Source: an uncultured Flavobacteriales bacterium (GTDB lineage Bacteria; Bacteroidota; Bacteroidia; Flavobacteriales; Flavobacteriaceae). Taken from it: 64,000 nucleotides of DNA. A program made the position numbers and the translations under genes. The stretch spans positions 1 through 64,000 of the forward strand of contig CAJXYJ010000003.1 of NCBI GenBank assembly GCA_913063255.1. The letters are read 5' to 3'. The first letter of the stretch is position 1, and each line of letters opens with the position of its first letter. This document shows positions 1 to 64,000 of this stretch, in pieces. The notes under the pieces are model-generated. The model saw only the letters and a list, made by a program, of their open reading frames with translations, had not been told where the DNA came from and searched no databases.

Positions 1-73
1 TTTTAAGTTAATTCAATTAAAAAATGGGCCTTTAAAAAGACCAAAAAGGATACAGTTATCCTATAAAATTGAA

Positions 74-385
74 TTAAGCTTGTGGAGGTTGGTATAAGGA
101 ACGTGAAACTTCTTGAGCAACACTATTCTTATAAGAAGGATTACTATTAAATATATCTTCAGAAACCAAAGTATAAGCGTAAAAGTCTACAATATCAATA
201 CTGATTTGACAACATTGGCAAATACAAAATGGGGAACATAAATCTAATGCGTTATGATCGTGTTCTGAATCTGTAGCTAGAGAAATTTCCGTATTATCTA
301 ATGAATCTAAGCTTTTAGAATCTTCACAAGGCGTAAAGTTCAGTGCTAAAATATAAATAGATAATATGAATGCTAAAATTTTCAC
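74..385 (-). CDS. Small secreted Cys/His-containing protein (DUF6660-like)
   Basis: 103 aa, signal peptide-like N-terminus, DHNALDLCSPFCICQCC motif resembling small flavobacterial proteins found near metal-efflux genes. Confidence 0.55.
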   Translation of the reverse strand: MKILAFILSIYILALNFTPCEDSKSLDSLDNTEISLATDSEHDHNALDLCSPFCICQCCQISIDIVDFYAYTLVSEDIFNSNPSYKNSVAQEVSRSLYQPPQA

Positions 386-454
386 TGAGCAAATATACAG
401 CTTATAGACAGCGGTTTTACCTATTTAACAAAAAATAAATTTGACTATTCTAAA

Positions 455-484
455 TAAAAAAAGCGACCCAATTGGGTCGCTTTT
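455..484 (-). terminator. Rho-independent terminator downstream of dnaK
   Basis: Perfect palindrome GCGACCCAATTGGGTCGC flanked by A-run/T-run. Confidence 0.8.
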
Positions 485-513
485 AAACAATATATTTATT
501 AAAATATTATTTC

Positions 514-575
514 ACTTCTTCGAAGTCTATCCTTCGACAAGCTCAGGACAGGCTACTTGACTTCTTCGAAGTCTA
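514..575. repeat. 16-bp duplication of the dnaK 3' end (514-529 and 560-575) flanking interspersed repeat CCTTCGACAAGCTCAGGACAGG (531-552)
   Basis: ACTTCTTCGAAGTCTA occurs exactly twice, 46 bp apart, with the repeat between the copies. Confidence 0.85.
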
Positions 576-2460
576 CGTCTTCAACATCGCTGTTTTCTTC
601 AGTAGGTTCTCCCTGTGCACCAGCATCTCCTTCTGGAGCTCCTGCTTGTTGTGCTTCGGCTTGTGCTTTGTACATCTCTTCTGAGGCTGCTTTCCAAGCT
701 TCATTGATTTTGTCTAAAGCAGGTTGAATGGTTTCAACTTCCTTAGTTTCAAAAGCTTTTTTCAATTCTTCTAAAGCCTCTTCCACTGGTTTTTTGTTGT
801 CTTCAGAGATTTTATCTCCAAATTCTTCCAATTGCTTTTCCGTTTGAAAAATCATTGCATCTGCTTCATTCAACTTATCAGCTTTTTCTTTTGCTATTTT
901 ATCAGATTCTGCATTTGCTTCAGCATCTTGTTTCATTTTTTGGATTTCCTCATCTGTTAATCCTGAAGACGCTTCAATACGAATGTCTTGAGATTTTCCA
1001 GTTGCTTTGTCAGTAGCACTTACTTTAATGATACCATTAGCATCAATATCGAAAGTAACTTCAATTTGTGGAGTTCCTCTTCTTGCTGGTGGAATACCAT
1101 CTAAATGAAAACGACCTATTGTTTTGTTATCTGCCGCCATTGGACGTTCTCCCTGCATCGCATGAATCTCAACACTTGGTTGATTATCTGCCGCTGTAGA
1201 GAATACCTGAGATTTTTTCGTTGGAATGGTTGTATTAGATTCAATTAAGTGAGTCATTACACCTCCCATAGTTTCAATACCTAATGAAAGTGGCGTAACA
1301 TCTAATAACAATACATCTTTTACATCTCCTGTTAATACACCTCCTTGGATCGCAGCTCCTAAAGCTACTACCTCATCTGGATTTACTCCTTTGTTTGGTT
1401 TCTTTCCGAAGAACTTTTCTACCGCTTCTTGCACTGCAGGAATACGTGTAGATCCACCAACTAAAATGATTTCATCGATATCACTTTTTGAAAGACCTGC
1501 ATCTTTTAATGCTTTCTCACAAGGTGCAATTGTTCTCTTTACTAAAGCATCTATTAATTGCTCAAACTTAGAGCGTGTTAAAGATCTTACCAAGTGTTTT
1601 GGGCCACTAGCAGTAGCAGTAACATATGGTAAATTGATTTCGGTTTGCGTAGAAGCAGATAATTCAATCTTTGCTTTTTCAGCAGCTTCTTTTAAACGTT
1701 GTAAAGCCATTGGATCTTTACGCAAATCTATATCTTCTTCTTTTTTAAACTCTTCTGCTAACCAGTTAATGATTTGTTGATCTATATCATCACCACCTAA
1801 ATGCGTATCTCCATCTGTAGATAATACTTCGAAAACACCATCTCCTAATTCAAGAATAGATACATCATGAGTTCCACCACCAAAATCGAATACTACGATT
1901 TTTTGATCGGTTCCCTTTTTGTCCATTCCATAAGCCAAAGCTGCTGCTGTAGGCTCGTTGATAATTCTTCTAACTTTTAATCCAGCAATTTCACCAGCTT
2001 CTTTCGTAGCGTGACGTTGGCTATCATTAAAGTAAGCAGGCACTGTAATTACAGCTTCTGTTACATCATGTCCTAAATAATCTTCAGCCGTTTTCTTCAT
2101 TTTCTGAAGTACCATTGCCGACAATTCTTGAGGAGTGTACTTTCTACCGTCGATATCTACACGAGCGGTATCATTATCTCCTTTTACTACATTAAATGCA
2201 GCGCGATCAGCTTCTTTATTAGATTCAGAATACGAATTCCCCATAAATCTCTTAATAGAAGAAATAGTTTTTGTAGGATTGGTTACTGCTTGTCTTTTAG
2301 CAGAATCTCCTACTTTAATTTCACCGTCTTCTACAAAAGCGATAACTGAAGGTGTTGTTCTTTTTCCTTCACCATTAGGAATTACAGTAGGTTCGCTACC
2401 TTCCATCACAGCCACACAAGAGTTGGTTGTTCCTAAATCGATTCCTATTATTTTACTCAT
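553..2460 (-). CDS. dnaK: Molecular chaperone DnaK (Hsp70)
   Basis: [21 protein letters not shown], full-length Hsp70, EEVK-type C-terminus. Confidence 0.99.
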
Positions 2461-2702
2461 AACTATATATATTATATTTAATTTTCATTTTTTATCTCAT
2501 TCTTCGAGACGGTTTGTATATGGCAATCTTTATGCCAGCAGAAAAGATATGACAGGCTGGCATAACCGAATTTGATTGCATAATTAAAATTTATCCCATA
2601 AAACTCTAAAACCCCTATTTATAACCATTCTTGAACATAACTATTTAAAAATATTGTAAATTTACAACTGTCAGTTTTATAACTTTAACAACCTTTCTAA
2701 CC

Positions 2703-3986
2703 ATGAAATTATTAACTACTTCGATCTTTATTTTTTTTATAACTACCCAACTATTTTCTCAAGATGGATGGGATTATCAAATTATCAATAACGGAAACTA
2801 CAATCAATTTGGCGCCATTTGCGCTATGGATGATAACCAAGTTTATGTAATTCTGGATGATGGGATATTTCTAAAAAGTACAGATGGTGGTGTAATTTGG
2901 ATGGAGTATAATACTGGGGTTTCTGGATATTTTTTCGATATGGTTTTTTACAGTAATGATATCGGTTTTGCGGTTGGGACAAACGGGAGTGTCATTAAAA
3001 CAATCAATGGTGGTGAAGACTGGATGCTTTTATCTTCAGGAACATCAAACGATTTGTTTTCAATTTCTATGCCTTCTCTAAATACTATTTGGGTGGTTGG
3101 TGACAATGGAACAGTATTAAATTCAGTCGATCAAGGAGGTACTTGGGTCTTAGATAACACAATGTCTGACGAAAAACTTAATAGCATCAGTTTTAGAGAT
3201 ACAGATACCGGTTTTATTGCAGGAAATAATGGCGCTTTATTCCATACGCAAAATGGAGGAGTGCTATGGGAAGTAAGTAACATTACCACCAATGACGATT
3301 TATTTTCTATATCAACAACCAATAATTCTTCATTCCTGTTAGCTGGATATGTCGATGATTATTATTACTATGCAGGTTATACCGGATTTAAAACCAATAA
3401 TAGTATAGATTGGGAAGAGTTTTATATTAACTCTCCAGATGTGGGGCCTTCAAAATTATATTTTCATAATGATGATCTAGGCTTCTCTGCTGCTGCTGCA
3501 TGCATGCTTTGTGATTGCTGCATTTTAGATATTGACAAATCCTCAAACTCTGGAGAAAACTGGGAGGACAGTTGTTATTTTGAAACCACAGCTGCAAATC
3601 TATTAACTCCTAATTATCTAGATATAGATTTTGCTACAGATGAAATTGGTTATGTATTGTCTGGTTCTTTGCTATTAAAAACTATGGATGGAGGCACAAA
3701 CACTGTGATTATATTAAATATAGATGACTTTATCTACAATAATAATCCATTTTCTATCTATCCAAACCCAGCTAGTTCGAACAACATTAATATAGATTTT
3801 AATATTACCGACACAAGTGAATTATCTATTAATTTATTTGATATAAATGGCAAGAATTTACTATCAGAAAGCGATATAACTTCTAAAACAAGTATTGATA
3901 TCTCAAGTATTAGTCAAGGAATTTACTTTGTATCTCTTCTTAAAGAAGGACATGTTATTGCTACTCAAAAATTGATTGTAGACTAA
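2703..3986 (+). CDS. T9SS-secreted protein with Ycf48/BNR-like repeats
   Basis: Repeated GxxGSVIKTINGGEDW-type motifs; C-terminal FSIYPNPASSN...GIYFVSLLKEGHVIATQKLIVD sorting domain. Confidence 0.8.
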   Translation: MKLLTTSIFIFFITTQLFSQDGWDYQIINNGNYNQFGAICAMDDNQVYVILDDGIFLKSTDGGVIWMEYNTGVSGYFFDMVFYSNDIGFAVGTNGSVIKTINGGEDWMLLSSGTSNDLFSISMPSLNTIWVVGDNGTVLNSVDQGGTWVLDNTMSDEKLNSISFRDTDTGFIAGNNGALFHTQNGGVLWEVSNITTNDDLFSISTTNNSSFLLAGYVDDYYYYAGYTGFKTNNSIDWEEFYINSPDVGPSKLYFHNDDLGFSAAAACMLCDCCILDIDKSSNSGENWEDSCYFETTAANLLTPNYLDIDFATDEIGYVLSGSLLLKTMDGGTNTVIILNIDDFIYNNNPFSIYPNPASSNNINIDFNITDTSELSINLFDINGKNLLSESDITSKTSIDISSISQGIYFVSLLKEGHVIATQKLIVD

Positions 3987-4177
3987 TAATCTTTATTTGC
4001 TATTCACTTTCAGCAACTCCCCTTTATTCCATCTAGGCAGCGGGGTAAACTCTATTTGACATATTAGGATACTGAAAATAATCACAATTGAATTTAGTTA
4101 TTATTACATATTTCATTGAGAATTATGTTTATAAAAATCAATTTTTAAATCATTAGTTGATAAAAGTTTGAAAAATA

Positions 4178-4207
4178 AAACCGCCAAATTGAAATACTTG
4201 ACGGTTT
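4178..4207 (-). terminator. Probable terminator of the 4242-5690 gene
   Basis: AAACCGCCAA...TTGACGGTTT hairpin with one mismatch. Confidence 0.5.
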
Positions 4208-4241
4208 GTAATAGATTAGATAAAATTGTTTTAAATGTATT

Positions 4242-5690
4242 TTAGTTCTTCACTACTTTTTGAGCTCCGAAATCACCATTTTCATCCACTACTTTTATAA
4301 AATAGACACCTTGCCTAACACTTGAAATGTCAATTTTATTTTCTTTGATATTTGATAAAACCAACTGTCCTAATTGATTGTAGATTTCTATTTGTATAAT
4401 GGTAGTTTCTGAATCGATATTTAAAATACCGGTAGTGGGTGAGGGATACACTGAAAAATCTAATAGAGAATTTTCATCAAACCCCATCGGATTACTTAAA
4501 TCATAGACCCGCACGTGACCAGCGTTACCGTTATCTGGAGCTCCAATAGCCACGGTATTGCCGTCGGAACTTAAACTTGTGGCGAATCCCGAACCATCAC
4601 CTGCTGCTTCCCCGTCTATATCTGTTCCTATTTGCGTCCAGGCACCTCCTATATTTTGATAGACACGTACGTGACCAGAGATAGGCCCATTACCCTCGTT
4701 AAACCAAGCCCCTATAGCCACGATACTACCATCATCGCTCAAGCTTACAGAGATACCTGATCGATCGCCGGCCTCTTCTCCGTCTATATCCTCACCAATC
4801 TGCGTCCAATTACCCCCTGTGTTTTGATAGATACGTACGTGACCAGAACGATCCCCATTTCCATCGTTGTACTCAGCCCCAATAGCCACGATACTTCCAT
4901 CGGCGCTTAAGCTTACAGAGGTACCCGAAAAATCATCTTCTGCTTCTCCATCTATATCTGTCCCTATTTGCATCCAGGTACCCCCTGTGTTTTGATAGAC
5001 CCGTACGTGACCCGACTGAGGCCCATTATCATCGTTCCAGATAGCTCCAATAGCTACAATATTGCCATCGGAGCTTAAACTTACGGAGTGACCCGGTCCA
5101 TCATAATTCCCTTCTCCGTTTATATCTGCCCCTATTTGGGTCCAGCTACCCCCTATATTTTGATAAACCCGTACTTGACCATTGTTACCGGGAGCCCCAA
5201 TAGCCACGATACTACCATCGGCGCTTAAGCTTACGGAGGCACCAAATAAATCCCATTCTTCTTCTCCGTCTATATCTTCCCCTATTTGGGTCCAGGTACC
5301 CTCTATGTTTTGATAGATACGTACCTGACCAGCCCAATTACCATTTGTAATTACGGAATGTATTTGCCCAATAGCCAGGATACTTCCATCGGCGCTTAAG
5401 CTTACGGACCAACCCGCTAAACCCTCCGGTGTTTCTCCGTCTATATCTGTTCCTATTTGGGTCCAGACACCCCCTGTATTATTATAAACTCGTACATGAC
5501 CAGCGTAAGGTCCACTTCCATCATTCTGGGGACCCCCAATAGCCACGGTACTGCCATTGGAGCTTAAGCTTACGGAGTAACCGAACCAATCGCCACCCCC
5601 TTCTCCGTTTATATCTGCTCCTATTTGAGTGAATTGCGCAAAGACAAATAATGGTACTAAAAAATGTAGCAATAAAAGTTTAGTTTTCAT
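4242..5690 (-). CDS. T9SS-secreted FG-GAP-like repeat protein
   Basis: Tandem VSLSxDGSIVAIGAxxNDGxGxxSGHVRVYQNxGGxWTQIGxDIDGE repeats; C-terminal sorting domain. Confidence 0.88.
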   Translation of the reverse strand: MKTKLLLLHFLVPLFVFAQFTQIGADINGEGGGDWFGYSVSLSSNGSTVAIGGPQNDGSGPYAGHVRVYNNTGGVWTQIGTDIDGETPEGLAGWSVSLSADGSILAIGQIHSVITNGNWAGQVRIYQNIEGTWTQIGEDIDGEEEWDLFGASVSLSADGSIVAIGAPGNNGQVRVYQNIGGSWTQIGADINGEGNYDGPGHSVSLSSDGNIVAIGAIWNDDNGPQSGHVRVYQNTGGTWMQIGTDIDGEAEDDFSGTSVSLSADGSIVAIGAEYNDGNGDRSGHVRIYQNTGGNWTQIGEDIDGEEAGDRSGISVSLSDDGSIVAIGAWFNEGNGPISGHVRVYQNIGGAWTQIGTDIDGEAAGDGSGFATSLSSDGNTVAIGAPDNGNAGHVRVYDLSNPMGFDENSLLDFSVYPSPTTGILNIDSETTIIQIEIYNQLGQLVLSNIKENKIDISSVRQGVYFIKVVDENGDFGAQKVVKN

Positions 5691-5802
5691 AATCTTAGTT
5701 TTAAATTGTTGTACCTATAAATAGGTTTATAATTTGAACTTAAAGAATTGATTCATAAAGAATTATTTCCTATCCTTATTGAAAATCACTTCCAACCTAT
5801 AT

Positions 5803-6831
5803 TTAATCTTTTACAAGCCGCACTGAAGCCCCATATCTATGACAAATGTCACCAGAACAAGTACCCGATGCATAACCCCAAGACCCAGAATCATAATCCA
5901 GAAGAAACAATTGATAGCCGGTCCAAGAAGTCCAAAAGTTGTTCTTCTCTCCTAAGCTTTGAAAACCTCCAGTAAAGGACCGCCTTCCTGCTCCCACTGC
6001 TGTAAAACCACTACTGTTATCAGCGCCAGTATTGGGCGACGACCAATGAGTAAAACCAGCCTCCTTCATTCGCCCACCTGCAAATTCCCCGCCCAGATAA
6101 TCAGTTAAAGTAAAAAATTCTGCCAAGGAAGGTACATGCCAACCTTCGGGAGCAATTAGAGGGTTGCTTGCGGCATAGGAGTTATACAATCTACCATAAA
6201 TAAGAGAGTTCGCAGAGTCATTATCATAATCACAATAAGCGGCTTCAGCCGTGGTTTCCCAATCTGAATTATCAGTAACGTTAGGTATGGGTGTTACGCC
6301 ATCTCTGTATTTGGTGGTTCTAAGATTTTCCATCATCCACACCTGTGATCCAATTTCAATCGTGTTATAAGTAAAACCATTATAATCGACTGTATCGTAA
6401 ATGGCCGTTGGTGTTGTAAATGATAGCACGTCGCCATAATAAGTTATAGTATTGTTAGGCTTAATTCTAGTGGCATACGCTCTTATATAATAAGTTGTAC
6501 CTTCGGTTAACGCTGAAAGAATGGATGAAAATGTGCCAGAGCCAGAGCCGGAAACAACTGTTACGACATCTATCGATAGATTGGGATCGGTGCTAAAGTG
6601 AACACCCCTTTCTGTCACTTTATTCCCGCCACCTTGTTTTGAAACGTTGCCGCCTGATATTGCCCCGAATGGCAATATAAAAGTGGCCTCAGAGGTAGTA
6701 ACTATTATACCCCCCTTATTTTCTAGGTCAATAGAGTCAATCTCGGTAATTCCTTGAGTTGAAGGGATGTCTGTTTTACTGCATGCAAATAACAATGCTG
6801 TTATTGCAATGAAACTGATAATTTTTTTCAT
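5803..6831 (-). CDS. FISUMP-domain lipoprotein (Fibrobacter major paralogous domain)
   Basis: LLFACSK lipobox; GSQVWMMENLRTTKYRDG and GWHVPSLAEFFTL...SVRLVKD motifs. Confidence 0.85.
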   Translation of the reverse strand: MKKIISFIAITALLFACSKTDIPSTQGITEIDSIDLENKGGIIVTTSEATFILPFGAISGGNVSKQGGGNKVTERGVHFSTDPNLSIDVVTVVSGSGSGTFSSILSALTEGTTYYIRAYATRIKPNNTITYYGDVLSFTTPTAIYDTVDYNGFTYNTIEIGSQVWMMENLRTTKYRDGVTPIPNVTDNSDWETTAEAAYCDYDNDSANSLIYGRLYNSYAASNPLIAPEGWHVPSLAEFFTLTDYLGGEFAGGRMKEAGFTHWSSPNTGADNSSGFTAVGAGRRSFTGGFQSLGEKNNFWTSWTGYQLFLLDYDSGSWGYASGTCSGDICHRYGASVRLVKD

Positions 6832-6969
6832 AATACTTACGTTTTAAATGGTTAATATTTTCCCTGTCTGATTTCAATAAAATAAAATATATTGAATCAT
6901 TATGATATAAAATTAGTTTTATTTTAAGCAGATGTCAATAACCCATTTGGGGTATTTTATGAGGTGGTA

Positions 6970-7623
6970 TTATCTTTTGAAAGCTTTATTCAAAGCTTCT
7001 GTTCTGGTTTGTACGTGCAGTTTATTGTAGATGTTGTGGATGTGTTTCTTTACTGTTTCCTTGCTGATATAAAGCTCTGTTGCGATTTCTTTATATAAGT
7101 ATCCTTTGGCGAGAAAATCAAGTATTTCTGTTTCACGATTGGTAAGCATCTCAACCGCCTTAGAGGGTTTACCTTTCTTTTGCATGAAACCCACTACCCT
7201 CCGGGCTATTTCGCTGCTCATGGGCGATCCACCTTCGTGTAGATCACGGATAGCCTCAAGAATCTGGGCAGGGGAAGTGCGTTTTAAAATATATCCCGAT
7301 GCACCAGATTGCAAGGCATTGAAGATATGGTCATCGTCATCATATACCGTACACATCATAATCTGGGTGTTGGGCATAGCAGGCTTCAGTGCTTTCATAC
7401 AGTCAATCCCATCCATTCCCGGAAGGTTGATGTCCATAAGAACCACATTGATATCCTTTTTCGTCATACTTTCCAGTGCTTCTTCTGCATCGGCATAAAC
7501 GTGTATGCATTCAAACCCATCTGAGCCGTTGATCAGCACCCGAAGTGCGTCGCGAATATCATCGATGTCCTCTACAATAGAAACTATTATCTTGTCTTCG
7601 TTCATAATGATGTAAATATACAT
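6970..7623 (-). CDS. LuxR/NarL-family response regulator
   Basis: Receiver domain (VEDIDD, MDINLPGMDG) plus C-terminal LuxR HTH (LTNRETEILDFLAKGYLYKEIA). Confidence 0.95.
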   Translation of the reverse strand: MYIYIIMNEDKIIVSIVEDIDDIRDALRVLINGSDGFECIHVYADAEEALESMTKKDINVVLMDINLPGMDGIDCMKALKPAMPNTQIMMCTVYDDDDHIFNALQSGASGYILKRTSPAQILEAIRDLHEGGSPMSSEIARRVVGFMQKKGKPSKAVEMLTNRETEILDFLAKGYLYKEIATELYISKETVKKHIHNIYNKLHVQTRTEALNKAFKR

Positions 7624-7661
7624 CAGCTTTGTTTACAGTTCAATAACCCTTTCGGGTTATA

Positions 7662-9680
7662 TCACACCGGCAACGATAGGGTAATCTTTGTTCCCACATG
7701 ACTTTCAATACTGAAATTTCCCTTAATGCTTTTCATGCGATTCTGCATATTTTTCAGTCCGTTCCCAAACCTATTCAGTTTTCCTGTTGGCATGCCTTTG
7801 CCGTCGTCTTTGATGACGATACACAAGACATCTTGATCCACAGTAAATCTAAGTTCAGCCTCTGTAGCACATGCATGCTTAATAATATTGTGCAATGCTT
7901 CTTTCACAGCGAAAAAAATGTTCCTGCGATGCTCTCCACTGATGTGAATATGATCCATCTTTGCAGGGGTAGTGATTTTTAGATTTACAGTCCCGTTTTC
8001 AAAATATTCAGCAGCGTACCTGCGGATGTAAGCCGCCAGGTTTTCAACATAATCGTTATTTGAGTTTAATGCCCAGATAATTTCGCTGATATTAGAGGAG
8101 AGCTCCTGGGAGATCGCAGAAATCTTTTCAGCCTCTTCCCTGGTTTCCGGTGTTTTGGCTACTTTCTTCACCAATTCGCTCAGCAGCATAATTCTGGACA
8201 GGCCAGAGCCGACGTCGTCGTGTAGGTCGGCGCTGATGCGTTTGCGCTCCTTTATGATAGCCTGTTGCTTCTCTAATTTTTTGCGGAGCCAGAAACTTCG
8301 GAAAATGAGCAATCCCACCAGCAGAAGGAGTACAGTGCCAGCTATCATTCCGTATTGGACGAGCCTTTGTTTTTCCAACTGTTGCTCCGTCAATTCTTGC
8401 TCTTTATTGAGGAGCTCTATCTCCCGATCTTTCTTTTCGGTTTCGTACTGGATTTTCATCCGGGATATCTGATTATTGCTTTCTTCATTGAGCAAACTAT
8501 CTTTGTAAATGGTGTACATTTTATAATGTTTCATTGACTGTGCGAAATTGCCTTCAACACTGTCTAATTCAGAATAACTAAGGTAGCCGTTCTTCACCAG
8601 ATCTTTATTTCCTATATTTTTCGATAAGGCAAGCCCACCATCCAAATATTTTCTAGCATCCTGAAAATTACGGAGATAAATATATGTTGAACCAAGGTTA
8701 ATATAGGTTGCTGCAATACCATTTTTATTTCCAAGTTCTTCGTAAATCTCTAAAGAGGAAAAATAATTTTCCAATGCTTCCGAATAATTTTCCTGATTTT
8801 TATAAATACTCCCGATACTGTTGTAAGAATAAGCAATACCTTTCTTATACCCGATTTCTTTTCTGATTTGTAAAGCAGCCAACTGATTCTTCAATGCTTC
8901 CAAATAATTGCCCTGAGTTTTATTAATAATCCCGATACTGTGGTAAGAATCAGCAATACCTTTCTTGTCCCCGATTTCTTCTCTGATCTTTAAAGAAGCT
9001 AAAGTATTCTCCAATGCTTCCGGATAATTGCCTTGATAGAAATAGATGCCGGCTATATTGTTGTAAGAAAAAGCAATAGCATTCTTGTTCTTGATTTCTT
9101 CAAATATCCTTAAAGCGGTCAAATGATTTTTCAATGCTTTCGAATAATTGCCCTGATGTCGATAGGCAATTCCGATATTGTTGTAAGAATTAGCAATACC
9201 ATTCTTATCTCCGATTTCTTCTTTGATACTTAAAGCAGTGAAATAGTTTTTCAATGCTTCCGAATAATTGCCCTGTTCAGCATAGATTTGCCCGATACCG
9301 TTGTAAGAATCAGCAATACCTTTATTGTCTCCAATTTCTTTGCTGATTTTTATTAAAGCAAAATAATTTTCCGATGCTTTCGTATAATTGCCTTGGTTTT
9401 GATAGATAATCCCTAGAGTTTTGTATGCCTTTGCTTTCCCTTTTTTATATTTTAGCTTGCCAGCCAATAAAAGTGCAGATTTAGAATTTTTCATGGCAAG
9501 CTCATACTTGCCTATTTTAAAGTATTGGTTACTTAATGAGTTAAGGCTTTTCACTTTTAGGGTATCTTCTTTGGCTTCCTTTATATCAAGCTCGAGTGAG
9601 TCGGTCACTGTATTGATTTGTCCAAAAGCTCCGAACATCAACATAAGCGCAATGATTGAAAAAATGATTTTTACTTTCAT
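7662..9680 (-). CDS. TPR-containing sensor histidine kinase (HisKA_3/NarX type)
   Basis: Repeated TPR units, TM segment, RKRISADLHDDVGSGLSRI H-box, ATPase motif DDGKGMPTG. Confidence 0.95.
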   Translation of the reverse strand: MKVKIIFSIIALMLMFGAFGQINTVTDSLELDIKEAKEDTLKVKSLNSLSNQYFKIGKYELAMKNSKSALLLAGKLKYKKGKAKAYKTLGIIYQNQGNYTKASENYFALIKISKEIGDNKGIADSYNGIGQIYAEQGNYSEALKNYFTALSIKEEIGDKNGIANSYNNIGIAYRHQGNYSKALKNHLTALRIFEEIKNKNAIAFSYNNIAGIYFYQGNYPEALENTLASLKIREEIGDKKGIADSYHSIGIINKTQGNYLEALKNQLAALQIRKEIGYKKGIAYSYNSIGSIYKNQENYSEALENYFSSLEIYEELGNKNGIAATYINLGSTYIYLRNFQDARKYLDGGLALSKNIGNKDLVKNGYLSYSELDSVEGNFAQSMKHYKMYTIYKDSLLNEESNNQISRMKIQYETEKKDREIELLNKEQELTEQQLEKQRLVQYGMIAGTVLLLLVGLLIFRSFWLRKKLEKQQAIIKERKRISADLHDDVGSGLSRIMLLSELVKKVAKTPETREEAEKISAISQELSSNISEIIWALNSNNDYVENLAAYIRRYAAEYFENGTVNLKITTPAKMDHIHISGEHRRNIFFAVKEALHNIIKHACATEAELRFTVDQDVLCIVIKDDGKGMPTGKLNRFGNGLKNMQNRMKSIKGNFSIESHVGTKITLSLPV

Positions 9681-9950
9681 AAGACCTTTATAGGTTCGTT
9701 TTTTAAAGTTTTATTATTCACTCTACATAAGTCATTAAATATAAGGTATTTAGATTAATTAAAAGATTGTTTAATCCTTTAATTAAAAACTGACAGTATA
9801 ACTCTGCTCCTTTTTTATGCGTTCGAATTTCATTCGCATCACTATAATAAGAAATGATGTTGACATTACTTTCAACTAAAAGGTGAACTAATTTAGAAGT
9901 GTTAGGATTGATAGTTTAGTCAGTTACTTTTATTATTACAATTTCAGCAT

Positions 9951-11222
9951 CTAACTCCTAACTCTCAACAACTCCCCCCATTGTGTAGTATAACGAGGAC
10001 TTCGATCTTCCTTAATCAATTCCCACTCTTTTACTCGAGTCCCCACCAAACCCGAAAACACCGTGGATTTTCCATATTTTCTATTAATCGCATCAAAGGT
10101 GCTTAACAACTCCCCTTTATTCCATCTAGGCGGTGGCAGAAACAAATTGCCTTGCACATATTCCCTCGGGATAATACCGCTTAAACACACCCCTACTTTT
10201 TTATAACGATACCCAGGTTTATAAATAGCGTCCAGCGCTTTCTTTGCTTCCGAAATAAGGGCAAAGGTATCGCAAGTAGGAATAGGAAGTGTTACGGTAA
10301 TGCTATTAGAATATTGTTTGTCGCGATCACTAAAATAATTGGTGTGTAAAAACACTTGCAGATAGGTCGCACAAGATTTCTGATTGCGCAATACTTCACT
10401 TACCTCACTAATATAATACGAACAAGCCTCTTGAATCATTCCTAAGTCCTCTAGTTTTTTTCCAAAGGACTTGGCAGTACCAATCCCCTGCTTTGGTTTG
10501 GGCATAGTCTTAAATTCTATACTTGGAATACCTTTTAGTTCCTTCCAAATTCGAACTCCCACAACGGTCATGTTTTTTCGCACCCATTCTTCGGGAAGCA
10601 TCGTAAACTCGTACGCCGTAAATACACCTATATTTTTTAATCGCTTGGCATGTTTACCTCCAATTCCCCAGACCGTTTTCACATCTGCCCATTGCAAAGC
10701 TTCAATTCTTTTTTTTTCAGTATCGATTACAAAAACGCCTTTGTTTTCTGAAACTCGCTTCTTAGAAATTTTATTTGCCAGTTTTGCCAATACCTTAGTA
10801 GGTGCAATTCCTACACCAACGGGTAAGCCTGTATATTGAAAAATCCTATCTTTCATTTGGTGTCCGTAACTGTTTAACGAAAGATGCTTTATTCCCGAAA
10901 CATCTACAAACGCTTCGTCAATACTGTAAATTTCTACCTGTGGTGAGAAAGCACTTAAGATGTTCATTACGCGTTGCGACATTTCTCCATAGAGGGTGTA
11001 ATTAGAAGAAAAAAAAGTGACATTATTCTGTATTAACTGTTTTTTAATTTTAAAAACAGGCTCGAACATGGGGATTTCAGAAATGGCTTTCGCTTCCTTA
11101 TTGGCAGCAATCACACAGCCATCATTATTACTGAGTACCACCACAGGTTTCCCCCATAAATCTGGACGAAATACCTGCTCGCAGGTGGCATAAAAGCTAT
11201 TGCAATCTACTAAGGCTATCAT
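9951..11222 (-). CDS. umuC: Y-family DNA polymerase V subunit UmuC
   Basis: MIALVDCNSFYATCEQVFRPDL; YSIDEAFVDVSG. Confidence 0.96.
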   Translation of the reverse strand: MIALVDCNSFYATCEQVFRPDLWGKPVVVLSNNDGCVIAANKEAKAISEIPMFEPVFKIKKQLIQNNVTFFSSNYTLYGEMSQRVMNILSAFSPQVEIYSIDEAFVDVSGIKHLSLNSYGHQMKDRIFQYTGLPVGVGIAPTKVLAKLANKISKKRVSENKGVFVIDTEKKRIEALQWADVKTVWGIGGKHAKRLKNIGVFTAYEFTMLPEEWVRKNMTVVGVRIWKELKGIPSIEFKTMPKPKQGIGTAKSFGKKLEDLGMIQEACSYYISEVSEVLRNQKSCATYLQVFLHTNYFSDRDKQYSNSITVTLPIPTCDTFALISEAKKALDAIYKPGYRYKKVGVCLSGIIPREYVQGNLFLPPPRWNKGELLSTFDAINRKYGKSTVFSGLVGTRVKEWELIKEDRSPRYTTQWGELLRVRS

Positions 11223-11587
11223 CGTGCATAATGAATAATATAACTAATCATTCCCCAAAGAATACATTCGCTATCCAAGGGATGTTTCGGAAACCGAATC
11301 ACTTTAAATTCTCCATCGATAACCACCAATACCAAATCGTTTTTCTTAGGCGATAATGATCGATCTATCAACAACACATCCTTATCCAAAATATGATAAT
11401 GAGATAGCTCATCTCCATCGATACGAACAAAAAAAGTAGCATCTTTATTCGTAATGAGTTCTTTATGCAAATCGATACTTGGTTCCGCATAGTGTGTGGC
11501 AGGACTAGGAAAACCCGTTTGCTTAGACACTTCTGGAGCGTGTCTATTTTTAACCTTAGTAAGTTTTCCTGATGAGAATATTTTCAT
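11219..11587 (-). CDS. umuD: UmuD-like S24 autoprotease
   Basis: FPSPATHYAEPSIDLHKELI; 4-nt overlap with umuC. Confidence 0.93.
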   Translation of the reverse strand: MKIFSSGKLTKVKNRHAPEVSKQTGFPSPATHYAEPSIDLHKELITNKDATFFVRIDGDELSHYHILDKDVLLIDRSLSPKKNDLVLVVIDGEFKVIRFPKHPLDSECILWGMISYIIHYAR

Positions 11588-11620
11588 AGTTCAAAATTAT
11601 GGATTATTTCCCGATTAATA

Positions 11621-11633
11621 TGGAATTATTCCA
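11621..11633. promoter_or_regulatory. Perfect palindrome upstream of umuD, candidate SOS operator
   Basis: TGGAATTATTCCA, 33 bp upstream of the umuD start. Confidence 0.35.
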
Positions 11634-11675
11634 AGTTGTTTAAAAAAAATAATCTTTCCGTAAACAATAAACAAT

Positions 11676-11683
11676 TACATTTG
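11676..11683 (+). promoter_or_regulatory. Bacteroidetes -7 box upstream of sdaA
   Basis: TACATTTG matches TAnnTTTG; 17 bp before the ATG. Confidence 0.45.
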
Positions 11684-11700
11684 TCACCCAAATATTATCT

Positions 11701-13125
11701 ATGGAAAGTATTAGTGTTTTCGATATGCTTAAAATTGGTGTGGGACCTTCCAGCTCACACACGCTTGGCCCATGGCGGGCAGCAGGTCGTTGGATCGATG
11801 AATTAAAATCCGAAGGGCATTTTGAAAACATTGAATCGATTACTGTTGATCTCTATGGTTCTTTATCGCTTACGGGAAAAGGTCATGCCACAGACATTGC
11901 CGTCATGCTAGGGCTATCTGGTTTTGACCCTGTGACCTTTCCTATCGAGAATATGGATACGGTAATTAGTGCCATAACCAATACAGGTAAGTTAAAACTT
12001 AATGGTGAAGTTGAAATTGGTTTTCTTCCGAAAGAGAATATTATTTTTAATCGAAATTTTTTAGATTTTCATCCCAACGGAATTACTTTTAACACCTTCC
12101 TAAAAGATGGTGCAAAAGAATCGTCTACTTTCTATTCTATCGGGGGTGGATTTGTGGTAAAAGAAGATCGAAAGCGAGAAAAGAAAAAGATTGAAAAATT
12201 CTCTCATTTCCCTTTTCCTATTGAAAAAGCAACCGAATTACTTTCATACTGCAAAACGGAAGGAAAATCCATTTCTCAAATTGTATTAGAAAATGAAGAA
12301 TCACTTTGCGTTCCAGTAGAGATAGATTCAAAATTAAAAGATATTTGGGAAGTAATGCTCAATTCTATGTACACAGGATGCCATACCGAGGGTAAGCTTC
12401 CAGGAGGATTAAATGTACAAAGAAGAGCTTACGACACCAACAAAACACTTCTTGGAGAAGCAAACTATAGCAATGCTCAAGAATGGCTAGAAACCATACG
12501 AAATACCGAAGTGAAATTTAGACAGATTTTAAAATGGGTTTCTTGTTTTGCATTATCGGTAAACGAGGTAAATGCATCGCTAGGAAGAGTAGTAACTGCC
12601 CCAACAAATGGTAGCGCAGGTGTTATTCCGTCGGTATTGATGTATTATTTAGTGATAGAAAATCACGATGCTGGGTTCGAGGAAATTAAAAAATTCTTAT
12701 TGGTCAGTGGCGAAATTGGCAGTTTATTTAAAAAAGGAGCCACCATTTCGGCAGCTATGGGAGGATGTCAAGCAGAAATTGGAGTTTCCTCTGCAATGGC
12801 GGCAGGAGCATTAACCGAGCTTATGGGAGGCACCCCAGAACAAGTACTTATGGCAAGTGAAATTGCTATGGAACATCATCTAGGATTAACCTGTGATCCT
12901 ATTGCTGGTTTGGTACAAATTCCCTGTATAGAGCGAAATGCCATGGGAGCCATAAAGGCAATAAATGCTTGCGAAATGGCACTAGATGGTGATCCTGCTC
13001 ATGCAAAAATTCCACTGGATAAGGTTATCGAAACTATGTGGGAAACCGCAAAAGACATGAACTCAAAATACAAAGAAACCAGCGAAGGTGGCTTGGCTGT
13101 AAAAGTAAGTCTAAGTGATTGCTAG
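11701..13125 (+). CDS. sdaA: L-serine ammonia-lyase
   Basis: MESISVFDMLKIGVGPSSSHTLGPWRAA; CxxEGKLPGGLNVQRRA. Confidence 0.96.
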   Translation: MESISVFDMLKIGVGPSSSHTLGPWRAAGRWIDELKSEGHFENIESITVDLYGSLSLTGKGHATDIAVMLGLSGFDPVTFPIENMDTVISAITNTGKLKLNGEVEIGFLPKENIIFNRNFLDFHPNGITFNTFLKDGAKESSTFYSIGGGFVVKEDRKREKKKIEKFSHFPFPIEKATELLSYCKTEGKSISQIVLENEESLCVPVEIDSKLKDIWEVMLNSMYTGCHTEGKLPGGLNVQRRAYDTNKTLLGEANYSNAQEWLETIRNTEVKFRQILKWVSCFALSVNEVNASLGRVVTAPTNGSAGVIPSVLMYYLVIENHDAGFEEIKKFLLVSGEIGSLFKKGATISAAMGGCQAEIGVSSAMAAGALTELMGGTPEQVLMASEIAMEHHLGLTCDPIAGLVQIPCIERNAMGAIKAINACEMALDGDPAHAKIPLDKVIETMWETAKDMNSKYKETSEGGLAVKVSLSDC

Positions 13126-13126
13126 C

Positions 13127-13591
13127 CTATTCCTGATTACAACTAGATCTTCTTCGAGAATCTATTAAATGAACAATTTTCCATCCATCATCTGTTTTAG
13201 CTAATGTAAAAGCATTGGCACCACAATGGCTAAAATCACCATTGAACCAAAATTCATAAGGAGTCCATACATGTGCTAGATTACCATCTATTTGCACTTT
13301 ATAATCTAATAATCGCTCCTCCCATTTTTGGTCTTCGGGACGTTCTGCGATGGCTTTTATAAAATCATCCATCATACCGTCTTTAACCATGTTTTCTCCA
13401 TCTTTTGAAGCATATACAGTTTGGGTAACAATGTTCCCTAAGATAACCGACTTCATTTGAATGGTATCTCCTTTATGAAAACCTTCAAAAAAAGTGTCGA
13501 TAACCCCCTTAGCTTCAGCTTCGGAAAATGAACTTTGAGAAAAAGAAAGGCTTGTTGCTAAAAAGCATAGTGCTAGTAAAAAAAACTTCAT
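13127..13591 (-). CDS. Secreted NTF2/SnoaL-like protein
   Basis: Start at MKFFLLALCFLATSLSFSQ rather than the upstream ORF start; small NTF2-like sequence. Confidence 0.65.
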   Translation of the reverse strand: MKFFLLALCFLATSLSFSQSSFSEAEAKGVIDTFFEGFHKGDTIQMKSVILGNIVTQTVYASKDGENMVKDGMMDDFIKAIAERPEDQKWEERLLDYKVQIDGNLAHVWTPYEFWFNGDFSHCGANAFTLAKTDDGWKIVHLIDSRRRSSCNQE

Positions 13592-13651
13592 ATTTAAATA
13601 ATTTAATGTGTGTTTCAAAATTAGTACATTTACCGTCCAATTTGTTACACT

Positions 13652-14470
13652 ATGTCTATAGCTAAAAAAGAATACAAACGTATTACCACCAAAACTTTGG
13701 TGGACATGAAAAGTAAGGGTGAAAAAATATCGATGCTGACGGCATACGATTATACCATGGCAAGAATTGTAGATAATGCAGGAATCGATGTGATTTTGGT
13801 TGGTGACTCTGCGTCTAATGTTATGGCAGGTCATGAAACCACCTTGCCTATTACTTTAGATCAAATGATTTATCATGCTTCTTCCGTAGTAAGAGGAGTT
13901 AAAAGAAGTTTAATTGTAGTCGATTTGCCTTTTGGAACCTACCAAAGTGACCCTAAAGAAGCCTTGCGCTCTGCCATTCGAATTATGAAAGAAAGTGGTG
14001 GGCATGCAGTAAAATTAGAAGGCGGGAAAGAAATTAAAGATTCTGTTAAGCGTATTTTAAATGCTGGAATTCCAGTGATGGGACACCTTGGTCTTACGCC
14101 ACAATCCATTTATAAATTTGGAACTTATACCGTTCGAGCGAAAGAAGATGCAGAAGCAGAGCAATTAAAAAAGGATGCATTATTACTTGAAAAAGCAGGA
14201 TGTTTTGCTATTGTATTGGAAAAAGTGCCAGCAAAACTTGCCGAGGAAGTAGCAAAGAGTTTGCAAATCCCTATTATAGGTATTGGTGCAGGAAATGGAG
14301 TAGACGGTCAAGTTTTAGTAACCCACGATATGCTGGGAATGACACACGAATTTAATCCTCGCTTTTTAAGACGCTATTTAGACATGTATGATGGAATGAC
14401 AACCGCTTTCCAGAAATATAAAGAAGATGTGAAGAGTGGTGATTTCCCAAATGAAGATGAGCAATACTAA
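13652..14470 (+). CDS. panB: 3-methyl-2-oxobutanoate hydroxymethyltransferase
   Basis: [45 protein letters not shown]. Confidence 0.98.
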
Positions 14471-14474
14471 TACA

Positions 14475-14523
14475 GTGAGTAGTGAGTAGTGAGTAGTGAG
14501 TAGTGAGTAGTGAGTAGTGAGTA
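14475..14523. repeat. 7-bp microsatellite (GTGAGTA)x7
   Basis: Exactly seven perfect tandem copies between panB and the rluA-like gene. Confidence 0.97.
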
Positions 14524-14538
14524 AACAAAATAATAAAA

Positions 14539-15237
14539 TTGTCTTCAAAAATAATTTCAAATAAGGATAATCTTCAAATATTGTTTGAAGACAATCATAT
14601 CATCGCAGTAAACAAACGCGTAGGTGATATTGTACAAGGGGATAAAACTGGGGATGCCCCTCTTTCAGAAATTGTAAAACAATATATCGCTGAAAAATAC
14701 AATAAACCTGGGGCTGTATTTTTGGGAGTGGTACACCGCCTAGATAGACCCACTAGTGGAATTGTTATTTTTGCTCGAACCACAAAGGCATTAACAAGAT
14801 TAAATAAATTGTTTTCTGAACGTAAAACCCAAAAATCTTATTGGGCTGTGGTAAAGAATTCTCCACCCAAAAAAGCGGATACCTTAACCCATTACTTAAA
14901 ACGAAATCCAAAACAAAACAAATCGTATGCTAATAGTAATGAGGTTCCAGATAGTAAAAAAGCCATTTTAGATTATCAAGTAATAAAAAATCTTGATCGC
15001 TATACTTTACTCGAAATAGATTTGAAAACTGGGAGGCATCATCAAATTCGTTCGCAGCTTTCTGCTATAGGTTGCCCTATTAAAGGAGATTTAAAATATG
15101 GATTTAACAGAAGTAATCCAGATGGCGGAATTCATTTACACGCAAGGAAATTAGTTTTTATTCACCCAGTAAAAAAAGAAGAAATTTCTATAGTAGCTCC
15201 AACTCCTAAGGATCCCATTTGGAATGCCTGCAATTAG
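14539..15237 (+). CDS. RluA-family pseudouridine synthase
   Basis: VVHRLDRPTSGIVIFARTTKAL; TGRHHQIRSQLSAIG; apparent TTG start. Confidence 0.94.
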   Translation: MSSKIISNKDNLQILFEDNHIIAVNKRVGDIVQGDKTGDAPLSEIVKQYIAEKYNKPGAVFLGVVHRLDRPTSGIVIFARTTKALTRLNKLFSERKTQKSYWAVVKNSPPKKADTLTHYLKRNPKQNKSYANSNEVPDSKKAILDYQVIKNLDRYTLLEIDLKTGRHHQIRSQLSAIGCPIKGDLKYGFNRSNPDGGIHLHARKLVFIHPVKKEEISIVAPTPKDPIWNACN

Positions 15238-15887
15238 ATTGTTATTAGTTTTTTCTTCAAACCAAAAATAACAAGCCCTACCCTATTTTTAACTTTGAAC
15301 TTTTTAAAAAGTTCATTTCGGTAATTATCAACCGTTTTAGGGCTTACATTCATTTTATCTGCAATTTCGTTATAAGTTAATTCACTACATGCATATTGCA
15401 GAAAGGTTAATTCTGTATCTTTCAATAAAAAAGTATGGGTTCCTTCTTTTGGTTTTAATGAATCTATTAATGCTGCTGTCACTTTTTCTGAATGGTAATA
15501 GCCTTTATCCATCACTTCATTTAAGGCTACTCTTAAGGTTTCTGGATGGATGTCTTTTAACAAATAGCCATTGGCTCCTTTACTCAACATTTTCAAAACC
15601 ATTTGCTCATCATCGTCCATAGACAAAGCCAATACTTTAATGTCTGGATGATTTTTATTTAACCACTCCATGGTTTCATAACCATTCATTATTGGCATAT
15701 TAACGTCTAACAATATAACATCTGGGATAGATTCCTGCTCCATTTTCTGCTGCAAATCTAAACCATTCTTAGCATGGTATAAGACATGATAACCCGAAAA
15801 CATTTCGATCAAACTCTTTAAAGAATTTGCTACCAACAAATGATCATCGACAATTACTAAATTATATTCTTTCCTATTCTGGTTCAT
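15234..15887 (-). CDS. LuxR/NarL-family response regulator
   Basis: Receiver (LLDVNMPIMNGYE) plus HTH (LTYNEIADKMNVSPKTVDNYRNELF). Confidence 0.95.
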   Translation of the reverse strand: MNQNRKEYNLVIVDDHLLVANSLKSLIEMFSGYHVLYHAKNGLDLQQKMEQESIPDVILLDVNMPIMNGYETMEWLNKNHPDIKVLALSMDDDEQMVLKMLSKGANGYLLKDIHPETLRVALNEVMDKGYYHSEKVTAALIDSLKPKEGTHTFLLKDTELTFLQYACSELTYNEIADKMNVSPKTVDNYRNELFKKFKVKNRVGLVIFGLKKKLITI

Positions 15888-16680
15888 CTGGGTAGGGATA
15901 AATTAAGGTTAAATTGGTTCCTTTTCCAACTTCTGAAGTTAATAAATATTTTGCGTTTAATAATTCTGCTCTTCCTTTTATGGTTTGCAAACCAGAACTT
16001 TCTGTTTTTTGTAAGGGATCAAATCCAACCCCATCATCTTCAGCAGTAATTACTAATTCGTCTTTTTTATAATGAAGAGTTATGTTCAGTTTTTTGGCTT
16101 TGGAGTGTTTCATTACATTAGACAAACATTCTTGATACATTCTAAAAATTAATATCTCATGTTCGCTTTTAATATAGACTTCTTCTCCTTTAATTTTAAA
16201 AGTAGCCGATAAATATTTCAATCTATTAAATCGTTCCACTTCAATTTTTAAGGATCTTACTAATCCGTTATTCTGAATTACATCGTTATTCAATGTTTTG
16301 GAAAGGTTTCGTATTTCTTGTACCGTTTCTGAAACTACAGACTTAGTGTCTTCTATTTGTTCTTTAATACTATCTGGCGCCTTAGTTAACATGATGTTAA
16401 GTTGCATACTCACCACAGAAAGTAATTGCCCGACATTATCGTGTAGCTCCCAGGCAATATTTTTAAAGGTTTGCTCTTGTATTTCTAATTGCGTGTTTGC
16501 CAGTTCTTTTTCAAACCTCTGCTTGGCTTCTAAACGCTCCAATAATAATTTATTTTTTCTTTTCTGAAAAGCAATAAAGAATACGATAACAAAGAGCAGT
16601 AATAAAAATATTACCGCAATTGCATAGACAATCAATACGATTGTTTCTGGATTGATTAAGTTGCTTTTTTCTTGGTACAT
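15874..16680 (-). CDS. Sensor histidine kinase (HisKA_3 type), single TM
   Basis: NIAWELHDNVGQLLSVVSMQLN; EDDGVGFDP; overlaps the downstream RR. Confidence 0.93.
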   Translation of the reverse strand: MYQEKSNLINPETIVLIVYAIAVIFLLLLFVIVFFIAFQKRKNKLLLERLEAKQRFEKELANTQLEIQEQTFKNIAWELHDNVGQLLSVVSMQLNIMLTKAPDSIKEQIEDTKSVVSETVQEIRNLSKTLNNDVIQNNGLVRSLKIEVERFNRLKYLSATFKIKGEEVYIKSEHEILIFRMYQECLSNVMKHSKAKKLNITLHYKKDELVITAEDDGVGFDPLQKTESSGLQTIKGRAELLNAKYLLTSEVGKGTNLTLIYPYPDEPE

Positions 16681-17372
16681 ATAATAAAGCCTAAAATAAA
16701 AGTGAAATACATAAATATATTAGCAAAAAGATAAATATTGATTTTTACATTTACAAACAACTCATTTATTCTTTCAAAATAAATTGAAAAAATACTTAAA
16801 GGAGTAGTACACATATTAAACCCTAACAGCCCTATTGAAATATAAAAAGGCAAGTACTTTTTAAAATTTATTATTTTATCACTTTTAAGTAAATCAAAGT
16901 AAAATAAAATAATTGCAAATAACAATAAAATTGTCCCTAAGGTAACTGTATAAATAGAATCTCTTATAAAAAACGTGTCACTTGCTATCAAAATTAATGT
17001 TCCTATTATTACATATACTATATTTATAATATTCAATGTTTTTTTGATTTTATTTTTTTTCAATAAAGAGGTGAAAAAATACAGAAAAAAAGAATAATCA
17101 ACTAATAAATATATGTTGAATAGCCAATAATTTTGCTCAAAACCTGTATCTTTTGTAAAGCCAAAATACTCATATTTAGTAAAGTAAGCTATTGTCGTAT
17201 ACATTGCTATAGTTTCAGTAATAACCGTAAACCATAAAAAGTATACTAAATACTTAAAAACCTTATGTGCATAAGGTTTTTTAAGTATATAATAGCTGCC
17301 AGTTATTGCTGCAATAATTTCCAGCATATGTATAGGAATTATTCTAAAAAGATATGTTTGAAAATAATCCAA
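16656..17372 (-). CDS. Polytopic membrane protein (paralogue of the next gene)
   Basis: Multiple hydrophobic helices; shared KYEYFGFxKDT motif; overlaps the HK start by 25 bp. Confidence 0.75.
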   Translation of the reverse strand: MDYFQTYLFRIIPIHMLEIIAAITGSYYILKKPYAHKVFKYLVYFLWFTVITETIAMYTTIAYFTKYEYFGFTKDTGFEQNYWLFNIYLLVDYSFFLYFFTSLLKKNKIKKTLNIINIVYVIIGTLILIASDTFFIRDSIYTVTLGTILLLFAIILFYFDLLKSDKIINFKKYLPFYISIGLLGFNMCTTPLSIFSIYFERINELFVNVKINIYLFANIFMYFTFILGFIICTKKKAT

Positions 17373-17417
17373 ATTATTGCTTTTTCATTTTTCAATTATT
17401 AAATTATTAAATTAAGA

Positions 17418-18170
17418 TTACAAAGGTTTTAGTTTTGTCTCTTTCTTGGCACAAACTAAAAATCCAATGATAAATGCGGTGTACATAAAAATGTTTGAAA
17501 AAATTAAAATATTCGTTTTAACTTCAATGAACAGTCTGTTTTCTTCAGAAAAATATTTTGAAAAAATATCTAATGGTGTCATACAAAGATTAAACACCAA
17601 TACCCCAATAGATACATAAATTGGTAAGTATTTTTTTAAATTAATTATTTTATCACTTTTAAGAATGTTAAAATAAAAAAGAATGACTGATATTAAAACT
17701 AATAAACTACCTATAATTGTTGAGAACAGAGAATAATCATTAAAAAACACACCACTATAAAGTAAATTTATTAATCCAAAGACTAAAAATAAAAAGATTA
17801 AAGTTTTTAGCACTTTTTTTTCTTTAGCCTTTTGTAAAAAGCTCCTAAAATAATAGATAAAAAAACTATAACTTACTAATAAATAAATATTATAGAGCCA
17901 TATATTATTTTCAATAACGGTGTCTTTAATAAATCCAAAATACTCATACTTAGAAAAATAAGCAAATGGTGCATAAATCCCAATCACCTCAACAAAAAAA
18001 GTAAACCATAAGAAGTAAACCAGAAAATAATCACTTTTGTTTAAGCTTACTTTTTTATTAAGGTAATAAATACCTGCTAATGCAGCTATTAACTCTAAGC
18101 TATAACCTATAAGGGAATTAGCTAAGTATTGAAAAAAATATTCCAATATTAATAAGCATGTGGTGGCCAA
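17418..18170 (-). CDS. Polytopic membrane protein
   Basis: Paralogue of 16656-17372: KYEYFGFIKDTVIENNIWLYNIYLLVSYSFF. Confidence 0.75.
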   Translation of the reverse strand: MATTCLLILEYFFQYLANSLIGYSLELIAALAGIYYLNKKVSLNKSDYFLVYFLWFTFFVEVIGIYAPFAYFSKYEYFGFIKDTVIENNIWLYNIYLLVSYSFFIYYFRSFLQKAKEKKVLKTLIFLFLVFGLINLLYSGVFFNDYSLFSTIIGSLLVLISVILFYFNILKSDKIINLKKYLPIYVSIGVLVFNLCMTPLDIFSKYFSEENRLFIEVKTNILIFSNIFMYTAFIIGFLVCAKKETKLKPL

Positions 18171-18505
18171 TCACCTTGATGTCTGTCTAATGCATCAATC
18201 CCATAATTATTGGCAGATGTACTATCATCACTTTCAGTTGCATTTAAAAAAACAGTAGCTTTATTAGGCTCCACAGTATTATTAGCAGCAAAATATACTC
18301 TTATTCCTGGATTATTAAATCCTTGTTTTTTCGACTCTACTTTTACATAATCTATAAACTCTTGTATTTCGTCAATACTAAAAGTTACAGAACAACTATC
18401 TATAGAGCCAGTGGAGCTTTTAATATCTTTTGCTTGGTTGTTGTTCCAGTTTGCTTGTAGTACTTTAGCATCTGCAACAGGGATGCAGTTTTTTGGTTTT
18501 GACAT
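18149..18505 (-). CDS. Hypothetical protein, 118 aa
   Basis: Intact ORF overlapping the downstream membrane-protein gene. Confidence 0.7.
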   Translation of the reverse strand: MSKPKNCIPVADAKVLQANWNNNQAKDIKSSTGSIDSCSVTFSIDEIQEFIDYVKVESKKQGFNNPGIRVYFAANNTVEPNKATVFLNATESDDSTSANNYGIDALDRHQGDWPPHAY

Positions 18506-18644
18506 TTTAATTTGGTTTTAGTTAAACGTTTTTAAATATAGGAAAAAAAATAACGCAAACGAGTTTTTAAATAAAAAAGGATCATCAATTAGTGCCCCTC
18601 TTTATTATATAGCCTCTTTATTTAATTATTGGCTGGAGTCGTTT

Positions 18645-20018
18645 TTATTTTTTAACTACTTTTTGTATTCCAAAATCGCCATTTATGTCTTTTATTTTTA
18701 TAAAATATATACCTTGACTTACATTTGATAAATCCATATCATTCTTATTTGAATTTGATAAAATTAATTGTCCAAAAACAGTATAAACTTCTATTTGAGA
18801 AATAGCTGTTTTAGACTGTACTGTTATTACCCCTGAAGTTGGTGATGGATAAACAGAAAAATCTACTAAAATATTTTCGTTTACCGATAAAATACACTTC
18901 TCATACATATTCTCATACCATGCTATTGTATTGTCAAGTACAGAAGCTGAAAGGACATCTATACACTCATACCCGTCTATATCTTCGGCATGAACTGATA
19001 CCGGAAAATCAACATTTGATGTTATAATATGTCTTGTAAACTCCCCATCTCCTTTATTAACATAGGCAACTATTTCACTATCCAATAATAGAGCGGCAAG
19101 GAAATCCATATCCTTATCTCCATCAATATCAATTGCATAAACAAATACGGCACCTCCAGCTTGAACATCTATTATGTCGGTATCAAATGGTCCTGCCCCA
19201 TCCGTATTTTCATGCCAAGCTATTGTATTATCAAATTGAGATGCCGAAACTAAATCCATATCACCATCTTCATCAAAATCTCCAGAAGATACTGATGCTG
19301 CACCATCCCTATTAGATTCTACTACATGTCTTGTCCAACTATTTCCTGCTCCATCTGTATTTTCATGCCAAGTTATTTCATCTCCCACATAGGAAGCTGC
19401 AGCTACATCAAAATCTCCATCTCCATCTATATCTACAGCGTGAACTGAAATTGCTTGATTTTCATCCTCTGAAATGATACGTTGATTCGTATTTATATCT
19501 CCAAAATCACCTTTTCCTAAATTTTTATACCAGACAAATTTATGATCGAAAGCAGAAGCGGAAATCACATCATCCCATCCATCTCCATCTATATCGGCTA
19601 CATCAAGAAACCTGGGTCCATCTGTATTTGCCTGGGCGGTGATAAGTTGTTGTGGCCCAAAATTACCATCTCCATCATTTTCATGCCAAACTAATTTATC
19701 ATCATCTCTTGAAGGATAAAGCACATCCATATCACCATCTCCATTAATATCAGCGGCAAATACTTGATAGGGTCTATCTACATTTGTTGATATATTATGT
19801 TGTTCAAAATTTTCACTAGTACCATCGTTTTCCCACCAATCTATAGAGTTCCCACCAGTAGCAGCAGAAAGTACATCCATATCTCCATCACCATTAATAT
19901 CTGCTGTAAAAACAGATCCTGCCTCGAATACCTCTGTTGAAATGATATGTTCTAGCCATTGGGCGTTTATATTAAAACATACACTTGTCATAAATAATAA
20001 AAATAGTTTTGTTTTCAT
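18645..20018 (-). CDS. T9SS-secreted VCBS/FG-GAP repeat protein
   Basis: Repeated DINGDGDMDVLSAxxxDNxIxWxEN units; C-terminal sorting domain. Confidence 0.92.
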   Translation of the reverse strand: MKTKLFLLFMTSVCFNINAQWLEHIISTEVFEAGSVFTADINGDGDMDVLSAATGGNSIDWWENDGTSENFEQHNISTNVDRPYQVFAADINGDGDMDVLYPSRDDDKLVWHENDGDGNFGPQQLITAQANTDGPRFLDVADIDGDGWDDVISASAFDHKFVWYKNLGKGDFGDINTNQRIISEDENQAISVHAVDIDGDGDFDVAAASYVGDEITWHENTDGAGNSWTRHVVESNRDGAASVSSGDFDEDGDMDLVSASQFDNTIAWHENTDGAGPFDTDIIDVQAGGAVFVYAIDIDGDKDMDFLAALLLDSEIVAYVNKGDGEFTRHIITSNVDFPVSVHAEDIDGYECIDVLSASVLDNTIAWYENMYEKCILSVNENILVDFSVYPSPTSGVITVQSKTAISQIEVYTVFGQLILSNSNKNDMDLSNVSQGIYFIKIKDINGDFGIQKVVKK

Positions 20019-20213
20019 TTTGATTGTATTTAAAGATTAGTAATAAGCCTTACTAAAATTAAAGAAAACTATTTTGAAGAAATTGTAAAAAATATCTATT
20101 TACTTGTATTTTTTAAGCACAAACTTGTAATTATTAAGCATATAGAAAATAAAAATTATAATGAGGGTCGTTTAAAATAAAGTTTCTCAACCTTTTAAGC
20201 AGAGAAAGAAGGG

Positions 20214-22373
20214 TTATTTAGGTAAATAATATTTTTTTAAAAACGCCTTAAATTTGGGCTCGTTTCTATAGGGATCAAAATCCATATAACCATTAAACTG
20301 CATGATTTCTCTTAAATTAGATTTGCCATTTAAGTAATGATACATAGAATCTCTTTCTTGCATCACTGCAAATATTCTGGCCCTTTCTAAACTAGAATAG
20401 GGATATGTTTTCATTATTTTATAGATGCTATCTATTTCCCCTTGTTTTGCATAAACCAACGATTTATAAAGAGGGTTAAATAAGGAGTTGGATTTATTTC
20501 TTACATATTTTACATTATTAATTAACGTTAAGACCTTTTCATAATCCCCCAGATAGAAGTAATAATCAAAGTATATAAAGTCTTTTAGTGACGTGTTTTT
20601 ATCTAATACATTTTTAACATCTTCTCTATTTAAAAAGGCTTCAAGTTCCTCAATCTTATTATTTTTTAAAAGACTGTTCGAATAGTTATAAGTTGCAATA
20701 GGGCCTTTTCTCGCGAACTTATAAGCTAATTTGGTAAAGTATAGATATTCTTCATTTTTGTTTAAACTATAACAGATAGGAACAATATTATAAACAATTA
20801 CCTTATTTTCTGGATCTTCATTAAAAGCATCCTTTAAATAAGTGTAAGCAGCATTCCAATCCTTATTTTTATATGCTATAATTTGAGAATTGTGATTATA
20901 GATATCTCCCTCAGAAAAGGCAGATTTATATTCTTCCATTGCCTTTTCTGCTTCATCAACCTTTCCGTTTTCAATTAAAGCCCATACTCTACTTCTTTTT
21001 AAATGGGTAGAAACAGGATCTATCTCCAAAGCTTTATTTACATGGTATAAGTATTTATCTACTTCAGGTATATTCTTAAATAAATAAAAAACGCCTATAT
21101 GAAGCTGTACAATTTCATCATTAGGGTTTATTTCAAGAGCTCTTTTTAGTGTAACTTCAGCTTTCTGATATTGCATTTCTTCAAGGTGTAACATTCCCCT
21201 AACGGAATAAATTCTAGCAATATTTGGGTTAATATCTTCGGCGAGAGTCAAATACTTTTCAATATTAATTAGGTTATCTTTTCTTATACTATCGTTTCTT
21301 CCAGCATGTACATTAAGCTGAGAATAAGAACTCGCAATTTCAGCATAAGCATGCCCAAATTCTGAATCCAACATTATGGCCTGTTTAAACGATTCAATAC
21401 TATTTTTTAAAAACGAGTAGGACCTTTCATCAGCCATTGCTTTGCCTTTGATATAAAAATTATAGGCTTCCATATTGTTCGTTATAGAATTCTCTAACTT
21501 TTTTTCGTCTTGGGGAGAAATGGTAATATCTAGTTGAAGCACTATCAGTTTAGATAATTCCATTTGTAGGGTCCAAATATCCTTTAAATCACGTTTATAT
21601 GTTTTTGACCATATTTGCTGGTCATTTTCTGTGTCTATAAGGGTAACGATAACTCTAATGCTATCCTTATTTTGTTGAACACTTCCTTCTACTATAAAAT
21701 TCGCTCCTAAAATTTCCCCTATTTTACTGGAGGTTATTATACTGTCTCTAAATATTTCTGAAGAGTTTTTTGATTTTACAGTAAGATTTTTAACTTTTGA
21801 TAGATTGTCGAGCAATAAATAAGTCATCCCTTCTGCAAAGGAGAGACTATCCGTTTTTCCAAGTGTTTTAAATGGAAGAACCGCAATAGAGTTTGTTCTT
21901 TCTTTAATTTCAGAAGAAGGTAAATTACTGATTAGTAAATAAGCAGCAGCTAAAAGAAGAAAGCCACTAATACTAATTAAAACTCTATTTTTAAAAAAGA
22001 AATTTTTATTTTTAAATTCATCAATTCTCTTTTCCAAGTCACTCAAGCTTTTATTTTGAGCTTTGTACTCACCAGGAGTTATTCCATACTGTTTTCGAAA
22101 TGTTTTATTAAAATAAGAAGGACTCCCAAAACCAACTTTATAGGATATTTCGGCAGCAGTAAAATCAGTTTCTTTAATTAATTTTGCAGCTACTTTTAAT
22201 CTAACTTTTCTAATATATTGATTAACCGAAATGCCAGTAACAGACTTTACTTTTCTTAATGTTTGTGACGCACTTAAATCTAGGGAGGAAGAAAGGTCTC
22301 TTACCCCAAAATTTTCATCATCAATATTGCTCATAACAATATCATTTACTTGATCTAAAAAATTTTCACTCAT
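20214..22373 (-). CDS. AraC-type HTH / TM / TolB-like / TPR transmembrane regulator
   Basis: N-terminal AraC HTH (EISYKVGFGSPSYFNKTFRKQYGITPGEYK), TM, SIAVLPF domain, TPRs. Confidence 0.9.
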   Translation of the reverse strand: MSENFLDQVNDIVMSNIDDENFGVRDLSSSLDLSASQTLRKVKSVTGISVNQYIRKVRLKVAAKLIKETDFTAAEISYKVGFGSPSYFNKTFRKQYGITPGEYKAQNKSLSDLEKRIDEFKNKNFFFKNRVLISISGFLLLAAAYLLISNLPSSEIKERTNSIAVLPFKTLGKTDSLSFAEGMTYLLLDNLSKVKNLTVKSKNSSEIFRDSIITSSKIGEILGANFIVEGSVQQNKDSIRVIVTLIDTENDQQIWSKTYKRDLKDIWTLQMELSKLIVLQLDITISPQDEKKLENSITNNMEAYNFYIKGKAMADERSYSFLKNSIESFKQAIMLDSEFGHAYAEIASSYSQLNVHAGRNDSIRKDNLINIEKYLTLAEDINPNIARIYSVRGMLHLEEMQYQKAEVTLKRALEINPNDEIVQLHIGVFYLFKNIPEVDKYLYHVNKALEIDPVSTHLKRSRVWALIENGKVDEAEKAMEEYKSAFSEGDIYNHNSQIIAYKNKDWNAAYTYLKDAFNEDPENKVIVYNIVPICYSLNKNEEYLYFTKLAYKFARKGPIATYNYSNSLLKNNKIEELEAFLNREDVKNVLDKNTSLKDFIYFDYYFYLGDYEKVLTLINNVKYVRNKSNSLFNPLYKSLVYAKQGEIDSIYKIMKTYPYSSLERARIFAVMQERDSMYHYLNGKSNLREIMQFNGYMDFDPYRNEPKFKAFLKKYYLPK

Positions 22374-22543
22374 TGGAAGTAAAATTTGGCTCCTATAAAG
22401 TTAGTCTTTTTTATTTATCTCTGTTTTATTGAATATTTAACGATAATAAAAATATGTGAAAATCAAATCAATTATTTTTTTTTAGCCCAAGCCCCCATTC
22501 TATCTGCAATCGATACTATTTTACTCCTTTCATTGTAAAATCA

Positions 22544-22570
22544 CCTGCCTTTGCCGGCAGGCAAGCTCAG
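22544..22570. repeat. Short interspersed palindromic repeat
   Basis: CCTGCCTTTGCCGGCAGGCAAGCTCAG; shares the CAAGCTCAG tail with the dnaK repeat. Confidence 0.6.
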
Positions 22571-22580
22571 TCACTATACT

Positions 22581-22770
22581 AGACATCCGTCACGATCCAA
22601 ACTTCTAAATTGGATGGCTTCTGAAGTATGGTTTTCAGTAATTTTTCAAATGGTGGTAAAATGATTTTTATATGAATATCGAACGAACTAGAAAAGACCC
22701 TAAAAACTTTCCTAAATAGCGTTGCTTCTCTGATGGGATGAAGTTACCGGTGCATCTGAATCAGTAATAA
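22581..22770 (-). pseudogene. Degenerate comM 3'-end remnant with internal deletion
   Basis: CACGATCCAAACTTCTAAATTGGATGGCTTCTGAAGTATG aligns to 33.44-33.51k; TATATGAATATCG...CTTTCCTAAATAGCGTTGC aligns to about 33.80-33.86k. Confidence 0.75.
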
Positions 22771-22802
22771 GTGAAATAAAGGGTTTTTAGTTAAAATATA
22801 AT

Positions 22803-23177
22803 CTATATAAAATCTGCAATTTTCTGAAATGCATCTTCATCTTTGATGATATATTGCATTGCTCCTTTTTGTATAGACTGTGTTGCAGTTACATAACTCT
22901 CCTGACTTGAAAGCATAATTACTCTTATGTTATCCAAATGTTCATGGATGGTTTCTAATATTTCTAAACCGTTTGCTGCATCTTTATTAACTGTATTTAA
23001 GTAAAAGTCGAGAATTATAACATCCGGCTTCTCAAAAATATGCTTTAATAAATCTTCACCAGTATGATATATACTAATGTCATGATTTACATTTCTGGTT
23101 AAAAAATCTGACAATGCTTCCGTTAACATCTCGTCATCATCAACAATAAATATTTTTTTAGGTTCTCCTAGCTTCAT
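22803..23177 (-). CDS. Stand-alone receiver-domain response regulator
   Basis: IFIVDDDEMLTEAL, VIILDFYLN, receiver only. Confidence 0.9.
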   Translation of the reverse strand: MKLGEPKKIFIVDDDEMLTEALSDFLTRNVNHDISIYHTGEDLLKHIFEKPDVIILDFYLNTVNKDAANGLEILETIHEHLDNIRVIMLSSQESYVTATQSIQKGAMQYIIKDEDAFQKIADFI

Positions 23178-23214
23178 TTTTTTTATTTTATAAGTTCTGT
23201 TAAATATACACTTT

Positions 23215-26040
23215 TTAACTATAATTTCTTAATTCATTTACAGCCTTTTCTATGTTGGTAATTAATTTCGACACCTCTTCTTTTATTAATTCTTCATCGA
23301 GGTTTTCTCTACATAATATTTCTATTGAAATTGCTAAAGTTTTTGTCTCAGCCATTCCCATCATCATAGATTTTGTTTTAAACCCATGCACATGATTTGC
23401 AACAACCTCAAAGTCATTATCTTCCAACGAAACTTTAATCTTTTCAATTACCCTTGGAGCGGATTTTAAAAACATATCTATATATTTTCTTATGCGTTCT
23501 TTATCTCCTTCACAAAAATTAGTGAGGTAAGTTAAATCTGTAATATCACCACTTGAAATTTCTGGCATATATTTTAGTGATGGCTTCTTTTTTTTCATTG
23601 GGATATTTAACACTTCAGCAATCTCACCAATTAGTTGATATGCTTTAAAAGGTTTTGGAATGTATGAATTCATCCCGGCGTCAATACACTTGTCAAGATC
23701 TGTTCTAAGAACACTTGCTGTTAGAGCTATAATGGGCGTGTCTTTTAAAGGGCTTTCAAAATTGTTTCGAATATATTGGGTCGCTTCAAACCCATTCATT
23801 ACAGGCATCTGCACATCCATTAAAATAACATCAAAATTGTTTTTATTGACTAAATCTATTGCTTCCTGTCCATTAACAGCTTCTTGTATCTCTACATTTG
23901 CTTTCGATTTAAGTGTATCTCTAGCAACAATAATATTATATTCATTGTCATCTACTACTAATATTTTTAAACCATCTAAAATACTTCCATCGACAGTTTC
24001 ATCTTTTGAATTACGTTCATTTAAACTTTCAATAGATCCCTTTTCGAAATTGATGACAAATGAAAATGTCGTTCCATAGCCTTCTTTACTTTCAATGTCA
24101 ATAGTACTATCCATCATTTCAACTAATTGTTGTGAGATGCTAAGTCCCAAACCAGTACCTCCATATTTTCTGGTATAGGATGTATTTGCTTGCGAAAAAC
24201 TCTCAAAAACAGCCTGAATCTTATCTTCCGGAATTCCAATTCCCGTATCAATAATATTAAATTGAACGCCTTCAGTCACCTTTCTCACTTCTAAAGTAAC
24301 ACTCCCTTTTAGTGTAAACTTTATGGCATTTCCCATTAGGTTGATCAATACTTGATTTAAGCGCATTGGATCGCCGATAACTATGTCGTTTACTTGAGAA
24401 TCAACAATGGTTAATAACTCTAAGTCTTTTTCTTGAGCCCGGTGTTGAAGCATTTGCTGGACCTGCGCTACAGTATCTCTAATAGAAAAATCTATATTAA
24501 CAAGCTCCATCTTTCCTGCATCTATTTTTGACAAATCCAAAATATCATTGATGATATGTAATAGATTATCCCCCGCTTTTTTAATACCATTTAAATAATA
24601 CCTCTGTTTATCTCCTAAAGACATATCTAATGCTAGATCCGTCATACCCATTACCGCATTCATAGGGGTTCTTATTTCATGGCTCATATTAGCCAAAAAA
24701 TCCTGCTTTATTTGTTCACTCTTCTCCGCTCGATTCTTTTCAATATTTAATTTTTTTCTGGATTTACGAACAAATCGCAATCGATTATACAATCCCAATG
24801 CCAATAAAAACACTAGTAAACCAATTAATAAAAAGAAGTTCTTTTCTTGATTTTTTTTACGTAAACCTTCTTCATAAGTTGTATTTAATAATTCTTTTTC
24901 TTGAGCCTGAGCAATACTATCTGCTGCTAGTTGATTATTAAATACAATGTTTTGAATTTCTGTTCTTGCTTTTACCTCTTTTTCATCATTTATTAATATT
25001 TGATATTCCTCAAAAGATTCAAGCGCTTCTTTATGTTTATTTAATTTTTTATTTACTTCATATAAACTTTTTAAAAGTCGTGAGTTAACTTCCACATTCA
25101 ATCTTTCGCAATTTTCTTTACAATTAACACATTCTTCTAATGCCTTATTATAATTACCTAATCCAATATCTATTTGGCATTGATAGTTTTGAATTCTCAA
25201 ACGATAATCTGGGGATTCAAAATTTTTAGTTACTGATTGGTATTCCTCCAAATACATAATAGCATCTTCGTATTGTTTCTCATCAATATATATCTGAATT
25301 AGGGCTGATGTACCTATAGAAGCATACGCTTCAAGGCCTAACTCCTTTGATAATTTTATTCCTTCTTTCCAATGTTCTATAGACTTGGGTATATTTCCCA
25401 TGTCACTATAAATACCTCCCAAATTACCATTAGCTCCAGAAATACTCCGTTTTATTCCATACTTTTTACTATGCTGCAAATGCTCTAAATGATACTTTTC
25501 TGCTTGCTCCAAATCACCAAGTGCTCTAAAAATAAAACCTTGATATGCGATACTCCAACCTTCGTTCAAACTATCCCCAACAATATTGCAAATTTTCTGA
25601 GATTTTTGTAAAGACTTGAAAGCATTAGCGTAATCATCATAATCATAGTATAAAGAACCTAAATCAAGCAACTTCTTTGCATAAATGATACTGTCTTCTA
25701 TATACTTAGCGAGTTCTAAACCTTTATTAAAATTTACAATGGCTTTATCATTATCTTCTTTTTCAAAATATATTTCTCCAATTAGCGTATGTGCTTCAAT
25801 TTTATATTTTAAATTTTTCTTTTGCTCAGCATAATTGAGCATTTTATTAGCTAGAATAAGTGCACTATCTGTTTTTCTTTCCAGGTAATAATCGTCTATT
25901 AAAATATTCATGGCTCGTAACCTATTACCAACATCACATTTTTCATTATACCAAATCTCCCGTAGAGAATCTGCTTTTTTTTGAGCATTACTTGTGTAGG
26001 AAAATAATATTGAAAAAAATATTAAAAGAAAAAATTTCAT
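23215..26040 (-). CDS. TPR hybrid histidine kinase with receiver and Hpt domains
   Basis: TPRs, DFLANMSHEIRTPMNAVMGM H-box, KYGGTGLGLSIS, MDVQMPVMNG receiver, NHVHGFKTKSMMMGM Hpt-like motif. Confidence 0.95.
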   Translation of the reverse strand: MKFFLLIFFSILFSYTSNAQKKADSLREIWYNEKCDVGNRLRAMNILIDDYYLERKTDSALILANKMLNYAEQKKNLKYKIEAHTLIGEIYFEKEDNDKAIVNFNKGLELAKYIEDSIIYAKKLLDLGSLYYDYDDYANAFKSLQKSQKICNIVGDSLNEGWSIAYQGFIFRALGDLEQAEKYHLEHLQHSKKYGIKRSISGANGNLGGIYSDMGNIPKSIEHWKEGIKLSKELGLEAYASIGTSALIQIYIDEKQYEDAIMYLEEYQSVTKNFESPDYRLRIQNYQCQIDIGLGNYNKALEECVNCKENCERLNVEVNSRLLKSLYEVNKKLNKHKEALESFEEYQILINDEKEVKARTEIQNIVFNNQLAADSIAQAQEKELLNTTYEEGLRKKNQEKNFFLLIGLLVFLLALGLYNRLRFVRKSRKKLNIEKNRAEKSEQIKQDFLANMSHEIRTPMNAVMGMTDLALDMSLGDKQRYYLNGIKKAGDNLLHIINDILDLSKIDAGKMELVNIDFSIRDTVAQVQQMLQHRAQEKDLELLTIVDSQVNDIVIGDPMRLNQVLINLMGNAIKFTLKGSVTLEVRKVTEGVQFNIIDTGIGIPEDKIQAVFESFSQANTSYTRKYGGTGLGLSISQQLVEMMDSTIDIESKEGYGTTFSFVINFEKGSIESLNERNSKDETVDGSILDGLKILVVDDNEYNIIVARDTLKSKANVEIQEAVNGQEAIDLVNKNNFDVILMDVQMPVMNGFEATQYIRNNFESPLKDTPIIALTASVLRTDLDKCIDAGMNSYIPKPFKAYQLIGEIAEVLNIPMKKKKPSLKYMPEISSGDITDLTYLTNFCEGDKERIRKYIDMFLKSAPRVIEKIKVSLEDNDFEVVANHVHGFKTKSMMMGMAETKTLAISIEILCRENLDEELIKEEVSKLITNIEKAVNELRNYS

Positions 26041-26130
26041 TCTTATTTTGATTAATGCTTATGAAATTACTGAAAATATTAGAATTTAGCTAACAAGTCG
26101 GAATATACCCACAGTCAGTTTATAAGAAGA

Positions 26131-26241
26131 TTAGCCCAACCACCCATCCCGATCCAAACTTCTATATTGTATGGCTTCTGAAATATGATCACCAGTAATA
26201 GAAACTGAAGCTTCTAAATCGGTAATGGTGCGTGATACTTT
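26131..26241 (-). pseudogene. Second comM 3' terminus, 36 codons in frame to a stop
   Basis: Encodes [36 protein letters not shown], 32/36 identical to the ComM C-terminus at 33.43k. Confidence 0.92.
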
Positions 26242-26371
26242 AATTACAAAATTTCATTATGAGAAGATTAAATTATCTGTAGGTCTTCAAACAAAAGACT
26301 TATTTTTATATATGTTATTGGCTGCTTTTTGTTTTTTTTTTACCAAAGCTACAAATCAAATCATTAAACAT

Positions 26372-26401
26372 AAAAAAAGTGCAAGTATTCACTTGCACTT
26401 C
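26372..26401 (-). terminator. Terminator of 26429-27154
   Basis: AAGTGCAAGTATTCACTTGCACTT hairpin with flanking A-run. Confidence 0.75.
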
Positions 26402-26428
26402 AATTTCCTTCTTAGCGTTTAAAAATTT

Positions 26429-27154
26429 CTATTTTTTATTTATTTCAGCTAATACTTCTTCAGTTGTAAAAACATGGCTTGCGATCATTCTAAAATTAAC
26501 TAAAGCTGCTTCATAACCATTTATTCCCGGTAGAATAGCAGCTGCTGTAGCGTCTTTTACAACTGACACTTCAAATCCATTCTCCACCAATTCTCTCATA
26601 TGAGATTCGGTACATAGGTTTGCAGACATTCCAGCTAATATAATTTTACTATACCCATGTTTACGTAATTGCAATGCTAAATCGTTAGACTCAGGACCAT
26701 AAAGCTTGTGTGGACTTGTTACTATTACATTCTCACCATCAATATATTTCTTATAATTATCTAACCAATCTGCTCCAGAGCCTTCAAACTCTTCGACTGT
26801 TAATGCACCTTTTCGATCAAACATGGTAATCTTATGCATTAAAACTTCTAAAGACCCTTCAAATTCCCAAGTGTGATCATGTTTGTAATAATAGTGTGGA
26901 GAAATAAATACTGTAATGTTTTTCTCTTTTGCAATTTTAAATAATGCCTCAATATTGTCTACTGTGTTGTTTGCTGTGACACTTTCTCCAACAACACCCC
27001 ACGTTACACCATTTGGGCTTAAAAAATCATTTTGTGGGTCAGTTATTACGATGGCTGTATTTTCATCTACTGTAAATCCAGGATCTGGCAATTGTGCTAA
27101 CATATTTGTTACACTTGATACTACTAATACTAATGTTAATACTAAATTTTTCAT
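26429..27154 (-). CDS. Isochorismatase-family cysteine hydrolase with signal peptide
   Basis: AIVITDPQNDFLSPNG; GMSANLCTESHMRELVENGFEVSVVKDATAA. Confidence 0.9.
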   Translation of the reverse strand: MKNLVLTLVLVVSSVTNMLAQLPDPGFTVDENTAIVITDPQNDFLSPNGVTWGVVGESVTANNTVDNIEALFKIAKEKNITVFISPHYYYKHDHTWEFEGSLEVLMHKITMFDRKGALTVEEFEGSGADWLDNYKKYIDGENVIVTSPHKLYGPESNDLALQLRKHGYSKIILAGMSANLCTESHMRELVENGFEVSVVKDATAAAILPGINGYEAALVNFRMIASHVFTTEEVLAEINKK

Positions 27155-27345
27155 TGTCTTAAGGTTTTAATTAATTCTTGCTAATATTCATTACCGTTTT
27201 TTCTCCCAGGGAGTCTTCTATATAAACTTATTTAAATGTACAATTCATACCTTGCGCTTTTAACTATATTAATATCAATTAGTTAAAAGAAGTGTTTTCT
27301 GTGTCAAACTGCTCAATTTTACCAAAATTTAAAAATATAATGCAT

Positions 27346-27377
27346 AAAAAACCCTCCTACAAACGTAGGAGGGTTTT
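27346..27377 (-). terminator. Terminator of 27399-29954
   Basis: CCCTCCTAC-AAAC-GTAGGAGGG with flanking A/T runs. Confidence 0.85.
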
Positions 27378-27398
27378 AAAATCTAATTAAATTATATA

Positions 27399-29954
27399 TT
27401 ATTGCTTAATAATCTGCAATACAATAGTATTATTATCTACAGTTACTCTAACAAAGTAATTCCCAGTTGGAAAAGCTGAAAGATCTATTTGAGTAGTATT
27501 TGTATTTGTGGTTTCAGAATACAAGGATTGCCCTAAGATATTCAATACCTCTACAGAAGAAATAACAGATGCTACTTCTACATTTAAGATATTAGAAGTT
27601 GGGTTTGGATAAGCTATAAAGCTGTTTTCAAAATCATTATCTGTTATCGATAGAGGCTTGTTACAATCATAAACCATTATTTCATCTAGCCCCCAACCTA
27701 CTAATCCATAACAACGATCTGTACCTACCTCGAATCTAAATTGTATTGTTGAGTTGGACACTACTCCAATGGTAGCTAAATCTATAACGCTGGTTCCCCA
27801 ATTTAATATACTAGCAGCACCAGGATTCATTGCTGTAAAACCAGGTTCTCCCGATAACGGATTTTCGCTTGTTGTTAATTCACTATAATTATAGGTGTTT
27901 TCAGTAAAGGAAGAAGACTCAATTAAGTTCCAATCACCTCCGTCTATACTATACTTGATGTTAGCACCATCCCGTCCTTCTTCAAAATAGATGAGGTGGT
28001 TAAATGCCATTTCAAATATAGGATATTGACTATCTGGCATTGTAATAACTGGGCTGGTTAACCTAATAATACCTTCTTGCCCACCAGTCGAACAGTTTGC
28101 ATAATTTCGTGCGGGCCCATAGGCAACATTTCCTTCTCTATTAGCTTCTACAGGGTCATTAAATATTAGCCAACCTCTGGGTATCCAGAGGTCTGGATTT
28201 ACGGGTAACTGTTCAAAAGTCCAATCTCCAAATCCCTCTTCCCAATCTTCAAAAAATATAGGGTTTGATGTTGCTGCTTCACACAATTCATTAATCAAAG
28301 GTTGTAATATAGTCTCATAACATTCTGAAGGTATGTCACCCCTTAATTCTGTTGCCAGTAAAACGTTGGTAAGTTGCGTAAGATCATTAACCGTAATCAT
28401 TTCCCCAGAAGGTCCTTTTGGCGCATCTGTAGATAAACCTTCTAAATTGACACCTATTAAATCTGCACCTGAAGCTTCTATTGCATCGGCAAAGGGTATA
28501 AAACCGCTAGTTTGTGTTAAATATTGGCTCTGTGCTCTCCAAAAAATATGAGCAGCCTTTGTAAAACCAATTCCAGTAATGGTTTGTCCGTTATAATCAC
28601 CCCCGTCCACTAATAATACGTAAGTATGATTAATAACACCAGAGTTGGTGTGGACTCCTCCATTGTCTCCACTTGAACACCTGAATTCGTCATCACTTAC
28701 TTTACCAGGGTCGTCATTACAAGTTGGATCCCATAAATCACGAAGACCTGGACTCCACACAGTATCTTCACCATTCATCCATCGGTCGGAGCTTAAACAT
28801 TCGGTTCTTAGAGATAAATCTTCTCCTTCATCTTCGTAACCATTTATTAAATCTATAGTTTCTCCCCAAATATCTGAATATGCTTCGTTGATGGCTCCAG
28901 ATTGCCATAAATAAAGTAATCCACTCGTATATTCAGTGTAAGCATGCCCCCATTCGTGACCTATAATATCATCTGAAGCTGTTCCTTCACAAAAGTTGAC
29001 CGTTTCGCCATTCCAATTCGCATTTGGACAGTATCCTGGAGCACTTAAATTATTTATTACTCGCATTGGTATATCTGCACCATTATATGAAACATAGCCA
29101 AAAGCATTCTTAAAAAAATTATAGGTATGCCCAGAGACAACGACTTCATTTTGTTGCCAAATGTCGAGTGATCCCGGAAACGCATCACCCTCTTGCCAAA
29201 CAGTATTTGAAGTATCACCTTCGTATATAGTACGATCTATCGCATGGGCGATACCGGTATATTGTTCTACTATGCTACCTTCGTGAGCATCTACAAAAAT
29301 ATACTCCCTAACATCCAATTTATTACCAACTTCAATTTTATATACCAAATGATTTGCTCCACGATATCCTTGGGTGATCCCTTTTTGGAATACATACAAT
29401 GTGTTTTCGTTTACACTTAAAGGCACACCAGAAAAATTGATGTTTTGGTTGTATATGGTTTCAAGTGCAATAAACGAAACCTGAGATGGGCTTAAACTTG
29501 GGATTGGATTTACTTTAATAACTGGATTATAGTTTCCGTTAATGGCGGTGAGCTTTTCATTCGTATTGAAATGAAAAATAAGTTTCCCGTCAAAAACAGG
29601 AACTCCATGATATACCTGAGTTAAAACAACCCGTTTTAAACCATATTGATCTGTTTCAGCTTTTTGAGGAATAAAAGATTCTGTTACCATTTCTAAATTA
29701 TAAATGCCTTTGTAGTTTTCTAAAAAGGTTATTGACTTATCAATAACGGTATTCCCTTGTAGTTCTATAGGATTGGTGTGTGGAAATTTAACAAATTGTG
29801 CAATTCCTGAATTTTTATTTACAGTGATTACGGCTCCGGTTTGTTGGGTTAAAGCATCGATCGATGTTTTAACATTTTGAGCAAATGTCTGAACAAATAA
29901 GCAATTCATGGAAAACAATAAAAAAACTAAAATTAATAAAGTTGAATTTTTCAT
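27399..29954 (-). CDS. T9SS-secreted M4 (thermolysin-like) metallopeptidase
   Basis: HEWGHAYTEY and GAINEAYSDIWGE; N-terminal FTP-like propeptide; C-terminal sorting domain. Confidence 0.93.
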   Translation of the reverse strand: MKNSTLLILVFLLFSMNCLFVQTFAQNVKTSIDALTQQTGAVITVNKNSGIAQFVKFPHTNPIELQGNTVIDKSITFLENYKGIYNLEMVTESFIPQKAETDQYGLKRVVLTQVYHGVPVFDGKLIFHFNTNEKLTAINGNYNPVIKVNPIPSLSPSQVSFIALETIYNQNINFSGVPLSVNENTLYVFQKGITQGYRGANHLVYKIEVGNKLDVREYIFVDAHEGSIVEQYTGIAHAIDRTIYEGDTSNTVWQEGDAFPGSLDIWQQNEVVVSGHTYNFFKNAFGYVSYNGADIPMRVINNLSAPGYCPNANWNGETVNFCEGTASDDIIGHEWGHAYTEYTSGLLYLWQSGAINEAYSDIWGETIDLINGYEDEGEDLSLRTECLSSDRWMNGEDTVWSPGLRDLWDPTCNDDPGKVSDDEFRCSSGDNGGVHTNSGVINHTYVLLVDGGDYNGQTITGIGFTKAAHIFWRAQSQYLTQTSGFIPFADAIEASGADLIGVNLEGLSTDAPKGPSGEMITVNDLTQLTNVLLATELRGDIPSECYETILQPLINELCEAATSNPIFFEDWEEGFGDWTFEQLPVNPDLWIPRGWLIFNDPVEANREGNVAYGPARNYANCSTGGQEGIIRLTSPVITMPDSQYPIFEMAFNHLIYFEEGRDGANIKYSIDGGDWNLIESSSFTENTYNYSELTTSENPLSGEPGFTAMNPGAASILNWGTSVIDLATIGVVSNSTIQFRFEVGTDRCYGLVGWGLDEIMVYDCNKPLSITDNDFENSFIAYPNPTSNILNVEVASVISSVEVLNILGQSLYSETTNTNTTQIDLSAFPTGNYFVRVTVDNNTIVLQIIKQ

Positions 29955-30063
29955 AATTAAGGTGTTTTAAATAATTAACAATAATTGAGACATGATGTCT
30001 TCGTTATTAAAAGTTTAATGATTAATATATAAATAGTAGAAATTCAGATGTTTTAAATAATGA

Positions 30064-30720
30064 TTAATCAATTCTATCATTATCCACTACCACAAATCCG
30101 GGTTTATGTACCTCGTCATACCCCTGAGAAGACCAGATACGGTGGTTTGGCGGGTATACGTTACATAAAGACATGGAACGAGGTGATGCAAAGATCCTCA
30201 TCGAAGAAATTTTGTCGATACCACTAAGTCCTTCATTGGCATTATCAATTACTTTAAAGTAAAATCTCCAGAATATTCCAAAAGGTGGTGGATCACCTGT
30301 TACTTCAACAACCTGTGTAATAAGCCCTCCGTACATGGCTACATTATCTATAACGGTTACACATTCTGTTTCCATAATAAAATGAAAGCTATAACTGGGT
30401 GTGGTCATTTGTATTTCAGCACTACCTCTGCTTCCATTTGCATCCCTAGTTCCATTCCAAGTGATCAATAAAGGATTTCTATTAGGTGGATTATAAAGCC
30501 CGTTGGTGAATCCATACCCTCTAGGATCTGTTGTATTAGAATAAGGATTGTTGTCTTTTACATCTATTTCCATGGTTTCCCAGATACTTTTTCCTTGATA
30601 TTGTTTAGATACATAAACAATATCATTGGTTTGTTCTTCAAATTGTTCTACAGATTCTTCTTTACTACATGAAGTAAGTAAAATAAATCCTAGTGCGAAT
30701 AATAATGTTAAATTTTTCAT
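30064..30720 (-). CDS. Hypothetical lipoprotein
   Basis: LLTSCSKEE lipobox. Confidence 0.75.
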   Translation of the reverse strand: MKNLTLLFALGFILLTSCSKEESVEQFEEQTNDIVYVSKQYQGKSIWETMEIDVKDNNPYSNTTDPRGYGFTNGLYNPPNRNPLLITWNGTRDANGSRGSAEIQMTTPSYSFHFIMETECVTVIDNVAMYGGLITQVVEVTGDPPPFGIFWRFYFKVIDNANEGLSGIDKISSMRIFASPRSMSLCNVYPPNHRIWSSQGYDEVHKPGFVVVDNDRID

Positions 30721-31079
30721 GATAAGGTGTTTAAATAGTTAACAATTCTAAAAGACACGATGTCTTCGATTTCTATTGTAAACATAGCAAACACCCCATA
30801 TTAGTCATTGTATTAAAATTTCAATTCATGGTATTTTTTGAGCATTTCATTGTAATATTATTCCATTGAGAAGAATTGAATGCCAAATCATTATTGGCCG
30901 GCTTAAAAGATGAAGAATTTATGACTAAAAATAGATCTAAAAAAAGCTAGGATACGATATGCAATAATCAGAATATAAAAAATAGTTATACCAATGAGAA
31001 AAAACCTGAAAGATTAGGTATAGAAAACCAAATGGTTTAAAGTAGTTTGGGTTAGTGAAAAGAGATGTAAACTATTTGT

Positions 31080-33233
31080 TTACTCCCCAGTAACAGGTAA
31101 ATAATTTTTTCTTAAAAAGGCTTTAAAGCGATCTTCATTGCGATAAGGATCAAATTCTTTTTCGTTAATAGCTAATATTATAAAACGGACCCCTCCTATA
31201 TTTTCCAAATTATAATACATGGAGTCTCGATCTCCTAAAATGGCATGAATTCGGGCTTTTGTAGGATAAAATTCACCTTGATTTTGCGTTCCCCAAGGGT
31301 GCCTTTTATTCATGCTATCCACCTTTTTTCTGTCATCAAGTTGCGCATAGGTGATTGTCTTTTCTAAATACTGATTTGTAAAGAGACTGTCCTTTAATAC
31401 TTCATGCGCTTTTTGATACTCTTCTTTATGGTAGTAAAAATGCCATAATTGGTTTAATTGTGACCTTTCATTAACGTTCGATCTAAAATTTTCAGATTGC
31501 ATTAATTTTTTACCCTCCTTGTAACTTTTACCTTCTACTAATCTAGAAATATAGGTACTTAGAAATAAAGTATTTAATGAATCTATTTCAAAGGATTTTT
31601 TGAAATAAGTAATAGCAGTAGTGTCATCATTTAAAATATTATCATATACTATTCCTAGAATATAGAATAACAAAGCATTTTTTGGTTCCTTTTTAATTTC
31701 CGTTTTTAATAAAGGAATCAAGCTAGTCCAATCCTTATTTTTAAGGGCAATTATAATATATTTATAATAAGTATTAATTTCATTATTTTGCAAATATGCT
31801 GTCTTTTTATGGTGTTCTTCCGCTTCTTTTAGTTTGTTATTAATGGTTAATGATACTAGTAAATTACGGCTTGTAACACTGGATAACGGATCTAACTGAA
31901 AGGCAATCCTATATTGTTCCAAAGATTTTTTGAAATCGGGATTTGGCTTGTAACGAAAATAAACTCCCAAGTTTATTCTGGATTGGGCAATATTCGGATT
32001 AATAGAAATGGTCTTTTGATAATATTCTCTAGCTTTATCCCAGTCTACATAACATAAAAGATCTCCTTTCACCATCCATGCTTTGAAATTATTAGAATCG
32101 ATCTGCAAGGCCTTATTTGCATAATATGCCGCTTTATCTCTAGCCTCAAAAGGATCAATTGTAAAAACATGATATGCTGACAATAAAATATAAGAAAAAG
32201 CTATTTCTGCGTAAGCCTCATCGAAAGTAGAATCTAAGGCGATGGCTTGTTTGTTGATTTCAATATTTAATTTTAGATCTTTTAATCTTCTGCTGCCATT
32301 GACCAAACGCCCTTTTAAGTGCAGGCTATAGGCTTCCATATTCTCAGTTGGATACTTCTCAAGGGCAACTACTTCCTGAGGGTTTAAGGTAATCTTCAGT
32401 TGTTTCATTACTTCTTGGGCCACATTATTTTGAATGGTAATTACATTATCGAAATTTTCATTGTACTCTTTAGACCATACATGCTCATCATTGGAGTCTA
32501 TTAACTGTGCAATGATCTTGATCTTATCCTCAAATAAGGTAACGCTCCCTTCTAGAATATAAGAAACCCCCAGTTCTTTTGCAATTTCAGGAATTTGCTT
32601 GTCGGTATCTCGATAGGTGGAAGAAGAAGTAAAAGATATTACAGATAAATCCTTCATTTGTGATAAGGAGTGTATTATATTATCGGAAACCCCATCAGAA
32701 AACCACTGTGTATCATCTGGACTCAAATCCTTAAAAGGTAGCACTGCAATTGAATTTGATAGTTTGGTGTCTTTGGAGAACATTTTGTCGTTTAGAAAAT
32801 AACCGATCACAACAACCAACACTAAGGATAAAATATAAAGTGCCTTTTTTTCGGTGAAATTAGTTTTTGGCTGTTTTGCAGTTTTTTTAGCGGCCAATTC
32901 ACTCAATGTAAAACTTTGAGTTTTATATTCACCAGGCGTTATACCATAATATTTAACGAATTTTTTGTTAAAATAGGAAGGACTACCAAACCCCACTTGA
33001 TAGGAGATCTCAGCTATAGTAAGATCGGTATTTTTGATCAATTTGGCGGCTTTTTCCAGTCTTAGTTCTCTAATATACTGGTTGACCGATTTGCCTGTAA
33101 TGGATTTTACTTTCCGCAAGGTTTGAGAATAACTTAAACCTAAATTAGAAGCGAGTTTACGTACTCCGAATTTTTCATCGGATATATTGCTCATAACAAT
33201 GGCACGTACCTGATCTATAAACTTTTGACTCAT
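31080..33233 (-). CDS. AraC-type HTH / TM / TolB-like / TPR regulator (paralogue of 20214-22373)
   Basis: EISYQVGFGSPSYFNKKFVKYYGITPGEYK; SIAVLPFKDLSPDDTQWFSDGVSDNI; TPRs. Confidence 0.9.
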   Translation of the reverse strand: MSQKFIDQVRAIVMSNISDEKFGVRKLASNLGLSYSQTLRKVKSITGKSVNQYIRELRLEKAAKLIKNTDLTIAEISYQVGFGSPSYFNKKFVKYYGITPGEYKTQSFTLSELAAKKTAKQPKTNFTEKKALYILSLVLVVVIGYFLNDKMFSKDTKLSNSIAVLPFKDLSPDDTQWFSDGVSDNIIHSLSQMKDLSVISFTSSSTYRDTDKQIPEIAKELGVSYILEGSVTLFEDKIKIIAQLIDSNDEHVWSKEYNENFDNVITIQNNVAQEVMKQLKITLNPQEVVALEKYPTENMEAYSLHLKGRLVNGSRRLKDLKLNIEINKQAIALDSTFDEAYAEIAFSYILLSAYHVFTIDPFEARDKAAYYANKALQIDSNNFKAWMVKGDLLCYVDWDKAREYYQKTISINPNIAQSRINLGVYFRYKPNPDFKKSLEQYRIAFQLDPLSSVTSRNLLVSLTINNKLKEAEEHHKKTAYLQNNEINTYYKYIIIALKNKDWTSLIPLLKTEIKKEPKNALLFYILGIVYDNILNDDTTAITYFKKSFEIDSLNTLFLSTYISRLVEGKSYKEGKKLMQSENFRSNVNERSQLNQLWHFYYHKEEYQKAHEVLKDSLFTNQYLEKTITYAQLDDRKKVDSMNKRHPWGTQNQGEFYPTKARIHAILGDRDSMYYNLENIGGVRFIILAINEKEFDPYRNEDRFKAFLRKNYLPVTGE

Positions 33234-33317
33234 AAGAATTAAAAATTTAACTCCTCTAAGTTAGGGTTTTTATAATAAAGACAATTAAGCCGTATTTTTA
33301 TGTTATCATAGAATAGA

Positions 33318-33354
33318 TTACTCTAGCCAACCATCCCGATCCAAACTTCGATAC
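33318..33354 (-). pseudogene. Short duplicate of the comM 3' terminus
   Basis: Encodes [39 protein letters not shown] identical to the intact gene end. Confidence 0.85.
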
Positions 33355-33380
33355 AATTCCGAAAAAAACAGGAAGCACTC

Positions 33381-33420
33381 AGTGCCCTGAGTTCCTGACG
33401 CAGGAAGGAGTATCGAAGGG
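33381..33420. repeat. Short interspersed repeat between duplicated comM ends
   Basis: AGTGCCCTGAGTTCCTGACGCAGGAAGGAGTATCGAAGGG. Confidence 0.6.
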
Positions 33421-33431
33421 TACGCAAAAGA

Positions 33432-34133
33432 CTACCCCAACCAACCATCCCGATCCAAACTTCGATACTGTATGGCTTCTGAAATATGATTGCCAGTAAT
33501 ATTTTCTGAAGCTTCTAAATCGGCAATCGTGCGTGATACTTTTAAAATGCGATCGTATGCTCTGGCTGAAAGATTTAATCGTTCCATAGCCGTTTTTAAA
33601 AGTTGCAAAGATGCAGCATCCAACTTACAAAAGGCTCGAATTTGCTTTACGCCCATTTGAGCATTATAATGAACTGTTTCTGAATCTGAAAATCGTCCCG
33701 ATTGCAATTTTCTGGCTTTGGTGACCCGTTCTCTAATAACAGTACTTAGCTCTCCCCTACGCTCGTCACTTAACTTCTCAAAAGGAACTGGAGTGACTTC
33801 TATATGAATGTCAATACGATCTAATAAAGGCCCTGAAACTTTTCCTAAATACCGTTGCATTTCTTGAGGTGATGAGGTCATTGGCGAATCGGGATCGTTA
33901 AAATAACCACTGGGGCTGGGGTTCATACTTGCAACCAACATAAAACTGGAAGGATAGGTCACTGTAAATTTTGCTCTAGATATAGTAACCTCTCTATCTT
34001 CTAAGGGTTGCCGCATTACTTCGAGTACTCCTCTTTTAAACTCTGGTAATTCGTCTAAAAACAAAACACCATTATGAGATAAGGAAATCTCTCCGGGTTG
34101 TGGATAAGCACCGCCTCCCACAAGTGCTACGTC
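33432..34133 (-). pseudogene. comM: comM/yifB 3' half, disrupted by the element
   Basis: ALVGGGAYPQPGEISLSHNGVLFLDELPEF...; continues the 5' half at 40955-41794. Confidence 0.95.
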
Positions 34134-34153
34134 TGTGACTATTGATAATGTGT
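34129..34153. other. attL junction
   Basis: ctacgTCtgtgactattgATAATGTGT; comM homology ends at the TC core. Confidence 0.75.
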
Positions 34154-34281
34154 CCTACATTAAATATTGATTGATGTGATTTTATTAAAACATAAATAAT
34201 ATTTTACTATTTATAATGATTATAAATTATAAGTATTGATTGTCAGTCACTTACAGGTGTCACAATTAATAACAAAAAGAT

Positions 34282-34329
34282 AGGGTAACTCGTTTTAATT
34301 ACAGTTGAATGTGTTACTGCAATTACCCT
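34282..34329. other. Long imperfect inverted repeat, candidate origin/nick region of the Rep-like gene
   Basis: AGGGTAA(bulge)TTACAGT ... ACTGCAATTACCCT, just upstream of the HUH-like ORF. Confidence 0.4.
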
Positions 34330-34359
34330 TGGTGTATCTAATAATTAACAATAGAAAAT

Positions 34360-34734
34360 ATGAACAAAATAGGAATTGAATACGGCAAATGGTTAGGTCA
34401 AATGGATTGGAATTATTTAGCAACCATAAGACCTCATTACTCAATATCACCAATAGCAAGTGACAGAATGATGAGAAGTTTAATTAAATACCAAAATATT
34501 GATAGGATATTCTATGCATTAGAAAAAGATAGGAATTGCAATATGAACCACGTTCACTTGATGCTTAAAACAAACAATGATTTAGATGGGGATAACCTTG
34601 CTAAACAGTTACACCTTAATCCTAAAGCAGTAGGATATTTCGATGAGGTTAATTCTCCTGAAGCAATAAGTTTCTATTGTACAAAGAACATAACTAAATC
34701 ACATTCACATTATGACCTACTAACAAGCTATTAA
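34360..34734 (+). CDS. Small HUH/Rep-like endonuclease candidate
   Basis: WNYLATIRP (motif I-like), NHVHLML (HUH), YCTKNITK (YxxK). Confidence 0.6.
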   Translation: MNKIGIEYGKWLGQMDWNYLATIRPHYSISPIASDRMMRSLIKYQNIDRIFYALEKDRNCNMNHVHLMLKTNNDLDGDNLAKQLHLNPKAVGYFDEVNSPEAISFYCTKNITKSHSHYDLLTSY

Positions 34735-34785
34735 TTTAATTATATAACCCAATGAAAACCGAATAACAAACGAAATTAAAACGAT

Positions 34786-35088
34786 ATGGCACGATTTGAA
34801 AAAGGAAATAGCAAAGGTGGTAGAACTAAAGGTAGTAAGAATAAAAACACGCAAGCAATACGAGATGCTTATCAGTTACTTATTGAAGAAGCATTGCCAA
34901 AGCTAAAAGAAGATTTAAACTCGTTAGACCCAAAAGAACGGTTAAGAATGATAATAGATTTGAGTGGTTATGTTATACCAAAACTGAAAGCTATAGAAAG
35001 CACGTTTGCTGGAAAAGAAGACATAACTATTGACTTTAACGACGGCAAAGAAGTTATAAATATATTACCAGTAGAATGGGTAGAATAA
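34786..35088 (+). CDS. DUF5681-like protein
   Basis: FEKGNSKGGRTKGSKNKNTQAIRDAYQLL. Confidence 0.65.
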   Translation: MARFEKGNSKGGRTKGSKNKNTQAIRDAYQLLIEEALPKLKEDLNSLDPKERLRMIIDLSGYVIPKLKAIESTFAGKEDITIDFNDGKEVINILPVEWVE

Positions 35089-35117
35089 TACGTTTAACAA
35101 ACACGAATTAAACAGAA

Positions 35118-35435
35118 ATGGGATTTGAAAAAGGAAATTCATTAGGAGGTAGAACCAAAGGGGCTAATGACAAAACTAATATTGAAGTACGCAAATTATT
35201 TACTTTGATATTAGAAGCTAATGTCGACCAGATACAAGAAGATTTAGAAATGATAAAGAAACCTGAAACGAGAATTAAACTATTGCTTGACTTAGCTAAA
35301 TTTTGCCTTCCTACTCTTAAATCGGTAGAAGCTACGTATGAGGGTAAAGATGTTAATATTATAAATTTAGGTAATGGTGTAAACCCTGAAATAACACCCG
35401 TATCAATAAACTTCACACATAGAGCAGATGAGTAA
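35118..35435 (+). CDS. DUF5681-like protein, tandem paralogue
   Basis: FEKGNSLGGRTKGANDKTNIEVRKLFTLI. Confidence 0.65.
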   Translation: MGFEKGNSLGGRTKGANDKTNIEVRKLFTLILEANVDQIQEDLEMIKKPETRIKLLLDLAKFCLPTLKSVEATYEGKDVNIINLGNGVNPEITPVSINFTHRADE

Positions 35436-35706
35436 AGAAATAAAAAATATTGAAGATCTATATAAATTTATTTTAGATAATGATTTAACTCCTGACGAAA
35501 CAAGAGAATTATTACAAACCACGCTAAGAATATGGATAAGTGGTGAGTATGAAAAAGAAACCTTAGTGGATATGTTAAGAGCGTTTTTAAATAAATATCC
35601 TGTAAGAGATGAAACCAGACCTTTGTTTTTAGATGTAGATATTGATAAGGTTAAATTAACAGACTTTGGATATAAATCACTAATTAAAAAAGAAGTTAAA
35701 TCTTAA
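35428..35706 (+). CDS. Hypothetical protein, 92 aa
   Basis: ORF overlapping the previous CDS by 8 bp. Confidence 0.6.
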   Translation: MSKEIKNIEDLYKFILDNDLTPDETRELLQTTLRIWISGEYEKETLVDMLRAFLNKYPVRDETRPLFLDVDIDKVKLTDFGYKSLIKKEVKS

Positions 35707-35716
35707 TATTTATAAT

Positions 35717-35824
35717 ATGAAGAGATTAAATACTACAGATAAAATAATGCTTATTATGTTTATACTTGGAATAGTATTTTACATAATTATATATACTTTG
35801 GAAACACTCTTTTTTAAAAATTAG
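35717..35824 (+). CDS. Putative 35-aa single-TM microprotein
   Basis: MKRLNTTDKIMLIMFILGIVFYIIIYTLETLFFKN, not in the supplied track. Confidence 0.35.
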   Translation: MKRLNTTDKIMLIMFILGIVFYIIIYTLETLFFKN

Positions 35825-36076
35825 GGTTTTTCTTATTGAAACTTAGGGTTTTCCCTTTTTAATTTATGAATAGTAATAATACCTTAGTAAAATATTTAAT
35901 CGATTTGGAGATTTCGATTTATAATATTTCTAACTACCCAATTAACAAGAAAGTCATTATTAATTTAATGGCTTTTTTTTGAGTTTTCCGTAAATTATAA
36001 TTGATAAGTGTATTTAATTTTGACCTGACATTTATCATATTGAAACAGAAACAATTAAACTAATTTTAACACCCCT

Positions 36077-36091
36077 TGACATTACCTGTCA
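36077..36091. promoter_or_regulatory. Inverted repeat, candidate operator
   Basis: TGACA-TTACC-TGTCA upstream of a TAATTTTG -7 box (36115-36122); related TGACATTTATCATATT at about 36026. Confidence 0.35.
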
Positions 36092-36151
36092 TATTATAAA
36101 ACTAAAGCATCTCTTAATTTTGCATTATTAATTAATTTAAAACCAAAGATT

Positions 36152-36331
36152 ATGAATAAAAAATCATTAGATATATCTGAAATGACAGATAGAGAACTTC
36201 AAGAATCCATTGCAAAAAATCTTAGAATTGTAACTCAAAAAAGCAAAAGCACTAATGGGTGGTTAACTTTTATAGGATTAATGTTTGTTTTAAGCATTAT
36301 AGCAAGTATATTTTTAATTTCTCAAGCGTAA
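36152..36331 (+). CDS. Putative 59-aa single-TM protein
   Basis: MNKKSLDISEMTDRELQESIAKNLRIVTQKSKSTNGWLTFIGLMFVLSIIASIFLISQA, not in the supplied track. Confidence 0.6.
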   Translation: MNKKSLDISEMTDRELQESIAKNLRIVTQKSKSTNGWLTFIGLMFVLSIIASIFLISQA

Positions 36332-36334
36332 GCT

Positions 36335-36775
36335 ATGAAAAGATTATTGATAGTATTAATAGCAGTCTTAGGATTTGCGTCCTGTGAAAATATAGAGTCA
36401 AGCCCTTATGAATTTTCAATAAATGCAAAAAATGGTGCAGATGAAAAGAAAGAAGTGAAATTTAATGTCACCCCATTTATTGTAGATAGTCTGAAAATTA
36501 GTAAAACTACCTTAATAAGAATGGCAAGTGATGCAGCACGTTATGCTGATTGGAATGTAAAGAATAAACTTACCTATGATTTTAATGAAAATGAGCTTGT
36601 AGGTAATATGATTTTTTTAAATGATGATAATATCACGATATCTATTAAAGGGAAAGCGTCTAATTCGTATGGTGTTCCTGGAGAAATTACATCTTTTATT
36701 TATTTTGATATTGAAACTAAAGAAATGATTACAGACGAAAACCAATTTCCAAAAGTTGATTCACATGAACTATAA
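36335..36775 (+). CDS. Hypothetical lipoprotein
   Basis: LIAVLGFASCEN lipobox. Confidence 0.7.
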   Translation: MKRLLIVLIAVLGFASCENIESSPYEFSINAKNGADEKKEVKFNVTPFIVDSLKISKTTLIRMASDAARYADWNVKNKLTYDFNENELVGNMIFLNDDNITISIKGKASNSYGVPGEITSFIYFDIETKEMITDENQFPKVDSHEL

Positions 36776-37116
36776 TGCGTTGTTTATTTTTTTAAATACA
36801 ACCTCTAATTATTAACTGGTAACTCTATAGGTAATAACTCTAAAATTATAGTTGGTTTACTTCCATACGAGTATCAAAGGTTTGCTTTTCTGTTAGATGC
36901 TATTATGCTGAATTAAATATAATAATTATATATTAGTGGTGGAAAATACTAACTCCCAAAATTAAATTTACTCCCACTTTAATTTATTTGATATGGGTTT
37001 TGTATTGTTTTTTTTACAAAATTGATAAAGTCATCAAAAGGTACGATTATCCCGATACAGAAATCGACAAAAGTTACCTTTAGTAATGGTATAACAAGTT
37101 AGGCATAATTAAAAAA

Positions 37117-37554
37117 ATGGAATACAAACCTTTACATCAGGCAGGATTCAAAGATATTTCTGAGAGCGAACTTAGAGATATATTTGTTACACCATTTGAA
37201 GAGCCAACAAGAAGAGAATATTTAATGACACGATTTGAAGCTCTTCTTGATAGATTTAAAGAAGCTGGAATATCTTCAGAAGTTTGGATTGATGGTTCTT
37301 ATTCAACTGAAAAACCCGAGCCAGGAGATATTGATATGATATTTTTTATTGATGGTATTGAAGCAAATAAATTGGATGCAGATAAAAAAAGGATATTAGC
37401 TGAATTAAATGATAGAAATATATCCTCAATTAGATACAATTGTGATATTTTTATTGTTCCAAACCATGACGTTAACGGAAGAAGTTATTGGAGAGGATGG
37501 TTTGGGTTTTCTAGAGATGAAGAACCTAAAGGCATAATCCGATTAAGCATTTAA
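37117..37554 (+). CDS. Pol-beta-fold nucleotidyltransferase (DUF6932-like)
   Basis: GSYSTEKPEPGDIDMIFF plus YNCDIFIV: GS...DxD and a third Asp. Confidence 0.75.
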   Translation: MEYKPLHQAGFKDISESELRDIFVTPFEEPTRREYLMTRFEALLDRFKEAGISSEVWIDGSYSTEKPEPGDIDMIFFIDGIEANKLDADKKRILAELNDRNISSIRYNCDIFIVPNHDVNGRSYWRGWFGFSRDEEPKGIIRLSI

Positions 37555-37555
37555 T

Positions 37556-38485
37556 ATGAATTTAATAGGAAGAGTTAGTCGAAATATAGAACAGCTAAAG
37601 GAACTAATAAGTTCTGTAAGTGCTGATATTGCAAAAGATCCTGATGATTTTTCGCTTAGTTTAAAATATAATTCCTTAAAAAATCAATTAGAAGATTTAC
37701 AACATCAGTTATATCAAGAAAACCTAAAACGTGAAAAAGAAATTATACAAATTAGATTAATTGGAAGTACTGCGAATTTTGGAACTTTGCCTTTAGATTT
37801 TGTTAGTGGCATTACATATAATTTTTCTAAATCCTTACATAGTACTTCAAGATATTTGCAATTTGGAAAAAAAGGAGGAAAAAAAAATGAAAAAATTATA
37901 AAAGAAACTATTGACTTAAGATTAGAAAATATAGGTAGAGGTTCTACAATATTTTATATCTCTGGTAAAACTTCCCCTAATCTTTTTGGAGAAAGTATTT
38001 TACAAAATAGCTTAGAGAATACTTTTGATTTATTTAATTCCCAAACACCTGATGATGTTACAGAGAACATATCAAATGTTGGAGGGAATAGTTTGAAATT
38101 TATTTCCAAATTTTTAAAAGAACTAACCAATGATGATTTAGAATGTGATTTAAAATGGAATAGTCCTGATGACAGAGAATTTATTTGGAAAGGGGAAAAA
38201 GAAAATATTTTAAGTTTATATAACACCATTAATAAAATGGAAATTTCAGAACCTGTAGAAATTGAATTCGAAGGAGAGTTAATTACTATTAGTGCAAAAG
38301 GGAAATTTGAAATATTTACACTTGACAAAAAACTATTATATGGAAATTTTTCAACCGATTTATTAAAAAAAATGGAAGAATTTCATATTCGAGATTATTG
38401 CAAAGGAACAATTTCTAAGACTATAATTTACAACCCATTAACGGATAAAGAGAAAATTGAATATAACTTGATATCAATAGAATAA
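37556..38485 (+). CDS. Unknown 309-aa partner protein
   Basis: Starts 1 nt after the NTase stop codon; N-terminal coiled-coil-like region; no recognised domain. Confidence 0.75.
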   Translation: MNLIGRVSRNIEQLKELISSVSADIAKDPDDFSLSLKYNSLKNQLEDLQHQLYQENLKREKEIIQIRLIGSTANFGTLPLDFVSGITYNFSKSLHSTSRYLQFGKKGGKKNEKIIKETIDLRLENIGRGSTIFYISGKTSPNLFGESILQNSLENTFDLFNSQTPDDVTENISNVGGNSLKFISKFLKELTNDDLECDLKWNSPDDREFIWKGEKENILSLYNTINKMEISEPVEIEFEGELITISAKGKFEIFTLDKKLLYGNFSTDLLKKMEEFHIRDYCKGTISKTIIYNPLTDKEKIEYNLISIE

Positions 38486-38563
38486 AACTATGTACAACTT
38501 TTAAAGTATACCCATAAACAATACACTAAAACCACCCTATTTTATTGAATAGTAAGTGTATTA

Positions 38564-38595
38564 TTTGCACACGTTAAAAATGGTACATATATTTG
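38564..38595 (+). promoter_or_regulatory. Bacteroidetes promoter of the small serine recombinase
   Basis: TTTG-N20-TATATTTG, consistent with -33 TTTG / -7 TAnnTTTG. Confidence 0.65.
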
Positions 38596-38599
38596 CAAT

Positions 38600-39205
38600 A
38601 TGAAAACTATAAAATACATAAGGGTATCCACAACAGAACAAAACATTGAAAGGCAAGAAACATCCGCTAACACGCTTATTGATAAGTGTAGTGGCTCTAT
38701 ATCGTTTAAAGAGCGTAAGAGCGGCTCAAAACTGCTTAAAATGGCTAATAACGATGAGGTTAATACTATTAAAGTTCACAGTATTGACAGACTTGGAAGG
38801 AATACACTTGATATACTAAATACGATCCAAACACTTACAGATTTAGGTGTTAATGTGGTTAGCGAGAAAGAAGGATTATCTACTCTAATCGATGGCAAAG
38901 TAAACCCTACAAGCAAACTAATAATAAACATATTAGCAACCTTATCAGAGTTTGAACTCAATATGATTAAAGAAAGACAACGTGAGGGAATTGCTAATGC
39001 AAAAGCTAAAGGAGTTTATTCATCTAATGGAGGTAATAAGCAAAATGAAACCGCTAAAGAGTTTCTATCCAAAAGTAAGAACGCTAAATGCTTAAAGGAA
39101 CTAAGGAACGGAAATAGTATAAGGCGTTCAGCATCTATCGGGGGTGTATCTAATACAACCGCTCAAAAGATTAAGAAACTAATGCTAGAAAATACTAACC
39201 TCTAA
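38600..39205 (+). CDS. Small serine recombinase (resolvase/invertase)
   Basis: YIRVSTTEQNIERQ; IDRLGRNTLDILNTIQTL; SEFELNMIKERQREGIANAKAKG. Confidence 0.95.
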   Translation: MKTIKYIRVSTTEQNIERQETSANTLIDKCSGSISFKERKSGSKLLKMANNDEVNTIKVHSIDRLGRNTLDILNTIQTLTDLGVNVVSEKEGLSTLIDGKVNPTSKLIINILATLSEFELNMIKERQREGIANAKAKGVYSSNGGNKQNETAKEFLSKSKNAKCLKELRNGNSIRRSASIGGVSNTTAQKIKKLMLENTNL

Positions 39206-40872
39206 GTTGCAAATTTATCCCATAAATTATCTGCATAGCTTCTTAGTTCCTTATTGTTCATTTTTTTAGTCTTATCTGATAATGGCATTATGTACTTATT
39301 ACAAACTTCAAATATTACATTGTAGCTTTTATCTATTAAATATACTTCTTCATCAAATTCTGGAGTAACAGTAAAGTTATAAGTAAATCTTAATCCGTAT
39401 AAACCATTTTTATAAAAAACATAAATCTCTCTAATATACTTTTGAATGATTTCTCTTTTTTTATTAAAAGAAGCACCGCTATAAATTTCGTTTAAATCCT
39501 TAATCTCGTTTTCTTTATTAAGGTCAATATCTACATAATAACTTTCATCATCTAAAAGGTTTCTAAGTCTTACTTGAAGGTCTTTTTTAGTTATTTTAAG
39601 TTGCCGCATTTGAGATGCTATATCACTATCATCTATATCGTCAAGTAAAGCTAATTCGATTGCTCTTTTACGTCGTTTCTCGTTCTCTTTAATGTCTACT
39701 TCAATTAGTCTTATATCGGCTCTAATTTGCGTTAATTTACTTTCGCTATCGATATCTTTAAAAAAAGCATCAGTTAACTTTAATAGTTCTTTTTCAATAA
39801 AGAACCTATTCCAAACAAAATCTTCTATTACATCAATATTTATACTTCTATTACCACAGTTTTCAGTCTTGTAACGTTTAGAACAGCACATATAATAATT
39901 ATCTTTTTTGTTTACACGTGTACGACCGTAATAATTTCTATCACATTTAGCGCATCTAATAATACCTTTTAATAGATACTTATGAGTTACTACCTTACCA
40001 CTATTGTTTCTATTAGCTTTTAGATTATCGTTTACTTGTTGCCAATAATGGGGAGTAATTATATTAGGTGCTTCATACACTCCACTTTTTAAATGCCGTT
40101 CGCCTTTATAGATAGGGTTTTTTATAATATTCCGAATAGTATTTCCTGACCATCTAATGTCCTTTTTTTTAGTAGTTGTTGATCTACCATATTTAGTAGT
40201 TGTTAAAGTTCCAGTACCAATTTGATTATAACGTGTAAGTGTTCCTTTTTTGTTTAATATTTCGGCAATCTTATTTGTGCCTTTACCCTCTAAACTCATT
40301 TGAAAGATATCTTTCACTATTTCAGCTTCAGTACCTTGAACAACTATATATCTATTTTCAGAAGTATATCCATAAGGGCTAATACCGTGAGCCTTACCTT
40401 CTTTTGCATTGTCCTTTAAAGCCTTCTTTGTTGCTCTTGATTGTAAGTTTGCCTGATATTCACTTAATTGAGAAAGTACACCAGATAACAATAATGTTGA
40501 AGGGTCATTAAAATCAAGTTTTTCCTTATCTCCAAAGTAAACATCTACATTCTTTTTTTTAACCGCATCAATAAATATAGCATAGGTAAGGTTGTTTCTT
40601 GATAATCTATTTTGGTTACGCATCCAAACACGCTTAATAGTACCTTCTTCAATGTCTGTAATCAGCTTTAATAGTTGAGGTCTATCTACAATATCTAATG
40701 TACCACTTACCCCCTCGCCTTCATTATAAACATTAAAATCAAATTTAAGTTTCTTAGCAAACCTTTTACCCTCTCGAAGTTGGTTATTAATGGAGTTACT
40801 TTCTTCATCCTCTTTTGATAATCTTGTGTAAATTCCCAGCATTTTTTTGTTAATAACTTTTTGTTTAACCAA
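39202..40872 (-). CDS. Large serine recombinase / integrase
   Basis: GIYTRLSKEDEES; RNQNRLSRN; Recombinase domain; Zn ribbon CAKCDRNYYGRT...CCSKRYKTENCGN. Confidence 0.96.
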   Translation of the reverse strand: MVKQKVINKKMLGIYTRLSKEDEESNSINNQLREGKRFAKKLKFDFNVYNEGEGVSGTLDIVDRPQLLKLITDIEEGTIKRVWMRNQNRLSRNNLTYAIFIDAVKKKNVDVYFGDKEKLDFNDPSTLLLSGVLSQLSEYQANLQSRATKKALKDNAKEGKAHGISPYGYTSENRYIVVQGTEAEIVKDIFQMSLEGKGTNKIAEILNKKGTLTRYNQIGTGTLTTTKYGRSTTTKKKDIRWSGNTIRNIIKNPIYKGERHLKSGVYEAPNIITPHYWQQVNDNLKANRNNSGKVVTHKYLLKGIIRCAKCDRNYYGRTRVNKKDNYYMCCSKRYKTENCGNRSINIDVIEDFVWNRFFIEKELLKLTDAFFKDIDSESKLTQIRADIRLIEVDIKENEKRRKRAIELALLDDIDDSDIASQMRQLKITKKDLQVRLRNLLDDESYYVDIDLNKENEIKDLNEIYSGASFNKKREIIQKYIREIYVFYKNGLYGLRFTYNFTVTPEFDEEVYLIDKSYNVIFEVCNKYIMPLSDKTKKMNNKELRSYADNLWDKFAT

Positions 40873-40932
40873 CTATTTATGAGTTAATTAAATTGTTACA
40901 TTTATGTAAAGGTAATAAATAATAATGAAAGT

Positions 40933-40957
40933 ACACATTATATTATATAACATCCGA
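40933..40957. other. attR junction
   Basis: ACACATTATattatataacaTCcga; comM homology starts at the TC core. Confidence 0.75.
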
Positions 40958-41794
40958 AATTGTATGATGAGGACTTCTAAAGGGTCGAGAACTCATCACA
41001 CCGCCTTTTTTCATGGTGCGCCCTGCTACACTATGAATCTTGGTTGTTTCTAATGCTTCGCCCAAAGTCATTGGAGGTAAAATACTGGGTAGGCGTTTTG
41101 CTAACATGGTTTTTCCAGACCCTGGAGGGCCGATTAGGATTATATTATGCCCTCCTGCAGCGGCAATTTCCATGCAGCGTTTAATGGACTCTTGGCCCTT
41201 CACATCTGCAAAATCGAATTCAGGGTTTTCCAAGTGGTTGTAAAATTCTGCTTCAATATCTACAATGGTTTCTTCTAGTGCTTTGTTTTCATTAAAGAAA
41301 TCCATGACTTCTTTTATGCTATTTACTCCAAATACTTCAAGCCCATCCACTATAGCAGCTTCTTTAGCATTTTGTTCCGGTAAGATAAAACCTTTAAACC
41401 CTTCTTCTTTTGCTTTTATCGCTATGGGTAAAGCTCCACGAATGGGCTGTAAAGTTCCATCCAAAGAAAGTTCACCCATAATAATATAATCGTCTAAAGG
41501 ATTTTTTTCTTCTATCTGTCCTGTAGCTACCAAGATTCCCATTGCCAATGTTAAATCGTATGCAGAACCTTCTTTCCGCATATCTGCAGGCGACATATTT
41601 AAGATTAATTTTTTACCGGGAATTTTATAGCCATTGTTCTGAAGTGAGGCAGCAATTCTATAGTTACTTTCCCGAATGGCATTATCGGGCAGTCCAACCA
41701 AATGATAGCCAATTCCTTTATCTACGTTTACCTCAACGGTAATGGTGGTAGCTTCCACACCAAATACAGCACTCCCATATACTTTTGTAAGCAT
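40955..41794 (-). pseudogene. comM: comM/yifB 5' half, truncated by the element
   Basis: MLTKVYGSAVFGVEATTITVEVN...SRPFRSPHHTISDV then an immediate stop inside element sequence. Confidence 0.95.
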
Positions 41795-41861
41795 AATTTA
41801 TTTTATAAAAATAAGGGAGTTAATGAAAGATGAAGGTAATAAAAATATTTTAGGGTTAAAA

Positions 41862-42881
41862 TTATTTATTCCATTGTATTAATATATCATGATTACTTTC
41901 AAGATTATTAAACTCATGTCCGTTTCCTTCTTTTACAAACACAATCGATCCAGGAGAAACTTGTATGTCTCCATCATCGGTATGAAATAAACTAGATCCT
42001 CTAGTAATAATGTTTAGTTCATCAAAATCATGTTCTAAGCGGCTATCACCACCTAAAATTTGTGGAAGCATATATAAGCCAAATATTACCGATTCTTGAT
42101 TTAAAAAGGGATTCCAAACATTAGAATTAGGGTTACGAGGGGCTTCCATTTGTTCCCAAGTATATTTTAAAAATGGATTGGAACTTTGAGGGGTTTCCTG
42201 TTTTAGTTCCGTACGAATTATTTTGGCATTTGAAGTTATAGAGGTGATACTTCTATTATAATTAGCAGCAACATATACCGCCATTTCATTTTCTATGAGT
42301 ACTTCAATTCCTTCAATATTCATAATTCCTCCTCCTTCAAAAAAATAATAAACCTGATCTCTGTTTGGGTTTGTGTTATGTAATGCTCCTCCAATGCTTA
42401 ACTCTATATAAGTACCAGACATAGTGGATTCATTTAAAAAAAGTAATTCCGAAATTCCAAGATCTTCTAACTGACTAGATAAATCGCTTACAGTATACGC
42501 TATAAGTGTACTTGTTGTAACATTAATAGCAATATTTTCACTATCAGAGATGGTATCTACTGTTGCTGTTATTTCAATTTGACCTTCAGAAATAATTCTT
42601 AATACACCTTCATTAGTAATTGTTGCTATAGAAGTGTCACTACTCTCCCAAGTTATAGATTGATTTTCTAATATATCTCCTTGCATATCTTTTATAGTTG
42701 CAGAAAGCTGAAAGGTTTGGTTCAAGGCTCCAGTATAACTACTTTCAGACTCAATTTCTATACTATGAGGATCTGTATTTATTACAATAAGTGCTTCTGA
42801 ATCATCTGAACCACAGGAAATAAAAATAAATAAAACAAGAATCAGTAAAGAGTTCTTTATAACACAAAATTCTGTTTTCAT
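41862..42881 (-). CDS. Lipoprotein with bacterial Ig-like (Big_2) domain and C-terminal cupin
   Basis: Start reset to MKTEFCVIKN; FISCGSDD lipobox; ITWESSDTSIATITNEGVLRI; C-terminal DELNIITRGSSLFHTDDGDIQVSPGSIVFVKEGNGHEF. Confidence 0.8.
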   Translation of the reverse strand: MKTEFCVIKNSLLILVLFIFISCGSDDSEALIVINTDPHSIEIESESSYTGALNQTFQLSATIKDMQGDILENQSITWESSDTSIATITNEGVLRIISEGQIEITATVDTISDSENIAINVTTSTLIAYTVSDLSSQLEDLGISELLFLNESTMSGTYIELSIGGALHNTNPNRDQVYYFFEGGGIMNIEGIEVLIENEMAVYVAANYNRSITSITSNAKIIRTELKQETPQSSNPFLKYTWEQMEAPRNPNSNVWNPFLNQESVIFGLYMLPQILGGDSRLEHDFDELNIITRGSSLFHTDDGDIQVSPGSIVFVKEGNGHEFNNLESNHDILIQWNK

Positions 42882-42951
42882 ATCTGTTAGTTTATAATCA
42901 TTTGAAGATAATAAAAAAATCAATAGCATTTTAAATGAAAACACAAGGCAT

Positions 42952-42986
42952 AAAAAAACCCCTCAACAAAAATTGAAGGGTTTTTT
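42952..42986 (-). terminator. Terminator of the subtilase gene
   Basis: AACCCCTCAAC...TTGAAGGGTTTT hairpin. Confidence 0.75.
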
Positions 42987-43007
42987 AAATTATTATTTAA
43001 CTAATTG

Positions 43008-45476
43008 CTATTGCTTAATAATCTGCAATACATTAGTACTATTATCAACAGTTACTCTAACAAAGTAGTTCCCAGCTTGAAAAGCGGAAAGGTCTATTTG
43101 AGTTGCAGTTCTATTTGTAGTTTCAGAATATAATGTTTGTCCTAAAACATTCATCACTTCTACAGAAGAAATAACTGATACTGCTTCAATATTCAACATA
43201 TTTGTTGTTGGATTTGGGTATGCAACTAATCCTTCGATTTCAAAGTCATTTACACCTAGAATCCCTGCTACAGTAAAACTGTGTACTTCTGAGAATTCAC
43301 CATCTGCACAAATTGAATTTGGTTTCACTCTCCAAAAATATTCTGCTCCTTCAGTTACTCCAAGGATTAATACATGAGGTAAGACTGTTGTTTCCCAAAA
43401 AGATAAAACAGCAAAATCTGCATGTCTACTCAATTCAAATTCATAATTATCAATAGAGCTATCTCCTGATTCCCATTCAAATTCTATTACAACTGGTAAA
43501 TCTACCGCATCATCTTGAGGATAAGTAAGCCCAATATCTGGAACATTTGTACTTAATACTCTTAAGGTTACATAAACATTAACAGCCTCTGAAGATCCTT
43601 CTGCAGTAATAGTAATAGGATAATCTCCTGGAGGTAAACTATCAATTCCGTCTACAGTTAATACCGAAGTTCCTTCAGCACTTAATGACGTTGGACTTAA
43701 AGTTCCAGTAGTACCTGATGGTAGATTAGAAACTGAAAAATCAATAGTATCTGAGAAACCATCACTAAATCCTAAATCGATATCGAAAGTTGCACTACCA
43801 TCTACAGCACAAGCTTCTTTAATTCCATTATGACTAGAAGCAGTAAATTCTTCTTTATTTATTCCTGTTACAATTAAAGAAAATGCTTGCACATCGTTTG
43901 ATAAAGCAATTCCTTTATGAGAAACTTGGATAATATATTCTCCTGCTGCTCCAGCTATCTCAACTTTTTCAACATTATCTACTAGATTATCACCTGTTGT
44001 TGCAGGAGCAGCATAATTAGCTACATCTAATTTCCAAGGAAAATAAGTAGATCCACCATCTTTAGATACTCTTATATCAAGATCGTTTATTAATCTAGGC
44101 TCTGGATTGTCATGGTTTATAGAACCTCCTGTTAAAATATTAGCTGGTAAATCTGTCCATGTAATTGAAGCCATTAAATCATCAACACCATTAGATTGTA
44201 CAGAGAATGTATATACTTCTTTATTTTGTAATACTTCTTCAATTATTACAGATGTTGTACCATTATTACTTATAACTTCTGCACCTTTTTCAACATTAAT
44301 TAATCCCCAACCAAATCTATAATCTGGCCCTGGAGAAGTACCAGCCTCATCTGCAGTATGAATTGTTAATCCTCTAAGTGTTGAACTTAGCATAAACTCC
44401 CCATTTAAATTATTATAATGTTGTTGTAATAATAATACACTTCCAGCAACACTTGGAGATGCCATTGATGTCCCATTATAATTAGCATAATTAGATGCAC
44501 CCACTGAAGAATACATTGCAACTCCTTTAGCAGAAATATCTGGTTTTATACGACCGTCATCTGTAGGCCCCCAACTACTAAAAGAAGACATATTAACACT
44601 ATTTGGACCTGTATAATTCAACACTTCATTAGTCGCTGCAACCACTAAATTATTTTTAGCAACACCTCTATCGGTTAAATAATCATAACCACCATCTCCA
44701 TTGTTTACACCAGATTGTCTGTCGTTTCCAGCAGACCATACCGATAAATAATATGGTGCATTATATGCTATATTATCTACACCTCTGGCACTACCATCAT
44801 AATAACCCAATTGCCATAAATCTAAATTATCTATATTATTACCATAAGAGTGGTTAGAAACCAACATACCATTTGCAGCAGCAGCAATCATTTCACTAGA
44901 GTCACTAGACCAATCATGAGCTAATAATTCTGCTTCAGGAGCCATTCCTTTTGCAGCGCCACCAATTACATCGCCAGTACCAATCATAGTTCCAGCAACA
45001 TGAATGGAATGATCACTGTAAGACGGAGGATTATCTACCTGAGTAACTCTATTGTCTAAAAGTGGGTGCGCAAGCTGAATAGCTCCTCCATCCCATTCTC
45101 CAACAATCATATCCTGACCATTTAAATCTAATCCTGCTCCTCCACCAGTATGTACTTTATTTGCACGTGATGTAATTCCTCCTTCTCTATTATGAGTTAT
45201 ATAATACTTTGGTTTTCCTGTTTCATAAACCCCAACTAATTCGGCTCTTCCACCGTTTGGCATTTCAATAATTTCTTCCCAACCATAAGCAGCAGCCAAT
45301 TCTAAGGCTCTTTGTTTTTCTTGAGTGAATGCTGATGCATATTCAGATTCTAATCTGCTTAATGCTTCTAAATCGTAATTCGCAATAATCCCTTGTTGTT
45401 CTGCATAAGTTTGTGCCAACAAGCTACTTACTGTAAGCAGCATAGAAAACATTACTAATAGTGTACTCTTTTTCAT
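43008..45476 (-). CDS. T9SS-secreted S8 (subtilisin-like) serine protease
   Basis: GTSMASPSVAGSVLLL; DHSIHVAGTMIGTG; C-terminal sorting domain; start reset to MKKSTLLVMFSM. Confidence 0.93.
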   Translation of the reverse strand: MKKSTLLVMFSMLLTVSSLLAQTYAEQQGIIANYDLEALSRLESEYASAFTQEKQRALELAAAYGWEEIIEMPNGGRAELVGVYETGKPKYYITHNREGGITSRANKVHTGGGAGLDLNGQDMIVGEWDGGAIQLAHPLLDNRVTQVDNPPSYSDHSIHVAGTMIGTGDVIGGAAKGMAPEAELLAHDWSSDSSEMIAAAANGMLVSNHSYGNNIDNLDLWQLGYYDGSARGVDNIAYNAPYYLSVWSAGNDRQSGVNNGDGGYDYLTDRGVAKNNLVVAATNEVLNYTGPNSVNMSSFSSWGPTDDGRIKPDISAKGVAMYSSVGASNYANYNGTSMASPSVAGSVLLLQQHYNNLNGEFMLSSTLRGLTIHTADEAGTSPGPDYRFGWGLINVEKGAEVISNNGTTSVIIEEVLQNKEVYTFSVQSNGVDDLMASITWTDLPANILTGGSINHDNPEPRLINDLDIRVSKDGGSTYFPWKLDVANYAAPATTGDNLVDNVEKVEIAGAAGEYIIQVSHKGIALSNDVQAFSLIVTGINKEEFTASSHNGIKEACAVDGSATFDIDLGFSDGFSDTIDFSVSNLPSGTTGTLSPTSLSAEGTSVLTVDGIDSLPPGDYPITITAEGSSEAVNVYVTLRVLSTNVPDIGLTYPQDDAVDLPVVIEFEWESGDSSIDNYEFELSRHADFAVLSFWETTVLPHVLILGVTEGAEYFWRVKPNSICADGEFSEVHSFTVAGILGVNDFEIEGLVAYPNPTTNMLNIEAVSVISSVEVMNVLGQTLYSETTNRTATQIDLSAFQAGNYFVRVTVDNSTNVLQIIKQ

Positions 45477-45566
45477 AATTTTTTGTTTTTTTAATACATA
45501 AGGCGCGAAAATATTAAAAAAATGTGGAAAATATATTTTATTTCGAAAAAGACTATTAACAATCAA

Positions 45567-47231
45567 CTAATTACTATATGGAAAAGCAGGATATGAATTA
45601 TTATTATCCCAAAAAACCTGAACTTCCGCATTAGGTTTTTGTTCCATATTTGTATTCCCTTCTAAGGCAACATCTGGATAAAATAAAGACCTTACAAAAG
45701 GACCAGCATTAGGATTTACATGATATTGCATGTCAAATGGATATCCTGTTCTTCTATAAAAATTATAAGCTCCAATACCATTTCCATAATGTGAAACAAG
45801 CACTTGTTTTGCAAAAACATTCCATTTATTATTTACCCCTCCTGTATCATTATATTCATTTGAAATTAAATTAATGAAACTAGAAACGTCTATACCTGTG
45901 GGAATAAAACTTGTATCTACTTCTGGGTCTAATGATACAAAACTCATAACTTTATCAACAGACTTCAGCATACCTGCTTGCATAAAATTTTCAGCGACAC
46001 CCGTATTTTTATTAGCTAAAGCCATTTCTGCTTGCATAAAGTCTACCCAACTAGCCAACATAATGGGCGTAATACCTACTCCTAATCCCCCTAGGTTTTC
46101 AGTAACAGAAAGAAAATCATTATCATCAAAAGTACCCGCTGCAGGATAAACCCCTATTGCAGTTCTTTGAAATGTATCTGGCGGTATACCGTCACTAAAA
46201 CCATGGTCTCTTCCCCAATAACCAGAATTCACCCAACAGAAAGCCATTCCTTCAATATAATGAGGGTAAGCTGAATCTTCTGAACAAAATAGGCGCATTG
46301 GATCTACTTCACAAATTTCTTCATTTAATCCTAAACCTCCTGGAGTACAATTGTTTTGGCGATAGAAATAATATCTACGTCTAGGGTCATTTTTGTTTAA
46401 TAACTCATTCATTAGCCAATTGGATCTATAACTTGCTACTCCTTGAGGTTGGTAGTCATTTTCATAAGCCGGATGTGTGCTTAATATTGTAGAGTTTACA
46501 CCATATCGAAATACAAAATCATCACTACTATTAGTAATATAATTTCCTGAATTCAGTATAGCTTGAAAATTCTTCATGGCACTTCCATCAATCAACCTTG
46601 TATTAATATAGGTCTCCAATTTTAATGTATTGGCTAGTTTTATCCATTTTGAAAAATTATTATTATAATAAATATCATTCTCTAAGTTGGTTCCACTTTC
46701 ATTAAATGCTGTAATCGCTTCGTCTAACATTGTCAAGGCAGAAGCATAAATACTTGCTCCGCTATCTACATGCGGGTTAGGATTTGAAATTTCGCTATAT
46801 GGAACATCTCCATAAAGATTTACTAAAGTAATTAAAGTATAGGCTCTTATTACTTTTACAACCCCCAAATGCTTGTTAAACCCTAGTTCTTCTGCTATTT
46901 CTTGTGCTTCTGCCATGGTAGGAAGCATACTCTGATATGCGATATTCCATACATTTTCACTGAAATGATTTGAAGAATTAAAACTATTTAAATATATATT
47001 TTCATAAAAATGTCCAGCATACATATAATCTAGGCGAGTTAATTTTGAACTAATTTTCCCTGCATTTTCTACAAACTTTGGCAATTCTTCTTGAATTTCC
47101 AATAACAAATTATCTAATTCTTCAATTTGATTATTAGAACTTTCTTCTTCTACGATGGTAATATCATCATCGCTATTACACGAATAAAATAGTATCGTAA
47201 TTAATAAAAAAAAAGTAAGTGATTTTTTCAT
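45567..47231 (-). CDS. SusD/RagB-like outer-membrane lipoprotein
   Basis: LFYSCNSDDD lipobox; LVNLYGDVPYSEI; SusD-type sequence. Confidence 0.88.
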   Translation of the reverse strand: MKKSLTFFLLITILFYSCNSDDDITIVEEESSNNQIEELDNLLLEIQEELPKFVENAGKISSKLTRLDYMYAGHFYENIYLNSFNSSNHFSENVWNIAYQSMLPTMAEAQEIAEELGFNKHLGVVKVIRAYTLITLVNLYGDVPYSEISNPNPHVDSGASIYASALTMLDEAITAFNESGTNLENDIYYNNNFSKWIKLANTLKLETYINTRLIDGSAMKNFQAILNSGNYITNSSDDFVFRYGVNSTILSTHPAYENDYQPQGVASYRSNWLMNELLNKNDPRRRYYFYRQNNCTPGGLGLNEEICEVDPMRLFCSEDSAYPHYIEGMAFCWVNSGYWGRDHGFSDGIPPDTFQRTAIGVYPAAGTFDDNDFLSVTENLGGLGVGITPIMLASWVDFMQAEMALANKNTGVAENFMQAGMLKSVDKVMSFVSLDPEVDTSFIPTGIDVSSFINLISNEYNDTGGVNNKWNVFAKQVLVSHYGNGIGAYNFYRRTGYPFDMQYHVNPNAGPFVRSLFYPDVALEGNTNMEQKPNAEVQVFWDNNNSYPAFPYSN

Positions 47232-47437
47232 AACATAATTTTTGGTTAGTGGAATAAGTAATTCTTATTCACTCTCCCAAAAATAGAATGTTAACCTAAT
47301 CTTAACAAATTGTTGTAATCTGTATTTATAAAAAAGAGGTCGGAATTTATAAATTCAGACATGTTAAACTGGACTTAATATGTTGTTTTTTTTGGCAGTT
47401 GTATTCTTACTGGAAAGATGGAGAAATGTTTCGAAAA

Positions 47438-48934
47438 CTAAGAAAGTAATTTTTTATCTGCTAGTTTTTTACCCAACTGAACACCCCATTGATCAAAACT
47501 AAATAGATTCCAAATAACTCCTTGTACAAAAAGTTTGTGTTCATATATTGCGATAAGGCTCCCTAAATTTTTGGGAGTTAACTTACTAATAAGGATGGTA
47601 TTGGAAGGTTTATTTCCTTTAAAAGATTTAAAATTATCGGCTACCTCTTTTTTATAGGTACCTTGAAATAAGGCTTGAGATTGAGCAAAAAAGTTTGCCA
47701 TTAATAAGGAATGGTGTTTTTGATTGCCATGTAAGGATTCTGAAAACCCTATAAAGTCTACAGGAATCAATTTTGTGCCTTGATGTAATAATTGAAAAAA
47801 AGCATGTTGTGCATTAGTACCTACATTACCCCAGACTATTGTTCCGGTTTGGTAATCCACAAAATCATCATTCCTATCCACCCCCTTTCCATTGCTTTCC
47901 ATAATAGCCTGTTGTAGGTATGGAACAAATTTTTCTAAATATTGCGTATAAGGAATAACTGCTTCGGTTTCAGCATTAAAAAAATTAGCGTACCAAATCG
48001 ATATCAATGCTAATTGTACAGGAATATTATCTGAAAAATTTTCTTCTTTAAAATGATGGTCCATCTCGTTTGCTCCTTGTAATAATTCTTCAAAATGTTG
48101 ATATCCTACTGAACAACAAATGGATAATCCTACTGCACTCCAAAGTGAAAATCTTCCGCCGACCCAATCCCATATAGGAAATATGTTTTCCTTAGAAATT
48201 CCAAAAGAAGTAGCCTCTTCTATATTGGTTGAAACCCCTACAAAATGTTTTGAGATATCTTGGGGATTTCCTTTTTCTAAAAACCATTCTTTAATGGTTA
48301 TTGCATTGGCTAATGTTTCTTGTGTTGTAAAACTTTTAGAAACCACTATAAACAAAGTCGTTTCTCTATTTAATTTTTTTAATGTTTCTGAAATATGATC
48401 TCCATCCACATTAGAAACATAATGTACTTGTAAGTGGTTTTTATAATAAGAAAGTGCTTCAGTAACCATTTTTGGTCCCAAATCACTGCCTCCTATACCG
48501 ATATTTACGATATCGGTAATTGCTTTTCCTGTATAACCTCTCCAGTTTCCAGAAATAATCTTTTCTGAAAATAGCTTCATTTTCTGAAGAGTCTCTTTTA
48601 CTTCAGGTTTTAAATTATCTAAGTCGCGAAGAGCCGTATGCAAAACCGCTCTACCTTCGGTTTTATTTATTTTTTCTCCATCAAATTGAAGTTGGATGGC
48701 GTCTTTCAATTTTACCTCTTCAGCCAATTCAATTAAAAGAGAAAGTGATTTATCGGTAATTCTATTTTTTGAAAAGTCTACTTGAAAATCATTCCATTCG
48801 ATTTTCATTCGATTTGCTCTTGCATCATCTTTTTTAAATAAATCCATCATATGCACATCTTTCATTTCAGAAAAATGTTGCTGTAACTTTCTCCAAGCTT
48901 TGGTTTTAGTAGGGTTTACAGAAGGGAAATTCAT
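47438..48934 (-). CDS. pgi: Glucose-6-phosphate isomerase
   Basis: VNIGIGGSDLGPKMV; VSKSFTTQET; GNQKHHSLLMANFFAQ. Confidence 0.97.
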   Translation of the reverse strand: MNFPSVNPTKTKAWRKLQQHFSEMKDVHMMDLFKKDDARANRMKIEWNDFQVDFSKNRITDKSLSLLIELAEEVKLKDAIQLQFDGEKINKTEGRAVLHTALRDLDNLKPEVKETLQKMKLFSEKIISGNWRGYTGKAITDIVNIGIGGSDLGPKMVTEALSYYKNHLQVHYVSNVDGDHISETLKKLNRETTLFIVVSKSFTTQETLANAITIKEWFLEKGNPQDISKHFVGVSTNIEEATSFGISKENIFPIWDWVGGRFSLWSAVGLSICCSVGYQHFEELLQGANEMDHHFKEENFSDNIPVQLALISIWYANFFNAETEAVIPYTQYLEKFVPYLQQAIMESNGKGVDRNDDFVDYQTGTIVWGNVGTNAQHAFFQLLHQGTKLIPVDFIGFSESLHGNQKHHSLLMANFFAQSQALFQGTYKKEVADNFKSFKGNKPSNTILISKLTPKNLGSLIAIYEHKLFVQGVIWNLFSFDQWGVQLGKKLADKKLLS

Positions 48935-49789
48935 TTATTTTAGCTTGTTATTTTTATAATAATTAATTAAACCATCAATAGGTCTTCTAATAATATTTCC
49001 TAACTCTAAATGATAGGGTTTCATGCATTCTTTGATTATATCTTCAGAATAGTGAGCAATAGAACCAATAAAATGAATCGGTACATTTTGCGACTCTTTA
49101 AAACAAAGGATTCTATACTCAATAAACTTTAACATACCTTCACTTATCAATTTGTAAAAATAGCCATTAACTTCTTTAGAAGTAAAAATAAATTCAGCAA
49201 AAGATGCCAAATACATATTTGGGTTATGTCTTTTATAGAGATGGTTTTTAATTTCGTCTGGATCCAAATTGAAACGTTTCTCGAAATCTAAAGCCAACTG
49301 GGTTGGCATTTTCTTATAAAAGTAATCGCGTAATAGTCTTTTTCCAAAGTAATTACCACTAGCCTCATCCATTAATGAATAGCCTAAAGATTCTATGCCC
49401 TTATGAATTTCCTTACCATCAAAATAACAACTGTTCGAACCAGTGCCGAGAATGCAGACAATACCAGGTTCAAGAGTAGCGGCGTAGACCGCTGCAACCA
49501 TATCCTCATTTATTGAAATTTTTGCAACTGGAAATATTTCGGAAAGAACATCTGTTAGTAATTTAATTGGAGTTTTTGTACCACACCCTGCACCATAAAA
49601 ATCTACAGCAGTAATCTGCTGTAAAAATGGTTGTAGATCTTTATTTGCAATTATACGCTCTTTTAGATTCTCCTCTGGAACAACTGCGGGATTTAGTCCT
49701 TTTGTCCTTGTTTTAAGTACTACATTTCCGTTCTTATCCAGTAAGATCCAGTCACATTTTGTAGAACCACCGTCAGTAATTAATATCAT
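48935..49789 (-). CDS. BadF/BadG-family kinase (N-acetylglucosamine kinase-like)
   Basis: ITDGGSTKCDWILLD; CILGTGSNSCYFDG. Confidence 0.88.
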   Translation of the reverse strand: MILITDGGSTKCDWILLDKNGNVVLKTRTKGLNPAVVPEENLKERIIANKDLQPFLQQITAVDFYGAGCGTKTPIKLLTDVLSEIFPVAKISINEDMVAAVYAATLEPGIVCILGTGSNSCYFDGKEIHKGIESLGYSLMDEASGNYFGKRLLRDYFYKKMPTQLALDFEKRFNLDPDEIKNHLYKRHNPNMYLASFAEFIFTSKEVNGYFYKLISEGMLKFIEYRILCFKESQNVPIHFIGSIAHYSEDIIKECMKPYHLELGNIIRRPIDGLINYYKNNKLK

Positions 49790-49791
49790 AT

Positions 49792-50787
<996 letters not shown>

Positions 50788-50804
50788 TTATTTTTTTTGT
50801 TTAT

Positions 50805-51791
50805 TTATATGGAGGTAATATCTGCCACTCTTAGTAAATCAGTATCAATCTCATTATCCCCTTTTATAGCATCTGTAAAAGGTACAGATACAATTTTATT
50901 ATTATTAATTCCTACCATCACATTAGTTTCTCCTCTTAATAATGCATCTATTGCACTAACTCCTAATCTACTTGCAAATACTCTGTCTCTGCAGCTTGGT
51001 GTTCCTCCCCTTTGCACATGTCCCAATACCGTAACCCTCACTTCATATCCTTTTAGATTATTTTCAATATATTCAGCAACATCAAATATGTTTTTACCTA
51101 CTTTATCTCCTTCAGAAACAACTACAATACTAGATGTTTTTCCAGATTTCTTATTCCTTTTTAGGGATTCTACAAGACGTTCTCTACCCATATTTTGTTC
51201 CGGAATTAAGATCACTTCTGCTCCAGAACCAATACCAGCACTTAATGCCAAATCCCCTGCATCTCGACCCATCACTTCCACTAAAAATATTCGATTGTGT
51301 GAATGTGCAGTATCTCTAATTTTATCGATTGCAGAAACCACTGTATTTAACGCTGTATCGTAACCAATTGTATAATCTGTACCATTTATGTCGTTATCAA
51401 TAGTTCCTGGAAGCCCAATAACTGGTATATCATATTCTTCTAGAAAAGCTATAGCTCCACTAAAAGTACCATCACCACCAATAACTACTAATGCATCAAT
51501 TTCAGCTTCTTTTAAATTATTAAAAGCAATTTTTCGCCCTTCCTTGGTTCTAAATTCTGGGGATCGAGCAGATTTTAAAAAGGTTCCTCCTCTATTGATT
51601 AGATTTTTTACCGAACGAGCATTAAGTGCTTTAAAATCCCCTTCAATCAAGCCCTCATAACCTCTATAAATACCAACACATTCTAGATTATGGTAAACAC
51701 TAGATCGCACTACAGCACGAATAGCAGCATTCATTCCAGGAGAGTCTCCTCCGCTAGTTAAAACGCCAATTTTTTTTATATTATATTTCAT
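50805..51791 (-). CDS. pfkA: 6-phosphofructokinase
   Basis: IGVLTSGGDSPGMNAAIRAVVR; GLPGTIDNDINGTDYTIGYDTA. Confidence 0.98.
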   Translation of the reverse strand: MKYNIKKIGVLTSGGDSPGMNAAIRAVVRSSVYHNLECVGIYRGYEGLIEGDFKALNARSVKNLINRGGTFLKSARSPEFRTKEGRKIAFNNLKEAEIDALVVIGGDGTFSGAIAFLEEYDIPVIGLPGTIDNDINGTDYTIGYDTALNTVVSAIDKIRDTAHSHNRIFLVEVMGRDAGDLALSAGIGSGAEVILIPEQNMGRERLVESLKRNKKSGKTSSIVVVSEGDKVGKNIFDVAEYIENNLKGYEVRVTVLGHVQRGGTPSCRDRVFASRLGVSAIDALLRGETNVMVGINNNKIVSVPFTDAIKGDNEIDTDLLRVADITSI

Positions 51792-51879
51792 TTATTCAAT
51801 TCTTATGTTAAATGCTTTTAGACAAAAAATGAAATGTTTTTTGATAAAATGCACTTAAAATTTTAATAAATATATCTTT

Positions 51880-53463
51880 TTATTTGAAATAGACATAAGT
51901 TCCTATTACAATAATACAAATTATTAGTCCTGATACTTTAACATATTTCCATGGAGTTATGTCAACTTGCTCAGTATATTTTTGCCAATACACAGGAGTT
52001 CTTGGTTTAAAATATCCTATTACTAACATTATAATTACATTAAAAACAAACAAAATAGCCATTACATGTAAGAAATGCGGATAATTTTCTTCTCCAAAAT
52101 AAGGTTTCAAAAGAAACTGACTTATAGAATAAAGGATTACGCCTGAAAAAAGGGCAACTTTTGCTGCTAAAGCTGGTACTTTTTTAGTAAGATACCCTAC
52201 TACTATTATTGTTAATATTGGAATACTATAACAACCATTTACTTCTTGTAAATAACCAAATAACCCATCAGGTGCATTTGCTATTAAAGGAGCAATAAAC
52301 ATGGATAAGAAAGCTAAAAATACGCCAAATAATTTTCCATATTTAACGATCGTTTTTTCGTTTGCCTCCTTATTAATATATTCTTTATAAATGTCTAATC
52401 CAAAAAGTGTAACGGAACTATTTAAAGCACTATTAAAGGAACTTAAAATTGCTCCAAACAATACTGCAGCAAAAAATCCAACTAAATATGTAGGAAGTAC
52501 TTCTTTTACTAATCTTGGGTATGCTTCATCTGCATTCGTTAAATCTCCATTAAATAAATAGAATGCAATTATTCCTGGCAAAACAACAATTAATGGTCCT
52601 AATATTTTAATCCCGGCAGCAAGCATTAATCCTTTTTGTCCTTCTTTTAAATTTTTTGCAGCTAAGCCCCTTTGAATGATTGCTTGATTTGTACCCCAAT
52701 AAAATAATTGAACTAACATCATCCCTGTAAAGATTGTAGCAAATGGAATTGAAGAATTTGAATCCCCAATAGCATTAAATTTTTCAGGTACTTCTCGTGT
52801 TAATACATTTATACCTTCAAGAACACTTCCTTTACCTATTGCTAACAAGCCGAAAAAGGGAATCATTAGTCCTCCAATTAGAAGGCCAATTCCATTAATA
52901 GTATCAGAAACTGCAACAGCTTTTAAACCCCCAAAAATAGCATATATTGACCCTATTATTCCTAAGCTCCAAACAGTTACCCATAAGGCTTGAGTATCTG
53001 AAATTCCTAAAACTTCAGGAATGTCAAACATAGTGTTAATAGCTAAAGCTCCAGAGTATAAAACAATAGGTAGCAATACAACTACATATCCAGATAAAAA
53101 TAGAACAGATGTAATTGTTTTAGTTGTTTTATCATAACGACGTTCTAAAAAAGTAGGTATGGTAGTTATCCCTCCTTTTAGGTATCTAGGTAATAATAAA
53201 ATAGCTGTTATTACAATTGCTATAGCCGCAAGAGTTTCCCAAGCCATAACTAATATTCCTTCAGAATATGCTTGTCCATTAAGCCCAACTATTTGTTCAG
53301 TAGAAAGATTTGTAAGTAATAAAGACCCTGCTATTACTCCAGCTGTAAGGCTTCTACCGCCTAAAAAATAGCCGTCTGTAGTTTCTTCATTTGTCTTTCT
53401 TGTTTTAAAATATGAAATAATAGCAACTAAAAAGGTAAATGCAATAAAAGATAATATAGCCAT
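51880..53463 (-). CDS. Sodium:solute symporter (SSS/SGLT-like sugar transporter)
   Basis: GGRSLTAGVIAGSLLLTNLSTEQIVGLNGQAY; multi-TM. Confidence 0.92.
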   Translation of the reverse strand: MAILSFIAFTFLVAIISYFKTRKTNEETTDGYFLGGRSLTAGVIAGSLLLTNLSTEQIVGLNGQAYSEGILVMAWETLAAIAIVITAILLLPRYLKGGITTIPTFLERRYDKTTKTITSVLFLSGYVVVLLPIVLYSGALAINTMFDIPEVLGISDTQALWVTVWSLGIIGSIYAIFGGLKAVAVSDTINGIGLLIGGLMIPFFGLLAIGKGSVLEGINVLTREVPEKFNAIGDSNSSIPFATIFTGMMLVQLFYWGTNQAIIQRGLAAKNLKEGQKGLMLAAGIKILGPLIVVLPGIIAFYLFNGDLTNADEAYPRLVKEVLPTYLVGFFAAVLFGAILSSFNSALNSSVTLFGLDIYKEYINKEANEKTIVKYGKLFGVFLAFLSMFIAPLIANAPDGLFGYLQEVNGCYSIPILTIIVVGYLTKKVPALAAKVALFSGVILYSISQFLLKPYFGEENYPHFLHVMAILFVFNVIIMLVIGYFKPRTPVYWQKYTEQVDITPWKYVKVSGLIICIIVIGTYVYFK

Positions 53464-53502
53464 ATGAGATTTGTTAGGTTAGAGCGATGTTTTTAAAAGA
53501 AA

Positions 53503-53533
53503 CAACTTGTCTGAAAAAATATCGGACAAGTTG
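53503..53533 (-). terminator. Hairpin terminator of the PUL operon upstream segment
   Basis: CAACTTGTC...GACAAGTTG with T-rich flank. Confidence 0.65.
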
Positions 53534-53573
53534 CTTCTTTTCAAAAACTAAATTAAAAACTAAAAAAATTCTT

Positions 53574-54875
53574 TTATTGTTTGATAAGCTTTACAGTTTT
53601 ATTTCCTGTTTCAGTAGATACGATTACGAAATATATACCATTGTCTAAATTAGCCATCCCCAAAGAGAAGTTGTTTGAAACTGGAGATGCATTCTTTACC
53701 ATTTGTCCAACAATATTGTAAACTGCAATATTCATAATTTGCTCATCTGACTGAATATTTACGTTATTAACAGTTGGATTAGGATAGATAGAAACATTAA
53801 TTTTATTAAATTCATTAATCCCTAAAGTACCGGCAGCAACAACAACACTTCCTAAGGTTGCCTCATCCGCAGGGTTTGCATTTAATCCGGTTACCTGGAA
53901 GCCATATTGAACAATTGCATCTGCAGGTTCAACATTGGTATATGATACCGAAAAGTTAGTTCCAGCTCCAGTCAATGGAGCAAATTCCTCTTTTACAACT
54001 GAAAAGTCAGCATTGAAGACTTTAATAAAAGCACGAGCAACATATGGTGCATAAACCATCGTTGCATTTAAAGTGCCACCACCTAAAACCTCAGCAATAA
54101 TAGCTTCACCATCAACGTCAGATACCATTAATGAAGGAATTGTAACATCATCTCCAACTACACCGCCTCCCATTTCAATTATAGGATCTGGGTTATTGTT
54201 CACCACAATAACAGCGATTGCGCCTTCATTTTCAGCAGCTAACACCTTAACTCCAAACTCGCATGCTCCACGTCTTAAAATTGCGATCTTTCCAGCCAAG
54301 GAAGCACCATTAGTAATTGTCTCACAAGCATCATTCGGATCAGTACCCCCGTCAGCATCATCATCAATTACGACTGCCGTGTCTGCAGTTATTGGTGTAG
54401 ATGTAAATGCTCCTCCAAATAGTGCTGCTACTGCAGAATAATTACCTGCTAAAGGTCCATTATTTACACTAAACATAAGATATCCAGATCCTTCTAATGT
54501 ATTGGAAGTAACGTTACCTTCAAAAGTAAGTTCACTACCAACTAATGAAGCGTCTTCAACATACGTATTTCCTTCAAAAGTTTTGTTTCCAAGAAGTGTT
54601 CCTTGATCAACCCAATACGGATCAGCTGGGTTATCCGCATATGTGTTAAAATTAGGCTGAAGAGTTAAGGTATTTGTTCCTGCGTCCACTACCGTTTTTA
54701 AGTCAATAACTCCCCATTCTGATCCCCATAAATATACTCCACCATTTGCAGGTGTTTCAAATACATTTGCATAGCCATTTTGCACAGCATTTGCATCTAC
54801 AGTTACTGTATTTTGAGCTATACCTAAAGAAGTAAAGCTAAATACTAAAGCGATTAAAAGATAATTTTTTTTCAT
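53574..54875 (-). CDS. T9SS-secreted PA-domain protein
   Basis: GKIAILRRGACEFGVKVLAAENEGAIAVIVVNN; C-terminal sorting domain. Confidence 0.88.
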   Translation of the reverse strand: MKKNYLLIALVFSFTSLGIAQNTVTVDANAVQNGYANVFETPANGGVYLWGSEWGVIDLKTVVDAGTNTLTLQPNFNTYADNPADPYWVDQGTLLGNKTFEGNTYVEDASLVGSELTFEGNVTSNTLEGSGYLMFSVNNGPLAGNYSAVAALFGGAFTSTPITADTAVVIDDDADGGTDPNDACETITNGASLAGKIAILRRGACEFGVKVLAAENEGAIAVIVVNNNPDPIIEMGGGVVGDDVTIPSLMVSDVDGEAIIAEVLGGGTLNATMVYAPYVARAFIKVFNADFSVVKEEFAPLTGAGTNFSVSYTNVEPADAIVQYGFQVTGLNANPADEATLGSVVVAAGTLGINEFNKINVSIYPNPTVNNVNIQSDEQIMNIAVYNIVGQMVKNASPVSNNFSLGMANLDNGIYFVIVSTETGNKTVKLIKQ

Positions 54876-55010
54876 GATTTTAAAATTTAAATTAATATAT
54901 ATAATATTTTTTTAAATAACTAGTAATTAAAGTGTTATAATTAATATTATCAAATATAAGAGTGGATAAGTTATAGAAATATGATAAATGTCATTCTAAT
55001 ATTATTTTCT

Positions 55011-55817
55011 TTATTCTTTTAATAGTTTTATTATTCTAATACCCTTTTCAGAAAATATGTGAACCAAGTAAATTCCTGATTTTAATCCATTCATATTTAA
55101 TGAAATTTCTAAACTATTTGGTTGAAGTGATCGAACATTCTGACCAAAAAGATTATAGATTTTTAATTGAGTTATTGTTTCTTCAGTTTTTAAATTCCAT
55201 ACCGTCTTTACAGGATTAGGATAAGATATAATGGATTGTAATTCATTTTCATTTACTCCCAAAGAAGCTCCAAAAGAAATATTGTCAAAATATATTACAT
55301 CATCGGCTTCACGATCTATAAAATCTGGAAAAATCACGATTTGATCCAACCCTGTTGTTTCTCCTAGTCCTATATAACTTGAAAAATCGATACTGATAAG
55401 TTCCCATTGATTAACGACTGTGTTTGCTAATTTTAATTCCATTTGAGCACCACCAGAAGGAGTGACATATTTAATTCCTATATCACTAATTTTAGTTTTA
55501 TAGACCATTATATTAACTATAGCATTGCTTACATTCAAATCGAAAGTTCCTATATCAGCACCATGCATTGACTCAACTCCTGCCCATGGCATTCCTAAAT
55601 CCAAAGCTGTGAATTTTGCTACAGTTGTAGATGTATTAATCCCTGAAGGGTCTGGATTAGCTACTATTTCAAGAGGAGGGTTTGATTCATTTTCAAAAAC
55701 AGTCCACGTCCAATTATCACCAAATTCACCTGGTTCAAAAGTAACAGGTGCATTTTGTGCTAAACCTGTTGTGAAAATTAATAATGTTATATATAATATA
55801 TAAATTGAATATCTCAT
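55011..55817 (-). CDS. T9SS-secreted CBM-like protein
   Basis: One copy of a module similar to that in 59806-61827; ISYPNPVKTVWNL...GIRIIKLLKE. Confidence 0.75.
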   Translation of the reverse strand: MRYSIYILYITLLIFTTGLAQNAPVTFEPGEFGDNWTWTVFENESNPPLEIVANPDPSGINTSTTVAKFTALDLGMPWAGVESMHGADIGTFDLNVSNAIVNIMVYKTKISDIGIKYVTPSGGAQMELKLANTVVNQWELISIDFSSYIGLGETTGLDQIVIFPDFIDREADDVIYFDNISFGASLGVNENELQSIISYPNPVKTVWNLKTEETITQLKIYNLFGQNVRSLQPNSLEISLNMNGLKSGIYLVHIFSEKGIRIIKLLKE

Positions 55818-55820
55818 AAG

Positions 55821-58121
55821 CTATTTAAGTTCAAAATTTATTTTATTAGTAGTTTCAGAACTACCTCCTACAAAAACTTCGAATTCCCCATTTTCTAGAA
55901 GCCATTCTCCATTATTATCATAAAAACCTAATTCCTTATCGGTAAGCACAAAATTTATAGTTTTTATTTCTCCGGGATCTAATTCCAACAATTCGAATCC
56001 TTTTAACTCTTTAACTGGTCTTGTTATACTTGCATATTTATCTCTAATGTAAAGTTGTATAACTTCCTTACCTTTTCGTTTTCCTGTATTTGTGATATCT
56101 ACGCTTACTTTTATTTTTTGATTTGAGTTATAAGAGTTCACAATTTTTATATCACTATAGTTAAAAGTTGTATAACTTAATCCATAACCAAAAGGATATA
56201 AGGGTGTATTTTCTTCATCACTATAATGAGACCAAAAAACAATTTCTGGTCCAGGTGAATTTGGTCTTCCCGTATTTTTATAATTATAATACAAAGGAAC
56301 TTGTCCTATATTTCTTGGAAATGTCATAGGTAATTTACCACTAGGATTGTAATCACCATAGAGTACTTTTGCAATTGCATGGCCACTTTGAGTCCCTAAT
56401 TGCCAAGCTTCCACTATGGCCGGTATATTTTTATCAGCCCAGTTAATTGCAAGAGGTCTTCCGTTATTAAGCACTAAAACGATATTTTTATTTACTTTGA
56501 ATATTTCTTCAAGAAGTTCTTGTTGTACACCAGGTAATTCCAAAGAAGTTCTACTTCTTCCTTCACCACTTTGAAAACCATGCTCTCCTAAAACCATTAC
56601 TACTATGTCGGCACTATTTGCAACTCTTATAGCTTCTTTAAACTCACTTTTATTAGTAGTATTAATTTTTAATTCTGAAACAAATTCTGTTTTACCAATG
56701 GTTAAATCAGCTCCTTTTGAGAAAGTAATTAAATTTCCATTATATTCACTCATACCTTCCAATACAGAAACAGCAGTATGGTCATCAGCAGCAATTCTCC
56801 AACTGCCAAGTGGACTTGTTTTATCTGAAGCTAATGCTCCAATTATTGCTATCTTTTGCCCTTCTTTTTTTAAGGGAAGAAGATCTCCTTCATTTTTGAG
56901 AAGGACTATAGATTTTTTAGCAATATCTAAAGCTGCATCATTTATTTTTTTACTTCCTGTGATTTCTTTTTCTCTTTCTAAATCACAATACCTATAAGGG
57001 TCTTCAAATAAACCTAGTTCAAACTTTACTTTTAGAATTCTTCTAACTGCATCATCGATAAGTTGTATATCTACTTTATCAGTATCTACCAGGTTTTTTA
57101 GATGGCTTACGTATAGATAAGATTCCATATCCATATCTGAGCCTGCCTTTAAGGCAATTTCAGCAGCATGAGCTCCATCTTTAGCATGACCATGGGCAAT
57201 CATTTCTGTTATGGAACCCCAATCAGAAACAACAAAACCATTATAGTCCCATTGCTCTTTTAATATATCTCTTTGTAAGTATGAATTCCCCGTTGCAGGA
57301 ACACCATTTAATTCATTAAATGAATTCATAAATGTTTTAACTCCAGCATTTTTAGCAGCAATAAATGGTGGGAAGACCATATTATATAATGTTGAAGTTC
57401 CTATATCTACTGTATTATAATCTCTACCCCCTTCCACAAATCCATAGGCTGCAAAATGTTTTGCACAAGCTGCAATGGTGAAGTTTGAATTAAGTTCATC
57501 ACCTTGAAATCCATTTATTCTTGCAGTTGCTATTTTACTACCTAAAAAAGGGTCTTCTCCGGCTCCTTCCATAACTCGTCCCCATCTTGCATCTCTTGAA
57601 ATATCAATCATAGGTGCAAATGTCCAGTTTATTCCAGCAGCAGAGGATTCAAGCGCAGCCATGGCTGCAGATTTTTGAATCGCTTCTAAGTCCCAACTTG
57701 CAGCTTCAGCAATAGGTATTGGGCTTATTGTTTTATAACCATGTATAACATCAAATCCTATTATTAAAGGAATACCTAATCTTGATTCTTCAACTGCCAC
57801 TTTTTGAACTGCCATAACATCTTTTACTCCCCGGACATTTAGCATAGAACCTACCAGGCCATTTTTTAAATCTTTATATTTTTTTTCAGCATCACCTCCT
57901 TTTGGTGCAGGGCCTGTAAAATCCCAAAAGCCATTGTATTGATTCATCTGGCCAATTTTTTCTTCTAAGGTCATTTTAGATAGAAGATTCTCAACTTTTT
58001 GATCAATCACAGTAACTTCTTGCGTTTCATTTTCATTTGAGAATAAATTAGTACAAGACCAAAAGATTATGAGTATCCCTACAAAAAATGATGCTATTTT
58101 TATTTTTTTTAAAATTCTCAT
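55821..58121 (-). CDS. GH3 beta-glucosidase
   Basis: MTLEEKIGQMNQ; GFVVSDWGSITEM; C-terminal Fn3-like domain. Confidence 0.97.
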   Translation of the reverse strand: MRILKKIKIASFFVGILIIFWSCTNLFSNENETQEVTVIDQKVENLLSKMTLEEKIGQMNQYNGFWDFTGPAPKGGDAEKKYKDLKNGLVGSMLNVRGVKDVMAVQKVAVEESRLGIPLIIGFDVIHGYKTISPIPIAEAASWDLEAIQKSAAMAALESSAAGINWTFAPMIDISRDARWGRVMEGAGEDPFLGSKIATARINGFQGDELNSNFTIAACAKHFAAYGFVEGGRDYNTVDIGTSTLYNMVFPPFIAAKNAGVKTFMNSFNELNGVPATGNSYLQRDILKEQWDYNGFVVSDWGSITEMIAHGHAKDGAHAAEIALKAGSDMDMESYLYVSHLKNLVDTDKVDIQLIDDAVRRILKVKFELGLFEDPYRYCDLEREKEITGSKKINDAALDIAKKSIVLLKNEGDLLPLKKEGQKIAIIGALASDKTSPLGSWRIAADDHTAVSVLEGMSEYNGNLITFSKGADLTIGKTEFVSELKINTTNKSEFKEAIRVANSADIVVMVLGEHGFQSGEGRSRTSLELPGVQQELLEEIFKVNKNIVLVLNNGRPLAINWADKNIPAIVEAWQLGTQSGHAIAKVLYGDYNPSGKLPMTFPRNIGQVPLYYNYKNTGRPNSPGPEIVFWSHYSDEENTPLYPFGYGLSYTTFNYSDIKIVNSYNSNQKIKVSVDITNTGKRKGKEVIQLYIRDKYASITRPVKELKGFELLELDPGEIKTINFVLTDKELGFYDNNGEWLLENGEFEVFVGGSSETTNKINFELK

Positions 58122-59800
58122 TATTGGTATACTCTTATATAATCAATTTCCATACTTGATTGTTCAAATGAAGGGTCGATATTACCTCCAAAAGTGCCTC
58201 CCATTGCTACATTAAGCAGTAAGAAAAAATCTTGATTAAAAGGAACATTAGCGTTATTTGAAAAAGTGTGATATTGTTCTCCATCAACTAAAAAGTTAAT
58301 AGAAGATTCTGTCCATTGAATTTCATAATTGTAAAATTCTGTTGAGACATTAGGTATTGAAATGGTGTTTCCATTACCATTTCCTCCTGAGTTTCCTGGA
58401 TAATGTAAGGTTCCATGGATAGTGTTTTGGTTGTTTCCTATATGTTCAACAATATCTATTTCGCCACAATCGGGCCATCCTACCTCATCAATATTTGAAC
58501 CTAACATCCATATTGCTGGCCAAGTACCACCTCCTTCAGGAAATTTAGCTCTTACTACAACTCTTCCGTATTTAAATTCAAATTTTTCTTTACTTTTTAA
58601 TCTCGACGATGTATAATTACTGCCTTCATAGGCTTCAGCGATTGCAGTAATTTTTAAAATTCCGTTCTCTACTACTACATTTTCAGTTCTATCTGTATAA
58701 TATTGAGCTTCTTGATTTCCCCAACCATTATCACCAGTTCCAATGTCGTAATCCCAAATATCCCCACAAGGAGCACCGTCTATGTCAAATTCTTCTGCCC
58801 ATACTAAAGTAAGATTATCACCAGATCCAACTTCGCCTGTTTCTCCATTACAATCATCGCCTCCCTCTGAATTATTTGTAGTAAATTTTTGATACCAAGC
58901 TAGTGTCGCTCCTGAAGGTTCGGTTTGAATTACACGAACATGTATTTCAGTTTCTGAAATAGATAATATTTCATAGTCATTATTTCCTAAGAAATAACTT
59001 AAAATATTATCTTGAATTGCAAAAGAAGTTTGCGTAGATAAATCTTCAGAAATTCCAGATATTGAAGGAGAAAAACTAACAGTGTTAATCCCAGAAGTAT
59101 CATATTCATAACAAGTATCTTCACTTGGATTTGGTAATCCTAATTCACCTTCAACTTCTAATCTATGAAAATAAGTGTTGCCTAGGTTTAATAATTCAAA
59201 AGTTACATTTTCGTTTTCATCTTGTGTAAATATTAATTCATCTTCATAAAGACAACCTACATCTTCTTTCTCAAATGGCGAAGCTGCATAGTAGCTTGGG
59301 TCAACTGTATCAATAGGTCCAACACCAAGATGTGCCGGTACAGGAGCATTCCAATACCATGTTTTAGAACTTGATTCACCCCCAGTCAACATGTTTTTAA
59401 TCTCAATTGGATTAAAATCACTATATACCTCAACATTTGTTGTTTTTGAAGAACTAATACCTCCTCTTCCTGAAGCTATCACAGTAACTGGATATGTATT
59501 TAAACCATTTTGGGTAAATCTATGTGCACTATTTCCTGATGGAGAAACTGTATTTCCTGTACCATCTCCAAAATTGTATTGGAAAGTAATTGCATTATCT
59601 GCTGATGCAATAAAATTAACAAAACCGGTTCCATCCCCATTTGGATTTGAAGAATCTTGACCTATGATATCATAGTCTATGCTCAGATTGGTCGGGGCTA
59701 AAATTTCCCCAAAATCTTGATCTTCATCTTGGCAAGAAATAAATCCAATAAATAATAGAATGGAAATGCCATATTTTAATTTATGCTTAAGATTTTTCAT
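58121..59800 (-). CDS. GH16 endo-beta-glucanase (laminarinase-like) with PKD domain, lipoprotein
   Basis: CGEIDIVEHIGNN GH16 catalytic motif; PKD-like FQYNFGDGTG. Confidence 0.95.
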   Translation of the reverse strand: MKNLKHKLKYGISILLFIGFISCQDEDQDFGEILAPTNLSIDYDIIGQDSSNPNGDGTGFVNFIASADNAITFQYNFGDGTGNTVSPSGNSAHRFTQNGLNTYPVTVIASGRGGISSSKTTNVEVYSDFNPIEIKNMLTGGESSSKTWYWNAPVPAHLGVGPIDTVDPSYYAASPFEKEDVGCLYEDELIFTQDENENVTFELLNLGNTYFHRLEVEGELGLPNPSEDTCYEYDTSGINTVSFSPSISGISEDLSTQTSFAIQDNILSYFLGNNDYEILSISETEIHVRVIQTEPSGATLAWYQKFTTNNSEGGDDCNGETGEVGSGDNLTLVWAEEFDIDGAPCGDIWDYDIGTGDNGWGNQEAQYYTDRTENVVVENGILKITAIAEAYEGSNYTSSRLKSKEKFEFKYGRVVVRAKFPEGGGTWPAIWMLGSNIDEVGWPDCGEIDIVEHIGNNQNTIHGTLHYPGNSGGNGNGNTISIPNVSTEFYNYEIQWTESSINFLVDGEQYHTFSNNANVPFNQDFFLLLNVAMGGTFGGNIDPSFEQSSMEIDYIRVYQ

Positions 59801-59805
59801 AGCTT

Positions 59806-61827
59806 TTAATTAGTCAATTGAAATTCATCATAATAATAAGTGGAATCATCACCTGGGTTACCAAAATCAAAGAAGATTACAATTCTAGTATAATCGGCAA
59901 AAGGAGCACCACTAAAATCATAGACTAATTCTTCCCATTCATTTGACACTGTACTTTGTAAGTCTACTTCGTGTACTATTGAAGCATCTACATTTTCTAA
60001 TTTTAATTTAATCGTTGCTCCGACTATAGGAGCATTTATCATTACACTTATATTGTTGTAATTATTTAAGTCTAATGGTGATGCAACTTCAAAAAATGAA
60101 CCTGCCCAAGTTTCAGATCCTACTGTTTTCAGCTGACTAACTGAAGTTGCAGTAGGGTTCAATCCTGATGTATCAGGGTTTGAAACTATTTGTGGAGCTT
60201 CAATATTTCCAAATTCTATAAATATTGGAAGAGTCCCTTCAAAATCTTCAATAATTAGTGGTGGTGAAGTTGATATTAAGCCACCTTCTCCAACTTCAAT
60301 TTCATCGAAATAATATAATGATCCATCGCCAACATTTCCAAAATCAAAAAAGATAACAACTCTATTATATTGAGCTTCTGGTGCATCTATAAAATCAAAG
60401 GTTAATTCTTCCCATGAATTTACAGTAGTAGTGGTCATGTCTACTTCATGGGTAATTGTTGCATCTGCATTCTCTAATTTTAGCTTTACGACTTTTCCTG
60501 CAAAAGGTGAATACGTTTTTAATCGCATCTTTTTAACGCCAGCAAAATCAATAACTTGATTGGTTAATTCGAAAAAGGTGCCCCCCCATACTTCAGATCC
60601 AACAGCGTTATCAAATTGCGCTGCATTGTTAGTGTTGTTAATTCCTCCTAAATCAGGGTTAGACACAACTTGTGTTGCGCCAATATTTCCGAAATCTGTA
60701 AATATTGGTGGGGTACCTTCAAAATCTTGAAATAATTCAAATACTTCTGAATTAGATTGAGATAATATTATATCATCAAAATAATAGCTGCTATCATTTC
60801 CTTCGTTACCGAAATCGAAAAATAAAACTACTTTATGGTACTCTTGACTTAGGTCTGCATTACTAAAATCAAAAGTTAATGTTTCCCAAGAATTTGCTGT
60901 ATTATTCACTACATCTACCTCATAGAAAATATCAGGATTAGTAGCATTTTCAATTTTAAGTTTAACAATAATTCCACTTACAGGTGACCATACATTTACA
61001 CTTAAATTGACTAGAGATGTAAAATCTATTGGTTCATCTAATTGTAAAAATGTTCCTCCCCATACTTCCGCGCCAACTGGTTTTACTAATTGTCCAACTT
61101 TTATACTTAAATTATTCCCTGATACATCTGGGTTATCTATTACAGAAGAAGTAACATTTCCAAAATCAACAAATGCATAATCTAAAGTAGAATCTTCAAA
61201 ATCGATTGGTAATAAAAGTGGGTTTGATATGGTTACTAATTGAGTTACTTCTAAAGTACCTTCAATTCCACTAATTGCTACAACCCTAACTTCATATTCG
61301 CCTACTTCACTATAAATATGCGATATTGTTTCATCCACCATTAAAGGAGTAGGTTCTTCATCCACCGCATCTCCAAAATAAACTTCAAACATTGTTGCAT
61401 AATCTGCATTTGCTGACACATTTATTTGAAAATTGTTTTCTGGATCATTTTCAATAGTAATTACTAAATTCTCTGGAGGTCTAAAAGAAACTATTAAGGG
61501 TTGAATAACCTCTGCTGTCTTACCATTTAAGTTTTTTGCAACTATACGAACTTGATAAGTCCCCTCAGCATAAATCCGATCCACACTTTCTCCAACGTTT
61601 AGAGCTACATATTCATCAGTTCCATCTGCAAAATAAATTTCAAATAGTGTAGCTGAATCTGCACTCGGTGTAATAGTTACTAAACCTGTATTATCTTGAG
61701 TGATTATATAATTAACTGATATATTTGTAGGCCCAGAAATATTGGACAAATCAGTAAGATCATCATTAGTGCAAGACATAACTAATAACGCTATCAATAA
61801 ATTGCAAGTATATTTAATAATTTTCAT
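59806..61827 (-). CDS. PUL surface lipoprotein with two PKD-like domains and three CBM-like repeats
   Basis: Start reset to MKIIKYTCNLLIALLVMSCTN; three copies of the FxDFGN...VGSEVWGGTFFEL...VVIFFDFGNxGDxSxYYFDE module. Confidence 0.87.
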   Translation of the reverse strand: MKIIKYTCNLLIALLVMSCTNDDLTDLSNISGPTNISVNYIITQDNTGLVTITPSADSATLFEIYFADGTDEYVALNVGESVDRIYAEGTYQVRIVAKNLNGKTAEVIQPLIVSFRPPENLVITIENDPENNFQINVSANADYATMFEVYFGDAVDEEPTPLMVDETISHIYSEVGEYEVRVVAISGIEGTLEVTQLVTISNPLLLPIDFEDSTLDYAFVDFGNVTSSVIDNPDVSGNNLSIKVGQLVKPVGAEVWGGTFLQLDEPIDFTSLVNLSVNVWSPVSGIIVKLKIENATNPDIFYEVDVVNNTANSWETLTFDFSNADLSQEYHKVVLFFDFGNEGNDSSYYFDDIILSQSNSEVFELFQDFEGTPPIFTDFGNIGATQVVSNPDLGGINNTNNAAQFDNAVGSEVWGGTFFELTNQVIDFAGVKKMRLKTYSPFAGKVVKLKLENADATITHEVDMTTTTVNSWEELTFDFIDAPEAQYNRVVIFFDFGNVGDGSLYYFDEIEVGEGGLISTSPPLIIEDFEGTLPIFIEFGNIEAPQIVSNPDTSGLNPTATSVSQLKTVGSETWAGSFFEVASPLDLNNYNNISVMINAPIVGATIKLKLENVDASIVHEVDLQSTVSNEWEELVYDFSGAPFADYTRIVIFFDFGNPGDDSTYYYDEFQLTN

Positions 61828-61838
61828 TCTAATATATT

Positions 61839-63305
61839 TTAGTATCCTGGATTTTGTTCCCATCTATTACCTGTTAAATCAATTTCTATAGAAGGTATTG
61901 GGAATAATTCGTTTTTGCCAATTACAAATCCATCAATTTCATTTCCAGCTCGTCCTGTTCTAACCAAATCGAAAAAATGATGCCCTTCTCCTACTAGTTC
62001 AACTCTTCGTTCGTGATATATATCTGAAGTAAGTGCAGTACCTGAGCTTGAAACTTCATTTAATGAAGCTCTTAACCTAACTCTATTTAGATATAATCTA
62101 GCTCTGCTTTCATCTATCCCTCCTCTGTTTAATGCTTCAGCAGCCATTAATAGTACATCCGCAAAACGAATAGCTCTGTAATTATTTGGATTCGTAAGGT
62201 TTGCATCACCAGTGTTTAAATCTCCTTGACGAGAAATATACTTTCTATTGTAATAGCCTGTATGCTCATAACCAGTAGTAAAAGTAGCTCCGTTTGAAGA
62301 AGCCCAGGCATCAATATCTAGAATCGAAATATCTTTACGAGTATCGTTTGCCTCAAATTGATCTACCACCTCTTGAGTAGGAACATTAAAACTAAACCCT
62401 GATTCAAAAAGTGGTCCGTCATAATTACGGATTCCATTAAACCCTACTGCTACATTTCCTTCACTACATTGCAAACAACCAAAACCAGCACCTTGAACAT
62501 CGGTGTATTGGACTTCGAATACAGATTCTATATTATTTTCATTGTCATTTTCAAACATGGTAGCATAATCAGTTAATAGATCATAAGGACCATTATTAAT
62601 TACACTTTCTAGTGCATTTGCAGCTTCAGAAAACTTGTTTTGAAACAGATAAACTTTACCTAATAATGCTTGAGCAGCTCCTTTTGTAACCCTGCCTATC
62701 TCCATTTGTGTATAAGGTAAATTATCAGAAGCAAAAATTAAATCTTGTTCTATCTGATTGTATATTTCATTTAATGGAGTTCGATCAATTTCAAATTGAT
62801 CACCAAATTGAATACGCTTATCAACTACCAGAGGAACTTCTCCAAACCATTTTATAAGCTCAAAATAATAATATGCTCTTAAAAACCGTGTTTGGGCTAT
62901 CACTTGCTCTTTTCCTTCAAAATCTGTTTTATCTTTAAATTCCATGATATAATTTGCTCTATTAACACCCGCAAACATCCAAGACCAAATGTTACGCAAT
63001 TCTTCATTAACAGGAAAGTGTATCATATCATCAATTTGTTGAATTCCAGGGACATCTGTAGCACTTTCTCCTCCTGCTAAAGTATTATCTGATGCAATTT
63101 CACCAAGCATTACATTTAAATAAGTAGATTGTAACAAATCATAAGCGCCAATTAAAGCATCTTGATAATCTTGTTCTGAATTAAAAAAATCTTCTGAATT
63201 TTCTTCATTTGGAGCAACATCAATAAAATCATCACTGCATGAAGAGATCATGATTAATAAAATTACTAAGAAGTATTTGTTTAATATTGTTTTTATTCTA
63301 AACAT
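61839..63305 (-). CDS. SusD/RagB-family glycan-binding lipoprotein
   Basis: ISSCSDDFIDVAPNEENSEDFFNSEQDYQDALIGAYDLLQ; RALYLNRVRLRA-type C-terminus. Confidence 0.97.
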   Translation of the reverse strand: MFRIKTILNKYFLVILLIMISSCSDDFIDVAPNEENSEDFFNSEQDYQDALIGAYDLLQSTYLNVMLGEIASDNTLAGGESATDVPGIQQIDDMIHFPVNEELRNIWSWMFAGVNRANYIMEFKDKTDFEGKEQVIAQTRFLRAYYYFELIKWFGEVPLVVDKRIQFGDQFEIDRTPLNEIYNQIEQDLIFASDNLPYTQMEIGRVTKGAAQALLGKVYLFQNKFSEAANALESVINNGPYDLLTDYATMFENDNENNIESVFEVQYTDVQGAGFGCLQCSEGNVAVGFNGIRNYDGPLFESGFSFNVPTQEVVDQFEANDTRKDISILDIDAWASSNGATFTTGYEHTGYYNRKYISRQGDLNTGDANLTNPNNYRAIRFADVLLMAAEALNRGGIDESRARLYLNRVRLRASLNEVSSSGTALTSDIYHERRVELVGEGHHFFDLVRTGRAGNEIDGFVIGKNELFPIPSIEIDLTGNRWEQNPGY

Positions 63306-63311
63306 AATAAA

Positions 63312-63989
63312 TTAAAATTTTGCATTAATACCTATTAAAAAAGTCCTTGGTGTTGGATAAAACCCATTATCAAACCCATTCCCTAAAGGGGCACCAGAGG
63401 ATACCGATGGATCATAGCCACGATATTTAGTAATTGTAAATAAATTACTTACAGAAGTATAAATTCTTAAACTTTCCATACTATTAATATCCAACATACC
63501 TTTTGAGAAAGTATAACCAATTTGCATATTTTGATTTCTTATAAAGGAACCATCTTCAACATAGTAATCTGAAAAAACTGCATTACTAGTCGCACCTGTT
63601 GTGACTCTATGGGTTGTATTTGTACTTCCAGGCCCAGTCCATCTATCTAAATCATAACTTGTTTTATTAGTAAGAGATAAATTTCTTTCATAATTTCTAA
63701 CAATTTCATTTCCTATAGTTGCAAACAAATGTGTTTGAAAATCAAAATTATTAAAGTCTAAAGAAATATTAAGTCCCATGGTAATCTCTGGAATAGGACT
63801 CCCTATATTCGTTTTATCGTTTTCATTAATAACTCCATCATTATTAATATCAACAAATCTTAAATCTCCAGGTTGTGCTAATGCACCAAGTTCAATTTGT
63901 GAAGGATGCGCATCTACTTCTTCTTGTGTTTGAAAAATTCCATTTGTTTTTAAACCATGAAAATAACCCAATGGAAGCCCTACTTCCAT
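63312..63989 (-). CDS. SusC/RagA-family TonB-dependent receptor, C-terminal part (cut by the window edge)
   Basis: GDLRFVDINNDGVINENDKTNIGSPIPEITMGLNISLDFNNFDF; PTPRTFLIGINAKF C-terminus. Confidence 0.95.
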   Translation of the reverse strand: MEVGLPLGYFHGLKTNGIFQTQEEVDAHPSQIELGALAQPGDLRFVDINNDGVINENDKTNIGSPIPEITMGLNISLDFNNFDFQTHLFATIGNEIVRNYERNLSLTNKTSYDLDRWTGPGSTNTTHRVTTGATSNAVFSDYYVEDGSFIRNQNMQIGYTFSKGMLDINSMESLRIYTSVSNLFTITKYRGYDPSVSSGAPLGNGFDNGFYPTPRTFLIGINAKF

Positions 63990-64000
63990 TCTTGAAACAT

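Follow-up and report, generated by a model that had tools for sequence, protein, structure and literature searches.

What is the role of a nucleotidyltransferase gene that lies a single base ahead of a second gene on a mobile element, and do the two form a system of their own? In the window (the whole 64,000-nt stretch of DNA analysed here), the pair and the genes that frame it are as follows.

37117..37554, plus strand: gene A, a 145-aa Pol-beta-superfamily nucleotidyltransferase, DUF6932 / PDC-M63A (ORF, Pfam, PADLOC, AF2, column conservation)
37555..37555, plus strand: A-B gap, a single base (T) between the TAA of A (37552-37554) and the ATG of B (37556) (sequence)
37556..38485, plus strand: gene B, 309-aa PDC-M63B (ORF, PADLOC, AF2, Foldseek)
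38600..39205, plus strand: small serine recombinase/resolvase, 201 aa (Pfam Resolvase, 4.4e-29)
39202..40872, minus strand: large serine recombinase, the element integrase, 556 aa (Pfam Resolvase, Recombinase and Zn_ribbon_recom)
33432-34121, minus strand: C-terminal half of comM, element boundary (Pfam Mg_chelatase 91-205 and Mg_chelatase_C)
40943-41794, minus strand: N-terminal half of comM, element boundary (Pfam ChlI and Mg_chelatase 1-87)

A coding gene pair carried as cargo

Both reading frames proposed in the initial annotation, 37117-37554 and 37556-38485 on the plus strand, recur in the ORF list, and the 1 nt that separates the stop of the nucleotidyltransferase (NTase) from the start of its partner can be read directly in the sequence. 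Translational coupling of the two genes is expected; among homologous pairs, a -4 spacing (ATGA overlap) is seen in 86 of 112 locus records, a census that includes redundant copies. Since homologues of A and B occur in phages, Enterobacteria, Vibrio, Nitrospirae, and Bacteroidota, dN lies far below dS for each gene, and the structure models are confident, the coding reality of both goes beyond chance.

The pair had been described as residing on a comM-integrated element, and comM halves were indeed located on both sides, the break falling within the Asp-Val codons of ...HHTISDV/ALVGGG. A and B are cargo on this serine-integrase element, with the recombinases as context outside the pair. The element spans 34130-40950 of the window, between the comM halves, and encodes, besides the two serine recombinases, small paralogous proteins that start M(A/G)FEKGNS.GGRTKG-like (34786-35088 and 35118-35435), a lipoprotein-like protein (36335-36775), and a 124-aa protein containing HVHLML, conceivably the remnant of a HUH-type Rep (34360-34734). 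The host genome assembly (2.9 Mb, 81% complete) contains one copy of the pair, and none of 197 relatives carries B.

The pair belongs to the candidate family PDC-M63

Is this a new system? PADLOC matches A to PDC-M63A (5.8e-56 over 1-144 of 145 aa) and B, adjoining on the same strand, to PDC-M63B (4.2e-123 over 1-308). With both proteins covered end to end and an equal gene order, the window pair is a member of PDC-M63. A additionally falls into DUF6932 (Pfam PF22014, 2.6e-30), while no Pfam or NCBIfam family covers B, and PHROGs holds both as unknown (phrog_9194 and phrog_6603). The suggestion that the system is undescribed must therefore be withdrawn, as PADLOC models fit both genes and the pair has already been deleted once in E. 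coli; likewise, that the partner lacks a recognisable domain holds for Pfam, but not for PADLOC. What we have is a real, conserved, and mobile two-gene module of a known candidate kind.

The PDC entries in PADLOC are candidate phage-defence systems that a screen based on guilt by embedding proposed, and most of them await validation (PMC12988326). Deleting PDC-M63AB from E. coli NILS69 left sensitivity to 10 virulent phages unchanged (PMC12409345), the only test found in our literature search, which returned no function or mechanism for PDC-M63. The family is thus catalogued but mechanistically undescribed—an entry spanning several phyla, whose two close E. coli variants occupy 18 and 96 of 5,426 complete genomes (~2% together). 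New here are the co-occurrence and co-evolution of the two genes, their position in the rexAB slot, their embedding in restriction-modification (RM) operons, and the module swaps of the B core and of the NTase.

Fold and conservation of the two proteins

Protein A displays a GSx9DxD signature (GSYSTEKPEPGDIDM in the window), with G60, S61, K66, D71, and D73 invariant among 48 homologues. The window protein also has the third aspartate that had been noticed along with this motif (D110, in YNCDIF). This residue is not strictly conserved, being retained in 41 of the 48 homologues and replaced in seven (His in six, Asn in one). In one subclade (L058, L064, L067, L070, L072, and L076), the third Asp has turned into His (xLHxF) next to an apparently intact partner; here, A may bind nucleotides rather than transfer them. 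Specific to the family are an N-terminal stretch and a C-terminal YWRGWFGFxRxExPKG motif, of which W125, F129, and G139 are invariant. AlphaFold modelling, suggested in the initial annotation for both proteins, yields a compact NTase for A (AF2 pLDDT 95), which among solved structures comes closest to minimal NTases, one of them the MntA antitoxin 7ae9 (Foldseek; weak E of 0.02-0.1). Signature and fold agree with a DUF6932 protein and Pol-beta NTase, the fold neighbours being at weak E.

The AF2 model of B (pLDDT 89) predicts a coiled-coil hairpin (3-57), an alpha/beta core (62-227), and an OB/IF1-like barrel (234-308). Foldseek relates this barrel to the OB-folds of IF1 and SSB (best E 0.003, weak); for B as a whole, it points to a phage protein with DUF6575 (4e-15) and to one from Leptospira phage LE1 (4e-8). 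A PDB sequence search with B returned nothing. R67, G76, G129, S130, G176, and W201 are invariant, R122 is nearly so, and the conserved arginines of the R67/R122 type fall in predicted core strands. Column conservation revealed neither a catalytic acid/His set nor a conserved Rx4-6H, the sole His-rich column (30/44) being Q in the window, and no HTH was found by Pfam or AF2. The earlier observation that the partner shows no obvious HEPN motif or HTH is corroborated by an alpha/beta-plus-barrel model and by the lack of any HEPN match in Pfam or PADLOC. Isolated weak matches of B to Imm39 (0.068) and SUKH, and of its core to the cyclase-like 1wc1 (prob 0.35), were set aside.

That a conserved NTase gene pair of this kind, carried by mobile elements, may act as a toxin-antitoxin (TA) or anti-phage system remains plausible. 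The specific systems named at the outset—AbiE, MNT-HEPN, and CBASS—found no support, as none of their PADLOC models matched and the fold of B is not that of a HEPN protein. For AbiE/MenA, no model hit either protein and B has no HTH. HEPN-MNT (type VII TA) shares with the window pair a minimal NTase beside a partner and the structural neighbour 7ae9, but B is alpha/beta with an OB barrel instead of all-helical and has no Rx4-6H, and A has its own N-terminal stretch and YWRGWFGF C-terminus. In HEPN-MNT, NMP is transferred to the toxin, with MntA AMPylating HepT (PMC7641770, PMC11586414). This chemistry would provide the best analogue for the action of A, without making it a member of that family.

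Could A instead synthesise a nucleotide messenger upon infection, which B binds via R67, R122, and GS129-130 to become active, as in CBASS? An NTase with a non-enzymatic-looking partner, arginines conserved in predicted strands of the B core, and a weak similarity of A to the CD-NTase 6e0k (E 0.07) would be consistent with this. Yet, the latter match is at chance level, A, with just 145 aa, leaves no room for the helical lobe that CD-NTases have, and PADLOC reported no CBASS model, rendering such signalling highly improbable.

Linkage, co-evolution and spread

A and B co-occur and co-evolve. With A alone as the query, we retrieved 24 loci from 85,462 species genomes and 49 loci from IMG/VR. 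An intact B-type ORF adjoins A in 69 of these 73 loci, so the co-occurrence across genomes, proposed earlier as a check, was found in most of them; in three (L008, L017, and L022) B is broken, and in one (L079) the partner is a divergent 317-aa protein (hhalign E 2e-6). Across 43 loci, the pairwise distance matrices of A and B correlate with r=0.91, compared to a maximum of 0.22 in 2000 permutations.

DUF6932 was found in 30 and B in 8 of 398 Bacteroidota genomes. Among 22 well-scoring DUF6932 loci, the partner is B by HMM in nine, B by profile comparison in two further ones (L114 and L117), and an Xre-HTH or Xre-peptidase protein in four (L113, L115, L120, and L125). The 328-aa partner in L133 was considered as a B relative, which proved unsupported. 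Conversely, one B homologue (L145 in genome G379, 1366-2313; 2e-55) has no DUF6932 gene nearby or in the hit list of the genome sample; a metallophosphoesterase gene precedes it. In E. coli KL53 and 13E0767, IS elements are inserted inside A with B intact. Polarity could explain these insertions, which may be polar on B, or else part of A may remain. When viral contigs were scanned with one protein at a time, neither B nor the PD-T4-10_B module gave a match.

Genomic context: a prophage slot and RM operons

Where do these pairs reside? The phages mEpX1, PhiR30_1, and vB_EhrS_59, as well as a Klebsiella plasmid prophage, carry the pair immediately 3′ of a cI-type repressor gene, ahead of early lytic genes (N, kil, or gam, for example). 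The chromosomal copies in E. coli are arranged alike downstream of cI, and in L031, the closest viral relative, an S24/CI repressor is encoded one gene upstream. Of 46 upstream neighbours, 14 contain an HTH_3 and 10 a Peptidase_S24 domain. The slot after cI is the site of rexAB and bstA, and its genes are expressed in lysogens (PMC7067206). In cI-type prophages, of lambdoid and of other temperate phages, the pair occupies this rexAB/bstA slot; its likeness to RexAB and BstA is one of position alone, with no known sequence relation. Divergent pairs from two Bacteroidota genomes lie within type I RM operons, in the orders HsdM - SLFN/AlbA - Fic - HsdS - A - B - Abi_C - AAA_13 (L167) and HsdM - HsdS - HsdR - A - B (L168).

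An operon adjoining cI, its presence as mobile-element cargo in the window, and the lack of a phage phenotype in the sole test (PMC12409345) could also be reconciled with a function outside defence: an addiction module for lysogeny or element maintenance, or a regulator of the prophage switch, located beside cI by chance. However, pairs occur outside phages too, within type I RM operons alongside Abi_C, SLFN, and AAA_13, and the window element is among those that have no cI beside the pair. We therefore consider a non-defence role unlikely.

Module swaps with known defence systems

Two Bacteroidota loci (L147, 1492-2982; L148, 1429-3100) encode fusions that begin with DUF6575, the domain found at the N-terminus of PD-T4-10_B, and continue with the B core; each fusion gene is preceded by one related to PD-T4-10_A (9e-8 and 1e-28, respectively). 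The B-core match in L148 is backed by profile comparison (E 8e-8), and both loci present a hybrid PD-T4-10/PDC-M63 architecture. In PD-T4-10, the B protein is toxic and the A protein neutralises it, together conferring abortive defence against T-even phages (Vassallo 2022, PMC9519451). We considered whether the B core is homologous to the C-terminal module of PD-T4-10_B, which is plausible by eye (beta-alpha-beta-GS-beta), but profile comparison did not support it (hhalign E 0.08, scarcely better than shuffles). As the two cores are not detectably homologous, the effector end seems to have been exchanged and the antidote-linked end kept, and toxicity of B is not directly inherited from PD-T4-10B; the seat of toxicity could be DUF6575 itself. 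The window pair shares with PD-T4-10 the order of a small and then a larger gene, and its B core is fused to DUF6575 elsewhere, but the window A is an NTase rather than PD-T4-10_A and the window B has no DUF6575. Both window proteins match only PDC-M63 models, their relation to PD-T4-10 running solely through the L147/L148 domain swap.

The second swap concerns the NTase. DUF6932 genes lie directly upstream of PD-lambda-2_B-like Xre-peptidases in L115 (1.5e-77) and L113. PD-lambda-2B is a toxin that its upstream gene neutralises, PD-lambda-2A being HigB-like (PMC9519451). While some DUF6932 genes thus adjoin PD-lambda-2_B-like genes, the window B is not an Xre-peptidase and PD-lambda-2A is not an NTase; DUF6932 with an Xre-peptidase is possibly an NTase variant of PD-lambda-2. 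DUF6932 followed by genes for Xre-HTH and ImmA/IrrE-type peptidases was observed at L113 1495-3382, L115 1462-3211, and L151 3929-4960, and Streptococcus phage MissE1 carries an ImmA/IrrE gene two genes beyond DUF6932. Judged by architecture, A would stand where the antidote is expected in both swaps, and B where the effector is.

A candidate abortive-infection module

Because both swaps place A as antidote and B as effector, we tentatively favour PDC-M63 as a TA-like abortive-infection module borne by prophages and defence islands, in which NTase A would restrain a toxic effector B, though we hold this at somewhat below even chances. B, with its alpha/beta core and predicted nucleic-acid-binding OB/IF1-like barrel, would be the toxic effector and probably target translation or RNA. 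A, a minimal NTase translated just ahead of B and presumably coupled to it, would serve as the antidote, keeping B inactive through binding or NMP transfer, as MntA does with HepT. Infection might upset this control—by NTP depletion, a phage trigger, or loss of A—and the released B would stop growth, protecting the population and the resident prophage. The linkage of A and B, r=0.91, the cI slot, RM embedding, the DUF6575 fusion, the PD-lambda-2B neighbours, and the likeness to MntA 7ae9 count in favour of this reading. Against it stand the negative NILS69 deletion, the orphan B in L145, IS elements in A with B intact, the weak Foldseek matches (A and the OB barrel of B; E above 0.002), a B core without detectable homology to the C-terminal module of PD-T4-10_B, and a B protein without a conserved catalytic acid/His set.

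Some of these observations raise the question of whether the roles are reversed, with A being the active enzyme or toxin, for instance by nucleotidylating tRNA or some other host molecule in the manner of MenA/AbiEii, and B acting as regulator, substrate adaptor, or sensor. Clear catalytic residues in A, a B protein with an OB/IF1-like barrel and no conserved catalytic residues, the one B found without A, and the KL53 and 13E0767 strains with disrupted A and intact B all fit. Nevertheless, A is intact where B is broken in L008, L017, and L022, seven of 48 A proteins have no third Asp, the B core has been swapped into a toxin architecture beside an antitoxin, and relatives of A hold the antitoxin position by PD-lambda-2B-like genes. 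Such a reversal is, in our view, doubtful.

Slot, RM embedding, and swaps together yield a specific and testable hypothesis for A as antidote and B as effector, with named residues and with mEpX1 as a carrier of the pair; given these three features, the toxicity of B alone versus that of B with A would be decisive. Going further, DUF6932 might represent an NTase antidote family gating interchangeable toxins (M63B and Xre-peptidases), with M63B as a new toxin fold (alpha/beta core and IF1-like barrel) that could also be placed under PD-T4-10A control, and thus a modular abortive-infection family in the rexAB slot of many prophages. This broader proposal is possible, if speculative.

Reading the C-terminus of L154 as an M63B core was unsupported. 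The PD-T4-10_B C-terminal module also occurs as a stand-alone gene of ~213 aa (L161, 1486-2127; L162, 1501-2139; L159 and L160), in one case beside ogrK where a P2-like prophage of Salmonella ends.
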